Positions 1-64,000 of a DNA stretch of 64,000 nucleotides are shown in pieces (position 1 is the stretch's first letter; every line of letters starts with the position of its first letter). The stretch is from Enterobacter asburiae (lineage in GTDB: Bacteria > Pseudomonadota > Gammaproteobacteria > Enterobacterales > Enterobacteriaceae): positions 4,278,001-4,342,000 of the forward strand of contig JAAQVN010000001.1 in NCBI GenBank assembly GCA_011754535.1, in the 5' to 3' direction. Position numbers and translations under genes: made by a program. Under the pieces are notes generated by a model. The model was not told where the DNA came from, did no database searches, and saw only the letters and a list, made by a program, of their open reading frames with translations.

Positions 1-180
1 TCAGCCCTTAACCCAGCATTTTTACAGAATATTAGCCGTTGAGGTTAGCGAAAGCTGGCATTTGTTTTACTTTTCCGGCGCATAAAGTCAAAATTAGGAA
101 TTCGTTACGCCTCAGACCGTATGCAGTCCAGCCATTCCCGCGCGATGGACCGACAAGTATACCTGAAGAAAGGACTTTTG
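1..180. promoter_or_regulatory. upstream region of yrbG
   Basis: Non-coding AT-rich stretch ahead of yrbG. In E. coli the divergent mla (yrbF-E-D-C-B) operon starts on the other side of this gap, so it probably holds both promoters; the mla genes themselves lie outside the window. An AAGGA ribosome binding site just before position 181 fixes the yrbG start. The short reading frame that begins at 121 in the same phase has no comparable signal and I treat it as untranslated leader. Confidence 0.5.
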
Positions 181-1158
181 ATGCTTTTAGCAACAGCACT
201 GTTAATTATTGGTTTACTGTTAGTGGTCTACAGTGCTGACCGTTTAGTCTTTGCTGCATCTATCCTGTGTCGCCTGACGGGCGTACCGCCTGTTGTCATC
301 GGGATGACCGTGGTCAGCGTTGGCACATCACTTCCTGAAATCATCGTCTCCGTCTCGGCGTCGCTGCATGGTCAGTTAGACCTGGCAATTGGCACCGCGA
401 TTGGCTCTAACATTGTCAATATATTACTGATTTTAGGCCTTGCGGCACTTCTCCATCCATTTCGCGTGCATTCTGATGTTCTGCGCCGTGAATTGCCGCT
501 AATGTTAGTCGTAAGCCTGCTGGCAGGGTGCGTATTTTATGACGGTGTACTGAGCTACAGCGACGGCATTTTCCTGCTGGCGCTGGCCGTCATCTGGCTG
601 CTGTATAGTGTTAAAATTGCCCGCCAGGCGGAAAAGCAGGGTCAGGACAGCCTGACGCGTGAGCAGGTTGCCGAACTTCCGCGCGAAGGCACGCTGCCGG
701 TCGCCCTGCTCTGGCTTGGCGTCGCGCTGATCATCATGCCAATGGCAACGCGCATGGTCGTGGATAACGCGACGGTGCTGGCAAACTATTTTGCCATGAG
801 CGAGCTGACGATCGGCCTGACGGTTATTGCTATCGGCACCAGCTTGCCTGAGCTGGCCACCGCCATTGCGGGGGCGCGTAAAGGGGAAGATGACATCGCC
901 ATTGGTAATATCATCGGTTCCAACATTTTCAATATCGCCATTGTGATGGGCCTGCCGGCCCTGATTACGCCAGGGCCCTTTAATCCCCTGGCGTTTTCGC
1001 GCGACTACGGCGTGATGTTATTGGTCAGCGTGATATTTGCCCTGCTTTGCTGGCGGCGGCAACGACAGATCGGCAAAGGCGCAGGCGCGCTGCTGACGGG
1101 TGGATTTATCGTATGGATGGCGATGCTGTACTGGCTCTCGCCTCTTCTCTCTGGGTAA
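181..1158 (+). CDS. yrbG: YrbG, calcium/sodium:proton antiporter family membrane protein
   Basis: Inner-membrane cation exchanger of the CaCA family, 325 residues, the normal length for YrbG. The two inverted repeats of the family are visible: GTSLPE at residues 48-53 and again at 219-224, followed by GSNI at 75-78 and 246-249, the ion-binding alpha-repeats. About ten hydrophobic segments are spread through the chain. The start at 181 follows an AAGGA site and matches the E. coli N-terminus. It is the first gene of the yrbG-kdsD-kdsC-lptCAB cluster, with 13 bases before kdsD. The family predicts calcium or sodium exchange; the true substrate in enterobacteria is not settled. Confidence 0.93.
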   Translation: MLLATALLIIGLLLVVYSADRLVFAASILCRLTGVPPVVIGMTVVSVGTSLPEIIVSVSASLHGQLDLAIGTAIGSNIVNILLILGLAALLHPFRVHSDVLRRELPLMLVVSLLAGCVFYDGVLSYSDGIFLLALAVIWLLYSVKIARQAEKQGQDSLTREQVAELPREGTLPVALLWLGVALIIMPMATRMVVDNATVLANYFAMSELTIGLTVIAIGTSLPELATAIAGARKGEDDIAIGNIIGSNIFNIAIVMGLPALITPGPFNPLAFSRDYGVMLLVSVIFALLCWRRQRQIGKGAGALLTGGFIVWMAMLYWLSPLLSG

Positions 1159-1171
1159 ACGGAAACGCATT

Positions 1172-2158
1172 ATGTCGCAAATAGAATTGCAGCCGGGTTT
1201 TGACTTTCAGAAAGCAGGCAAAGAGGTTCTGGAGATTGAACGTGAAGGTCTGGCGCAGTTAGATCAGTACATTAATCAGGATTTTAGTCTGGCATGTGAG
1301 AAGATGTTCTACTGTGCCGGCAAAGTCGTGGTGATGGGGATGGGTAAGTCCGGCCACATTGGACGCAAAATGGCAGCAACATTTGCCAGCACCGGAACCT
1401 CGTCTTTCTTTGTACACCCTGGGGAAGCCGCGCACGGCGATCTGGGGATGGTCACGCCGCAGGATGTCGTTATTGCGCTGTCCAACTCCGGGGAGTCCAA
1501 TGAAATTCTGGCGCTGATCCCCGTACTGAAGCGACTGCAGGTGCCCCTGATTTGCATGACCAGCCGTCCGGAAAGTAGCATGGCGCGTGCGGCCGATATT
1601 CACCTGTGCGTTAAAGTACCGAAAGAGGCCTGTCCGCTGGGTCTGGCGCCGACGTCCAGCACAACTGCCGCGCTGGTCATGGGCGATGCCCTTGCCGTCG
1701 CGCTGCTCGAAGCCCGCGGTTTTACGCCGGAAGATTTCGCGCTTTCCCACCCGGGCGGCGCGCTGGGGCGCAAGCTGCTGCTGCGGGTAAACGATATTAT
1801 GCACACCGGGGATGAGATCCCTCACGTCAGTAAAGAAGCCTCCCTGCGTGATGCGCTGTTGGAAATCACCCGCAAGAATCTGGGTATGACGGTCGTGTGC
1901 GACGATCTGATGAAAATTCAGGGGATCTTCACCGATGGCGACCTGCGTCGCGTGTTCGACATGGGTGTAGATGTCCGCACGCTTGGCATTGCCGACGTGA
2001 TGACGCCCGGTGGCATCCGCGTGCGTCCGGGAACGCTGGCCGTGGATGTGCTGAACCTGATGCAGTCCCGCCATATCACCTCCGTTATGGTTGCCGATGG
2101 CGACCAGTTGCTGGGTGTGGTACATATGCATGATCTGCTGCGCGCTGGCGTAGTGTAA
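1172..2158 (+). CDS. kdsD: D-arabinose 5-phosphate isomerase KdsD
   Basis: Cytoplasmic enzyme that turns D-ribulose 5-phosphate into D-arabinose 5-phosphate, the first step towards Kdo, the inner-core sugar of LPS. It has 328 residues as in E. coli. A sugar isomerase (SIS) domain fills roughly residues 30-180, with the phosphate-binding SNSGES stretch, followed by two CBS domains in the C-terminal part (the second near the closing HMHDLLRAGVV). The ATG at 1172 matches the family N-terminus (MSQIELQPGFDF); the in-phase upstream extension overlaps yrbG and is rejected. kdsC follows 14 bases later, so two Kdo enzymes are made from adjacent genes. Confidence 0.97.
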   Translation: MSQIELQPGFDFQKAGKEVLEIEREGLAQLDQYINQDFSLACEKMFYCAGKVVVMGMGKSGHIGRKMAATFASTGTSSFFVHPGEAAHGDLGMVTPQDVVIALSNSGESNEILALIPVLKRLQVPLICMTSRPESSMARAADIHLCVKVPKEACPLGLAPTSSTTAALVMGDALAVALLEARGFTPEDFALSHPGGALGRKLLLRVNDIMHTGDEIPHVSKEASLRDALLEITRKNLGMTVVCDDLMKIQGIFTDGDLRRVFDMGVDVRTLGIADVMTPGGIRVRPGTLAVDVLNLMQSRHITSVMVADGDQLLGVVHMHDLLRAGVV

Positions 2159-2172
2159 TAAAGGATAAGACA

Positions 2173-2739
2173 ATGAGTAATGCGGGTGCATCCCTTGCAA
2201 CCTGTTATGGTCCGGTCAGTACCCAGATGATGGCAAAGGCGGAAAACATTCGTCTGCTCATTCTGGATGTGGATGGCGTACTTTCCGATGGCCTGATTTA
2301 CATGGGCAATAATGGTGAAGAGCTGAAAGCGTTTAACGTTCGCGACGGCTACGGTATCCGCTGTGCGCTCACTTCGGGTATCGAGGTTGCTATCATCACC
2401 GGACGAAAAGCTAAACTGGTAGAAGACCGCTGTGAAACCTTAGGGATTACCCATCTTTACCAGGGTCAATCCGATAAGATGGCAGCGTTCAACGATTTAC
2501 TGGGTAAACTGGCTATCGCACCGGAGAACGTGGCCTACGTCGGGGACGATCTGATTGACTGGCCGGTGATGGCTAAAGTCGGTCTCAGCATCGCGGTTGC
2601 TGATGCTCACCCGTTACTGATCCCGCGCGCTGACTACGTTACCTGCATCAACGGTGGCCGGGGTGCCGTCCGTGAAGTCTGCGATCTGCTTCTGCTGGCG
2701 CAGGGCAAGCTTGATGAAGCCAAAGGGCAATCGATATGA
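2173..2739 (+). CDS. kdsC: 3-deoxy-D-manno-octulosonate 8-phosphate phosphatase KdsC
   Basis: HAD-superfamily phosphatase that removes phosphate from Kdo 8-phosphate to give free Kdo for LPS core assembly. It has 188 residues, the usual size. The nucleophile motif DVDGVLSDG lies near residues 33-41, the typical ITGRK segment follows in the middle, and the GDDLIDWPVM motif supplies the metal-binding aspartates. As a C0-type HAD protein it lacks a cap domain and works as a tetramer in known homologues. Its last codons overlap the start of lptC by four bases, suggesting translational coupling of Kdo synthesis to LPS transport. Confidence 0.97.
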   Translation: MSNAGASLATCYGPVSTQMMAKAENIRLLILDVDGVLSDGLIYMGNNGEELKAFNVRDGYGIRCALTSGIEVAIITGRKAKLVEDRCETLGITHLYQGQSDKMAAFNDLLGKLAIAPENVAYVGDDLIDWPVMAKVGLSIAVADAHPLLIPRADYVTCINGGRGAVREVCDLLLLAQGKLDEAKGQSI

Positions 2740-3311
2740 GTAAAACCAGACGTTGGGTTATCATTCTGCTTTCGCTTGTCGCACTGGTATTGATTGGCGT
2801 GAACCTTGCCGATCGCGACGACACGCAAACGGAAGTGGTCAACAATAACGATCCAACCTATAAAAGCGATCACAGCGACACCGTGGTCTATAGCCCGGAA
2901 GGTGCGCTGAACTATCGCCTGATTGCCCAGCATGTTGAATACTTTTCCGATGACGGCGTTTCGTGGTTTACCCAACCTGTCATGACCACATTCGATAAAG
3001 ACAAAGTGCCGACGTGGTCAATTAAGTCAGATCGGGCCAAACTGACAAATGATCGTATGCTTTATCTGTATGGCCACGTTGAAGTCAACGCCCTGACCGC
3101 TGACTCGCAACTGCGAAAAATTACGACGGATAATGCCCAGATCAACCTGGTAACCCAGGACGTGACGTCGCAGGATCTGGTCACACTGTATGGCACAACA
3201 TTTAATTCCAGCGGTTTAAGAATGCGCGGGAACTTACGCAGCAAGAACGCCGAGCTGATTGAAAAGGTTAGAACCTCCTATGAAATTCAAAACAAACAAA
3301 CTCAGCCTTAA
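2736..3311 (+). CDS. lptC: LPS export protein LptC
   Basis: Bitopic inner-membrane protein of the Lpt bridge that receives LPS from the LptB2FG transporter and hands it to LptA. It has 191 residues: one N-terminal membrane segment (about residues 7-24) and a periplasmic beta-jellyroll domain. The ATG overlaps the kdsC stop by four bases and the 3' end overlaps the lptA start. Its partners LptF and LptG are also in this window, about 10 kb downstream at 12.2-14.4 kb, closer than in E. coli where they are in a distant part of the chromosome. Confidence 0.97.
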   Translation: MSKTRRWVIILLSLVALVLIGVNLADRDDTQTEVVNNNDPTYKSDHSDTVVYSPEGALNYRLIAQHVEYFSDDGVSWFTQPVMTTFDKDKVPTWSIKSDRAKLTNDRMLYLYGHVEVNALTADSQLRKITTDNAQINLVTQDVTSQDLVTLYGTTFNSSGLRMRGNLRSKNAELIEKVRTSYEIQNKQTQP

Positions 3312-3834
3312 AGTAATTATCGCCAGCGCGATGCTGGCGGCCAGTCTCCCCGCGCTTGCTGTAACGGGCGATACCGACCAGCCGATCCATATCGAGTCCG
3401 ACACCCAGTCTCTCGATATGCAGGGTAACGTCGTTACCTTCACGGGTAACGTCGTCATGACGCAGGGAACCATCAAAATTAATGCCGATAAGGTGGTCGT
3501 TACCCGTCCGGGCGGCGAGCAGGGCAAAGAGATTATTGATGGCTACGGCAACCCGGCCACCTTCTACCAGATGCAGGACAACGGCAAGCCGGTGAAGGGC
3601 CACGCCTCGCATATGCACTATGAGCTGGCGAAGGATCTGGTCATCCTGACCGGAAACGCCTATCTGGAACAGCTGGACAGCAATATTACCGGTGACCAGA
3701 TTACCTATCTGGTGAAAGAGCAAAAAATGCAGGCCTCCAGCGAGAAAGGCAAACGCGTGACCACCGTGCTGGTTCCGTCGCAGCTGCAGGACAAAGGCAA
3801 GGGCCAGGCCCCGGCACAGAAGAAGAGTAACTAA
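3280..3834 (+). CDS. lptA: periplasmic LPS-binding protein LptA
   Basis: Periplasmic beta-jellyroll protein that oligomerises into the bridge carrying LPS between the membranes. It has 184 residues, with a cleavable signal peptide ending near SLPALA (about residue 27) and an OstA/LptA domain after it. The ATG at 3280 gives the family N-terminus MKFKTNKLSL and lies inside the end of lptC, so the longer in-phase frame from 3259 is not used. The lysine- and glutamine-rich tail is typical. lptB follows after six bases. Confidence 0.97.
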   Translation: MKFKTNKLSLKVIIASAMLAASLPALAVTGDTDQPIHIESDTQSLDMQGNVVTFTGNVVMTQGTIKINADKVVVTRPGGEQGKEIIDGYGNPATFYQMQDNGKPVKGHASHMHYELAKDLVILTGNAYLEQLDSNITGDQITYLVKEQKMQASSEKGKRVTTVLVPSQLQDKGKGQAPAQKKSN

Positions 3835-3840
3835 TTCGCT

Positions 3841-4566
3841 ATGGCAACATTAACTGCAAAAAATCTCGCGAAGGCTTACAAAGGCCGCCGTGTCGTAGAA
3901 GATGTCAGTCTGACCGTCAACTCCGGCGAAATTGTGGGCCTGCTTGGCCCGAACGGTGCGGGTAAAACCACCACCTTCTACATGGTGGTTGGTATTGTGC
4001 CGCGCGATGCCGGCAACATTATTATTGACGATGAAGACATCAGCCTGCTGCCGCTGCACGCGCGCGCGCGCCGTGGCATCGGCTATCTGCCGCAGGAAGC
4101 CTCTATTTTCCGTCGTCTGAGCGTCTTTGATAACCTGATGGCGGTCTTGCAAATTCGCGACGACCTGACCAACGAACAGCGTCAGGATCGCGCCAACGAG
4201 CTGATGGAAGAGTTTCACATCGAGCACCTGCGCGACAGCCTGGGCCAGGCATTGTCCGGGGGGGAACGCCGTCGTGTTGAGATTGCGCGCGCGCTGGCCG
4301 CCAATCCGAAGTTTATCCTTCTGGATGAACCGTTTGCGGGCGTTGACCCAATCTCCGTTATCGACATTAAACGCATTATCGAGCATCTGCGTGACAGCGG
4401 GCTTGGCGTGCTGATCACCGACCACAACGTTCGTGAAACGCTGGCGGTATGTGAACGCGCGTATATCGTGAGCCAGGGCAATCTGATCGCCCACGGTACG
4501 CCGCAGCAGATCCTCGAAGACGATCATGTTAAGCGTGTCTATCTTGGGGAAGACTTCAGACTCTGA
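3841..4566 (+). CDS. lptB: LPS export ABC transporter ATPase LptB
   Basis: Cytoplasmic ATPase that, as a dimer on LptF and LptG, powers extraction of LPS from the inner membrane. It has 241 residues. The Walker A motif GPNGAGKT is at residues 36-43; the signature [15 protein letters not shown] and the Walker B motif [12 protein letters not shown] come later, followed by the switch histidine in ITDHNVRE. It lies directly between lptA and rpoN, as in E. coli. Confidence 0.98.
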
Positions 4567-4613
4567 TAGGGTAGAGGTAACGTAACGCCGAACCGGAGAA
4601 AAATGCTCTGAAC

Positions 4614-6047
4614 ATGAAGCAAGGTTTGCAATTAAGGCTCAGCCAACAGCTGGCGATGACGCCGCAGCTACAGCAGGCAATTCGCCTGTTGCAGCTGTCC
4701 ACGTTAGAACTTCAGCAGGAGCTCCAGCAGGCGCTGGACAGCAATCCCCTGCTGGAGCAAGCCGATCTTCATGACGAGGTAGATACCCAGCAGTCACAGG
4801 ATACAGAAGCGCTCGACACCGCGGATGCACTCGAACAAAAAGAGATGCCGGACGAGCTTCCGCTGGATGCCAGCTGGGATGAAATCTATACCGCCGGCAC
4901 CCCTTCCGGCACGCGTGCAGACTACCAGGACGACGAGCTACCGGTCTACCAGGGCGAAACCACCCAGTCGCTGCAGGATTACCTCATGTGGCAGGTAGAG
5001 CTTACCCCCTTCTCCGATACCGACCGCGCCATTGCCACGTCGATTGTCGACGCCGTTGATGACACCGGTTATTTGACCGTCACGCTGGACGACATTCTGG
5101 AAAGCATGGGCGATGAAGAGATTGAGATTGAGGAGATTGAAGCGGTACTGAAACGCATTCAGCGCTTCGATCCGGTCGGGGTGGCCGCGAAGGACCTGCG
5201 CGACTGCCTGCTGATCCAGCTTTCTCAGTTCAGCAAAGAGACGCCGTGGCTCGACGAAGCGCGCTTAATCATCAGCGATCATCTGGATCTTCTGGCTAAC
5301 CACGATTTCCGCACCCTGATGCGCGTGACGCGCCTGAAGGAAGAGGTGCTGAAAGAGGCGGTAAATCTGATCCAGTCTCTCGATCCGCGTCCCGGTCAGT
5401 CGATCCAGACCAGCGAACCCGAGTACGTTATCCCGGACGTGCTGGTCAGAAAACACAATGACCGCTGGGTCGTTGAACTGAACTCTGACAGCATCCCTCG
5501 CCTGCAAATCAACCAGCAGTACGCCTCTATGTGTACCAGCGCGCGCAACGACTCCGACAATCAATATATTCGCAGCAATCTTCAGGAAGCGCGATGGTTG
5601 ATCAAGAGCCTGGAGAGCCGGAATGATACCCTGCTGCGCGTGAGCCGCTGCATCGTCGAACAGCAGCAGGCATTCTTTGAGCAGGGCGAAGAGTATATGA
5701 AACCGATGGTACTGGCGGATATCGCCCAGGCCGTCGAGATGCATGAATCCACCATTTCCCGCGTCACCACGCAGAAGTATCTGCACAGTCCGCGCGGTAT
5801 TTTTGAGCTTAAGTATTTCTTCTCCAGCCATGTGAACACCGAGGGCGGCGGCGAAGCGTCATCAACGGCGATTCGCGCACTGGTGAAGAAGTTGATCGCC
5901 GCGGAGAACCCCGCGAAGCCACTAAGTGACAGTAAGTTGACCACCATGCTGTCCGATCAGGGTATTATGGTGGCACGTCGTACTGTTGCGAAGTATCGAG
6001 AGTCTTTATCCATTCCGCCGTCTAACCAGCGTAAACAGCTGGTCTGA
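4614..6047 (+). CDS. rpoN: RNA polymerase sigma-54 factor RpoN
   Basis: Alternative sigma factor for nitrogen-responsive and other activator-dependent promoters with -24/-12 elements. It has 477 residues. Region I (residues 1 to about 50) is very rich in glutamine and leucine, region II is acidic, and the C-terminal RpoN box ARRTVAKYR lies about 20 residues before the end, preceded by the core-binding and helix-turn-helix domains. The four genes that follow (hpf, ptsN, rapZ, npr) form the classic rpoN cluster. Confidence 0.98.
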
Positions 6048-6069
6048 CACAACCGATAAGGAAGACACT

Positions 6070-6357
6070 ATGCAGCTCAATATCACAGGACACAACGTCG
6101 AGATTACTGAGGCCTTACGTGACTTCGTGAACGCTAAGTTCGCGAAACTTGAACAGTATTTCGAAAGGATCAACCAGGTCTACGTTGTGTTAAAAGTGGA
6201 GAAAGTGACTCATATCTCGGATGCGACCCTGCATGTAAACGGGGGTGAGCTCCATGCCAGTGCGGAAGGGCAGGACATGTACGCGGCTATCGACGGCTTG
6301 ATTGACAAGCTTGCGCGACAGCTCAATAAACATAAAGATAAACTGAAACAACACTAA
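6070..6357 (+). CDS. hpf: ribosome hibernation promoting factor HPF, short form
   Basis: Small protein that binds the 30S decoding region and promotes 100S ribosome dimers in stationary phase, together with RMF. It has 95 residues and is the short gammaproteobacterial form, with only the N-terminal beta-alpha-beta-beta-beta-alpha domain and no dimerisation tail. The start at 6070 follows a GGAAG site and matches the family N-terminus MQLNITG; the upstream in-phase extension lies inside rpoN and is rejected. A strong hairpin follows before ptsN. Confidence 0.96.
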   Translation: MQLNITGHNVEITEALRDFVNAKFAKLEQYFERINQVYVVLKVEKVTHISDATLHVNGGELHASAEGQDMYAAIDGLIDKLARQLNKHKDKLKQH

Positions 6358-6385
6358 TTGTCCGGGCAGTTAACGGGTGCAGGAC

Positions 6386-6410
6386 GGCCTGTTGTGAAAC
6401 ACAACAGGCC
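6386..6410 (+). terminator. perfect hairpin between hpf and ptsN
   Basis: An 11-bp perfect stem, GGCCTGTTGTG and CACAACAGGCC, with a three-base AAA loop. It is followed by only a short run of T (ATTTG), so it may be a weak terminator or an RNA processing and stability element separating rpoN-hpf from ptsN-rapZ-npr. Confidence 0.55.
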
Positions 6411-6439
6411 ATTTGTACAGTTAGCGCTTAGGTGAAATT

Positions 6440-6931
6440 ATGATAAACAACGATTCCGCTCTTCAACTGAGCAATGTCCTTAACCAGGAATGTACCCGCA
6501 GTGCCGTTCACTGCCAGAGCAAAAAACGTGCGCTGGAGATCATCAGTGAATTGGCTGCAAAACAGCTGGGCCTGCCGCCGCAGGTGGTGTTCGAAGCGAT
6601 TCTGACCCGTGAAAAGATGGGCAGTACCGGTATCGGCAACGGCATCGCGATCCCGCACGGCAAGCTGGAAGAGGATACCCTGCGTGCCGTCGGTGTGTTT
6701 GTGCAGCTGGAAACGCCAATCGCTTTTGACGCCATTGATAACCAGCCCGTCGATCTCCTCTTCGCGCTGCTGGTGCCTGCCGACCAGACCAAGACCCATC
6801 TGCATACACTTTCGCTGGTTGCTAAACGTCTGGCGGATAAAACCATCTGCCGTCGACTGCGCTCGGCCCAAAGTGATGAAGAGCTTTATCAAATTATCAC
6901 TGAAGCAGAAGGCAATCAGGATGACGCATAA
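6440..6931 (+). CDS. ptsN: PTS IIA-like nitrogen regulatory protein PtsN (EIIA-Ntr)
   Basis: Last phosphate carrier of the nitrogen PTS (PtsP, NPr, PtsN). It has no sugar permease; its phosphorylation state tunes potassium uptake and other processes in known enterobacteria. It has 163 residues with a PTS EIIA type-2 fold. The phosphorylated histidine is H73 in the motif NGIAIPHGK. Its phosphate donor NPr is encoded two genes downstream, as expected for the operon. Confidence 0.97.
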   Translation: MINNDSALQLSNVLNQECTRSAVHCQSKKRALEIISELAAKQLGLPPQVVFEAILTREKMGSTGIGNGIAIPHGKLEEDTLRAVGVFVQLETPIAFDAIDNQPVDLLFALLVPADQTKTHLHTLSLVAKRLADKTICRRLRSAQSDEELYQIITEAEGNQDDA

Positions 6932-6976
6932 CCAGGTGATGGCCTTCACATCTGTTGTCCTGAGGAGAAACGGAAC

Positions 6977-7831
6977 ATGGTGCTGATGATTGTCAGCGGT
7001 CGTTCAGGGTCGGGAAAATCCGTTGCCCTGCGTGCGCTGGAAGACATGGGTTTTTACTGCGTCGATAACCTGCCGGTCGTGTTATTGCCCGATCTGGCAC
7101 GCACGCTAGCGGAGAGACAAACCTCCGCCGCCGTCAGTATCGACGTGCGTAACATGCCCGAATCCCCGGAGATCTTTGAACAGGCAATGAGTAACCTGCC
7201 TGACGCGTTCTCGCCTCAGCTGCTGTTCCTTGATGCTGACCGCAATACCCTGATCCGCCGCTACAGTGATACCCGTCGTTTGCACCCGCTATCCAGCAAG
7301 AATCTCTCGCTGGAGAGCGCAATCGATGAAGAGAGCGATCTGCTGGAGCCGCTGCGCTCCCGAGCCGATCTGATAGTCGACACCTCAGAGATGTCCGTTC
7401 ACGAGCTGGCGGAAATGCTGCGTACCCGCCTGCTGGGCAAACGCGAGCGTGAACTGACGATGGTGTTCGAATCCTTCGGCTTTAAGCACGGTATTCCGAT
7501 TGATGCGGACTATGTTTTCGACGTGCGCTTCCTGCCGAACCCGCACTGGGATCCCAAACTGCGTCCAATGACCGGCCTGGATAAACCCGTCGCGGCGTTC
7601 CTCGACCGGCACACAGAAGTTCACAATTTTATCTACCAGACGCGAAGCTACCTTGAGCTATGGTTACCTATGCTGGAGACAAACAATCGCAGCTACCTGA
7701 CGGTGGCGATTGGCTGTACCGGCGGTAAACATCGTTCGGTCTACATCGCCGAACAGCTGGCCGACTATTTCCGCTCGCGCGGTAAGAACGTTCAGTCCCG
7801 TCATCGCACGCTGGAAAAACGTAAAACATGA
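6977..7831 (+). CDS. rapZ: RNase adapter protein RapZ
   Basis: RNA-binding adapter that delivers the sRNA GlmZ to RNase E when glucosamine 6-phosphate is sufficient, which lowers GlmS synthesis. It has 284 residues. An N-terminal Walker A motif GRSGSGKS is at residues 8-15, and a C-terminal domain contains the conserved [10 protein letters not shown] segment and ends in the basic RNA-binding tail [10 protein letters not shown]. The stop overlaps the npr start by four bases, linking amino-sugar control to the nitrogen PTS. Confidence 0.97.
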
Positions 7832-8100
7832 CCGTAAAACAAACCGTTGAGATCACCAATAAGCTGGGCATGCATGCGCGCCCGGCGATGAAGCTGTTTG
7901 AGCTGATGCAGGGTTTCGATGCAGAAGTGCTGCTGCGTAATGACGAAGGCACCGAAGCGGAAGCCAACAGCGTGATTGCGCTGCTGATGCTGGACTCCGC
8001 CAAAGGGCGTCAGATTGAGGTAGAAGCCACCGGGCCTCAGGAAGAGGAAGCCCTGGCGGCGGTAATTGCGCTGTTTAACGCCGGGTTCGACGAAGACTAA
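7828..8100 (+). CDS. npr: phosphocarrier protein NPr
   Basis: HPr paralogue of the nitrogen PTS that carries phosphate from PtsP to PtsN. It has 90 residues. The HPr active-site histidine is H16 in [13 protein letters not shown]. The conserved serine region of HPr is present as [10 protein letters not shown]. It ends the rpoN cluster. The 38 bases to the convergent mtgA gene hold a REP-like palindrome. Confidence 0.97.
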
Positions 8101-8112
8101 CGTTCCCCCCTC

Positions 8113-8138
8113 GGCGGGTGGCGCTGCGCTTACCCGCC
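8113..8138. repeat. REP-like palindrome between npr and mtgA
   Basis: Imperfect inverted repeat with arms GGCGGGT and ACCCGCC around a GCGCTGCGC centre, in the gap between convergent genes. This is the usual setting of enterobacterial REP elements and it may serve as a bidirectional end for both transcripts. Confidence 0.5.
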
Positions 8139-8864
8139 CTACATAAGATTATTACGCTGCATAAACCCCTCTCCGCCCAGCTGATTCATCTGGCGCATGA
8201 TCCACGCCTGACGGCTTCGCACGTACCCTGACGGGGCGCTGGCCTTAAAGCGGATAGGATTAGGCAGAACAGCCGCGAGCAGCGCCGCCTCCGACATGCT
8301 CAGCCTGCTGGCTGGTTTATTAAAATAGCGTTGTGATGCAGCTTCGACACCAAATACCCCCTCGCCAAACTCGGCGATATTTAGATAAACGGTCAGAATA
8401 CGCTTTTTGCTCCAGACCGTTTCCATTCCCAGGGTGAGCCCCGCTTCCAACCCTTTTCGCACCCAGCTTCGGCCATCCCACAGGAACAGGTTTTTTGCCG
8501 TCTGCTGCGACAGCGTTGATGCACCGCGCACGCGGTTTTCATGACGTTCATTGTGGGCCAGCGCCTTTTCAATCGCGGCCACATCGAACCCCCAGTGCTC
8601 CGGGAATTTCTGATCTTCCGCCGCGATAACCGCCAGCCCCATGAACGGAGAGATGTCCTCCGTGCTCACCCAGTCAGAATGGGCAACATAGCCGAAATCA
8701 CCGGAGAACCACGCGCTAAGCTGACGCTCAACCATGACCGCTGAAAACGGTACCGGCAAAATGCTGAACACGGCCAGCCCGCCTCCCCAGAACACCGCCA
8801 GCATGAGAAAGGTACGTAGAAGAAGGCGTTTCCCCCATGCGACTGCGGAAAACTGACGCCTCAT
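8139..8864 (-). CDS. mtgA: monofunctional peptidoglycan transglycosylase MtgA
   Basis: Inner-membrane glycosyltransferase (GT51) that polymerises lipid II into glycan strands without a transpeptidase domain. It has 241 residues. One membrane anchor lies near residues 17-39, followed by the GT51 domain with the catalytic glutamate in the [14 protein letters not shown] segment and the [16 protein letters not shown] motif. The start overlaps the elbB stop by four bases, so the two are likely co-transcribed. Confidence 0.96.
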
Positions 8865-9514
8865 TCTGTCAGCACCAGCACCCGGGCTACCAGCTTTTCA
8901 ATGCCCACGGCGGCTTCCGCAATATTCTGCGCCAGCATATACGCGGGCGTGGTGACAACCTTGTTGTCTTCATCCACCACAATGTCATCGACCGGGCACG
9001 GAACGTGTTCGCCTCCCATTTCCTCGACAATCTCTGCGGTATCAATATCTGTTCCGATCGTCAGCCGTAACGGGAAATCGAAAATGCTTGGCAGCATGGC
9101 CGGTGCGATACAGATAAAGCCCAGCGGCTTGCCCGCCGCATGCATTGCCAGCGTCAGCGCTTTTAAATCAGGGTCCACCCTGCACGCGGCGCCTTCGGCG
9201 GCAAAGGTGCTGAGGTTTTTCGCGGCGCCGAAGCCGCCCGGAACAATGAGTGCATCCAGCTCAGCGGCCTCTGCCTGCGCCAGCGGATGAATCTCTCCCC
9301 GGGCAATACGCGCGGCTTCAATCAGCACGTTGCGCGTTTCAGCCATCGGCTCACCGGTCAGATGGTTAATCACATCTGCCTGATTTTTATCTGGCGCGAA
9401 ACAAATAACCTCTGCTTCCTGTTTAGCCAGGGCCAGCAGCGTGATTACGGCTTCATGTATTTCTGAACCATCAAAAACACCGCATCCGCTGAGGACGACA
9501 CCAATTTTTTTCAT
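8861..9514 (-). CDS. elbB: glyoxalase ElbB (DJ-1/PfpI family)
   Basis: Cytoplasmic DJ-1/PfpI-like protein of 217 residues, also called YhbL. In E. coli it shows weak glyoxalase activity and was first linked to isoprenoid synthesis; its physiological role is unsettled. The fold is clear from the N-terminal [17 protein letters not shown], the [12 protein letters not shown] loop and the nucleophile-elbow cysteine in [12 protein letters not shown]. The start at 9514, after an AAGGAT site, gives the family N-terminus; the 12-residue upstream extension is rejected. Confidence 0.94.
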
Positions 9515-9633
9515 CTTGACGATCCTTCTTTGCAACTCGCTGAAGCGCATTAATAATTTTGATTAAAACGCTATGCTTCACACATTTCACTGATTCATGT
9601 AACAAACCATTTAAGATTTGCTATCTTATCTGC

Positions 9634-9756
9634 GTGCGGCCTAAATTTTTCCGGCGGCGCCGATTCGAAAATTACTTTAAAAAACAGGCGCAGCCACGAT
9701 TTCCCTGGTGTTGGCGCAGTATTCGCGCACCCCGGTCTAGCCGGGGTCATTTTTTT
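9634..9756 (+). ncRNA. arcZ: small regulatory RNA ArcZ
   Basis: Hfq-dependent sRNA that in E. coli activates rpoS translation and represses arcB and others. It sits in the expected place, on the plus strand between elbB and the arcB 3' end. The sequence begins GTGCGGCCT, the processed 3' part is nearly unchanged from E. coli (GATTTCCCTGGTGTTGGCGC followed by AGTATTCGCGC), and it ends in the terminator stem CCCCGG-TCTAG-CCGGGG with a run of T at 9750-9756. The last ten bases overlap the arcB stop region antisense. The 5' part (about 9643-9690) differs from what I remember of E. coli. A -10-like TATCTT precedes the start. Confidence 0.92.
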
Positions 9757-12080
9757 CTGGCGTCCACCCAGGCTTTAAGCACCGCAACGTCGTTCTGCCA
9801 CTCTTGTTTCATCTCTTCAACCCAATCACCCACGTTATCTTCCCATGCAGGTAAATCAGGCGACTGAATCTGTTGGCCCAGCTGCTGCAGGTGGCGTAAT
9901 CCGACCGAGCCGGCCGCGCCTTTGATTTTATGCCCTTCTTCGACAATGCCCTTCTGGTCACGCGCCGTCAGGTTTGACTCCAGCACGCTCAGATAGCCCG
10001 GCATCATTTTTTCAAACACCGCCAGACCGTCGGTAATCAGTTTCGGGCCCACCAGATCGATGTACTGCTCCAGCATCGCGGTATCGAGTATCGTTTGGGC
10101 TTTAGCGCTATCAACAGGCGTCATGGTGCTCTCCTCTTCATCGTGGGTATCCCAGAACTTCTTGATCATGGCGGTCAGAGCAGGCACCGCCAGAGGCTTG
10201 CTGAGTACATCGTCCATACCGGCGTCGAGATACTCTTTTTTATCTTTCAGTACGTTCGCCGTCAGCGCCACCAGCGGCGGCAGTTCGTCAGCCGCGTACT
10301 GACGCGTCAGCTCACGCGAGATATCCAGCCCGGTCATATCCGGCAACTGGATATCCAGCAGAACGAGGTCATATTCGCCCGGTGTAAACATCTCCAGCGC
10401 GGCCTTACCGGTCATCGCGACATCCACGCTGTTGCCCAGTTTTTCCAGCACCGAGCGCGCTACAATCACGTTAAGCTCAATATCCTCCACCAGCAGGACG
10501 TGCAGCGCAGGTAGCGGCATATCGTCGTTTTCAAAGGTATCCTCTACCTCTTCCGCAACCGCCGGCGCATGCACCGTCAGCGTGAAGGTTGACCCTTTGC
10601 CTGCCTGGCTGGCAACGGTGATGTCACCGCCCATGCTCTTCGCCAGCCGTTTAGACACAGCCAGGCCAATCCCAGTGCCGGTGGCCGGTTTTCCGCCGTT
10701 GCTGTCCTTCACCTGGTAGTACATCGCGAAAATTTTGTCCTGCTCCTCCTGCGGAATGCCAATCCCGGAATCCTCCACCTCGAAGTGCAGCATGTCACCT
10801 TCGTCATAGCGGATACGCACCGCCACCTGCCCCTTCTGGGTAAATTTCACCGCGTTGCTGATGAGGTTCCACAGGATCTGACGCAGCCGCGTGCCGTCGG
10901 TAACGACCTTATGCGGCAGCGGCAGGGTGGGCTCCATGACAAAATTCAGCCCCTTCTGCTGCGCCTGCAGACCAGACAAGTTTTCCAGATCAGCAAGGAA
11001 GCTGGTGAAATCAACCGGCTGGTTATCAAGCTGAACCTTACGGCGCTCCATTTTATCCATATCAATAATATCGTTGAAAATATTACCCAGCGTGACCGCC
11101 GAGACATGGATAGTCTTGAGGTATTTTTCCTGCTCTGCGGTCAGGTCGGTGTCGAGCAGAATGCGGCTCAGCCCCACAATGCCGTTGAGCGGCGTACGCA
11201 GCTCGTGGCTGATGGTGGAGATAAAGGTGGTCTTGTCTCGGCTGGCGCGCTCCAGCGCGTCCTGATAGCGCTTACGCTCGGTGATATCACGGCCGAAGCC
11301 CATCAGGCCGTGGCGCTTCCCGACGCGGTCATAGTACGGTACCTTACGGATCTCAAAACAGGCTTTGCGTCCGTCCGGGTAATCCAGCCACTGTTCGTAG
11401 GTCAGCGAGACGTTATGGCGGAACACTTTTTCGTCCGTCTCCATGACCTTGGCGGCCGCCTCTTCGGAGTAAACGTCCTGCGGCTTCAGGTGAATCAGCT
11501 GCTTCTCGCTTTTCCCGGTCAGGAGCTCCATCGCCCGGTTACAGCCGGAAAACTCTTTATCTTCGTTACGGTAGAACACCAGATCCGGCGACGCGTCCAG
11601 GAACGAACGCAGGAAGGAGGATTGCTGCTCAAGCTGGATCTGCGTCACCTCGCGCTCTTTCATTTCGATTTTCAGCTGTTCCAGCGTGGCCTGACGCTCG
11701 GCCTCCGCCTTCTCACGATCTGAAATTTCCTGATTCAGCTGCGCGATGTTGTCTTTAAGCTGAACGTTGAGCTTCAGGTCACGCTCGCGCATCTCCTCAA
11801 GCTTATCGACCAGTTTTGATAAGCGCTGACGGGACTCCTCCAGCTGTTCAACCACCACGGAAAGGAAATAGACCGCCCAGGGGGTAATGAGCAAGCCAAA
11901 GAAGATAGAGCGGATGACGTCGATACTCTCGACCTGGCCATGCAGAACCATGGTGACGGCCATTTGCACGACAATGGCCAGAACGACCAGCGCCAGCGCC
12001 AGCAGCATGGAGAAACGCACCAGCCCAAGCTTCATCATCAGGTCGACGTAGTACTGGGCAAGCATTCGAATTTGCTTCAT
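9747..12080 (-). CDS. arcB: aerobic respiration sensor hybrid histidine kinase ArcB
   Basis: Inner-membrane sensor of quinone redox state that phosphorylates ArcA when oxygen is low. It has 777 residues. In order: two N-terminal membrane segments (about 20-75), a coiled-coil linker, a PAS domain with the redox-active cysteine region, a kinase core with the phosphorylated histidine in HELRTPLNG (near 292), a receiver domain with aspartate in LVLLDIQLPD (near 576), and a phosphotransfer domain with histidine in EGHKIKGAAGS (near 716). The ATG at 12080 matches E. coli; a longer in-phase frame from 12110 has no homologue. Upstream lies lptG rather than yhcC, so its promoter context is altered. 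Confidence 0.97.
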   Translation of the reverse strand: MKQIRMLAQYYVDLMMKLGLVRFSMLLALALVVLAIVVQMAVTMVLHGQVESIDVIRSIFFGLLITPWAVYFLSVVVEQLEESRQRLSKLVDKLEEMRERDLKLNVQLKDNIAQLNQEISDREKAEAERQATLEQLKIEMKEREVTQIQLEQQSSFLRSFLDASPDLVFYRNEDKEFSGCNRAMELLTGKSEKQLIHLKPQDVYSEEAAAKVMETDEKVFRHNVSLTYEQWLDYPDGRKACFEIRKVPYYDRVGKRHGLMGFGRDITERKRYQDALERASRDKTTFISTISHELRTPLNGIVGLSRILLDTDLTAEQEKYLKTIHVSAVTLGNIFNDIIDMDKMERRKVQLDNQPVDFTSFLADLENLSGLQAQQKGLNFVMEPTLPLPHKVVTDGTRLRQILWNLISNAVKFTQKGQVAVRIRYDEGDMLHFEVEDSGIGIPQEEQDKIFAMYYQVKDSNGGKPATGTGIGLAVSKRLAKSMGGDITVASQAGKGSTFTLTVHAPAVAEEVEDTFENDDMPLPALHVLLVEDIELNVIVARSVLEKLGNSVDVAMTGKAALEMFTPGEYDLVLLDIQLPDMTGLDISRELTRQYAADELPPLVALTANVLKDKKEYLDAGMDDVLSKPLAVPALTAMIKKFWDTHDEEESTMTPVDSAKAQTILDTAMLEQYIDLVGPKLITDGLAVFEKMMPGYLSVLESNLTARDQKGIVEEGHKIKGAAGSVGLRHLQQLGQQIQSPDLPAWEDNVGDWVEEMKQEWQNDVAVLKAWVDARKK

Positions 12081-12178
12081 AGAGGATCCCTTCACGACTT
12101 TATCGCTCAATAATACTCAAATTCGAGGCGGGACGTTGAGGGTTGTGAGAAAAAGTGCGGGGTGAAACAGGAGATTAG

Positions 12179-12206
12179 CCTCGCCTCCGGTTCAGCGGAG
12201 GCGAGG
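12179..12206 (-). terminator. hairpin after lptG, before arcB
   Basis: Perfect 11-bp stem CCTCGCCTCCG / CGGAGGCGAGG with a six-base loop, just after the lptG stop. On the minus strand it is followed by CTAATCTCC, not a T run, so it may only partly stop lptFG transcripts from entering arcB. Confidence 0.6.
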
Positions 12207-12215
12207 AGAGGTCAA

Positions 12216-13298
12216 TCAGGAGCGTTTCAGCAGCAGCCAGAGGCTGATCAGGAGGAAACTGGCGCTCGGCAGCAGCGCACCAATAATCGGTGGGATGCCA
12301 TAAACCAGCGTCAGCGGACCGAAGATCTGATCAAGAACGTAGAACACAAAGCCGAAGCTGATACCGGTCACGACGCGCACGCCCATCGGCACGCTACGCA
12401 GCGGGCCAAAGATAAACGACAGCGCCATCAGCATCATCACCGCCACGGACATCGGCTGGAAGATTTTGCTCCACATGTTGAGCTGATAGCGCCCGGCATC
12501 CTGCCCGCTCGACTTCAGGTACTTCACATAGTTGTGCAAGCCGCTGATAGAGAGCGCGTCAGGATCCAGCGCCACAACCCCGAGCTTATCCGGCGTGAGG
12601 TTAGTCTTCCATGTGCCGGATACCGTCTGCGAACCGGTGATCTGCTTTGGATCGGTCAGGTCAGATTCATCAACCTGCGACAAACGCCACTGTTTATGTT
12701 CAGCGTCAAACTTGGCCGAAGAGGCGTGTCGGACAGACTCCAGACGGCGCTGGTCATTGAAAGCATAGATGCTCACCCCGCCCAGTTCATCATTACCCTT
12801 TACCCGTTCGATGTAGACGAAGTTTTTACCGTCTTTCGCCCATAAACCTTGCTGAGTCGAGAGCAGTGAACCGCCGTACATTGCCTGAGCACGATAGTTA
12901 CGCGCCATCTGCTCACCCTGCGGTGCCACCCACTCGCCAATCGCCATGGTCAACAGCACCAGCGGGATTGCGGTTTTCATTACCGACAGCGCAACTTGCA
13001 TGCGGGTAAAGCCCGAGGCCTGCATAACGACCAGCTCACTGCGCTGCGCCAGCATTCCCAGCCCCAGCAGAGCGCCCAGCAGGGCCGCCATCGGGAAGAA
13101 GATCTGCACATCTTTTGGCACGCTGAGCAGGGTGTACATCCCCGCCCCCATCGCGTCATAGCTGCCCTGCCCGGCTTTTTTCAGCTGATCGACAAATTTG
13201 ATAATGCCGGAAAGCGACACCAGCATGAACAACGTCATCATGATGGTGGTAAAAATGGTTTTACCGATATAGCGATCAAGAACGCCAAACGCCTGCAT
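12216..13298 (-). CDS. lptG: LPS export permease LptG
   Basis: Inner-membrane permease of the LptB2FG transporter. It has 360 residues: three N-terminal membrane helices, a periplasmic beta-jellyroll domain in the middle, then three C-terminal helices ending in SFLLISLWLLLKRS. It begins at the lptF stop (one-base overlap), so the two permease subunits are translated together. Here it is the left end of the relocated block, and arcB lies downstream on the same strand; in E. coli the 3' end of lptG faces yjgR. Confidence 0.97.
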   Translation of the reverse strand: MQAFGVLDRYIGKTIFTTIMMTLFMLVSLSGIIKFVDQLKKAGQGSYDAMGAGMYTLLSVPKDVQIFFPMAALLGALLGLGMLAQRSELVVMQASGFTRMQVALSVMKTAIPLVLLTMAIGEWVAPQGEQMARNYRAQAMYGGSLLSTQQGLWAKDGKNFVYIERVKGNDELGGVSIYAFNDQRRLESVRHASSAKFDAEHKQWRLSQVDESDLTDPKQITGSQTVSGTWKTNLTPDKLGVVALDPDALSISGLHNYVKYLKSSGQDAGRYQLNMWSKIFQPMSVAVMMLMALSFIFGPLRSVPMGVRVVTGISFGFVFYVLDQIFGPLTLVYGIPPIIGALLPSASFLLISLWLLLKRS

Positions 13299-14398
13299 TA
13301 GATGGCTCCTTTACGCGAGAATCGGGCACGTATGCGGCGCACAGGCACCGTATCCCACAGGTTTAATCCCAGCGCCAGTAAGATGTACAGGCTGTTAACG
13401 AACCACGTCCAGACCATCGGATCCAACTTACCCTTCGCGCCGTTAGAGCGAATCGAGGTTTGCAGCAGGAAATAGATCAGGTAAAGCAGCATCGCTGGCA
13501 GCATAGAGAGCACACGGCCCTGGCGCGGGTTCACCACGCTCAGCGGAACGACAATCAATGCCATCATAAACACGGTGAATACGAGCGTAATACGCCAGTG
13601 GAATTCAGCACGCGCTCTGTCGGTATCGGTGTTCCACAGCGTACGCATATCCATTTGCTCGGTATCCGTTGGATCGAGCGCTACCGCCTGATGGCCGATA
13701 ATAGCCTGATAGTTCTGGAAATCCGTAATACGGAAGTCGCGCAGCATCGCGGTGCCTTCGAAACGGGTGCCTTTGTTCAGCGTGACTATCTGAGAACCGT
13801 CTTTGCGCTGAGCGAGCTGGCCCGAGTCGGCAACCACGACTGACGGACGCGCGTTACCTTTGGGACGCAGCTGCGCCAGGAATACATCGTTGAATTTACT
13901 GCCGTCAACGCTCTCAATAAACAGCACGGAGTTTCCGTCAGTTGCCTGCTGGAACTGACCCTGCGCGAGCGCCGCCATACCGGGGTTTGCTTTCGCCTCG
14001 GCCAGCACTTCGTCCTGATGACGGGAAGACATAGGGCCCGCCCACATTACATTCACCGCCGCAACAATGCCCGTGAACAGCGCCAGTATCATCGCCGCTT
14101 TCACCAGTACGGCTTTACTCAGGCCGCAGGCATGCATCACCGTGATTTCACTCTCGGTATACAGCTTACCGAGCGTCATGAGCAGGCCGAGGAATAGGCT
14201 CAGCGGCAGAATAAGCTGCGCCATTTCCGGGATCCCCAGACCAAGCAGGGAAAGCACCAGATTCGTTGGAATTTCGCCGTCAACGGCCGCACCGAGGATC
14301 TTAACCAGCTTCTGACAGAAAAAAATCAGCAGCAGGATGAAGAGGATCGCCAGTTGGCTTTTGAGCGTCTCCCGCACCAGATATCTTATGATTATCAC
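13298..14398 (-). CDS. lptF: LPS export permease LptF
   Basis: Second permease subunit of the LPS extractor, paired with LptG and driven by LptB. It has 366 residues with the same layout as LptG: three helices, a periplasmic jellyroll (about residues 130-260), three helices. The N-terminus MIIIRYLVRETLKSQLA is typical. It is divergent from pepA across 266 bases that must carry both promoters, the same arrangement as in E. coli, so this part of the block was not disturbed. Confidence 0.97.
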   Translation of the reverse strand: MIIIRYLVRETLKSQLAILFILLLIFFCQKLVKILGAAVDGEIPTNLVLSLLGLGIPEMAQLILPLSLFLGLLMTLGKLYTESEITVMHACGLSKAVLVKAAMILALFTGIVAAVNVMWAGPMSSRHQDEVLAEAKANPGMAALAQGQFQQATDGNSVLFIESVDGSKFNDVFLAQLRPKGNARPSVVVADSGQLAQRKDGSQIVTLNKGTRFEGTAMLRDFRITDFQNYQAIIGHQAVALDPTDTEQMDMRTLWNTDTDRARAEFHWRITLVFTVFMMALIVVPLSVVNPRQGRVLSMLPAMLLYLIYFLLQTSIRSNGAKGKLDPMVWTWFVNSLYILLALGLNLWDTVPVRRIRARFSRKGAI

Positions 14399-16176
<1,778 letters not shown>

Positions 16177-16199
16177 GCCAAAACGGCAGTAAACCGTAG

Positions 16200-16227
16200 G
16201 CCGGGTAAGGCGAAGCCGCCACCCGGC
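16200..16227. repeat. REP element between pepA and holC
   Basis: Imperfect palindrome with arms GCCGGGT and ACCCGGC around a GGCG-AAGC-CGCC core, the classic enterobacterial REP shape. A second copy of the same type lies at 21300-21327, also inside the relocated block. Confidence 0.75.
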
Positions 16228-16262
16228 TTAAGCATTTAAAGTGAGCACAAGAAGCCCCATAT

Positions 16263-16706
16263 ATGAAGAATGCAACGTTCTACCTTCTGGACAACGACGC
16301 CCATCAGGATGGCCTCAGCGCCGTTGAACAGCTGGTGTGTGAAATTGCCGCAGAACGTTGGCGCGCAGGTAAACGCGTTCTGATTGCCTGTGAAGATGAA
16401 CAGCAGGCGATTCGCCTGGATGAAGCGCTGTGGGCGCGCCCGCCGGAGAGCTTTGTGCCGCACAACCTGTCGGGCGAAGGTCCGCGAGGCGGGGCCCCGG
16501 TCGAAATAGCTTGGCCGCAAAAGCGCAACAGCAGCGCGCGCGATATTCTCATTAGCCTGCGGACAGACTTTGCAGATTTTGCCACTGCTTTCACAGAAGT
16601 GGTAGACTTTGTCCCTTACGAAGAATCCTTGAAACAACTGGCGCGCGAACGCTATAAAGCGTACCGCCTGGCTGGTTTTAACCTGAATACGGCAACCTGG
16701 AAATAA
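16263..16706 (+). CDS. holC: DNA polymerase III chi subunit HolC
   Basis: Accessory subunit of the DNA polymerase III clamp loader that, with psi (HolD), binds single-stranded DNA-binding protein and helps primer handoff. It has 147 residues, with the family N-terminus [10 protein letters not shown] and C-terminus [10 protein letters not shown]. The stop shares one base with the valS start (TAATG), a typical coupling retained from E. coli. Confidence 0.96.
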
Positions 16707-19561
16707 TGGAAAAGACATATAACCCACGCGATATCGAACAGCCGCTTTACGAGCACTGGGAACAGCAGGGCTATTTCAAGCCTAACGGCGATGAAAGCAA
16801 AGAGTCCTTCTGCATCATGATCCCGCCGCCGAACGTCACCGGCAGTTTGCATATGGGGCATGCTTTCCAGCAGACCATCATGGACACCATGATCCGCTAC
16901 CAGCGCATGCAGGGCAAAAACACCCTGTGGCAGGCGGGAACTGACCACGCGGGTATCGCGACCCAGATGGTGGTTGAGCGTAAAATTGCCGCTGAAGAAG
17001 GTAAAACCCGTCACGACTACGGTCGCGATGCGTTCATCGACAAAATCTGGCAGTGGAAGGCGGAATCCGGCGGCACCATTACCCGTCAGATGCGCCGTCT
17101 CGGCAACTCCGTGGACTGGGAGCGCGAGCGCTTCACCATGGACGAAGGCCTGTCCAACGCCGTGAAAGAAGTCTTCGTGCGCCTGTATAAAGAAGACCTG
17201 ATTTACCGCGGCAAACGCCTGGTCAACTGGGATCCGAAACTGCGCACCGCCATCTCTGACCTGGAAGTGGAAAACCGCGAGTCCAAAGGCTCCATGTGGC
17301 ACATCCGCTACCCGCTGGCCGACGGCGCAAAAACCGCAGACGGTAAAGATTACCTGGTGGTTGCCACCACTCGTCCGGAAACCCTGCTGGGCGATACCGG
17401 CGTGGCCGTTAACCCGGAAGATCCGCGTTATAAAGACCTGATCGGTAAATTCGTGGTGCTGCCGCTGGTAAACCGCCGTATTCCAATTGTGGGCGACGAA
17501 CACGCCGACATGGAAAAAGGCACCGGCTGCGTAAAAATCACCCCTGCGCACGACTTTAACGACTATGAAGTCGGTCGTCGTCACGCCCTGCCGATGATCA
17601 ACATTCTGACCTTTGACGGTGATATCCGTGAAAGCGCAGAAGTATACGACACCAAAGGCAACGAATCCGACGTCTACTCCAGCGAGATCCCGGCTGAGTT
17701 CCAGAAGCTGGAGCGCTTTGCCGCGCGTAAAGCGATTGTGGCTGCCGTTGACGCACTGGGCCTGCTGGAAGAGATCAAACCTCACGATCTGACCGTGCCG
17801 TACGGCGACCGTGGCGGCGTGGTTATCGAGCCAATGCTGACCGACCAGTGGTACGTGCGTGCCGACGTGCTGGCGAAACCGGCTGTTGAAGCGGTTGAGA
17901 ACGGCAGCATTCAGTTCGTGCCGAAGCAGTACGAAAACATGTACTTCTCCTGGATGCGCGACATTCAGGACTGGTGTATCTCCCGTCAGCTGTGGTGGGG
18001 TCACCGTATCCCGGCATGGTACGACAACGAAGGCAACGTTTATGTTGGCCGTAGCGAAGACGAAGTGCGTCAGGAAAACAACCTGAGCGCGGACGTTGCC
18101 CTGCGTCAGGACGAAGACGTGCTGGACACCTGGTTTTCCTCCGCACTGTGGACCTTCTCCACCCTTGGCTGGCCTGAGAACACCGACGCGCTGCGTCAGT
18201 TCCACCCAACCAGCGTAATGGTCTCCGGCTTCGACATTATCTTCTTCTGGATTGCCCGCATGATCATGATGACCATGCACTTCATCAAAGACGAAGACGG
18301 CAAGCCGCAGGTTCCGTTCCATACCGTCTACATGACCGGTCTGATCCGCGACGACGAAGGCCAGAAGATGTCCAAATCCAAGGGTAACGTCATTGACCCA
18401 CTGGATATGGTTGACGGTATTTCTCTGGAAGAGCTGCTGGAAAAACGCACCGGCAATATGATGCAGCCGCAGCTGGCGGAGAAAATCCGCAAGCGCACCG
18501 AGAAGCAGTTCCCGAACGGAATTGAGGCTCACGGTACAGACGCCCTGCGCTTCACCCTGGCGGCGCTGGCCTCGACCGGCCGCGACATCAACTGGGACAT
18601 GAAGCGTCTGGAAGGTTACCGTAACTTCTGTAACAAGCTGTGGAACGCCAGCCGCTTCGTGCTGATGAACACCGAAGATCAGGACTGCGGCTTCAACGGC
18701 GGCGAAATGACCCTGTCTCTGGCGGACCGTTGGATCCTGGCGGAATTCAACCAGACGGTGAAAGCGTTCCGCGAGGCGCTGGACAGCTACCGCTTCGATA
18801 TCGCGGCGGGCATCCTGTACGAATTCACCTGGAACCAGTTCTGCGACTGGTATCTGGAGCTGGCGAAGCCGGTAATGAACGGCGGCACTGAAGCGGAGCT
18901 GCGCGGCACGCGCAACACGCTGATTACCGTTCTGGAAGGTCTGCTGCGCCTGGCGCATCCGGTCATTCCATTCATCACCGAAACCATCTGGCAGCGCGTG
19001 AAGGTCATTGCGGGCATCAACGCCGATACCATCATGCTGCAGCCGTTCCCTGCATTCGATGTGGCTAAAGTTGATGAAGCGGCGTCTGCGGATACCGAGT
19101 GGCTGAAACAGGCGATCGTTGCGGTACGTAACATCCGTGCTGAAATGAACATTGCCCCGGGCAAACCGCTTGAGCTGCTGCTGCGCGGCTGCAGCGAGGC
19201 TGCCGTTCGTCGCGTCACCGAGAACAACACCTTCCTGAAAACCATGGCGCGTCTGGAAAGCATCACCGTGCTGCCTGCGGATGACAAAGGTCCGGTTTCC
19301 GTGACCAAAATCATCGACGGCGCCGAGCTGCTGATCCCGATGGCAGGTCTGATCGACAAAGACGCCGAGCTGGCGCGTCTGGCGAAAGAAGTGGCGAAAG
19401 TCGACGTGGAAATTGGCAAAATCGAAAGCAAGCTGGCGAACGAAGGCTTTGTCGCCCGCGCGCCGGAAGCGGTCATCGCCAAAGAGCGTGAGCGTCTGGT
19501 TGCCTTCGCCGATGCGAAGACCAAGCTGATCGAGCAGCAGGCGGTTATTGCAGCCCTGTAA
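16706..19561 (+). CDS. valS: valyl-tRNA synthetase
   Basis: Class I aminoacyl-tRNA synthetase that charges tRNA-Val and edits misactivated threonine. It has 951 residues, as in E. coli. The HIGH signature is HMGH at residues 49-52 (after PPPNVTGSL) and the KMSKS loop is at 554-558. The editing domain lies between them, an anticodon-binding helical domain follows, and a C-terminal coiled-coil of about 65 residues ends the chain. The strong stem at 19567-19596 ends the pepA-holC-valS run. Confidence 0.99.
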
Positions 19562-19566
19562 TGCTT

Positions 19567-19596
19567 TACCCCTTACGCTTCAGGGCGTAAGGGGTA
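19567..19596 (+). terminator. valS terminator hairpin
   Basis: Perfect 12-bp stem TACCCCTTACGC / GCGTAAGGGGTA with a six-base loop, six bases after the valS stop. The tail is CCCTTCC, not a pure T run, so termination strength is uncertain. Confidence 0.7.
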
Positions 19597-19683
19597 CCCT
19601 TCCTGAAAACTCCTCGCTTGCACTCCCTTTTCTGCGGTGCTATTAACAGCAACTGTGTGTCAATTTTTGTAATGAGTAATGCT

Positions 19684-20187
19684 ATGAGCGTGATTACCCC
19701 CGTCGCGGCGACGATGCGTCGGATCACTGAGCAGGACAATCCGGCTATCGCCGCCGTTATCCGCACCGTTTCTGCAGAGTATGGGCTGACAGCGGATAAA
19801 GGTTATACCGTTGCGGACCCGAATCTTGATGAACTGTTTAAGCTGTACAGCCAGCCGGGTCACGCCTACTGGGTGATTGAGCAGGACGGACAGGTTGTGG
19901 GCGGCGGCGGCGTTGCGCCACTGAGCTGCAGCGAGCCAGATATCTGCGAGCTGCAGAAAATGTATTTCCTGCCTTCCGTACGCGGGCAAGGCCTGGCGAA
20001 AAAGCTGGCGCTGGTCGCTCTGGAACACGCGCGCGCTCATGGGTTTAAACGCTGTTACCTCGAAACCACCGCCTTCCTCAAAGAGGCCATCGGCCTGTAT
20101 GAACATCTGGGCTTTGAGCATATCGATGCGCCGCTGGGCTGTACCGGCCATGTTGACTGCGAAGTCAGGATGCTGAAAAGTCTGTAA
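19684..20187 (+). CDS. yjgM: YjgM, GNAT-family N-acetyltransferase
   Basis: Predicted acetyltransferase of the GNAT superfamily, 167 residues, matching E. coli YjgM closely. The acetyl-CoA binding motif A is visible as [19 protein letters not shown], with the following [21 protein letters not shown] typical of motif B. Substrate unknown to me. I chose the ATG at 19684 because it gives the E. coli length; an in-phase ATG at 19672 is possible and neither has a strong ribosome site. In E. coli, yjgN lies between yjgM and valS; it is missing here. Confidence 0.85.
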
Positions 20188-20270
20188 TTTTCGTTCCTGC
20201 CCTCTTCTGTTAAGCGGCTGTAAACTGAATGCTCTACACTCTCAGTTCACACCACAACGGGGGAAACACG

Positions 20271-21290
20271 ATGTCGAAGATAAAAAGCTACGCCGCACCG
20301 CAGGCGGGTGCAGAACTTGAGCTGTACGAGTACGATGCGGGCGAACTAAAAGCAGAAGACGTCGAAGTACAGGTTGATTACTGCGGGGTCTGCCACTCGG
20401 ATCTCTCGATGATCGACAACGAATGGGGCTTTTCCAGCTATCCGCTGGTTGCCGGGCACGAAGTCATTGGCCGCGTCGTGGCGCTCGGTAGCGCCGCGCA
20501 GGACAAAGGGCTGAAAGTGGGCCAGCGCGTAGGCATTGGCTGGACAGCACGCAGCTGTGGTCACTGCGATGCCTGTATCAGCGGCAACCAGATCAACTGC
20601 CTTGAGGGCGCGGTACCCACCATCCTGAATAAAGGCGGCTTCGCCGACAAGCTGCGCGCCGACTGGCAATGGGTCATCCCGCTGCCGGACAGCATTGATA
20701 TCGAATCCGCCGGTCCGCTGCTGTGTGGCGGCATCACCGTCTTTAAGCCCCTGCTGATGCACCATATCACCGCCACCAGCCGCGTGGGCGTGATTGGAAT
20801 CGGCGGTCTGGGCCATATCGCCATCAAGCTGCTGCATGCGATGGGCTGTGAAGTCACGGCGTTCAGCTCGAACCCGGCAAAAGAGAAAGAGGTGCTGGCG
20901 ATGGGCGCGGATAAAGTGGTAAACAGCCGCGATCCTGAAGCGCTGAACGCGCTGGCAGGTCAGTTTGACCTGATCATCAACACCGTGAACGTCGATCTCG
21001 ACTGGCAGCCGTACTTTGAAGCACTGGCCTACGGCGGTAACTTCCACACCGTAGGTGCTGTGATGAAGCCGCTGCCGGTTCCGGCCTTTACCCTGATCGG
21101 CGGGGATCGCAGCGTGTCAGGCTCCGCGACCGGTACACCGTACGAGCTGCGCAAGCTGATGAAGTTTGCCGGACGCACTAAAGTGGCCCCCACCACCGAA
21201 CTGTATCCCATGTCGAAAATCAACGAAGCGATCCAGCACGTGCGTGACGGCAAAGCCCGCTACCGCGTGGTGTTGAAAGCGGATTTCTGA
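20271..21290 (+). CDS. ahr: NADPH-dependent aldehyde reductase Ahr
   Basis: Zinc-dependent medium-chain alcohol dehydrogenase (YjgB) that reduces a broad range of aldehydes with NADPH in E. coli. It has 339 residues. Catalytic zinc ligands include C41 in GVCHSD and H63 in AGHEV; the structural zinc site is C96, C99, C102 and C110. The Rossmann motif [11 protein letters not shown] follows in the middle. The ATG at 20271 follows GGGGAAACAC and matches the family N-terminus. In E. coli this gene lies next to leuX on the far side of the idn genes; here it follows yjgM directly. Confidence 0.95.
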
Positions 21291-21299
21291 TCTGAATGT

Positions 21300-21327
21300 G
21301 CCGGGTGGCGGCTTCGCCTTACCCGGC
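21300..21327. repeat. REP element between ahr and the dihydroxyacetone kinase gene
   Basis: Palindrome with arms GCCGGGT and ACCCGGC and core GGCGG-CTT-CGCC, in the gap between convergent genes. Same REP type as at 16200-16227 but in the opposite orientation. Confidence 0.75.
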
Positions 21328-21336
21328 CTACTTAAG

Positions 21337-22974
21337 TTACTGCGCCAATATGTTAAACACTTCCGCTACCGCGACCGCCCCCGGGTCCATTACCCCGTCC
21401 AGATTCTCTTTATTCACATACGATGAGCGCCCCGCACCGGCTTTCTGCATTTTCGCCGTTGCCTCTGCCCCCTTCTGTGCCGCCTGCGCCGCTGACTGAA
21501 GATCCTTTTTCTGCAATGCCTCCAGCGCCGGCTGCAGCGCGTCGATCAGGGTACGATCGCCGAGATCTGCCCCACCGTACTGCTTCATTTGCGCCAGCCC
21601 GCTGAGCAATGCCTCGGGTAGCGACTGACCATCGTGAAGCTTTTGCCCCGCCGCGGTAAAGAAGATCGACATCAGCACCCCGCTCGATCCGCCCATCACC
21701 GTGGCCAGCCGCTCGCCCACCAGCAGCAGAAGCTTAGGCACATCATTAAGCGGAAGCGCGTTCTCCTCCAGGCGCTGCGCAATATCCCGCGCCCCTTGCG
21801 CAAAGGTGGAGCCGGTATCGCCGTCGCCCACTTTGGCATCCAGCGCGTTCAGGCGGTTTTCCAGCTGTATGAGCGTCTTCGTCACCCGTGAAACAGACTC
21901 CTTCACCTGCGGGTTTTCAGATGGGGTATATTCCACGCGATCGTGAATAGCGCTTTGCGGAACGGTACGCAGGGGGGCAAACGCCACGGGTTTTTGCCAG
22001 CCCAGCGTTTCCACCTCTTCATGCAGCGCTTTCTCGAACAGGTCGTTGAGCTTCAGCAGCGTCAGAGAAAAGCCCTTCATGTCCAGGGCGCTCACCAGCG
22101 GTGCCGGGCCAATAAGATAAGCAATGTTCTCTTTCAGCGCCGAGTGAGCCAACTCTTTGGTCAGCAACGCCATTTCCAGCGCCGAGACGCCGCCGAGGTT
22201 GTTAATCAGCACCGCGAAACGCCCCTCGCCCGCCTGCGCTTTGAGCGGGGTAACCAGCGTGTCGATAATCGCTTTGCTGTTTTGCGTATCAACTACCGAG
22301 GCCCCCGGCTCCCCGTGGATCCCCAGCCCCAGTTCGACATGGCCCTGCTTGATGCGCCCCTCTTCATCGTCGCTGCCCGGCAGGTTACAGGTTTGCATCG
22401 CAACGCCCAGGCTCCAGAGGTTATCGCAGGCCTGCTGCGCAATATCCCGCACCTCGCTCAGGGATTTTCCGTGCTCCGCGGCATAGCCCGCAATCTTATG
22501 CACCAGCGCCGTACCGGCAATGCCGCGCGGCTGCTTGTTGTCGGGCAGCGCGATATCGTCCGCCACAATCACCATCTCGACCTTCAGGCCGTAGCGTTTG
22601 GCCTTTTCTGCCGCCAGACCAAAGTTCAGGCGATCGCCGGTGTAGTTTTTGACGATCAGCAGACAGCCGCGATCGCCCGTCACCGCCACAATGGCATTCA
22701 GTACCGCATCCACGCTCGGGGAGGCGAACAGATCGCCACAGACTGCCGCCGTCAGCATGCCTTTACCGACAAATCCGGCGTGTGCAGGTTCGTGCCCGGA
22801 GCCACCGCCGGAGATCACCGCCACGCGGCTTTTATCCCAGTCGCCGCGTGCCACTACGCGGATAGCCGGATCGATATCGAGCTTGACGAGATTCGCGTTT
22901 GGCGCAGAAAGGAGTATGCCTTCAATGGCATCGTTGACCAGCTGTTTGCGATCGTTAAAGAAGAATCTGGACAT
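21337..22974 (-). CDS. dhaK: ATP-dependent dihydroxyacetone kinase (glycerone kinase, single chain)
   Basis: Phosphorylates dihydroxyacetone with ATP, feeding glycolysis. It has 545 residues and two domains: an N-terminal DhaK domain with the substrate-binding histidine H220 in LGIHGEPGASV and the SGGGSGHEPAHAGF motif near residues 55-68, and a C-terminal DhaL-type nucleotide domain with LDAKVGDGDTGSTF carrying the metal-binding aspartates. This matches the fused kinase of the Citrobacter dha regulon, not the three-subunit PTS enzyme of E. coli. No glycerol dehydrogenase or regulator gene is beside it. It is divergent from yjgR across 137 bases. Symbol by analogy. Confidence 0.9.
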   Translation of the reverse strand: MSRFFFNDRKQLVNDAIEGILLSAPNANLVKLDIDPAIRVVARGDWDKSRVAVISGGGSGHEPAHAGFVGKGMLTAAVCGDLFASPSVDAVLNAIVAVTGDRGCLLIVKNYTGDRLNFGLAAEKAKRYGLKVEMVIVADDIALPDNKQPRGIAGTALVHKIAGYAAEHGKSLSEVRDIAQQACDNLWSLGVAMQTCNLPGSDDEEGRIKQGHVELGLGIHGEPGASVVDTQNSKAIIDTLVTPLKAQAGEGRFAVLINNLGGVSALEMALLTKELAHSALKENIAYLIGPAPLVSALDMKGFSLTLLKLNDLFEKALHEEVETLGWQKPVAFAPLRTVPQSAIHDRVEYTPSENPQVKESVSRVTKTLIQLENRLNALDAKVGDGDTGSTFAQGARDIAQRLEENALPLNDVPKLLLLVGERLATVMGGSSGVLMSIFFTAAGQKLHDGQSLPEALLSGLAQMKQYGGADLGDRTLIDALQPALEALQKKDLQSAAQAAQKGAEATAKMQKAGAGRSSYVNKENLDGVMDPGAVAVAEVFNILAQ

Positions 22975-23111
22975 AGTTTCCCACTATTTTGTGAACCGTA
23001 TGCAAAAGCATAGTCCGCGCTGGATAATGCGCCGCAAAGTCAGGAATTTACTTAACCAAATTGCTATCAGGTTGCCTATACTCCACCCAGGACTAAGAGA
23101 GGAAGCGCATC
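22975..23111. promoter_or_regulatory. divergent dihydroxyacetone kinase / yjgR promoter region
   Basis: Non-coding gap between divergent genes, so it should carry both promoters. The yjgR start is set by AGAGAGGAAGCG just upstream of 23112. I see no recognisable operator. Confidence 0.4.
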
Positions 23112-24614
23112 ATGAGTACACCATTGTTAATTGCCCGGACGCTGGAAAAAGAGCTGTATTTACTGCCCGCGATGGCGAACCGCCACGGCCTGATCACCGG
23201 TGCGACCGGGACGGGGAAAACCGTGACCTTACAGAAGCTGGCGGAGTCACTTTCAGAGATTGGCGTGCCGGTCTTTATGGCTGACGTGAAGGGCGATTTA
23301 ACCGGCGTGGCTCAGGAGGGTACTGCTTCTGAAAAACTGCTTGAGAGGCTGAAGAATATTGGCATCAAGAACTGGACGCCGCACGGCAACCCGGTGGTGG
23401 TCTGGGATATCTTCGGTGAGAAAGGCCATCCGGTGCGCGCCACCGTCTCCGATCTCGGCCCGCTGCTGCTGGCCCGCCTGCTCAACCTTAACGACGTGCA
23501 GTCCGGGGTGCTGAATATCATCTTCCGCATTGCCGACGATCAGGGGCTGCTGCTGCTTGACTTCAAGGATCTGCGAGCCATTACCCAGTATATCGGCGAT
23601 AACGCCAAATCCTTCCAGAACCAGTACGGCAATATCAGCAGCGCCTCTGTCGGGGCCATTCAGCGTGGGCTTCTGACCCTGGAGCAACAGGGTGCCGAGC
23701 ACTTCTTCGGCGAGCCGATGCTGGATATCAAAGACTGGATGCGTACCGACAGCAATGGCAAAGGCGTCATCAACATTCTGAGCTCTGAAAAGCTCTACCA
23801 GATGCCGAAGCTTTACGCCGCCAGCCTGCTGTGGATGCTCTCCGAACTGTACGAGCAGCTACCGGAAGCGGGCGATCTGGAAAAACCAAAACTGGTCTTC
23901 TTCTTCGACGAAGCGCATCTGCTGTTTAACGACGCACCGCAGGTGCTGCTGGATAAAATTGAACAGGTCATCCGCCTGATCCGCTCCAAAGGGGTTGGCG
24001 TCTGGTTTGTGTCGCAAAACCCGTCGGATATCCCGGATAACGTGCTTGGCCAGCTCGGTAACCGCGTGCAGCACGCCCTGCGCGCCTTTACGCCGAAGGA
24101 TCAGAAAGCGGTGAAAGCCGCCGCGCAAACCATGCGTGCCAATCCGGCCTTTGATACCGAAGCGGCGATTCAGGCGCTGGGCACCGGTGAAGCGCTGATC
24201 TCGTTCCTTGATGCGAAGGGCAGCCCCTCCATCGTGGAGCGCGCGATGGTGATCGCGCCCTGCTCGCGCATGGGGCCCGTTACTGACGATGAACGTAACG
24301 GCCTGATTAACCACTCCCCGGTTTACGGGAAGTACGAAGACGAGGTGGATCGCGAGTCCGCGTTTGAGATGCTGCAAAAAGGGGTGCAGGCGACAACCGA
24401 ATCGCAGGATGCGCCTGCCGCTAAAGGGCAGTCTGTCGCCGTGGATGACGGTATTCTCGGGGGGCTCAAAGACATCCTGTTCGGCAGTACCGGGCCGCGC
24501 GGCGGCAAGCGCGACGGCGTGGTACAGACCATGGCGAAAAGCGCGGCGCGGCAGGTTACCAATCAGATAGTGCGCGGCATGCTGGGAAGTCTGTTAGGGG
24601 GACGTCGCCGGTAG
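23112..24614 (+). CDS. yjgR: YjgR, HerA-like P-loop ATPase (DUF853 family)
   Basis: Predicted ATPase of the HerA/FtsK-like group, 500 residues, the same length as E. coli YjgR. Walker A is GATGTGKT at residues 30-37 and Walker B is the [13 protein letters not shown] segment near 260-272. The C-terminus ([16 protein letters not shown]) is intact. Cellular role unproven. It is the right end of the relocated block: its last 21 bases overlap the end of yhcC tail to tail, whereas in E. coli its 3' end faces lptG. Confidence 0.92.
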
Positions 24615-25535
24615 ACGGGGGACCCAGGGGCGGCCAAGCGCCGCCCCCTGCACGCCATTCTCCTGCAGATAGCGGTCGATTTCCACCATCCCCGTCCAGC
24701 GGTTCTCGCACCAGAGCGGTGCCAGAAGCGTTGGACGGCGGGCGCTGGCGGAGATACGGTGGTAAACAATCTCCGGCGGTGTGTGACGAATCATCTCCCC
24801 CGCCGTCACCGTATATTCCTCAAGCTCAATACCGCTTAACCGCCCGGCCTTCCAGGCTTTCGCCATAATGCTTCCCGTAACGATATGCAGGGGATGCAGT
24901 TTGATGCCGTCCACGCCGGTTTCAACCACCTTTTCCAGCGTCTCCAGGCCGTGCTGTCGACCTTCACCAGGCAAGCCGACAATCAGATGCGAGCAGACTT
25001 TTAACCCGCGCTCGCGGGCCAGCCGCGCGGTGCGCTGGTAGCAGGCGAAATCATGTCCACGATTAATGCGGTGCAGGGTTTTGTCATGTGCAGTCTGCAG
25101 GCCCAGCTCCAGCCAGATCTCGTAGCCCTGCTCTTTGTACTCGCTGAGCAGATCCAGCACCGCGTCCGGCACGCAGTCCGGGCGCGTGCCAACGCATAGC
25201 CCGACAATATTGGCCTGCATGACCGCCTGCTGATACATGGAACGCAGCACCTGCACCTCCGCCCACGTGCTGGTGTAGGCCTGGAAATAGGCCAGATACT
25301 GCTTTGCACGGTTGACCAGGCTGGCCTGGTGCGCGAGTTGTTCCGCGATAGAGTGATGCTGCTGGGCCTCGTCAGCAAAGGACGCAACGTTACAGAAGGT
25401 ACAGCCGCCGCGCCCGATGGTGCCGTCGCGATTCGGGCAGCTAAAGCCGCCGTGCAGCGTCAGCTTATGAACCTTTTGGCCGTATCGCTGCAAAAGATCC
25501 CCACCAAACATATTGACTAATTTCTGTAACTGCAT
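24594..25535 (-). CDS. yhcC: YhcC, TIGR01212-type radical SAM protein
   Basis: Radical SAM enzyme of unknown reaction, 313 residues from this start. The iron-sulphur cysteines lie in [20 protein letters not shown] near the N-terminus, and GLPGEGRQ and HPLHIVTGS are typical later motifs. The start at 25535 ([12 protein letters not shown]) matches E. coli, but an in-phase ATG at 25577 has a better AGAGG site and would add 14 residues. The last residues after GRPWVP (RLPATSP) differ from the remembered E. coli ending and are encoded opposite the end of yjgR, at the rearrangement junction. Confidence 0.92.
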
Positions 25536-25577
25536 AATCTGATAGACCGTCCCGAAGAAAGGGGACAAGCCTGCCAT

Positions 25578-26222
25578 TTTTAGCCTCTGTCGGCGATGAC
25601 CTGGATCAATCGCCCTGGACGGCCTTTATCTATATGAATAAATACTCAGGATTACTGCAATTTCATTCACGCTATCTGTGATTACTTTTCCTTATGTTCT
25701 GACTGTTTTTTTCATTTATAGCGGCAACACTGAAAAACAGTGATTTTATGCGGGTTTGAATACGCCACCAGATTATTGTTCTGCTATAAATCAGCATTTC
25801 AGCACGCTGCATCAATAATACCGCTTTCATATAGTGAGTCAGATCACACTCCTTCACGGCTCTCCAGGCCTTTAGATGGTTATAAAAATAGTTAAATAGC
25901 CTTTAAAAACAAATAGATGATCACCCCTTAGCACATATTTGTATAAATAAGATTGCCATTTGACCTGTGTACCAATTCCCGATAAGTTGGAAATCCGCTG
26001 GAAGCTTTCTGGATGAGCGGCCTGCTCATCATATTTATGCAGTAATTGAGATTCCCTCTGAAGCAAGTCCTCAAACTTGTTTACCTGCGCGAAAGGATGA
26101 AAAAGAGGGCGAATGCGAGGTCCGCGTATGAAACGCAAACCCCGTCGCCATGCTCTTTCTGCGCCTGTGCGCCACGGTAAAGTTCAGTGGGAAGCCCGAC
26201 GAGCCTGGGGAGGTTCACTGAT
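25578..26222. promoter_or_regulatory. divergent yhcC / gltB regulatory region and gltB leader
   Basis: About 645 bases of AT-rich sequence between the longer possible yhcC start and gltB. In E. coli the gltBDF promoter is controlled by Lrp, IHF, Crp and ArgR through an extended upstream region, which fits the length. A near-consensus CRP-type palindrome lies at 25833-25848. Near the 3' end is a 47-codon leader frame (26128-26271). No other conserved gene is evident; the short minus-strand frames here have no homologue I recognise. Confidence 0.6.
25833..25848. promoter_or_regulatory. candidate CRP site upstream of gltB
   Basis: AGTGA-GTCAGA-TCACA matches nine of the ten key positions of the CRP consensus TGTGA-N6-TCACA. 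Crp is a known regulator of gltBDF in E. coli. I have not located the transcription start, so the distance and effect are open. Confidence 0.45.
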
Positions 26223-32109
<5,887 letters not shown>

Positions 32110-32111
<2 letters not shown>

Positions 32112-32142
32112 AAAAAACAGGCCCGATTGGGCCTGTTTTTTT
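32110..32142. terminator. bidirectional terminator between gltD and sspB
   Basis: Stem AACAGGCCC-GATT-GGGCCTGTT flanked by A-runs on one side and T-runs on the other, so it works for gltD on the plus strand and sspB on the minus strand. It overlaps the ends of both genes by a base or two. Confidence 0.92.
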
Positions 32143-32644
32143 ATTTGACGACACGTAGTGCCGGACGACCACCGCGCGGTGGCGGATCGTCATCAGGATC
32201 GTTGTCGTCCTCACGATCGGGCTTGTCGCCATCAATCACGGACATTACCGTTTCGCTTTCGCTGGCGGTGATGCCTTCGTCATCATTCAGGCTGGCAACC
32301 TCTTCATCGTATGCCGCTTCCGGCTCGAACATGGTTCCCGCACCGTTTTCACGCGCGTAGATCGCCAGCACCGCAGCCAGCGGTACGGAAACCTGACGCG
32401 GCACGCCGCCGAACCGCGCGTTGAAGCGCACTTCGTCGTTTGCCAGCTCCAGGTTACCAACTGCACGCGGGGCAATGTTCAGTACGATCTGTCCGTCACG
32501 TGCGTATTCCATCGGAACCAGCACGCCCGGCAACGTCACATCCACAACCAGGTGCGGCGTGAGCTGGTTATCCAGCAGCCATTCATAGAAGGCGCGCAGC
32601 AGATACGGACGGCGTGGGGTAAGTTGTGACATTTCCACAGTCAT
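32141..32644 (-). CDS. sspB: ClpXP adaptor protein SspB
   Basis: Adaptor that binds the SsrA tag of rescued polypeptides and the N-terminal fragment of RseA and delivers them to ClpXP. It has 167 residues. A folded N-terminal domain begins MSQLTPRRPYLLRAFYEW once four residues are removed, then an acidic flexible linker leads to the ClpX-binding tail GRPALRVVK. The start overlaps the sspA stop by one base. With degS nearby this gives two parts of the sigma-E release pathway in one window. Confidence 0.97.
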   Translation of the reverse strand: MTVEMSQLTPRRPYLLRAFYEWLLDNQLTPHLVVDVTLPGVLVPMEYARDGQIVLNIAPRAVGNLELANDEVRFNARFGGVPRQVSVPLAAVLAIYARENGAGTMFEPEAAYDEEVASLNDDEGITASESETVMSVIDGDKPDREDDNDPDDDPPPRGGRPALRVVK

Positions 32645-33282
32645 TAGCCTCGGCCGAGACGCATTTCACGTTCCGGTTCAGTTAAAGATGCCAGGAAAGA
32701 GTCGCGCTCAAATACGCGAGTCATATAGCCTTTCAGCTCTTTTGCGCCAGGGCCGCTGAACTCAACGCCCAGGGTTGGCAGACGCCACAGCAGCGGGGCC
32801 AGGTAGCAATCCACCAGGCTGAACTCATCGCTCAGGAAGAAAGGTTTCTGACCAAACACAGGGGCAATTGCCAGCAGCTCTTCACGCAGTTGCTTACGCG
32901 CAGCGTCGGCTTCAGAAGCGGAGCCGCTGGTGATGACGTTCATCAGCGAGTACCAGTCTTTTTCGATACGCTGCATGTACAGGCGGCTTTCACCACGCGC
33001 AACAGGGTAAACAGGCATCAGCGGCGGATGCGGGAAACGCTCATCCAGATATTCCATAATGATACGGGATTCCCACAGGGTCAGCTCGCGATCCACCAGC
33101 GTCGGTACGCTTTGGCTCGGGTTGAGATCGATCAGATCCTGAGGCGGGTTATCCTTTTCCACATGCTCGATCTCAAAACTGACACCCTTCTCGGCCAGTA
33201 CGATACGAACCTGATGGCTATAAATGTCAGTAGGACCAGAAAACAGCGTCATTACCGAACGTTTGTTGGCAGCGACAGCCAT
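32644..33282 (-). CDS. sspA: stringent starvation protein A
   Basis: RNA polymerase-associated protein with a glutathione S-transferase fold but no transferase activity, which lowers H-NS levels and supports stationary-phase acid tolerance in E. coli. It has 212 residues: a thioredoxin-like N-terminal domain (TLFSGPTDIYSHQVRIVL) and an all-helical C-terminal domain. First gene of the sspAB operon; its promoter must lie in the 250 bases before the rpsI terminator. Confidence 0.97.
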   Translation of the reverse strand: MAVAANKRSVMTLFSGPTDIYSHQVRIVLAEKGVSFEIEHVEKDNPPQDLIDLNPSQSVPTLVDRELTLWESRIIMEYLDERFPHPPLMPVYPVARGESRLYMQRIEKDWYSLMNVITSGSASEADAARKQLREELLAIAPVFGQKPFFLSDEFSLVDCYLAPLLWRLPTLGVEFSGPGAKELKGYMTRVFERDSFLASLTEPEREMRLGRG

Positions 33283-33535
33283 GAAAACCTCCAGGTATAT
33301 TCAGAATTTTTACTGCTACCAGCCCAACAGGGGCCAGCCAGATGTTGTATCGCCCATCCCAGAGAAAACACATTGTTCAAGAATCGAACAAAAATCGAGT
33401 ATTCACCGATATTTGGGCAGAAAATTGGATGATAGTTTACCAGATTTTGATGGCTTTGTGGTGAGGGGATTCTGGAAATGTGGAAAAAGAGAAGATATAT
33501 GAAATGTTACTGTGGATAACCTGCGCATTATCCAT
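33283..33535 (-). promoter_or_regulatory. sspA upstream region
   Basis: Non-coding stretch between the rpsI terminator and sspA, expected to carry the sspA promoter and leader. A GGAGG-like site (rev. comp. of ACCTCC at 33288-33293) precedes the start. Short frames here are not conserved. Confidence 0.45.
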
Positions 33536-33562
33536 AAAAAAACCCGCCGAAGCGGGTTTTTC
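33536..33562 (-). terminator. rpsI terminator
   Basis: On the minus strand, stem AAACCCGC-TTCG-GCGGGTTT followed by a T run, 29 bases after the rpsI stop. A UUCG tetraloop closes the stem. Confidence 0.93.
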
Positions 33563-33590
33563 GCCAATCGTTCTGCGTAAGCAGAATGGA

Positions 33591-33986
<396 letters not shown>

Positions 33987-33998
33987 CTATAATCCCGA

Positions 33999-34625
<627 letters not shown>

Positions 34626-34670
34626 AATGTGATTTGGAATGGGTTTTTCGGGGTTAGATATTGTGCGGTC

Positions 34671-34771
34671 TGGTGCCCTCACCCCCAGCCCCTCTCCCAC
34701 AGGGAGAGGGTGGCGTTTGTTAAGGCCTGATGCCCTCTCCCCTAGCCCCTCTCCCACGGGAGAGGGTGGCA
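34671..34771. repeat. two tandem copies of a CCCTCTCCC palindrome
   Basis: Two direct copies of a roughly 47-base unit about 55 bases apart, each with arms CCCCTCTCCCAC and GGGAGAGGGTGGC, between rplM and zapE. A related but longer inverted repeat lies at 48211-48268. They look like dispersed intergenic elements and could form stable hairpins in the zapE 3' end. Confidence 0.7.
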
Positions 34772-34772
34772 T

Positions 34773-35897
34773 TTATGGCATATGTTCCAGCTTCAGGTAT
34801 TCCTCGCTCTGCATCTCCTGCAGGCGCGACAGGCAGCGCTGGAACTCAAACTTCAGCCGCTCTCCCTGGTAGATCTCATATAAAGGTACCTCGGCGCTGA
34901 CCACCAGCTTGACGTGGCGCTCGTAAAACTCGTCCACCAGCGCAATGAAGCGCCGCGCTTCGCTCTCCATCAGCCGCGTCATCACCGGCACATCCAGCAC
35001 CATCACGGTATGGAACAGGCGCGAAAGCGCGATGTAGTCGTGCTGGCTGCGGGCATCCACGCAGAGCGTCGCAAAGGAGACCGCCATCGTTTGGTTTTCT
35101 ACGCCAAGGGTTGGCAACGGACGATGGTTAATCTCCAGCGTCGGGGCGTTTTCGCGTGTTGCACCCGCCAGCGCCAGCCAGAGCTTATCCATCTCGCGGG
35201 TGGTCTCTGCATTTAACGGTGAGAGCCACAGGTGCGCCTGAGTCAGCGTACGTAACCGGTAATCTACCCCAGCATCAACATTCATAATGTCACAATGCTG
35301 TTTGATGGCGTCAATGGCGGGCAGGAAGCGCGCCCGCTGCAGGCCGTTGCGGTAAAGTTCATCTGGCGGGATATTCGACGTGGCGACGAGCGTGATCCCG
35401 CGGGCAAACAGCGCCTTCATCAGGCCGCCCAACAGCATGGCATCGGTGATGTCAGAAACGAAAAACTCATCGAAGCAGAGCACGTCCGTTTCAGCCTTGA
35501 ACCTGTCGGCCACAATCTCCAGCGGATCGCTTTTGCCCTGCAGCGCAGTCAGCTCTTCATGCACCCGCAGCATAAAGCGATGGAAGTGCAGACGCTGTTT
35601 ACGCTCACCCGGCAGGCTGAGATAAAAGAGATCCATCAGCCAGGTTTTTCCGCGCCCGACGCCGCCCCACATGTATAAACCGCGCACCGGAGTCTGATCC
35701 TGCGGCGTTTTTTTACCGAGCAACCGCCCAAACGCGGCCTTGAGCCCACCACTCTGTTCTACTTCAGCAGGTTTTGCCGTGAGCGCCTGATAAATCATCT
35801 CCAGACGGTTTACCGCCTCACGTTGAACGTCATCAGGCTGATGAGTACCCTTATTCAGGGCCAGTTGATATCGCGATGCAGGTGACAGGTTTTGCAT
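34773..35897 (-). CDS. zapE: cell division protein ZapE
   Basis: AFG1-like ATPase that associates with the Z ring and affects FtsZ filaments under oxygen limitation and stress in E. coli. It has 374 residues. Walker A is GGVGRGKT at residues 78-85, with the DVLCFDEFFVSD Walker B segment further on and a C-terminal AFG1-type helical end. It is divergent from zapG, another division-linked gene. Confidence 0.95.
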   Translation of the reverse strand: MQNLSPASRYQLALNKGTHQPDDVQREAVNRLEMIYQALTAKPAEVEQSGGLKAAFGRLLGKKTPQDQTPVRGLYMWGGVGRGKTWLMDLFYLSLPGERKQRLHFHRFMLRVHEELTALQGKSDPLEIVADRFKAETDVLCFDEFFVSDITDAMLLGGLMKALFARGITLVATSNIPPDELYRNGLQRARFLPAIDAIKQHCDIMNVDAGVDYRLRTLTQAHLWLSPLNAETTREMDKLWLALAGATRENAPTLEINHRPLPTLGVENQTMAVSFATLCVDARSQHDYIALSRLFHTVMVLDVPVMTRLMESEARRFIALVDEFYERHVKLVVSAEVPLYEIYQGERLKFEFQRCLSRLQEMQSEEYLKLEHMP

Positions 35898-36086
35898 AAT
35901 CTTATTGTTATTCCTTCAATTAACGCTCACCAGCAGGCGTGACTGATGAAAAAAAGGCCGTTCTACACTACGCGATGATACGTCAGGATTCCACTTCTGC
36001 GGAAATAGCGGTTATAGTGGCATTATCAGGCACAGGCAGGAGCCGAGCCAACACCCTACGGAACAACAAGACAACGGGAGAAGTTC

Positions 36087-36485
36087 ATGACCTGGGAATA
36101 TGCGCTAATCGGTTTAGTCGTCGGCATCGTGATCGGTGCTGTGGCCATGCGTTTCGGTAACCGCAAATTGCGTCAGCAGCAGTCACTGCAGTACGAACTG
36201 GAAAAGAACAAAGCAGAGCTGGAAGAGTATCGCGAAGAGCTGGTCAGCCACTTTGCCCGTAGCGCCGAGCTGCTGGACAACATGGCGACCGACTACCGCC
36301 AGCTGTATCAGCATATGGCGAAAAGCTCCAGCAGCCTGCTGCCGGAAATGACCGCGGAGACTAATCCGTTCCGCAACCGTCTGGCCGACTCAGAAGCCGG
36401 TAACGATCAGGCGCCCGTTCAGATGCCACGCGACTACTCTGACGGCGCGTCCGGCCTGCTGCGCGGTGGCGCAAAACGCGATTAA
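36087..36485 (+). CDS. zapG: ZapG (YhcB), inner-membrane envelope/division protein
   Basis: Small inner-membrane protein of 132 residues, widespread in gammaproteobacteria. One N-terminal membrane helix (about residues 5-21, ALIGLVVGIVIGAVAM) is followed by a long coiled coil (about 28-95) and a flexible polar tail. In E. coli, loss of yhcB disturbs cell size, division and the balance of envelope synthesis; the exact activity is not known. The GGGAG site at 36077 supports the start; an unrelated frame from 35939 is discarded. Confidence 0.95.
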   Translation: MTWEYALIGLVVGIVIGAVAMRFGNRKLRQQQSLQYELEKNKAELEEYREELVSHFARSAELLDNMATDYRQLYQHMAKSSSSLLPEMTAETNPFRNRLADSEAGNDQAPVQMPRDYSDGASGLLRGGAKRD

Positions 36486-36655
36486 CCGCACAACATAAAT
36501 ATATTTTACGGGCGCATCTCTTGCGCCCGTCCTTTCTTCCCGTCCCCAGCTATTATTTAGTCAAACACCTCATTGTTCAGCGGTATAAAATTCAATAACA
36601 TCATCATGATTTTGGGCCGTTCTTCTTTCATTCCAGGATACGAGAGTCAGCATCA

Positions 36656-38023
36656 ATGAAGAAAAAAAACCAGCTGTTGAGCGCTTTAGCGTTAAGTGTC
36701 GGGTTATCTCTCTCGGCGTCCTTCCCTGTCGGTGCGGCGCTGCCTTCGCAGGTGCCGGGGCAGGCAGCCATTCCCAGCCTCGCGCCGATGCTGGAAAAAG
36801 TGTTGCCCGCGGTCGTGAGCGTTCAGGTAGAAGGCACGGCGGTTCAAAGCCAGCGCGTACCGGATGAACTGAAAAAATATTTTGGCGATGAGTCCCCCAA
36901 TCAGCAGGCTCAGCCTTTTGAAGGCCTGGGCTCTGGCGTCATCATTGATGCGGCCAAAGGCTATATTCTGACCAACAATCATGTCATCAGCCAGGCCGAT
37001 AAAATCAGCGTCCAGCTGAACGATGGTCGTGAATTTGACGCCAAACTGATTGGCGGCGATGACCAGAGCGACATCGCGCTGTTGCAGGTGCAGAACCCAA
37101 GTAACCTGACCCAGATTGCCATTGCGGATTCCGACAAACTGCGCGTTGGTGATTTTGCCGTCGCCGTCGGCAACCCCTTTGGTTTAGGGCAAACCGCCAC
37201 CTCCGGCATTATCTCGGCGCTGGGACGTAGCGGCCTGAATCTGGAAGGTCTGGAAAACTTCATCCAGACCGATGCCTCAATCAACCGTGGAAACTCCGGT
37301 GGAGCACTGCTTAACCTTAACGGCGAGTTGATTGGCATTAACACGGCGATTCTGGCCCCGGGCGGCGGCAGTATTGGGATTGGCTTTGCGATCCCGAGCA
37401 ATATGGCTAAAACGCTGTCGCAGCAGCTTATTCAGTTCGGTGAAGTCAAACGTGGGCTGCTGGGCATCAAAGGTATGGAGATGAGCGCGGATATCGCGAA
37501 AGCGTTCAATATTAACGTGCAACGCGGTGCGTTTGTCAGTGAAGTGCTGCCAAACTCCGGCTCGGCAAAAGCAGGCATCAAATCGGGCGATGTGATCGTC
37601 AGCCTTAACGACAAGCCGCTGAGCAGCTTTGCTGAACTGCGTTCGCGTATCGCCACCACCGAACCGGGGGCCAAGGTGAAGCTGGGCCTGATCCGTGACG
37701 GTAAGCCGCTGAACGTCGAAGTGACGCTGGATAAGAGCACCTCGTCATCTGCCAGCGCGGAGCTTATCGCCCCGGCGCTGCAGGGGGCAACGCTGAGCGA
37801 CGGGCAGCTGAAAGACGGTACGAAAGGCATTCGCCTCGACACCGTCGAGAAGAGCAGCCCTGCCGCGCAGGCCGGATTGCACCAGGAAGACGTCATCATT
37901 GGCGTGAACCGTAATCGCGTGCAGTCCATTGCCGAACTGCGCAAGGTGCTGGAGAGTAAACCGGCGGTCATTGCCCTGCAGGTCATGCGTGGCAATGAGT
38001 CTATCTACATTCTGTTGCGCTAA
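36656..38023 (+). CDS. degQ: periplasmic serine endoprotease DegQ
   Basis: Periplasmic HtrA-type protease and chaperone for misfolded proteins, active as large cages in known homologues. It has 455 residues: signal peptide to about residue 27 (FPVGAALP), a trypsin-like domain with catalytic triad H109, D139 and S214 (GNSGGALL), then two PDZ domains. The two PDZ domains and lack of a long Q-linker separate it from DegP. It is followed by degS after 92 bases, the usual pair. Confidence 0.97.
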   Translation: MKKKNQLLSALALSVGLSLSASFPVGAALPSQVPGQAAIPSLAPMLEKVLPAVVSVQVEGTAVQSQRVPDELKKYFGDESPNQQAQPFEGLGSGVIIDAAKGYILTNNHVISQADKISVQLNDGREFDAKLIGGDDQSDIALLQVQNPSNLTQIAIADSDKLRVGDFAVAVGNPFGLGQTATSGIISALGRSGLNLEGLENFIQTDASINRGNSGGALLNLNGELIGINTAILAPGGGSIGIGFAIPSNMAKTLSQQLIQFGEVKRGLLGIKGMEMSADIAKAFNINVQRGAFVSEVLPNSGSAKAGIKSGDVIVSLNDKPLSSFAELRSRIATTEPGAKVKLGLIRDGKPLNVEVTLDKSTSSSASAELIAPALQGATLSDGQLKDGTKGIRLDTVEKSSPAAQAGLHQEDVIIGVNRNRVQSIAELRKVLESKPAVIALQVMRGNESIYILLR

Positions 38024-38115
38024 GCATTTGCGATTCCGGACATCACCGCTGCGTGTGATGTCCGGATAACTCATGTTATGCTGCAAACCGTTCCTTTTTT
38101 CACGACACGCGCATC

Positions 38116-39183
38116 ATGCTTTTAAAGCTCTTACGTTCCACTGTCATCGGTTTGATTGTCGCTGGCCTGCTGCTGCTGGCGATGCCGTCTTTGCGTCAGT
38201 TCAATAAGCTGTCGGCTCCCCAGTTTGACAGCACGGATGAAACGCCGGCGACCTATAACCAGGCCGTTCGCCGTGCCGCCCCTGCCGTGGTTAACGTTTA
38301 TAACCGCGGCCTTAATAGCTCAGCACATAATCAGCTGGAGATCCGCACCCTTGGCTCCGGGGTGATTATGGACGAGCGCGGCTACATTATTACGAACAAA
38401 CACGTGATCAACGATGCCGATCAGATCATCGTCGCCCTGCAGGATGGTCGCGTGTTTGAGGCGTTGCTTGTGGGTTCAGACAGCCTCACCGACCTGGCCG
38501 TGCTGAAGATTAACGCCACGGGCGGCCTGCCGGTCATTCCGATCAACCGCAAACGCACGCCTCACATTGGCGACGTCGTTCTGGCTATCGGTAACCCTTA
38601 TAACCTCGGACAGACGATTACCCAGGGGATCATCAGCGCAACCGGTCGCATTGGCCTCAACCCGTCAGGACGGCAGAACTTCCTGCAGACGGATGCGTCA
38701 ATCAACCACGGTAATTCAGGCGGCGCGCTGGTCAACTCGCTGGGCGAACTGATGGGCATCAACACCCTCTCATTCGATAAAAGCAACGACGGCGAGACGC
38801 CAGAAGGGATCGGCTTTGCTATTCCGTTCCAGCTGGCGACCAAGATTATGGATAAGCTGATCCGCGACGGGCGCGTGATACGCGGCTATATCGGTATCGG
38901 CGGGCGCGAAATTGCGCCGATGCATACTCAGGGCGGCGGTATCGATCAGATTCAGGGCATCGTCGTCAACGAGGTCGCACCGGGTGGCCCGGCGGCTAAT
39001 GCGGGGATTCAGGTTAACGATGTCATCGTCTCGGTCAACGGCACGCCGGCAGTCTCTGCGCTGGAGACGATGGACCAGGTGGCCGAAATTCGCCCTGGCT
39101 CTATCATCCCTGTGGAAGTCATGCGTAACGATAAGAAACTGACGCTGCACGTGACGGTTCAGGAATACCCGGCCACTAACTGA
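38116..39183 (+). CDS. degS: sigma-E stress response site-1 protease DegS
   Basis: Membrane-anchored periplasmic protease that senses unfolded outer-membrane porin tails through its PDZ domain and makes the first cut in RseA, releasing sigma-E. It has 355 residues: an uncleaved N-terminal membrane anchor (about 5-24), catalytic triad H96, D126 and S201, and one PDZ domain. Positions agree with E. coli DegS. SspB, which helps degrade the RseA fragment, is encoded 5.5 kb upstream. Confidence 0.98.
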   Translation: MLLKLLRSTVIGLIVAGLLLLAMPSLRQFNKLSAPQFDSTDETPATYNQAVRRAAPAVVNVYNRGLNSSAHNQLEIRTLGSGVIMDERGYIITNKHVINDADQIIVALQDGRVFEALLVGSDSLTDLAVLKINATGGLPVIPINRKRTPHIGDVVLAIGNPYNLGQTITQGIISATGRIGLNPSGRQNFLQTDASINHGNSGGALVNSLGELMGINTLSFDKSNDGETPEGIGFAIPFQLATKIMDKLIRDGRVIRGYIGIGGREIAPMHTQGGGIDQIQGIVVNEVAPGGPAANAGIQVNDVIVSVNGTPAVSALETMDQVAEIRPGSIIPVEVMRNDKKLTLHVTVQEYPATN

Positions 39184-39190
39184 TAAGCAT

Positions 39191-39222
39191 AAAAAAAACG
39201 GAGCGATAAGCTCCGTTTTTTT
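39191..39222. terminator. bidirectional terminator between degS and mdh
   Basis: Stem ACGGAGC-GATAA-GCTCCGT flanked by eight A on the left and seven T on the right, so it can end both degS (plus) and mdh (minus). Confidence 0.95.
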
Positions 39223-39239
39223 ATCGGGTGGCGTGCGTT

Positions 39240-41046
<1,807 letters not shown>

Positions 41047-41420
41047 TGCTCTCTCCCCGTAGCGCCGCTGCGGGGATCATTCTGCTCTCATATCATTTTC
41101 CCCTTTATTTCACTGCCCCTGCTTTGACGATTAGTGCTTTTTACCACTCATTAACATTCACCCAGTGAATAACAATCCCGTAAATCGCACAAAAAATCAA
41201 AATGCAATATCCCTATGATTTACTTATAAATATCAGCACATACTGCTCATAAAACACCCAATAATATGCAATTTGGTTATAAAAAATCGGGTGTTTAACA
41301 CGTAATAACAAGGGAAACCATTAGTCTGGTATTAATTTTTGGCGTTATTAGTGTATACTTGATTTTGTGATGAGGGTCACGAAACAAGACCCCACTAAAA
41401 AATTCGACGAGGTAAGAATC
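41047..41420 (+). promoter_or_regulatory. argR 3' hairpin and yhcN promoter region
   Basis: Non-coding, 374 bases. A hairpin CCCCGTAGC-GCC-GCTGCGGGG at 41055-41075 (one G-U pair, no T run) follows argR. The rest is very AT-rich. A -10-like TATACT is at 41354-41359 and a CRP-type palindrome at 41366-41381. The yhcN ribosome site is GAGGTAAG. Confidence 0.55.
41366..41381. promoter_or_regulatory. candidate CRP site at the yhcN promoter
   Basis: TGTGATGAGGGTCACG matches nine of ten key positions of the CRP consensus. It lies just downstream of a TATACT -10-like box, so binding would be expected to block rather than activate, if that box is the real promoter. Confidence 0.45.
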
Positions 41421-41684
41421 ATGAAAATCATAACAACTGTAGCGGCGCTGAGCGTCCTGTCTGTCCTGTCCTTCGGTGCTTTCGCGGCTGACGCTATTAA
41501 TGCTGACCAGGCGCAGTCCCGTGAGGCAATCGGTACGGTTTCTGTCGGCGCTGTTGGCACGTCTCCAATGGACATGCATGAAATGCTGAACAAAAAAGCG
41601 GAAGAAAAAGGTGCCTCATCCTATCGCATCATCGAAGCGCGTTCCGGTGACCACTGGCACGCCACCGCCGAGCTGTACAAATAA
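41421..41684 (+). CDS. yhcN: YhcN, periplasmic YdgH/BhsA/McbA-like (DUF1471) protein
   Basis: Small periplasmic stress protein of 87 residues, nearly the same as E. coli YhcN, which is linked to hydrogen peroxide and acid stress. A signal peptide ends near SFGAFAA (about residue 22), followed by one DUF1471 domain with GTVSV near the middle and the end GDHWHATAELYK. The ATG at 41421 is chosen by the GAGGTAAG site and signal peptide; an in-phase upstream start is discarded. A paralogue follows 110 bases later. Confidence 0.95.
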   Translation: MKIITTVAALSVLSVLSFGAFAADAINADQAQSREAIGTVSVGAVGTSPMDMHEMLNKKAEEKGASSYRIIEARSGDHWHATAELYK

Positions 41685-41716
41685 GTTTTAGTAATCACTG
41701 AAGACGTAACTCTCCA

Positions 41717-41767
41717 CTCAACGGCACCAGGCATAAAAATAGCGGTACAACCCTTCTCGCCGTTGAG
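41717..41767 (+). other. long-loop inverted repeat between the two yhcN-type genes
   Basis: Arms CTCAACGGC (41717-41725) and GCCGTTGAG (41759-41767) pair perfectly over nine bases around a 33-base loop, followed by CAAAAAAC. It could form a structured 5' leader for the second gene or a partial barrier to read-through. Confidence 0.4.
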
Positions 41768-41794
41768 CAAAAAACCTGTTCAGGAGTAAAGACT

Positions 41795-42061
41795 ATGAAA
41801 ACCAAATTGATCATCGCAACCCTGGGTCTGGCATCCGTTCTCTCTTTTGGCGCAAGCGCAGCCGTACAGCAAGTGAATGCCGATCAGGCACAAAATCTGC
41901 AGCCAATGGGCAGCGTCTCCGTGACGTCAGTCACCGGCTCCCCGATGGACATTCGTCAGGAGCTTGCCGCCAAAGCTGAAAAAGCAGGCGCCAGCAGCTA
42001 TCGCGTCACCGAACTGAATCAGGGTGACCACTGGCATGCCACGGCTGAACTGTATAAATAA
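41795..42061 (+). CDS. second YhcN-like (DUF1471) periplasmic protein
   Basis: Paralogue of the preceding yhcN, 88 residues, with a signal peptide ending near SFGASAA and one DUF1471 domain. It shares the NADQAQ segment, the SPMDIRQ/SPMDMHE region and the closing GDHWHATAELYK with its neighbour, but differs elsewhere, so the duplication is not recent. It has its own CAGGAG ribosome site. E. coli K-12 has one gene here in my memory. Function probably envelope stress, by family only. Confidence 0.9.
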   Translation: MKTKLIIATLGLASVLSFGASAAVQQVNADQAQNLQPMGSVSVTSVTGSPMDIRQELAAKAEKAGASSYRVTELNQGDHWHATAELYK

Positions 42062-42089
42062 ACCCTCGTCGTATCTCATCATACGACTT

Positions 42090-42120
42090 GCCCCTGGCCT
42101 CGTGGTCAGGGGCTTTTTTT
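42090..42120 (+). terminator. terminator after the second yhcN-type gene
   Basis: Stem GCCCCTG / CAGGGGC with a ten-base loop followed by seven T. It separates the plus-strand yhcN pair from convergent yhcO. Confidence 0.92.
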
Positions 42121-42123
42121 CAT

Positions 42124-42396
42124 TCAATGCCGCGCGTTAAAGCGCAGCTGCCCTTCAAGCTCTTCTTCTGCTTCATCGAACAGCAATATCAGCGCGCCAA
42201 AACGTCTGCGCAGCTTTTCAGGAAGATGAATAAACTCAATCTCCAGCGGTAGCGGCAACATACTGCCGGTGACCACATCCCAAAGCGTATCCAGATTCGT
42301 CACGCTTTCCCGTTCAAGATCAAACGCCCGGATAAATTCCCGATAAAAGTCTTCCTGACTGTCGATTTCGTCAAAATCAAACGTATAAGTTTTCAT
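42124..42396 (-). CDS. yhcO: YhcO, barstar-family protein
   Basis: Acidic protein of 90 residues in the barstar (ribonuclease inhibitor) family, as in E. coli YhcO. The typical N-terminus [19 protein letters not shown] and the [10 protein letters not shown] segment are seen. No barnase-type ribonuclease gene lies nearby, so its partner is unknown; it is present in many enterobacteria as a lone inhibitor-like gene. Confidence 0.93.
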
Positions 42397-42441
42397 TGCC
42401 AGCCACCCAGTCCAGGCGGGCGGCAGATGCCGCCCTGTCTA

Positions 42442-43896
42442 TTATAATCCCCCGATATGCAGGGTTTTAACTTCCAGATACTCTTCCAGCCCCAGCACGG
42501 ATCCCTCACGTCCAAGACCGGATTCTTTCACGCCGCCAAAAGGCCCCAGCTCGGTAGAAACGGCGCACTCGTTAATGCCAATCATCCCGCTCTCGATTGC
42601 CTGCGAAACGCGGAAAACCCGGGAGAGGTTCTGGGTGTAGAAGTAAGCCGCCAGCCCGTAGGGCGTGTTATTGGCGCGCTGGATGACTTCGTCTTCCGAG
42701 GTGAAGCGGAAACAGGCCGCAACCGGGCCAAACGTCTCTTCCTCTGCCAGCTTCATGCCTTCGTGGCAGTCGCCCAACACGGTTGGCATCCAGAAATTGC
42801 CGCCCAGAGGATGGGGTTTACCACCCGCCAGCACGGTCGCCCCCCGTGCGACAGCATCTTCAACGTGCTCGCGCACCTTGTTGACCGCCGCAGGTTCGAT
42901 CAGCGGCCCAACGGCCACGCCCTCTTCAAGACCATTCCCCACCTTAAGGGTATTAACCGCATCAGCGAGCTTATTCACAAACTTGTCGTAGACGGTTTCC
43001 TGAATGTAGAAGCGGTTCACGCTGACGCAAACCTGCCCCGCATTGCGGAACTTGTTGGCGATAGCGCCCTTAACCGCTGCGTCAATGTCTGCATCCTCGA
43101 AAACGATGTACGGGGCATTTCCCCCCAGCTCCATGGAGACTTTTTTCATGGTTTCCGCGGCGTTACGCACCAGCGTTTTGCCGACGGAGGTTGAACCGGT
43201 AAAGGAGATTTTACGCACGTCGTGGCTGGCCATGATCGCATCGCTGATCTCATGGGTGTTTCCGGCCACCGCGTTGAGCACGCCATCCGGCACGCCCGCC
43301 TGTTTTGCCAGAGTCAGCAGCGCAAAGGCGCTGAGCGGCGTGTTATTTGCCGGTTTGATGACGCCGGTACATCCGGCCGCCAGCGCCGGGCCTAACTTGC
43401 GGGTGAGCATCGCCATCGGGAAGTTCCAGGGCGTGATGGCCGCGACGACGCCGATGGGCTCACGGGTCGCAAGAATGCGCGAGCCGGGCTTGATCGGCGG
43501 AATAATTTCACCGTTCGCGCGTTTGGCCTCTTCGGCAAACCACTGGATAAAGCTGGCAGCGTACTCCACTTCCCCTTCCGCCTCTTTCAGGGGCTTACCC
43601 TGCTCGGTGGTCATTAACCGCCCGAGCCAACTTTTATTCTCAATAATCAGTTCGTACCAGCGGTAAAGAATGGCCGAACGCTCTTTCGCGGTTTTGGCAC
43701 GCCATGCCGGGAAGGCTTTGGTGGCCGCTGCAATCGCTTCTTCGGTTTGCGCTTTACCCGCTTTCGCAACTTTAGCGATGACCTCACCGGTCGCGGGGTT
43801 CAGCACATCAAACGTTGTGTCCAGCGTTTTCCAGAGGCCGTTAACCAGATAGCCGGTCTGAAAAAGGGTGTTGTCCTGAAGCGCCTGGGTCGTCAT
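42442..43896 (-). CDS. NAD(P)-dependent aldehyde dehydrogenase, succinate-semialdehyde dehydrogenase (GabD)-like
   Basis: Oxidises an aldehyde to its acid with NAD(P). It has 484 residues with all core motifs: TPWNFPMAM, FTGSTSVGK, the general base E256 in MELGGN and the catalytic C290 in GQVCVSVNR. Overall most like GabD, but the second, redox-switch cysteine of GabD (GQTCVC) is a serine here, so succinate semialdehyde may not be the main substrate. Start set by a GGGAGG site. E. coli has no gene here between yhcO and aaeB. Lying downstream of aaeXAB, it might oxidise aromatic aldehydes to the acids AaeAB exports; this is inference. Confidence 0.88.
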   Translation of the reverse strand: MTTQALQDNTLFQTGYLVNGLWKTLDTTFDVLNPATGEVIAKVAKAGKAQTEEAIAAATKAFPAWRAKTAKERSAILYRWYELIIENKSWLGRLMTTEQGKPLKEAEGEVEYAASFIQWFAEEAKRANGEIIPPIKPGSRILATREPIGVVAAITPWNFPMAMLTRKLGPALAAGCTGVIKPANNTPLSAFALLTLAKQAGVPDGVLNAVAGNTHEISDAIMASHDVRKISFTGSTSVGKTLVRNAAETMKKVSMELGGNAPYIVFEDADIDAAVKGAIANKFRNAGQVCVSVNRFYIQETVYDKFVNKLADAVNTLKVGNGLEEGVAVGPLIEPAAVNKVREHVEDAVARGATVLAGGKPHPLGGNFWMPTVLGDCHEGMKLAEEETFGPVAACFRFTSEDEVIQRANNTPYGLAAYFYTQNLSRVFRVSQAIESGMIGINECAVSTELGPFGGVKESGLGREGSVLGLEEYLEVKTLHIGGL

Positions 43897-43945
43897 GTGT
43901 CCTCCCTTCCTGAATGTAAGTACGTGCTGGAATAAGTATAGCCAC

Positions 43946-43977
43946 AAAAAAACCGACGCTTTTGGCGTCGGTTTTTT
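43946..43977 (-). terminator. aaeB terminator
   Basis: On the minus strand, stem ACCGACGC / GCGTCGGT followed by seven T, eight bases after the aaeB stop. It lies only 50 bases upstream of the aldehyde dehydrogenase start. Confidence 0.92.
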
Positions 43978-43984
43978 ACGTCGG

Positions 43985-45952
43985 TCAGTTATCAGTTAGG
44001 GCATTCTGGTAGCGATGCAGCATAAACACCAGCCGCCCTACCGGCTCTGTCACCTGTGGCGGCGCCTGCCAGTGTTTGAGCTTTTCCTGATAAATATCGA
44101 GTTCTTCAAGCAGTTGGGTAAAGTAACGGCGGCGTTTATCATCGCTGCTGGCGGAAAGCACATGGTCGGCGGTACGACGCAGCTGACGGTGGAAGGCCGA
44201 GAGATCGTCGTTGATCGGCACCGGCGCGTTACGCAGACGTTGGTGCGCAATGATCATGGTTAATGCCAGGCGGAACTTCGCGATATCCCCCGGAAACTTG
44301 TTCAGCAGTAAAAAAAGCTGCTGATAGAGCGCGGGCAGGTGGTTCTCTTTACGGCGCGCGGTATTGGTGGTCATCGACGACACGGCAGCCGACACGAACT
44401 GGTTCAACAGCACGCGCCCCGTCCGGGCCTGCGAGTTATCCCGTACCAGCAGAATCACCATCATCGCCAGGAAACACCCAACCAGCTGACCTAACGCGCT
44501 GTCGAGGAACTGGCTGAAATGGAAGGTCATCGGGTTATCCAGCACGATGATATTAATCGTACTCGCCAGCGCCCCCAGCGATCCCAGTCGCCGCTTTTGT
44601 ACCTCAATGCCGATAAAGAACGCCATTACCGCCAGGCTGATACAGAGCAGCAGCATGCTCTGCTGCGTCGACGGAATGATGACCAGGAAATAGAGCGCGC
44701 CTATCGGCAGAGCGGCAATGGTGCCGTAGAGGAAATCAATGGCGACCATGCGCGGGTTAGGCAGACGCATCGCCAGCGCGGTCACGACAGCAATCATCAC
44801 CATCGCGCCGCTGCCGGACGTCCAGCCCGTCCACAGCCAGAAAAGCGTACCGAGCATACAGGCAAGCGTGGTACGCCAGAAGTTGACCATCGCGTGGTGC
44901 CGCTCGGCAGATTCCGCCTTGATCACCACTTCGCCCTGGAGCACCTCTTCTTCCGCCGCGCTGATTTTAGTGTTACTGATTACACCGCGTTTCAGCAGCA
45001 GATAGCGCGTCGCGGCGCCAACCCAGGTGTAGATGGTCACCGGCGTGTCACGCTCCCCGGTCCAGGCAATCACACGGCGCATGCGCTTAAGCTGCTTATG
45101 CACGTCCTGTACGGTGTCTACCGGCTCGGCAAACAGTTCGCGGAACGTATCGGTAACCGCTTCCGGTCGAGTGTTCTGGATGAGATAGGTTTCGCACGCC
45201 TGGGTAATCAGCGTCAGAGAGACGGTGTTAAGGGCTTTAAGGCGACGATTCGCCCGGGCCCAGCGCGACGACTCCATATTGAGGTTGCTGCGCATCCCTT
45301 CCAGGGCCTGCGTACGGCGTACCAGCCCGCTCCACGCTTTATCCACCTCTTCGCTATCGCCGTGTTTAATGCACAGCTGCATCAGCTGGTACTGGGCAAC
45401 GATCAGCGCGTCCAGCTCGCGATCCACCTCTTGCTTGATCGAGCGCGGGGAGAAAAGCAGGTCAGCCACGATCGCGCAGACAATACCAATCACAATCTCG
45501 CTGCAGCGCTCCACGGCAAACTGCGGCGCGAGCAAGGGTTCGGACTGGATCGTGATAACAATAATTAGCGCGGTATAGCCCGCCAGCCCCCAGGCGTAGG
45601 AGTTCTCCACTTTTACCAGAGACGAAATCCAGGTGCAGAAACCCGCCCAGATACAGCACACCATGAGCATCAGCAGCGGCGTGCGGATCATCAGAATAAT
45701 AATGGTCAGCGCCGCGAAACAGCCGATAAAGGTTCCGATGATACGCAGCATCCCGCGATAGCGGATCGCACCAGAGTAGGGCTCCCCGCCCGCGGCGAAG
45801 GCAGGGCCCGCCGCAACAATCGCGGCGGTGAGCACCGCCCAGCGAGGGGTTTCAAGCTGGAAATGGAAGCCGACAAACAGCGCCAGCACAATGGCGCACG
45901 CCAGCTTCACGGCGAAGCGAATGTGCTGGCTGGCGATGGAAAAGATACCCAT
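43985..45952 (-). CDS. aaeB: aromatic carboxylic acid efflux pump, membrane subunit AaeB
   Basis: Inner-membrane component of the AaeAB pump, which exports p-hydroxybenzoate and a few related hydroxylated aromatic acids in E. coli. It has 655 residues and belongs to the FUSC/ArAE family: two blocks of about six membrane helices (about 12-155 and 365-495), each followed by a cytoplasmic helical region. It starts five bases after the aaeA stop and ends in a clear terminator. Confidence 0.96.
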
Positions 45953-45957
45953 GGCGA

Positions 45958-46890
45958 TTAACCAAACTCGCGCAGGCGGTGGGCAATTTTACGGAAGAGC
46001 GAATCCTGGCTGGCATCCCGATCTTTTTCGCCGGTGATCACCACCGTCGCGGTAGTGCCCGCTGGCCACAAGTTGCCCTGCTGTTCATCCAGATGAATAC
46101 GTACCGGCACGCGCTGTGCCAGACGCACCCACTCCAGGTTGGAGTCCACCGTCGCCATCCCTTTGGCATCGTTAGAGCTGCTGGAGTTGGTTACCCCTGC
46201 GGCAACGCTGTCGACGGTGCCCTTAAAGACGCGGTTGCTGCCAAGCGGCGTGACTTCAGCCCGGTAACCAGGACGAACCCCCTCCAGCTTGGTCTCTTCC
46301 ATATAGGCGAGCACGTAGAAGGAGTTCTGCTTAACCAGCGCCACGGCGGTTGAGCCGCGGGTAATGAACTCCCCGGCATAAACGTTGAGGTTGGTCACCC
46401 AGCCATCGGCTGGCGCGCGGATCACGGTACGCTCCAGGTCGAGCTTCGCCAGATCGCGCGTTGCCTGCGCTTTCGCCAGTTGGTGCAGCACGGTTTGCAG
46501 CACGTTGTTGGACTGGTCTATCTCTTCGCGGGACATGGCCTGTACGCCCAGCTGGTTACGACGACCCGCCTCGCGGCGTTTCTCAGCGGCCAGCGCCTGG
46601 TAATAGGCCACGTCGGCTTCCGCTTCCTCCAGCGCTTTCTGGTAGCGAGGCTGGTCGATGGTGAACAGGACCTGATCTTTTTTCACGAGCTGGTTATCGT
46701 GAACGTTGACAGCCGTGATAAGACCGGCCACGTCAGGGGCTATTGCCACCACGTCGGCGCTGAAGCGTGCATCACGCGTCCACGGTGATTCGGTGTAGTA
46801 GACCCAGGCACGGAAAATAGCGATGAAGGCGAGGATAACCAGCGCCATTGTGATGGCAGTGCGGGAGATTTTTCTTGTTAGCGTTTTCAC
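45958..46890 (-). CDS. aaeA: aromatic carboxylic acid efflux pump, membrane fusion subunit AaeA
   Basis: Membrane fusion protein linking AaeB to an outer-membrane channel. It has 310 residues: one N-terminal membrane helix (about 11-30), a split lipoyl domain beginning [16 protein letters not shown], a coiled-coil hairpin (about 80-145) and a beta-barrel end. I chose the GTG at 46890, which follows GAGG and matches the E. coli N-terminus (MKTLTRK); a TTG at 46905 in phase overlaps aaeX and is unlikely. Confidence 0.95.
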
Positions 46891-46897
46891 ATCAACC

Positions 46898-47101
46898 TCA
46901 GACAAACATGCGCGATATCAGGTAAAACAGGCAGCAATACAGCGCGGTATTGAACAATGCAGGGTGCCAGACAAAATCGTAGATCCCGGTAGGGACCAGC
47001 ACCTTGCGCACCAGCCAGAAGATCGCCAGTGATAAAAGAAGCTCGAAAAATATCGGTGGGAACGACAGACCGAACACCACGATAACGGGAAACAGACTCA
47101 T
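46898..47101 (-). CDS. aaeX: AaeX, small membrane protein of the efflux operon
   Basis: Protein of 67 residues with two hydrophobic segments (DUF1656 family), always found ahead of aaeA. Its role is not known. Stop to aaeA start is seven bases. First gene of the aaeXAB operon, divergent from aaeR. Confidence 0.95.
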
Positions 47102-47280
47102 GTTAACCTTGATAAGAGAGAGTGCAGGCTTCAGAATTTTTTAGCGCACGCCACCGCAGGAGAGCAAGAAACGCCGGGCGAGAATGGCGCAGCCGTTATG
47201 TAATTAATAATATATTAACGTAACTGTTATGCTGTTATCTATAATATGTGATCTAAATCACTTTTAATCCAGAGTGAACA
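47102..47280. promoter_or_regulatory. divergent aaeX / aaeR control region
   Basis: 179 bases between the efflux operon and its LysR regulator. A TATAAT box at 47240-47245 is suited to aaeR. A CRP-type palindrome follows at 47247-47262. The AaeR operator should lie nearer aaeX, but I cannot define it. Confidence 0.6.
47247..47262. promoter_or_regulatory. candidate CRP (or FNR) site at the aaeR promoter
   Basis: TGTGATCTAAATCACT matches nine of ten key CRP positions, and its core TGAT-N4-ATCA also resembles part of an FNR site. It lies directly after a TATAAT box, so it would overlap the aaeR transcription start. Confidence 0.5.
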
Positions 47281-48207
47281 ATGGAACGTTTAAAACGCAT
47301 GTCGGTCTTTGCCAAAGTGGTTGAACTGGGCTCGTTTACCGCCGCAGCACGCCAGCTTCAGATGAGCGTCTCATCCATCAGCCAGACGGTGTCCAAACTG
47401 GAAGATGAGCTTCAGGTTAAGCTGCTCAACCGCAGTACCCGCAGCATTGGGCTGACGGAAGCGGGTAAAATTTACTATCAGGGTTGCCGACGCATGATGC
47501 ATGAAGTGCAGGATGTTCATGAGCAGCTCTATGCCTTCAACAACACCCCCATCGGCACGCTGCGCATCGGGTGTTCTTCAACTATGGCACAAAATGTTCT
47601 CGCTGCCATGACGGCAGACATGCTGAAGGAGTATCCAGGATTAACGGTAAATCTGGTGACGGGCATTCCCGCGCCGGACCTGATTGCCGACGGGCTGGAC
47701 GTGGTGATCCGCGTCGGCGCTCTGCAGGATTCCAGCCTGTTCTCGCGCAGGCTGGGCAGCATGCCGATGGTCGTCTGCGCCTCGAAAAGCTATCTGGCGC
47801 AGTACGGCGTTCCGGAGAAACCCGCCGATCTCACCAACCACTCGTGGCTGGAGTACAGCGTGCGGCCCGATAATGAATTTGAGCTGATTGCACCGGAAGG
47901 GATCTCTACCAAACTGCTGCCGGAAGGACGGTTTGTTACTAATGATCCGATGACCATTTCGCGCTGGCTGGTGGCCGGTGCCGGGATCGCCTACGTGCCG
48001 TTAATGTGGGTGATCAACGAGATCAACAGTGGCGTGCTGGAGATCCTCTTCCCGCGCTACCAGTCCGATCCGCGTCCGGTGTACGCCCTGTATACCGAAA
48101 AAGACAAACTCCCGCTCAAGGTACAGGTGTGTATTAACTATCTGACCGAGTATTTTGTGGACGTGGCGGAGCTGTTTCAGGGGATGCGGGGAAGAAGGAA
48201 AGAGTAG
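47281..48207 (+). CDS. aaeR: LysR-type regulator AaeR
   Basis: Transcriptional regulator of aaeXAB that responds to aromatic carboxylic acids in E. coli. It has 308 residues: an N-terminal winged helix-turn-helix (residues 1-60, with FTAAARQLQMSVSSISQTVSKLE as the reading region) and a C-terminal two-lobed effector-binding domain. Divergent placement from its target operon is normal for the family. Confidence 0.96.
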   Translation: MERLKRMSVFAKVVELGSFTAAARQLQMSVSSISQTVSKLEDELQVKLLNRSTRSIGLTEAGKIYYQGCRRMMHEVQDVHEQLYAFNNTPIGTLRIGCSSTMAQNVLAAMTADMLKEYPGLTVNLVTGIPAPDLIADGLDVVIRVGALQDSSLFSRRLGSMPMVVCASKSYLAQYGVPEKPADLTNHSWLEYSVRPDNEFELIAPEGISTKLLPEGRFVTNDPMTISRWLVAGAGIAYVPLMWVINEINSGVLEILFPRYQSDPRPVYALYTEKDKLPLKVQVCINYLTEYFVDVAELFQGMRGRRKE

Positions 48208-48210
48208 GTC

Positions 48211-48268
48211 TTTCCCCTCACCCTAACCCTCGCCCCTTTGGGGAGAGAGCCGGGGTGAGGGGGGGAAA
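48211..48268. repeat. long inverted repeat between aaeR and tldD
   Basis: Arms TTTCCCCTCACCC (48211-48223) and a GGGTGAGGGG...GGAAA arm (48253-48268), with an inner CGCCCCTTTGGGG hairpin. It sits between convergent genes and resembles the CCCTCTCCC elements at 34671-34771. It may act as a terminator in both directions. Confidence 0.7.
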
Positions 48269-49762
<1,494 letters not shown>

Positions 49763-49798
49763 TTATTGAGAGTGAGGCAATTACCTGCCCACGTCAAA

Positions 49799-52700
49799 TC
49801 ATTGCTGTGCATCTTTGCGCGGCTGGCGCAGCACCTCGTTAATCTGCGGTTTATCGACCGGACCGGTAATGCGGTAGCGCAAAATGGAGACCTTGCTCCA
49901 CAGCGGCCCCAGCACTTTACTGGCGGCAAACACCGCCGCCCCGACAATCGGGTTCACCACAAAGGCCGCCGCCACGCCAACGCTCGCAGAAATTTCCGGC
50001 GCCACCACGGCTTCCATATCCAGCTCGCGACGCACGAGGTTGACCGAGCCCTTCATGGCGATATCCGCTTCAAGGCCATCCACCAGCGTGTCGTCCGTGT
50101 GCAGAACGCCGTCCTTGATCCACGCCGTACTTCTGATTGAATCGTAGTAGAAGCCTTCGCTGAAGGTGTCGCTAAAATCAAAGCGCAGCTTGCGCAGCAG
50201 CGCATCAAAACTCAGCAGGCGCAGGATCTGTCCGGCGCGCCCCGTGCTCACGTCGGCGATTTCGCCTTTGCCAAAGTGTGTTTTCAGAATGCCGTTCAGT
50301 GACGCTTCGTCCGGCTTCCAGGGGGCATCACGCCAGTGAAGATCGTAATTGATGTTAAATGACGAACCGCGCAGCGGCGTGCTGATGCCAAAGAAGTTGG
50401 CTGCCGCATCCAGCTTGTTGCCTTTAATGTCACCCTTCAGGGACGTTCGCTGCTCGCCCGGGTTATTCACCCATTCCCCGCCCGCCGTCATGCGGCCAAA
50501 GCCGGTGTCGATCAATCCGCCGGAGAGCTTGAGCGTATTCCCCTGGATGGCAAAATCACCGTCGATACGGCCGTACTTTTGCCCCCACAACCAGCACTCC
50601 GCGCAGCGCAGCTGCACATCGGGCCAGCCGCTAAAATCGACGCGGGAAGTATTACTCAGCGGCGAGGCATTCGCCGGTTTATCTTTACCCGCGGCGGCCG
50701 GGTTGTAATAGAGATAGCGAATCGCTGCCTGCCACGGCGCGTTGTTGCGCATGGTCAGCGTGCCGTTGATCTCCCGGCCCTGTGCCTCCACTTTTGAGCC
50801 GTTAGCGGTTGGCTGAGAGACAATGCTCAGGTTGTTCCATTGCTGTCCGCCCAGCATCAGCGACGGCGTGCGTACGGTAATGGTCTGCGGGAACTGGGCG
50901 GCTTCATCAACGTTTTGCCCAACGCCTTTCTGGAACAGCGCCAGCCACTCCGCGCCGTCCATCGGCGGGAGGTTAAGCTCAACACCCGCATGCTCAGGCA
51001 ACGGCGGCGTGGTTTTGCTGTCCGTCGTCCAGATGGCTTTGTCGAGGGTGAGCTTGCGGTTAAGCAGCCAGCGGCTGTTGAAGTGGTTTGTTCCGCCCGC
51101 GCTTCCGGTCAGCGCGAAGCTGTCCAGATTGCCATCCACGTTAAGCTTCACCGGCAGCGACTGTCCGGCCTGTTTATCCAGCGGCGCAGGCAGCTGGCTT
51201 CGAATATTCTTCAGGTCACCCGTAATGTCGACCTTATACTGTGCCCCCGCATGATAAGGCAGATCGATTGCCACTTTACCCTGCCAGGCGACCGCACCCG
51301 CCACTGACGCCTCAATCGGCTTCGGCAGGACCTCCATACGCGACGGCTGCCAGTTGCCGTCCAGATTGACGGCCACCTGATAAGCCTTTTGCCCCTCGGC
51401 TGTCGAGAAGTCGATATTCACGGGCTGATTAAACCAGCTGGCGGTAAGCGGCTCGCTTTTCAAATTACCGTTCACAAAGCTGAACTGTCCGCTGAGGTTT
51501 TTGAGGGTGCTATCAAGCGGTTTAATGTACAGGCTGTTGTTCTTCAGCCGGACGTCACCTTTGGCGGTGGTCATCTCACCGTCCAGCGGGATATCAAGAT
51601 GTAAGCGAGCATTCACATCGCCATCGAGCTGGAGCTGCTGAAGGGTCGCCGCCAGCGACTCTTTCAGTGGCGTCTCCTCAAAGTACGGTCCCACCGCTTT
51701 CCCCGGGCCGTTGATGTCGGCATCAATCAGCAGCTTCTCTTTTGAGTAGTCCGGGATGTTGGCCGTCAGGTTGCTGGCCGTCACGCCGCCCAGCGCCACG
51801 CTGTCGGACTTCATCCATAGTCCGTCGTTGAGGAAGTTAAGCTCGATATTCAGGTTTTTCAGCGCGGGCCAGCCCGGCTGGAACGCGAAGGTCGCGTTAT
51901 GCAGCGGCACCAGCACCTGAAACTGGCCTTCATTATGTTTGTACGGGAAAAGATGCGGGTTACCGCCGTAGACCAGCGTGGCATTGTCCGCCTGACCGCC
52001 CTGAATTGCGCCGCTCAGATAGTCGACCAGCGCCTTACCCATCAGGTTTTCCGGGAAGTATCGCCAGGCCTGAGAGCCGTCATCGGTGCTGATCCCGGCC
52101 AGAATGCCCAGCCACGGCTCATCACCTTCAGGCTGCAGATAGCGGAAATCGCCGCGCGCGTGAACCGCTTTGGCTTTCACATCGATATGGCGGCCATCAA
52201 GCTGGAAACCTTTGTCGTTACGTAGCCAGTTAAGCACAGCGCTGCCCTGTTCAATTTCCAGCGGCGCGCGGAAGACCGTCTCGTAAGGCATTTTGGCGTT
52301 GTGCATATTGGCCGTCAGCCTGCCGTTATCCACGCTGCCTTCCAGCTTGCCGCTGAAATGCTCCGCACCCGGTAGCATCTTCCACTGCTTCCAGGCAAGG
52401 TCTTTCCAGGATGCCTGGAAACGGGTTTTTTCCGTCGCCTGGAGCGGGATATCCAGCGCCAGAGAATCAATATTTCCGCTCGGCTGCGTCGCCAGCCAGA
52501 TCTCGCCCAGGTCCGGAGAGAGTTTTGCGGCCATCGAGCGCAAGCCTTCAATGGCCGCCAGATCCAGGTTACTGGCGCGGATGCGCAGCTCATCGCTGCG
52601 TTTGCTGGCCGCGCCGCCCACGTCCTGCTCTGGCATCCAGGCCAGCGTCAGCGCACCGCGCGGCCACGGCTTGCCGTCCATCGTGATACGCGTATCGGGG

Positions 52701-53596
52701 ATGGCAAACTGCCAGCCCTCTTTCTCCTGCGTCACGTGCGCGGTGAGGTTATCGACGGAAAGCTGATGCTGCTGTTTTTCGCCCTTCCAGCTCGCGCCCC
52801 CCTGCTTCAGCCAGATATCGCCGCTGGCAAATTTCCCTTTCGTCAGGGTCATCCAGCCCTCAAGGCTGAAACGGGCGGTTTCCAGCTGCATATTTTGCTG
52901 TAACCAGTCGCCGAGCCAGGGCTTCACGTCCACATCGTCGGCCTGCAGCCAGACTTTACCGTTGTTTAGCAGGCCATCATCGTCCCGCAGGTCCATACGC
53001 ACCTGCATGACGCCGTGCTGGCCGTTCAGGCTGGAAAGATTAACCTGCCCCTCGGCGCGGTGCCGATCCTTACCGTTGAGCCAGGTTAGCTGCGGGATCG
53101 CCAGCTCGGCGCGCTGGCCGGAAAGTGTAATAAAGCTCACTTCGCTGTCACGGAGATCGAAATGATCGAACTGGCGGAGAAAGAGATCGCTGAAGCGGTT
53201 GGCTTCGAGGCCCTGATTGTTATCACCGCCCGTCAGCGGCGTATTGGTCAGAAACTGGAGTTGATAAAAGGTGAGATCGCGAAACTGCCAGCGCAGATGC
53301 AGCAGGCTTTGCCAGACGTCCAGCGCCAGGGTGACGCGTTTGATTTTCAGATAACCGCCGTCTTTCAGGCTTGCGTTGATATCCCGGACATCGAGCGTCG
53401 GGCCAAAATTCTGCCAGCTGGCGCTGACCTGGCTTACGTCCACCGGCACGCCGGTGGTGGATTCGATTTTCGCCAGCAACTGCGGACGCCAGCTGTCCAG
53501 ATGCGGTAAAACGAGGCGTAGCCCGCTCACGAGCAACGCGACAATCACGACCAGCGTTGCCCCTGTAAGCAATAAAATCCCCGGCAATCGCCTCAC
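49799..53596 (-). CDS. yhdP: YhdP, AsmA-like envelope-spanning phospholipid transporter
   Basis: Very long protein of 1265 residues, anchored by one N-terminal helix (about 5-28) and extending across the periplasm as a beta-groove with a C-terminal AsmA-type/DUF3971 region. In E. coli YhdP, with TamB and YdbH, carries phospholipids to the outer membrane and affects the enterobacterial common antigen barrier. I chose the GTG at 53596, which follows AAGGAGAG and gives the family N-terminus (RRLPGILLLTG); the nine extra upstream codons are unlikely. Confidence 0.95.
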   Translation of the reverse strand: MRRLPGILLLTGATLVVIVALLVSGLRLVLPHLDSWRPQLLAKIESTTGVPVDVSQVSASWQNFGPTLDVRDINASLKDGGYLKIKRVTLALDVWQSLLHLRWQFRDLTFYQLQFLTNTPLTGGDNNQGLEANRFSDLFLRQFDHFDLRDSEVSFITLSGQRAELAIPQLTWLNGKDRHRAEGQVNLSSLNGQHGVMQVRMDLRDDDGLLNNGKVWLQADDVDVKPWLGDWLQQNMQLETARFSLEGWMTLTKGKFASGDIWLKQGGASWKGEKQQHQLSVDNLTAHVTQEKEGWQFAIPDTRITMDGKPWPRGALTLAWMPEQDVGGAASKRSDELRIRASNLDLAAIEGLRSMAAKLSPDLGEIWLATQPSGNIDSLALDIPLQATEKTRFQASWKDLAWKQWKMLPGAEHFSGKLEGSVDNGRLTANMHNAKMPYETVFRAPLEIEQGSAVLNWLRNDKGFQLDGRHIDVKAKAVHARGDFRYLQPEGDEPWLGILAGISTDDGSQAWRYFPENLMGKALVDYLSGAIQGGQADNATLVYGGNPHLFPYKHNEGQFQVLVPLHNATFAFQPGWPALKNLNIELNFLNDGLWMKSDSVALGGVTASNLTANIPDYSKEKLLIDADINGPGKAVGPYFEETPLKESLAATLQQLQLDGDVNARLHLDIPLDGEMTTAKGDVRLKNNSLYIKPLDSTLKNLSGQFSFVNGNLKSEPLTASWFNQPVNIDFSTAEGQKAYQVAVNLDGNWQPSRMEVLPKPIEASVAGAVAWQGKVAIDLPYHAGAQYKVDITGDLKNIRSQLPAPLDKQAGQSLPVKLNVDGNLDSFALTGSAGGTNHFNSRWLLNRKLTLDKAIWTTDSKTTPPLPEHAGVELNLPPMDGAEWLALFQKGVGQNVDEAAQFPQTITVRTPSLMLGGQQWNNLSIVSQPTANGSKVEAQGREINGTLTMRNNAPWQAAIRYLYYNPAAAGKDKPANASPLSNTSRVDFSGWPDVQLRCAECWLWGQKYGRIDGDFAIQGNTLKLSGGLIDTGFGRMTAGGEWVNNPGEQRTSLKGDIKGNKLDAAANFFGISTPLRGSSFNINYDLHWRDAPWKPDEASLNGILKTHFGKGEIADVSTGRAGQILRLLSFDALLRKLRFDFSDTFSEGFYYDSIRSTAWIKDGVLHTDDTLVDGLEADIAMKGSVNLVRRELDMEAVVAPEISASVGVAAAFVVNPIVGAAVFAASKVLGPLWSKVSILRYRITGPVDKPQINEVLRQPRKDAQQ

Positions 53597-53638
53597 GCAT
53601 CTCTCCTTGTCAGCTTTCGTCACGCAGCGAACTGCGTT

Positions 53639-55108
53639 TTACATCATTACGACGTCAAACTGCTCCTGGTTATAGAGCGGTTCAATTTGTACTTTTACCT
53701 GTTTGCCGACAAAGATTTCCACTTCCGCCAGCGCGTGCGACTCTTCGCCTTTCAGCGCTTCAGCCACCGCAGGGGAAGCATAGACCAGAAAACGATCGGA
53801 GTCGTAGGCATGATGCACACGGACGATTTCACGCATAATTTCGTAGCAGACGGTCTCAACCGTCTTTACCGTTCCGCGTCCATGGCAGGTTGGGCATTCA
53901 TTACACAGCACATGCTCAACGCTTTCACGGGTACGCTTGCGCGTCATTTCTACCAGCCCCAGCTGTGAGAAACCGTTGATGCTGGTCTTAACGCGATCTT
54001 TACTCAGCGCCTGCTCCAGCGAGTGCAGCACGCGACGGCGATGGTCTTCATTACTCATATCGATAAAGTCGATGATGATAATGCCGCCGAGGTTGCGCAG
54101 ACGAAGCTGGCGCGCAATTGCCTGCGTGGCTTCGATGTTGGTGTTGAAGATGGTGTCATCCAGATTGCGATGGCCGACAAACGCACCGGTGTTGATATCA
54201 ACGGTGGTCATCGCTTCGGTCTGATCGATGATCAGGTACCCGCCGGACTTCAGTTCGACCTTTCGCTCCAGGGCGCGCTGGATCTCGTTCTCGACGTCAT
54301 AGAGATCGAAGATCGGCTGACGCCCGGTGTAATGCTCCAGCAGGCCCGGCATTTCCGGGATGTATTCAGCGGTAAACTCCAGCAGCGCTTCATACGTCAG
54401 GCGAGAGTCCACGCGGATGCGGTCGAGCTGCGCATCGGCAAAGTCACGCAGCACGCGCTGCGCAAGCGCCAGTTCACCATAGAGCTGGTAGCGGGTCTGG
54501 TTGCGTTTTTTACGCTCCATCACTTTGGTCCAGACGCGCTTCAGGTAAGCCGCATCCGACGCCAGGTCTTCTTCGCTGATCCCTTCTGCGGCAGTGCGGA
54601 TAATAAACCCGCCCTGTTCATCGCAGTAGGCGCTGACCACTTTCTTCAGACGCTCGCGCTCGCTTTCGCTCTCAATACGCTGCGAAACACCCACGTGCGA
54701 CGCGCCAGGCATAAAGACCAGATAGCGGGAAGGTAAGGTGATGTCGGTGGTCAGACGGGCACCTTTGGTACCGAGGGGATCTTTCACCACCTGCACCATC
54801 AGATCCTGTCCCTGACGCACCAGTTCAGAAATATCGCGCACGGCAAACTGCTTTTGCTCTTCGCCCGCGACGCACTCGGTGTGCGGCATGATGTCGGAGG
54901 CATGTAAAAATGCCGCCTTATCCAGTCCAATATCTACAAAAGCCGCCTGCATACCCGGCAGTACACGACTGACACGACCTTTGTAGATATTGCCTACTAT
55001 TCCGCGCCGCGCTTCACGCTCAATATGAATTTCCTGAAGAATGCCACCGTCAATATAGGCCACACGGGTTTCCGATGGCGTTACGTTTACCAACAATTCA
55101 GCCGTCAT
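53639..55108 (-). CDS. rng: ribonuclease G
   Basis: Endoribonuclease of the RNase E/G family that matures the 5' end of 16S rRNA and cleaves some mRNAs. It has 489 residues: an S1 domain (about 35-125), an RNase H-like catalytic region with IIIIDFIDM carrying the magnesium-binding aspartates, and a zinc-link segment CPTCHGRG. It lacks the long C-terminal scaffold of RNase E. The ATG at 55108 matches E. coli and lies inside the end of yhdE. Confidence 0.98.
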
Positions 55109-55691
55109 AATTATCCCTTCCCTCACGCAGTGAGTTAAAATTACTCAGCAACTCATACGTTTCCACCAGCGGTAAGCCGACTACGGCGTGATAGCTGCCA
55201 TTAATCTTCCTGACAAAACAGCCACCCAGCCCCTGAATACCGTATGCACCTGCTTTATCCATCGGTTCACCGCTGGCGATATAAGCGGCGATCTCGTCGT
55301 CGGTTAGCACTCTGAACGTGACATCCGTAACCACCAGGCAATCCAGCACGTGCTGGCTGTCCGCCAGCGCGACGGCTGTCATCACCTGATGCGTTTGTCC
55401 GGACATTTTGCGCAGCATGCGCGCCGCATCGGCTGCGTCATGCGGTTTCTCAAGGACTTCACCGTTAAGGATAACGATGGTATCTGCTCCCAGCACGGGC
55501 AGATCGCGCGGCACGCAGGCCACTCCCGCCTGCGCTTTCTCGCGTGCCAGGCGAGACACGTACTGCTGAGCACTTTCGCCCTCAGCACGTTTTTCTTCAA
55601 TGCCGGTCACGATGCGTTCAAAAGAGACCCCTAACTGCGTCAGGAGTTCCTGACGGCGCGGGGAGCCGGAAGCAAGATACAGAGAAGTCAT
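55098..55691 (-). CDS. yhdE: Maf-type nucleoside triphosphate pyrophosphatase YhdE
   Basis: House-cleaning enzyme that hydrolyses dTTP, UTP and modified forms such as pseudo-UTP. It has 197 residues. The Maf motif [12 protein letters not shown] is at residues 6-17, with VLGADTIV and [11 protein letters not shown] further on. Its stop region overlaps the rng start by 11 bases; mreD is nine bases upstream, making mreBCD-yhdE-rng a likely continuous unit. Confidence 0.95.
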
Positions 55692-55700
55692 AGAAACCTT

Positions 55701-57205
<1,505 letters not shown>

Positions 57206-57266
57206 AGGCTATGCGTATTCTCGTGTCAGAGAGAAAGGGTAGCGATTCGCTACCCTTTCACCATGA

Positions 57267-58592
<1,326 letters not shown>

Positions 58593-60533
58593 TCAAACAG
58601 AGTATCTTTGCAAATATTTTTTCACGTTGGTGTCAAGCGGCTGAGAGGCGGCAAAAAAATCGCCCTGACCGCCCGTCACCCCGCGCTCTGTTAACATCTG
58701 CCATTCGCCTCTGGAGCGCACGCCTGCGGCAAATACCTGTGTTCGTGTTCCCTTGCACGCTTCAACCAAACTCTGAACCAGCAGCTGGTTTTCCGTGCGC
58801 TTTTCAATATTTCTTACCAGCCCCGGATGTAGCTTTAATAGCTCCACATCCAGCTCCTTGATCCAGTTGGTACTAACCAGCGTTAAACCAGCCTGCGTTA
58901 CCGCGACACGCGCACCGAGCGCGTTGATCAAACGGACCACTGGACGCAACCGGCTGATGTGTTGACCTACATCCGCCTCAGCAAGTTCAAAAATAATGTG
59001 TTTGCGTTGCGATTTTTCGCATTGCATTAATGTATCACGCAGCCAGCGCTGAAAACGCGGACGTATTAATGACTCAACGGTGACCTGTAACGCCAGATTC
59101 TCTTCCGGCCAGAATGATAAAAACGGAATCAAGCGTGTAATTTGCTGGCGGTCATACTCTTCGGAGAGCCCAAATTGCAGCACCATTGGCAGATATTCCG
59201 CAGAAATAACCTCTTCCGTCCCGTCGAAAATACGGCACATCAATTCCCGGTGATGGACATAGCCGTTTTTCATGACCGCCGGTTTTTGATATATACGTGG
59301 CCCACCACGACTCAGCATTTGCTCAATCAACGTACGCCAGCGCACGTTTCCGCGGCCTTTTTCTGGCAGCGAATCATCATAGACAGCCCATCCGTTCGCC
59401 CCCTGTAGCACGGCGTTGCGGGTGGCCGCTTCCGCATGCTCCATCACCTGTTCTGTCGACTGTCCGCCGCGCCAGGCGCAGATCCCCATATGGACCATAT
59501 CGTCTCTGTCGAGCATTTTGCTCTGCGGCAGCGCGTCGACGGCCTTCAGCAGCTGGCTGGCAATACTTTCTGATTCCTTCAGCGTGCGGTGCGGCAGCAA
59601 TACGGCAAAATCGCTGCGGTGGTAGCGGGCCAGCAGCGCCCCCGGGTAGCGCAGAATAAAGGTGGAGAGCAGGTTGATCAGCGTAAAGAGATTTTCTTCC
59701 GCCGCTCGCCGCCCCCATGTGTCGCGCAGCAGATCGAAATCAGGCAGGCGAATCATCATCACCACCCCATGCGTGCCCACTTTCTCCGGGTCGTCGAGCA
59801 GCGTGGCGAGTTGGTTGTCAAAGAAAAGGCGGTTGTTAAGGCCGGTTTTATTATCCTGCGCGGCATAAGAGCGGATCAGCGTATCCATACGGCTGCGCTG
59901 ATCGCTGGCAAACTGGATTTCTGAGAGCAGCGTATCCAGCGCGCTGCTGGCGCGTGATGGCCATTCATGGACCGAGCCGCGAACCTGCGGGCCGCGTTCA
60001 CCGTTCAGGATACGTACGGAGCGGATCTCCAGCAGTTCCTGACCAGAGAGCTGGCGGCGCAGCCAGCGGACCGCGAGGAAAATCAGCAAAATAATGAAGG
60101 CGACGGCGACAGTGAGCGGCGCGGTGGTCATCATGGAACGGAAATAGCTGGCCATCGGATCGAGGTAGACCATGCGTATGGTCATGCCCGGATTTTTGAG
60201 GGAGTGCACCGTCACTTCCCGATACTGGCTCACCACACCCGCAGGTCGATAGCTGTCCTGCCGTTCATGGCTTAAAACCGGATGCTTTCCCTGCTGAATG
60301 TCGATCTGGATAATATCAACCGGCACCATCAACTCATCCAGCTCCCGGGAAAGCTCAGGAAGTGGAGTGGTCAACAGACGCGTATCAATGACCGACGCAA
60401 CGGACTGCACCCGGTTGACCAGTTTGTCCTGAATGGCGTTATAAAAGCTCAGAGAGCAACCAAGAAGCGTGACAAAGATGGTAAGCCCCGTCAGCAGGGT
60501 GATAAAAGCCGAGAACTTCGTCGTTAATCGCAT
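58593..60533 (-). CDS. csrD: RNase E specificity factor CsrD
   Basis: Inner-membrane protein that targets the sRNAs CsrB and CsrC for RNase E decay, so indirectly freeing CsrA. It has 646 residues: two membrane helices (about 10-30 and 135-155) around a periplasmic part, then degenerate GGDEF (HRSDF in place of GGDEF) and EAL (ELM in place of EAL) domains, so it should neither make nor break cyclic-di-GMP. This degeneracy is normal for CsrD. It is upstream of mreB, as in E. coli. Confidence 0.96.
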   Translation of the reverse strand: MRLTTKFSAFITLLTGLTIFVTLLGCSLSFYNAIQDKLVNRVQSVASVIDTRLLTTPLPELSRELDELMVPVDIIQIDIQQGKHPVLSHERQDSYRPAGVVSQYREVTVHSLKNPGMTIRMVYLDPMASYFRSMMTTAPLTVAVAFIILLIFLAVRWLRRQLSGQELLEIRSVRILNGERGPQVRGSVHEWPSRASSALDTLLSEIQFASDQRSRMDTLIRSYAAQDNKTGLNNRLFFDNQLATLLDDPEKVGTHGVVMMIRLPDFDLLRDTWGRRAAEENLFTLINLLSTFILRYPGALLARYHRSDFAVLLPHRTLKESESIASQLLKAVDALPQSKMLDRDDMVHMGICAWRGGQSTEQVMEHAEAATRNAVLQGANGWAVYDDSLPEKGRGNVRWRTLIEQMLSRGGPRIYQKPAVMKNGYVHHRELMCRIFDGTEEVISAEYLPMVLQFGLSEEYDRQQITRLIPFLSFWPEENLALQVTVESLIRPRFQRWLRDTLMQCEKSQRKHIIFELAEADVGQHISRLRPVVRLINALGARVAVTQAGLTLVSTNWIKELDVELLKLHPGLVRNIEKRTENQLLVQSLVEACKGTRTQVFAAGVRSRGEWQMLTERGVTGGQGDFFAASQPLDTNVKKYLQRYSV

Positions 60534-60715
60534 CCTTGAGATTACTCCGTGGGTTGATGGGGTAGCGAGTAAGCGCTAACTTGCATTTCAAATGCGGCAT
60601 ACTACCAAACCTGGCGTATCTGGCAATTTATTGCGTTAAATCGGCATTGCTTTACCCTGAGCGAGTATAGTCTTCAGGAACAATTTTCCAATCATCTGAG
60701 CCGTGAGGACCCCGT

Positions 60716-61690
60716 ATGCAGGCTTTAATCTTAGAACAGCAGGACGGCAAAACGCTTGCCTCAGTACAGGCCGTAGAAGAGACTCGCCTGCCGGAAGGCG
60801 AAGTTACCGTCGACATCGACTGGTCCAGTTTAAATTATAAAGATGCGCTGGCGATCACCGGTAAGGGTAAAATCATCCGAAATTTCCCTATGGTGCCGGG
60901 TATTGATTTTGCTGGCCGGGTTCATAGCAGCGAAGATCCCCGTTTCCATGCGGGCCAGCAGGTGCTGCTCACCGGCTGGGGCGTGGGCGAAAATCACTGG
61001 GGCGGCCTGGCAACGCAGGCGCGCGTGAAGGGTGACTGGCTGGTGCCCATGCCGAAAGGCATGGATGGCCGCAAAGCGATGATCGTCGGTACCGCAGGCT
61101 TTACTGCCATGCTGTGCGTGATGGCGCTGGAAGAGGCGGGTGTTCGCCCCGAGTCAGGTGAAATTGTTGTGACCGGGGCCAGCGGTGGCGTGGGGAGCAC
61201 GGCGGTCACGCTGCTGCACAAGCTGGGTTATCAGGTTGCGGCGGTGTCCGGCCGTGAAAGCACGCATGATTATCTGCGTCAGCTCGGTGCCAGCCGCATT
61301 CTTGGCCGCGATGAGTTTGCCGAGACCCGCCCGCTGGAAAAACAGGTCTGGGCAGGCGCGGTCGATACCGTCGGTGATAAGGTGCTGGCAAAAGTCCTGG
61401 CGCAGATGAACTACGGCGGCTGCGTGGCAGCCTGCGGCCTGGCGGGCGGATTTGCCCTGCCAACGACCGTGATGCCATTTATTCTGCGTAATGTCCGCCT
61501 GCAGGGCGTGGATTCCGTGATGACGCCTGCGGCTCGCCGTACTGAGGCATGGGAGCGTCTGGTGCGCGATTTGCCGGGATCTTTCTATACGCAGAGCGCC
61601 ACCGAAATTACGCTCAGCCAGGCACCTGAATATGCCAGTAAGATTATGGATAACCAGTTCCATGGTCGCGCGCTGGTGAAAATCGCCTAA
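60716..61690 (+). CDS. acuI: acrylyl-CoA reductase (NADPH) AcuI
   Basis: Zinc-free medium-chain reductase (YhdH) that reduces toxic acryloyl-CoA to propionyl-CoA. It has 324 residues. The NADPH-binding motif TGASGGVGSTAVTLLHKLG begins near residue 152, and the chain lacks the zinc-binding cysteines of alcohol dehydrogenases. Divergent from csrD over 182 bases that should hold both promoters. In E. coli accB or aroQ genes follow; here msrPQ comes between. Confidence 0.94.
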   Translation: MQALILEQQDGKTLASVQAVEETRLPEGEVTVDIDWSSLNYKDALAITGKGKIIRNFPMVPGIDFAGRVHSSEDPRFHAGQQVLLTGWGVGENHWGGLATQARVKGDWLVPMPKGMDGRKAMIVGTAGFTAMLCVMALEEAGVRPESGEIVVTGASGGVGSTAVTLLHKLGYQVAAVSGRESTHDYLRQLGASRILGRDEFAETRPLEKQVWAGAVDTVGDKVLAKVLAQMNYGGCVAACGLAGGFALPTTVMPFILRNVRLQGVDSVMTPAARRTEAWERLVRDLPGSFYTQSATEITLSQAPEYASKIMDNQFHGRALVKIA

Positions 61691-61767
61691 TCTTCAAATT
61701 TTCGTGACATATTCGCGCGAATCCTTCTCCTCCGTCATGCTTAGGAAAACGCATGATGGAGGATGCC

Positions 61768-62769
61768 ATGAAAAATCGAAAACTGACGGAAGCCGACGTA
61801 ACGTCTGAGTCTGTCTTTATGCTACAGCGCCGCCAGATCCTGAAAATGCTTGGCATCAGCGCCACCGCCCTGACGCTCTCTCCAGCGGCACACGCCGACC
61901 TGCTCGACTGGTTTAAAGGCAACGATCGCCCGAAGGCTCCTTCCGGCGCCCCGCTTCCCTTCACCAAACCCGAGCAATGGCAGAACAAACTCGCTCTTAC
62001 GCCGGAAGATAAAGTCACCGGCTACAACAACTTCTACGAATTTGGTCTGGATAAAGCCGATCCTGCCGCCAATGCCGGCAGCATGAAAACCGATCCGTGG
62101 ACGCTGAAAATCGACGGCGAAGTGGCAAAACCCCTGACGCTGGATCACCACGATCTGACCACACGCTTCCCGCTCGAAGAGCGTATCTATCGCATGCGCT
62201 GCGTAGAGGCCTGGTCGATGGTGGTGCCCTGGGTAGGCTTCCCCCTGCATAAGCTGCTGGCGATGGTTGAGCCCACCAGCAACGCAAAATACGTCGCCTT
62301 CCAGACGCGCTTCGCCCCGGACGAGATGCCGGGCCAGAAAGACCGGTTCATTGGCGGCGGGCTGGAGTATCCGTATGTAGAAGGGTTACGCCTCGACGAA
62401 GCCATGCATCCCCTTACCCTCCTGACCGTCGGCGTTTACGGCAAGGCGCTTCCGCCGCAAAACGGCGCTCCCATCCGTTTAACCGTGCCGTGGAAATACG
62501 GTTTCAAAGGGATTAAATCGATCGTCAGCATTAAGCTGACCCGCGAACGTCCGCCAACGACATGGAACCTGGCGGCACCGGGTGAATACGGCTTCTTCGC
62601 CAACGTGAACCCGCATGTGGATCATCCCCGCTGGTCGCAGGCGACGGAACGCTTTATCGGCTCCGGCGGTGCGCTGGACGTAAAGCGCCAGCCCACGCTG
62701 CTGTTTAACGGCTATGCGGATGAAGTGGCCTCGCTGTACCGTGGCCTCGATTTACGGGAGAACTTCTGA
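61768..62769 (+). CDS. msrP: periplasmic methionine sulfoxide reductase catalytic subunit MsrP
   Basis: Molybdopterin enzyme that repairs oxidised methionines in periplasmic proteins using electrons from MsrQ. It has 333 residues. A twin-arginine signal (RRQILK, residues 21-26) with the hydrophobic stretch and cleavage near AHA marks Tat export. The molybdenum ligand is C145 in [10 protein letters not shown]. Of three clustered ATGs the one at 61768 has a GGAGG site at the right distance and matches E. coli. The next gene starts at the very next base. Confidence 0.95.
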
Positions 62770-63369
62770 GTGCGATTAACGGCAAAACAGATCGCCTGGC
62801 TGAAAGTGCTTCTGCACCTGGCCGGGTTACTTCCTTTTATATGGCTGTTCTGGGCCGCCAGCCAGGGCCTCTTTAGCGCCGATCCGGCAAAAGATATCCA
62901 GCATTTTACGGGTCGGATGGCTCTGAAATTTTTGCTGGCTACCTTGCTCGTCTCGCCGCTGGCGCGCTACGCTAAACAGCCACTATTGATACGCACCCGT
63001 CGGCTTTTAGGGCTATGGTGTTTTGCCTGGGCGACCCTGCACCTCACCAGCTATGCCTTGCTGGAACTGGGAATTAACAATCTGACACTGCTTGGCCGCG
63101 AACTGGTGACTCGACCTTATCTGACGCTGGGTATTGTGAGCTGGGTGATTTTACTGGCGTTAGCGCTGACCTCCACGCAATATGCGCAGCGAAAGCTGGG
63201 CCGTCGCTGGCAGCTGCTGCACAACTTCGTCTATCTTGTCGCGATCGTCGCCCCCATTCATTATCTGTGGTCGGTGAAGATCCTCTCTCCGCAGCCGATC
63301 CTTTACGCGCTGGCGGCCGTAGCGCTTTTAGCATGGCGTTACAAGAAGTTCCGCCAGTGGTTGCGATAG
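62770..63369 (+). CDS. msrQ: haem-binding membrane subunit MsrQ
   Basis: Integral membrane cytochrome that passes electrons from the quinone pool to MsrP. It has 199 residues with about six hydrophobic helices, histidines in LHLAGLLPF and [13 protein letters not shown], and [17 protein letters not shown], which fit haem ligation in the ferric-reductase-like family. It starts at a GTG directly after the msrP stop with no gap, so translation is probably coupled. In E. coli K-12 msrPQ sits elsewhere. Confidence 0.94.
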
Positions 63370-63603
63370 TTCGCGAAACTGTGCGTTTTCCCGCAGATTA
63401 CCTCTCAACCGCAAATCTTTTTTGGATTGCGGTTGATAATCTTCCCTGATAAGACCAGTATTTAGCTGCCAAATGCTACGAAATCGTTATAATGTGCGAC
63501 CTTGGTTCGCCTGACAGCGGTTTTGGGCCTCTGAAAAGGTGACATTTGCGCTTCGACGGTATATTTTGTTTTTTACCCGAGAATCGCAGGAGATAGCGGC
63601 ATA
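63370..63603 (+). promoter_or_regulatory. aroQ promoter region
   Basis: 234 non-coding bases. A perfect TATAAT lies at 63488-63493, and an AGGAGATAGC ribosome site precedes the aroQ ATG. An inverted AACCGCAAATC / GATTGCGGTT pair at about 63408-63435 could be a weak terminator for msrPQ. Confidence 0.55.
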
Positions 63604-64000
63604 ATGACTGATAAGTTCCATATCTTAGTTTTAAACGGACCGAACCTGAACATGCTCGGCACCCGTGAGCCAGAGAAGTACGGCACGCTGACATTGAGCG
63701 AAATTGTTAACCGTCTGAGCACGGAAGCAGAGTCACTGAATGTGGATTTGGATCATTTTCAGTCAAACGCGGAGTACGCAATCATCGACCGTATTCATCA
63801 GGCTAAAGACAATGTGGACTATATCCTGATCAATCCGGCCGCGTTTACGCACACCAGTGTTGCTATCCGCGACGCACTGCTCGCGGTGAGTATCCCGTTT
63901 ATCGAGATCCACCTGAGTAACGTGCACGCCCGAGAGCCGTTCCGCCACCATTCGTATCTGTCGGATATCGCTGCTGGCGTTATCTGCGGACTGGGCGCAG
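63604..64000 (+). CDS. aroQ: type II 3-dehydroquinate dehydratase AroQ (cut by the window end)
   Basis: Shikimate-pathway enzyme that dehydrates 3-dehydroquinate. 132 codons of an expected 150 are present. The family N-terminus [22 protein letters not shown] carries the catalytic tyrosine near residue 25; the active-site histidine is in the [18 protein letters not shown] region. The frame is open to the window end, so it is partial only because of the cut. accB and accC would be expected next. Confidence 0.95.

Follow-up and report, generated by a model that had tools for sequence, protein, structure and literature searches.

Symmetric inter-replichore translocations are a described class of rearrangement, outlined by Khedkar and Seshasayee (2016, PMC4889656) in a survey that took in some 250 pairs of genomes. 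Replication-associated symmetric inversions centred on the origin can be iterative (PMC9584773), and symmetric inversions are described in Yersinia (PMC2483231). The locus analyzed here, within a stretch of 64,000 nucleotides (the window), is of the first kind: a 12.5-kb block of genes lies on the opposite chromosome arm from its place in relatives, near the mirror-image position about oriC. In common with the general account of the survey, the move is between arms at similar distance from oriC, with the dosage gradient and the strand bias kept; set against that account, a single block is concerned here, its four junctions are resolved, it is fixed in a genus, and the inversion path can be read from the gene order. 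The inversions chiefly treated in the other two reports are likewise centred on the origin and can repeat within a lineage, but they are large and visible, whereas here two old, near-cancelling inversions would have left a permuted block of 12.5 kb. A further comparison is offered by tRNA-targeted elements, which excise and reintegrate, and whose integration is at the 3' end of a tRNA gene. The donor site here likewise abuts a tRNA gene, leuX, which we take to be a known integration site. Unlike such elements, the moved piece lies 5' of leuX, holds named housekeeping and metabolic genes only and has no integrase, and an integrative element recombining at leuX was rejected on the grounds of position and the missing integrase. 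The kind of event is already known, and the genes of the block are no new system; what is new is the lineage-defining example, its recurrence, and a yhcC stop codon read from antisense yjgR. In the literature searched, no printed description of the block was found, nor a paper treating arcB, lptG and yhcC together.

Open reading frames and family assignments place lptG-lptF-pepA-holC-valS-yjgM-ahr-dak-yjgR between arcB and yhcC (Table 1), and essential genes are carried within this block. The gene content and order given for the interval by the first-pass annotation agree with these assignments, as do its limits of 12081-24614, the arcB start codon ending at 12080. Similarity to outgroups indicates that the upstream region of arcB is retained to about 12150. 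The dak gene stands between ahr and yjgR in outgroups too (L217, L219, L227 and L233), and is therefore no part of the novelty.

Table 1. Coordinates of the block, its flanks and its new junctions in the window.
Feature	Position	Strand	Basis or remark
arcB, target flank	9747..12080	-	ORF; NCBIfam ArcB, 1465.6 bits
junction J1, arcB-lptG, derived	12081..12215	.	contiguous in 61/61 genus genomes
predicted hairpin behind lptG	12179..12206	-	ViennaRNA folds
lptG	12216..13298	-	NCBIfam TIGR04408
lptF	13298..14398	-	NCBIfam TIGR04407
pepA	14665..16176	+	NCBIfam NF002072
holC	16263..16706	+	NCBIfam NF004345
valS	16706..19561	+	ORF; tblastn of window protein to annotated K-12 valS, 93% identity
yjgM, 167 aa from ATG 19684	19684..20187	+	longer ORF starts 19618
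junction J3, yjgM-ahr, derived	20188..20270	.	contiguous in 60/61 genus genomes
ahr	20271..21290	+	NCBIfam NF047908; longer ORF starts 20229
dak, single-chain dihydroxyacetone kinase	21337..22974	-	NCBIfam TIGR02361, 574.3 bits vs cut-off 574.95
yjgR	23112..24614	+	tblastn to K-12 yjgR, 93% identity
junction J2, yjgR-yhcC, derived	24594..24614	.	convergent 3' ends, 21-nt overlap
yhcC, target flank	24594..25577	-	NCBIfam TIGR01212

Comparison with relatives gives the ancestral order. In E. coli K-12 arcB adjoins yhcC, and the other genes follow the order leuX-ahr-idn-yjgR-lptG-lptF-pepA-holC-valS-yjgN-yjgM-rraB-argI; both K-12 regions are as the first-pass annotation gave them, and the window order is indeed a circular permutation of the K-12 block order. 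The 20 outgroup genera examined, picked from the better-scoring of 108 non-genus matches, all have arcB then yhcC (L235 and L241 carry an additional 1.4 and 2.7 kb, respectively), and in all 20 the run lptG-lptF-pepA-holC-valS lies away from arcB. In the tree, the closest sister is G084, which retains both arcB-yhcC (L245) and orf240-yjgM (L225), orf240 being an unnamed 240-residue gene that follows miaE in the window's own genome; the tree was built without L231 and L272, whose frames are broken, and without L216, a duplicate of L005. The order of the window is derived, as had been proposed. The old site is found in the window's own genome, G000, where argI-rraB (G000:C1:614453-616028) is followed by miaE, orf240 and leuX, the last about 1.7 kb behind rraB. 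The prediction that the leuX region would lack the block genes was borne out in 11/11 genus members examined, in which rraB-miaE-orf240 leads straight to leuX; the old-site stretches examined in these 11 contain neither copies nor remnants of the block genes.

The new junctions are shared across the genus. A query for the arcB-lptG join (window 11500-13000) returned a single full-length match in each of the 61 genus genomes, and the position of J1 can be aligned across all 21 sequences compared. Its breakpoint lies at about 12150-12178, with the arcB upstream region on one side and the lptG 3' hairpin on the other; the spacers are too diverged to bound the exact breakpoint nucleotides more closely than to tens of bases. 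Folding with ViennaRNA predicts a strong stem in the lptG-arcB spacer in 21/21 genus sequences (G000 and 20 relatives), and this predicted hairpin now stands between lptFG and arcB. The yjgR-yhcC query is contiguous in 58/61 genomes, the exceptions being G200 and G203, without yjgR there, and G190, a fragmented draft; both joins that the first-pass annotation had wanted checked in related genomes were thus recovered. At this junction the native C-terminal end and stop of yhcC have been replaced, and the stop is now supplied by antisense yjgR (a comparison that takes in 20 further genomes, with the C-termini of L273, L282 and L285 left out). J3 has G190 as its one exception, with no real match; it retains the upstream sequence on the ahr side and has lost the spacer on the leuX side. 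The change is a resolved rare genomic change in all 61 genus genomes and, being common to them, can be used as a marker of whether a species belongs to the genus.

The position of the block is close to symmetric about oriC. The symmetry comparison covers 10 genomes, K-12 and nine of the 20 examined. Set aside were the two members of the genus, G000 and G144, two genomes whose origin is on a different contig, G074 and G099, one with a rounded length, G076, and six distant genera. In 8/10 of these reference genomes arcB and lptG lie on opposite arms, at distances from oriC of 573 and 563 kb in K-12, 534 and 528 kb in G001, 512 and 522 kb in G041, 550 and 595 kb in G084, 608 and 569 kb in G028, 546 and 615 kb in G009, 514 and 596 kb in G023, and 484 and 630 kb in G065; in G108 and G134 they share an arm. 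The block of G000 lies on the arcB arm, with J1 at 531 kb from oriC as compared with 595 kb for lptG in the sister G084. The symmetry is inexact, being 45 kb off in that sister genus and up to 146 kb elsewhere. Among the distant genera, worked out by hand, the two sites are on opposite arms in G016 and G025 (offsets near 28 and 80 kb) and in G011 (rounded length), and on one arm in G071, G017 and G027. In chromosome coordinates each half of the block is inverted; on this inversion and on the mirror position the first-pass annotation was silent. Transcription of valS is head-on to the fork in both arrangements, from the minus strand of the right arm in K-12 and from the plus strand of the left arm in the window. 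Opposite arms, similar distance from oriC and retained orientation to the fork, the marks of a symmetric inter-replichore translocation, are all found here.

We consider it highly probable that in the genus ancestor the block was relocated by two successive, overlapping inversions, both of which included oriC. The first would have broken arcB|yhcC and lptG|yjgR and made the joins arcB-lptG and yhcC-yjgR; the second would have broken orf240|yjgM and ahr|leuX, made the joins yjgM-ahr and orf240-leuX, and flipped the origin-bearing segment back. The joins, which we infer to be products of inversion, would have arisen between the two replication forks when both had travelled similar distances from the origin. 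In a breadth-first search on signed orders (five segments, ends fixed), a single two-inversion path connects the ancestral order with the derived one, and it reuses no breakpoint. This upholds the earlier statement that one inversion is insufficient, and in the same search over five signed segments a single transposition, direct or inverted, cannot yield the derived order. No intermediate, with arcB-lptG joined and orf240-yjgM still joined, is present among the matches listed for genus and family genomes. The operons and upstream regions of the block genes are retained; since these genes also remain at a similar distance from the origin and keep their direction relative to the fork, little effect is expected, except for arcB, now behind lptFG, and for yhcC with its new C-terminal tail.

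Spacer comparisons did not identify a recombining sequence for either inversion. The two spacers of inversion 1 (yjgR-lptG and arcB-yhcC) share a word beyond that of 40 shuffles in 3/10 outgroups: in L218, L219 and L224 these are REP-like words of 13-14 bases, and on the chromosome the longest form direct and not inverted repeats. The spacers of inversion 2 (orf240-yjgM and ahr-leuX) share a word beyond chance in 0/8 outgroups, and four unpaired control spacer pairs do so in 0/34 comparisons. REP-like matches occur in the yjgR-lptG spacers of 9/13 outgroups and the arcB-yhcC spacers of 7/21 (strong in three, with at least 9 matches); the background is high as well, with 13/21 for the pepA-holC spacer. 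REP-mediated recombination as the cause of inversion 1 stays a suggestion, because REP-like repeats, though frequent in both spacers of some outgroups, occur elsewhere too, the shared words are in direct orientation, and the derived junctions of G000 hold no REP-like matches.

The first-pass annotation had explained the permutation by a circle excised near leuX and reinserted. In such a course the circle would be released through the orf240-yjgM and ahr-leuX spacers and reintegrated between arcB and yhcC through its yjgR-lptG spacer. Judged from the orders, this likewise takes two cut-and-join steps and makes the same four junctions, and the words common to the yjgR-lptG and arcB-yhcC spacers of three outgroups could serve reinsertion in either orientation. 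The block is, however, also inverted in chromosome coordinates, so two inversions suffice for the exact order and a circle is unnecessary. A circle would predict neither the mirror position (for G084, a random target would fall no more than 45 kb from it with a chance of about 0.02) nor the inverted orientation, which is one of two possible. It would require a transient carrier of valS, lptF and lptG, its releasing spacers are those that share no word beyond chance, no recombinase or integrase is found among the block genes by ORFs and family assignments, and the excised piece would be on the 5' side of leuX, as opposed to the 3'-end integration of tRNA-targeted elements. It also leaves the two-way swap in G437, described below, unaccounted for. 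We regard a circle as improbable. A circular E. coli record of 93.8 kb (NZ_AP023207.1) carries this segment; it resembles a slice of chromosome from ytfB to fimE and, with the chromosome record compared over its first 3 kb, was judged a likely misassembly and not a natural circle.

Somewhat less likely still is a tandem duplication of ahr to yjgM, from which a segment across the joint moved between arcB and yhcC while the old copies were lost. This would yield the permutation with the essential genes on the chromosome throughout, but it takes more steps, predicts neither mirror position nor inversion, and finds no remnant in the old-site stretches of the 11 genus members. That the window order is ancestral, with E. 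coli and the others derived, we hold to be very unlikely: arcB and lptG do share a contig in several other genera, with some 50-200 kb between them (for example G027, G017 and G048), yet the closest sister and 19 other genera keep arcB-yhcC, and the arcB-lptG join is absent outside the genus among the matches listed for 149 and 392 family genomes, which are the best-scoring ones, full-length junction matches ranking first. The chance of an assembly artefact is negligible, as a join contiguous in 61/61 separate genomes and alignable in 21 sequences argues for a derived state across the genus; no point in favour of an artefact was found. Near-mirror positions, the retained head-on orientation of valS and the reciprocal swap in G437 instead point to the two inversions. 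Two near-cancelling inversions can mimic excision and reinsertion of a circle; the block's absolute orientation, together with its mirror position, helps to distinguish these histories.

The same two regions were exchanged a second time. In G437, of a different genus, one contig reads yjgM-mtgA-elbB-arcB-mgtA and another gltB-yhcC-argI-rraB-miaE-npr. This is an independent reciprocal swap, in which the arcB|yhcC and post-yjgM spacers are broken again. One lineage would have carried lptFG-valS over to the arm of arcB, and G437 would have moved mtgA-elbB-arcB and argI-rraB-miaE in opposite directions. Its arrangement fits two such inversions and one further move, the latter being needed because the expected yhcC-ridA join is replaced by yhcC-argI. 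It is possible, though we put it forward tentatively, that the arcB|yhcC and post-yjgM spacers form a recurrent inter-arm exchange pair, broken independently in the two lineages; if true, the pair could mark a site of fork breakage or stalling at equal distance from oriC. The reciprocal case of G437 makes recurrent exchange between mirror sites a testable prediction. A break at miaE|yjgM with yrbL|mtgA had been predicted before the argI-rraB-miaE end of the second G437 contig was examined.

In K-12, arcB adjoins yhcC, and the donor region runs leuX-ahr-idn-yjgR-lptG-lptF-pepA-holC-valS-yjgN-yjgM-rraB-argI. For an outgroup sample we used the lptG and arcB regions of 20 other genera, picked from the higher-scoring part of the 108 genomes outside the genus that gave a match. 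The lptG-lptF-pepA-holC-valS run lies apart from arcB in all 20 genera, and arcB is followed by yhcC in all 20, with additional DNA (1.4 and 2.7 kb) intervening in two. yjgR adjoins lptG in 11 of the 20, leuX falls inside the fetched donor stretch in 14, and the interval between yjgM and rraB holds miaE and, in some genera, orf240, a gene for a 240-residue protein with no Pfam match. The sister genome G084 keeps both arcB-yhcC (locus L245) and orf240-yjgM (L225); yjgR is reduced to a remnant in this genome, and the fetched stretch ended before leuX.

The block genes named by the first-pass annotation are all present among the ORFs of the window where it had placed them. Curated models name arcB, lptG, lptF, pepA, holC, ahr and yhcC, while the identity of yjgR, valS and yjgM comes from matches to annotated K-12 genes. 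Between ahr and yjgR stands dak, encoding a single-chain dihydroxyacetone kinase that scores slightly below the curated cut-off. Since several outgroup genera carry dak in the corresponding position (L217, L219, L227 and L233), having it in place of the idn genes of K-12 does not belong to the rearrangement. The annotation had also asked whether the leuX region lacks the block genes. The old site of G000, the window's own genome, reads argI-rraB-miaE-orf240-leuX, with leuX ~1.7 kb behind rraB, and all 10 of the other genus members fetched share this order with its orf240-leuX join.

The derived order is shared throughout the genus. The arcB-lptG junction gives a single uninterrupted match in all 61 genomes of the genus, yjgM-ahr in 60 of 61 and yjgR-yhcC in 58 of 61; the exceptions to the last are a fragmented draft (G190) and two genomes, G200 and G203 (L274 and L275), in which yjgR is absent between dak and yhcC, with dak of G200 cut down to short pieces. 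Among the matches listed, arcB-lptG was contiguous in none of the 147 non-genus genomes searched (108 with any match), and in a second, deeper draw of 392 family genomes in five, all of the genus. Again among the matches listed, yjgR-yhcC was contiguous only in the two genus members of a set of 149 genomes searched. In a tree built from five block proteins (47 sequences), the 20 genus members form one clade (support 0.975), and G084 is drawn as nearest sister, with no support value printed for that node. The simplest reading is a single event predating diversification of the genus. In two other genera (G081 and G065), yjgR is found without lptG at 40-50 kb from arcB, lptG being elsewhere, which would be a separate history of yjgR.

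At the first junction, the sequence upstream of arcB is outgroup-like over ~70 bases, to ~12150, and is the 3' side of lptG from there on. Folding predicts a hairpin between the two genes; all 21 genus sequences folded have a strong predicted stem in the spacer, despite variation in the hairpin letters. The ahr-leuX break fell inside the spacer, leaving the upstream side of each gene in place. At the yjgR-yhcC junction yhcC lost its native stop codon. Outgroup yhcC ends a few residues past a conserved ALG.PW-like motif; that of the window continues into antisense yjgR until it meets a new stop, overlapping yjgR by 21 bases. The join has no spacer insert in 16 of 18 further genus members having yjgR, and a short insert in the other two (L272 and L281).

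With M for yhcC...oriC...orf240, B for yjgM...lptG and A for yjgR...ahr, the ancestral order is arcB, M, B, A, leuX and that of G000 is arcB, -B, -A, M, leuX, both block halves being turned. A search over signed orders reached the derived order by no single transposition and by no single inversion, as the first-pass annotation had argued for the latter, and found exactly one two-inversion path: inversion 1 would turn M+B and inversion 2 would turn -M+A. The annotation had instead proposed a circle excised at the donor site and reinserted between arcB and yhcC. That proposal explains the order in as few steps, but gives no reason to expect the target close to the donor's mirror position. arcB and lptG lie on opposite arms in 8 of 10 genomes computed, at mirror offsets of 5 to 146 kb; their respective oriC distances are 550 and 595 kb in G084, 573 and 563 kb in K-12, 534 and 528 kb in G001, and 512 and 522 kb in G041. 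Both sites lie on one arm in G108 and G134. With the G084 offsets, a random target would fall no more than 45 kb from the mirror point with a chance of ~0.02, and the observed block orientation would add a further factor of half against a circle, which we regard as improbable. In favor of two inversions, valS is head-on to the fork both before and after the move, as inversions about the origin require. No genome with an intermediate order was found among the matches listed.

The sequences at the paired breakpoints were compared as well. REP-like repeats were seen in 9 of 13 outgroups for the yjgR-lptG spacer and in 7 of 21 for the arcB-yhcC spacer, strongly in three of the latter. For 3 of 10 outgroups, the longest word shared by these two spacers, the pair of inversion 1, exceeded those of 40 shuffles; such words are in direct orientation on the chromosome and therefore do not favor inversion over the circle. 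Shared words beyond chance were found in none of 8 outgroups for the inversion-2 pair and in none of 34 cases for four unpaired controls.

Symmetric inter-replichore translocations, which keep oriC distance and strand bias, have been described as a class and related to nearby chromosome arms and the pairing of replication forks (PMC4889656); origin-centered inversions are described as common and iterative (PMC9584773; PMC2483231; PMC12863080). The block move, with its oriC distance about kept and its fork orientation kept, is a further example of this class. A literature search returned no description of this block and no paper combining arcB, lptG and yhcC.

A second lineage shows an exchange of its own. 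G437, of another genus (g42), has lptG 11 kb from arcB, the sole such case outside the genus in the 392-genome draw among the matches listed. One contig reads ahr-tabA-pyrB-pyrI-ridA-dak-yjgR-lptG-lptF-pepA-holC-valS-yjgM-mtgA-elbB-arcB-mgtA-treR-treB-treC and another gltB-yhcC-argI-rraB-miaE-npr-rapZ-ptsN-hpf-rpoN; its relatives G041, G236, G316 and G382 have the ancestral order at both sites, as far as fetched. Two origin-spanning inversions, one joining the arcB/yhcC and mgtA/ridA breaks and one joining the break before mtgA with miaE/yjgM, would place miaE next to the npr side, and the miaE-npr adjacency is present on the second contig. In K-12 yrbL lies between npr and mtgA; its absence from G437 is not counted as an extra event because the window has no room for yrbL either. 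Thus mtgA-elbB-arcB moved one way and argI-rraB-miaE the other, a reciprocal exchange independent of the genus event; one further move is needed to account for the yhcC-argI join and for tabA-pyrBI-ridA lying between ahr and dak. The arcB/yhcC spacer and the spacer behind yjgM are broken in both lineages.

Coordinates of features and loci
Feature	Sequence	Position
Predicted hairpin behind lptG	window	12179-12206
yjgR alone near arcB	G081:C38	118415
yjgR alone near arcB	G065:C1	495750
G437 locus	L288	1-19901
G437 locus	L289	1-15001
G437 locus	L307	1-18001
Second argI-like gene	G000:C1	601721-602581
D12-class methyltransferase and neighbor	L256 (G000)	2934-4486

G000 carries a second ornithine carbamoyltransferase-like gene that shares ~70% identity with argI of K-12; 48 of 61 genus genomes give a match to it, in most cases 4-13 kb ahead of argI. 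The circular E. coli record NZ_AP023207.1 (93.8 kb; L302, L304 and L305), labeled a 'plasmid', is a piece of chromosome that extends from ytfB to fimE and includes valS, lptFG and pyrBI; it is likely a misassembly and not a plasmid. Directly downstream of leuX in G000, a D12-class adenine methyltransferase and its neighbor match the PADLOC PD-Lambda-5 B and A models, the A match being limited, in the ORF given, to the final portion of the model; judging from these matches, the genes behind leuX are probably an anti-phage defense island.
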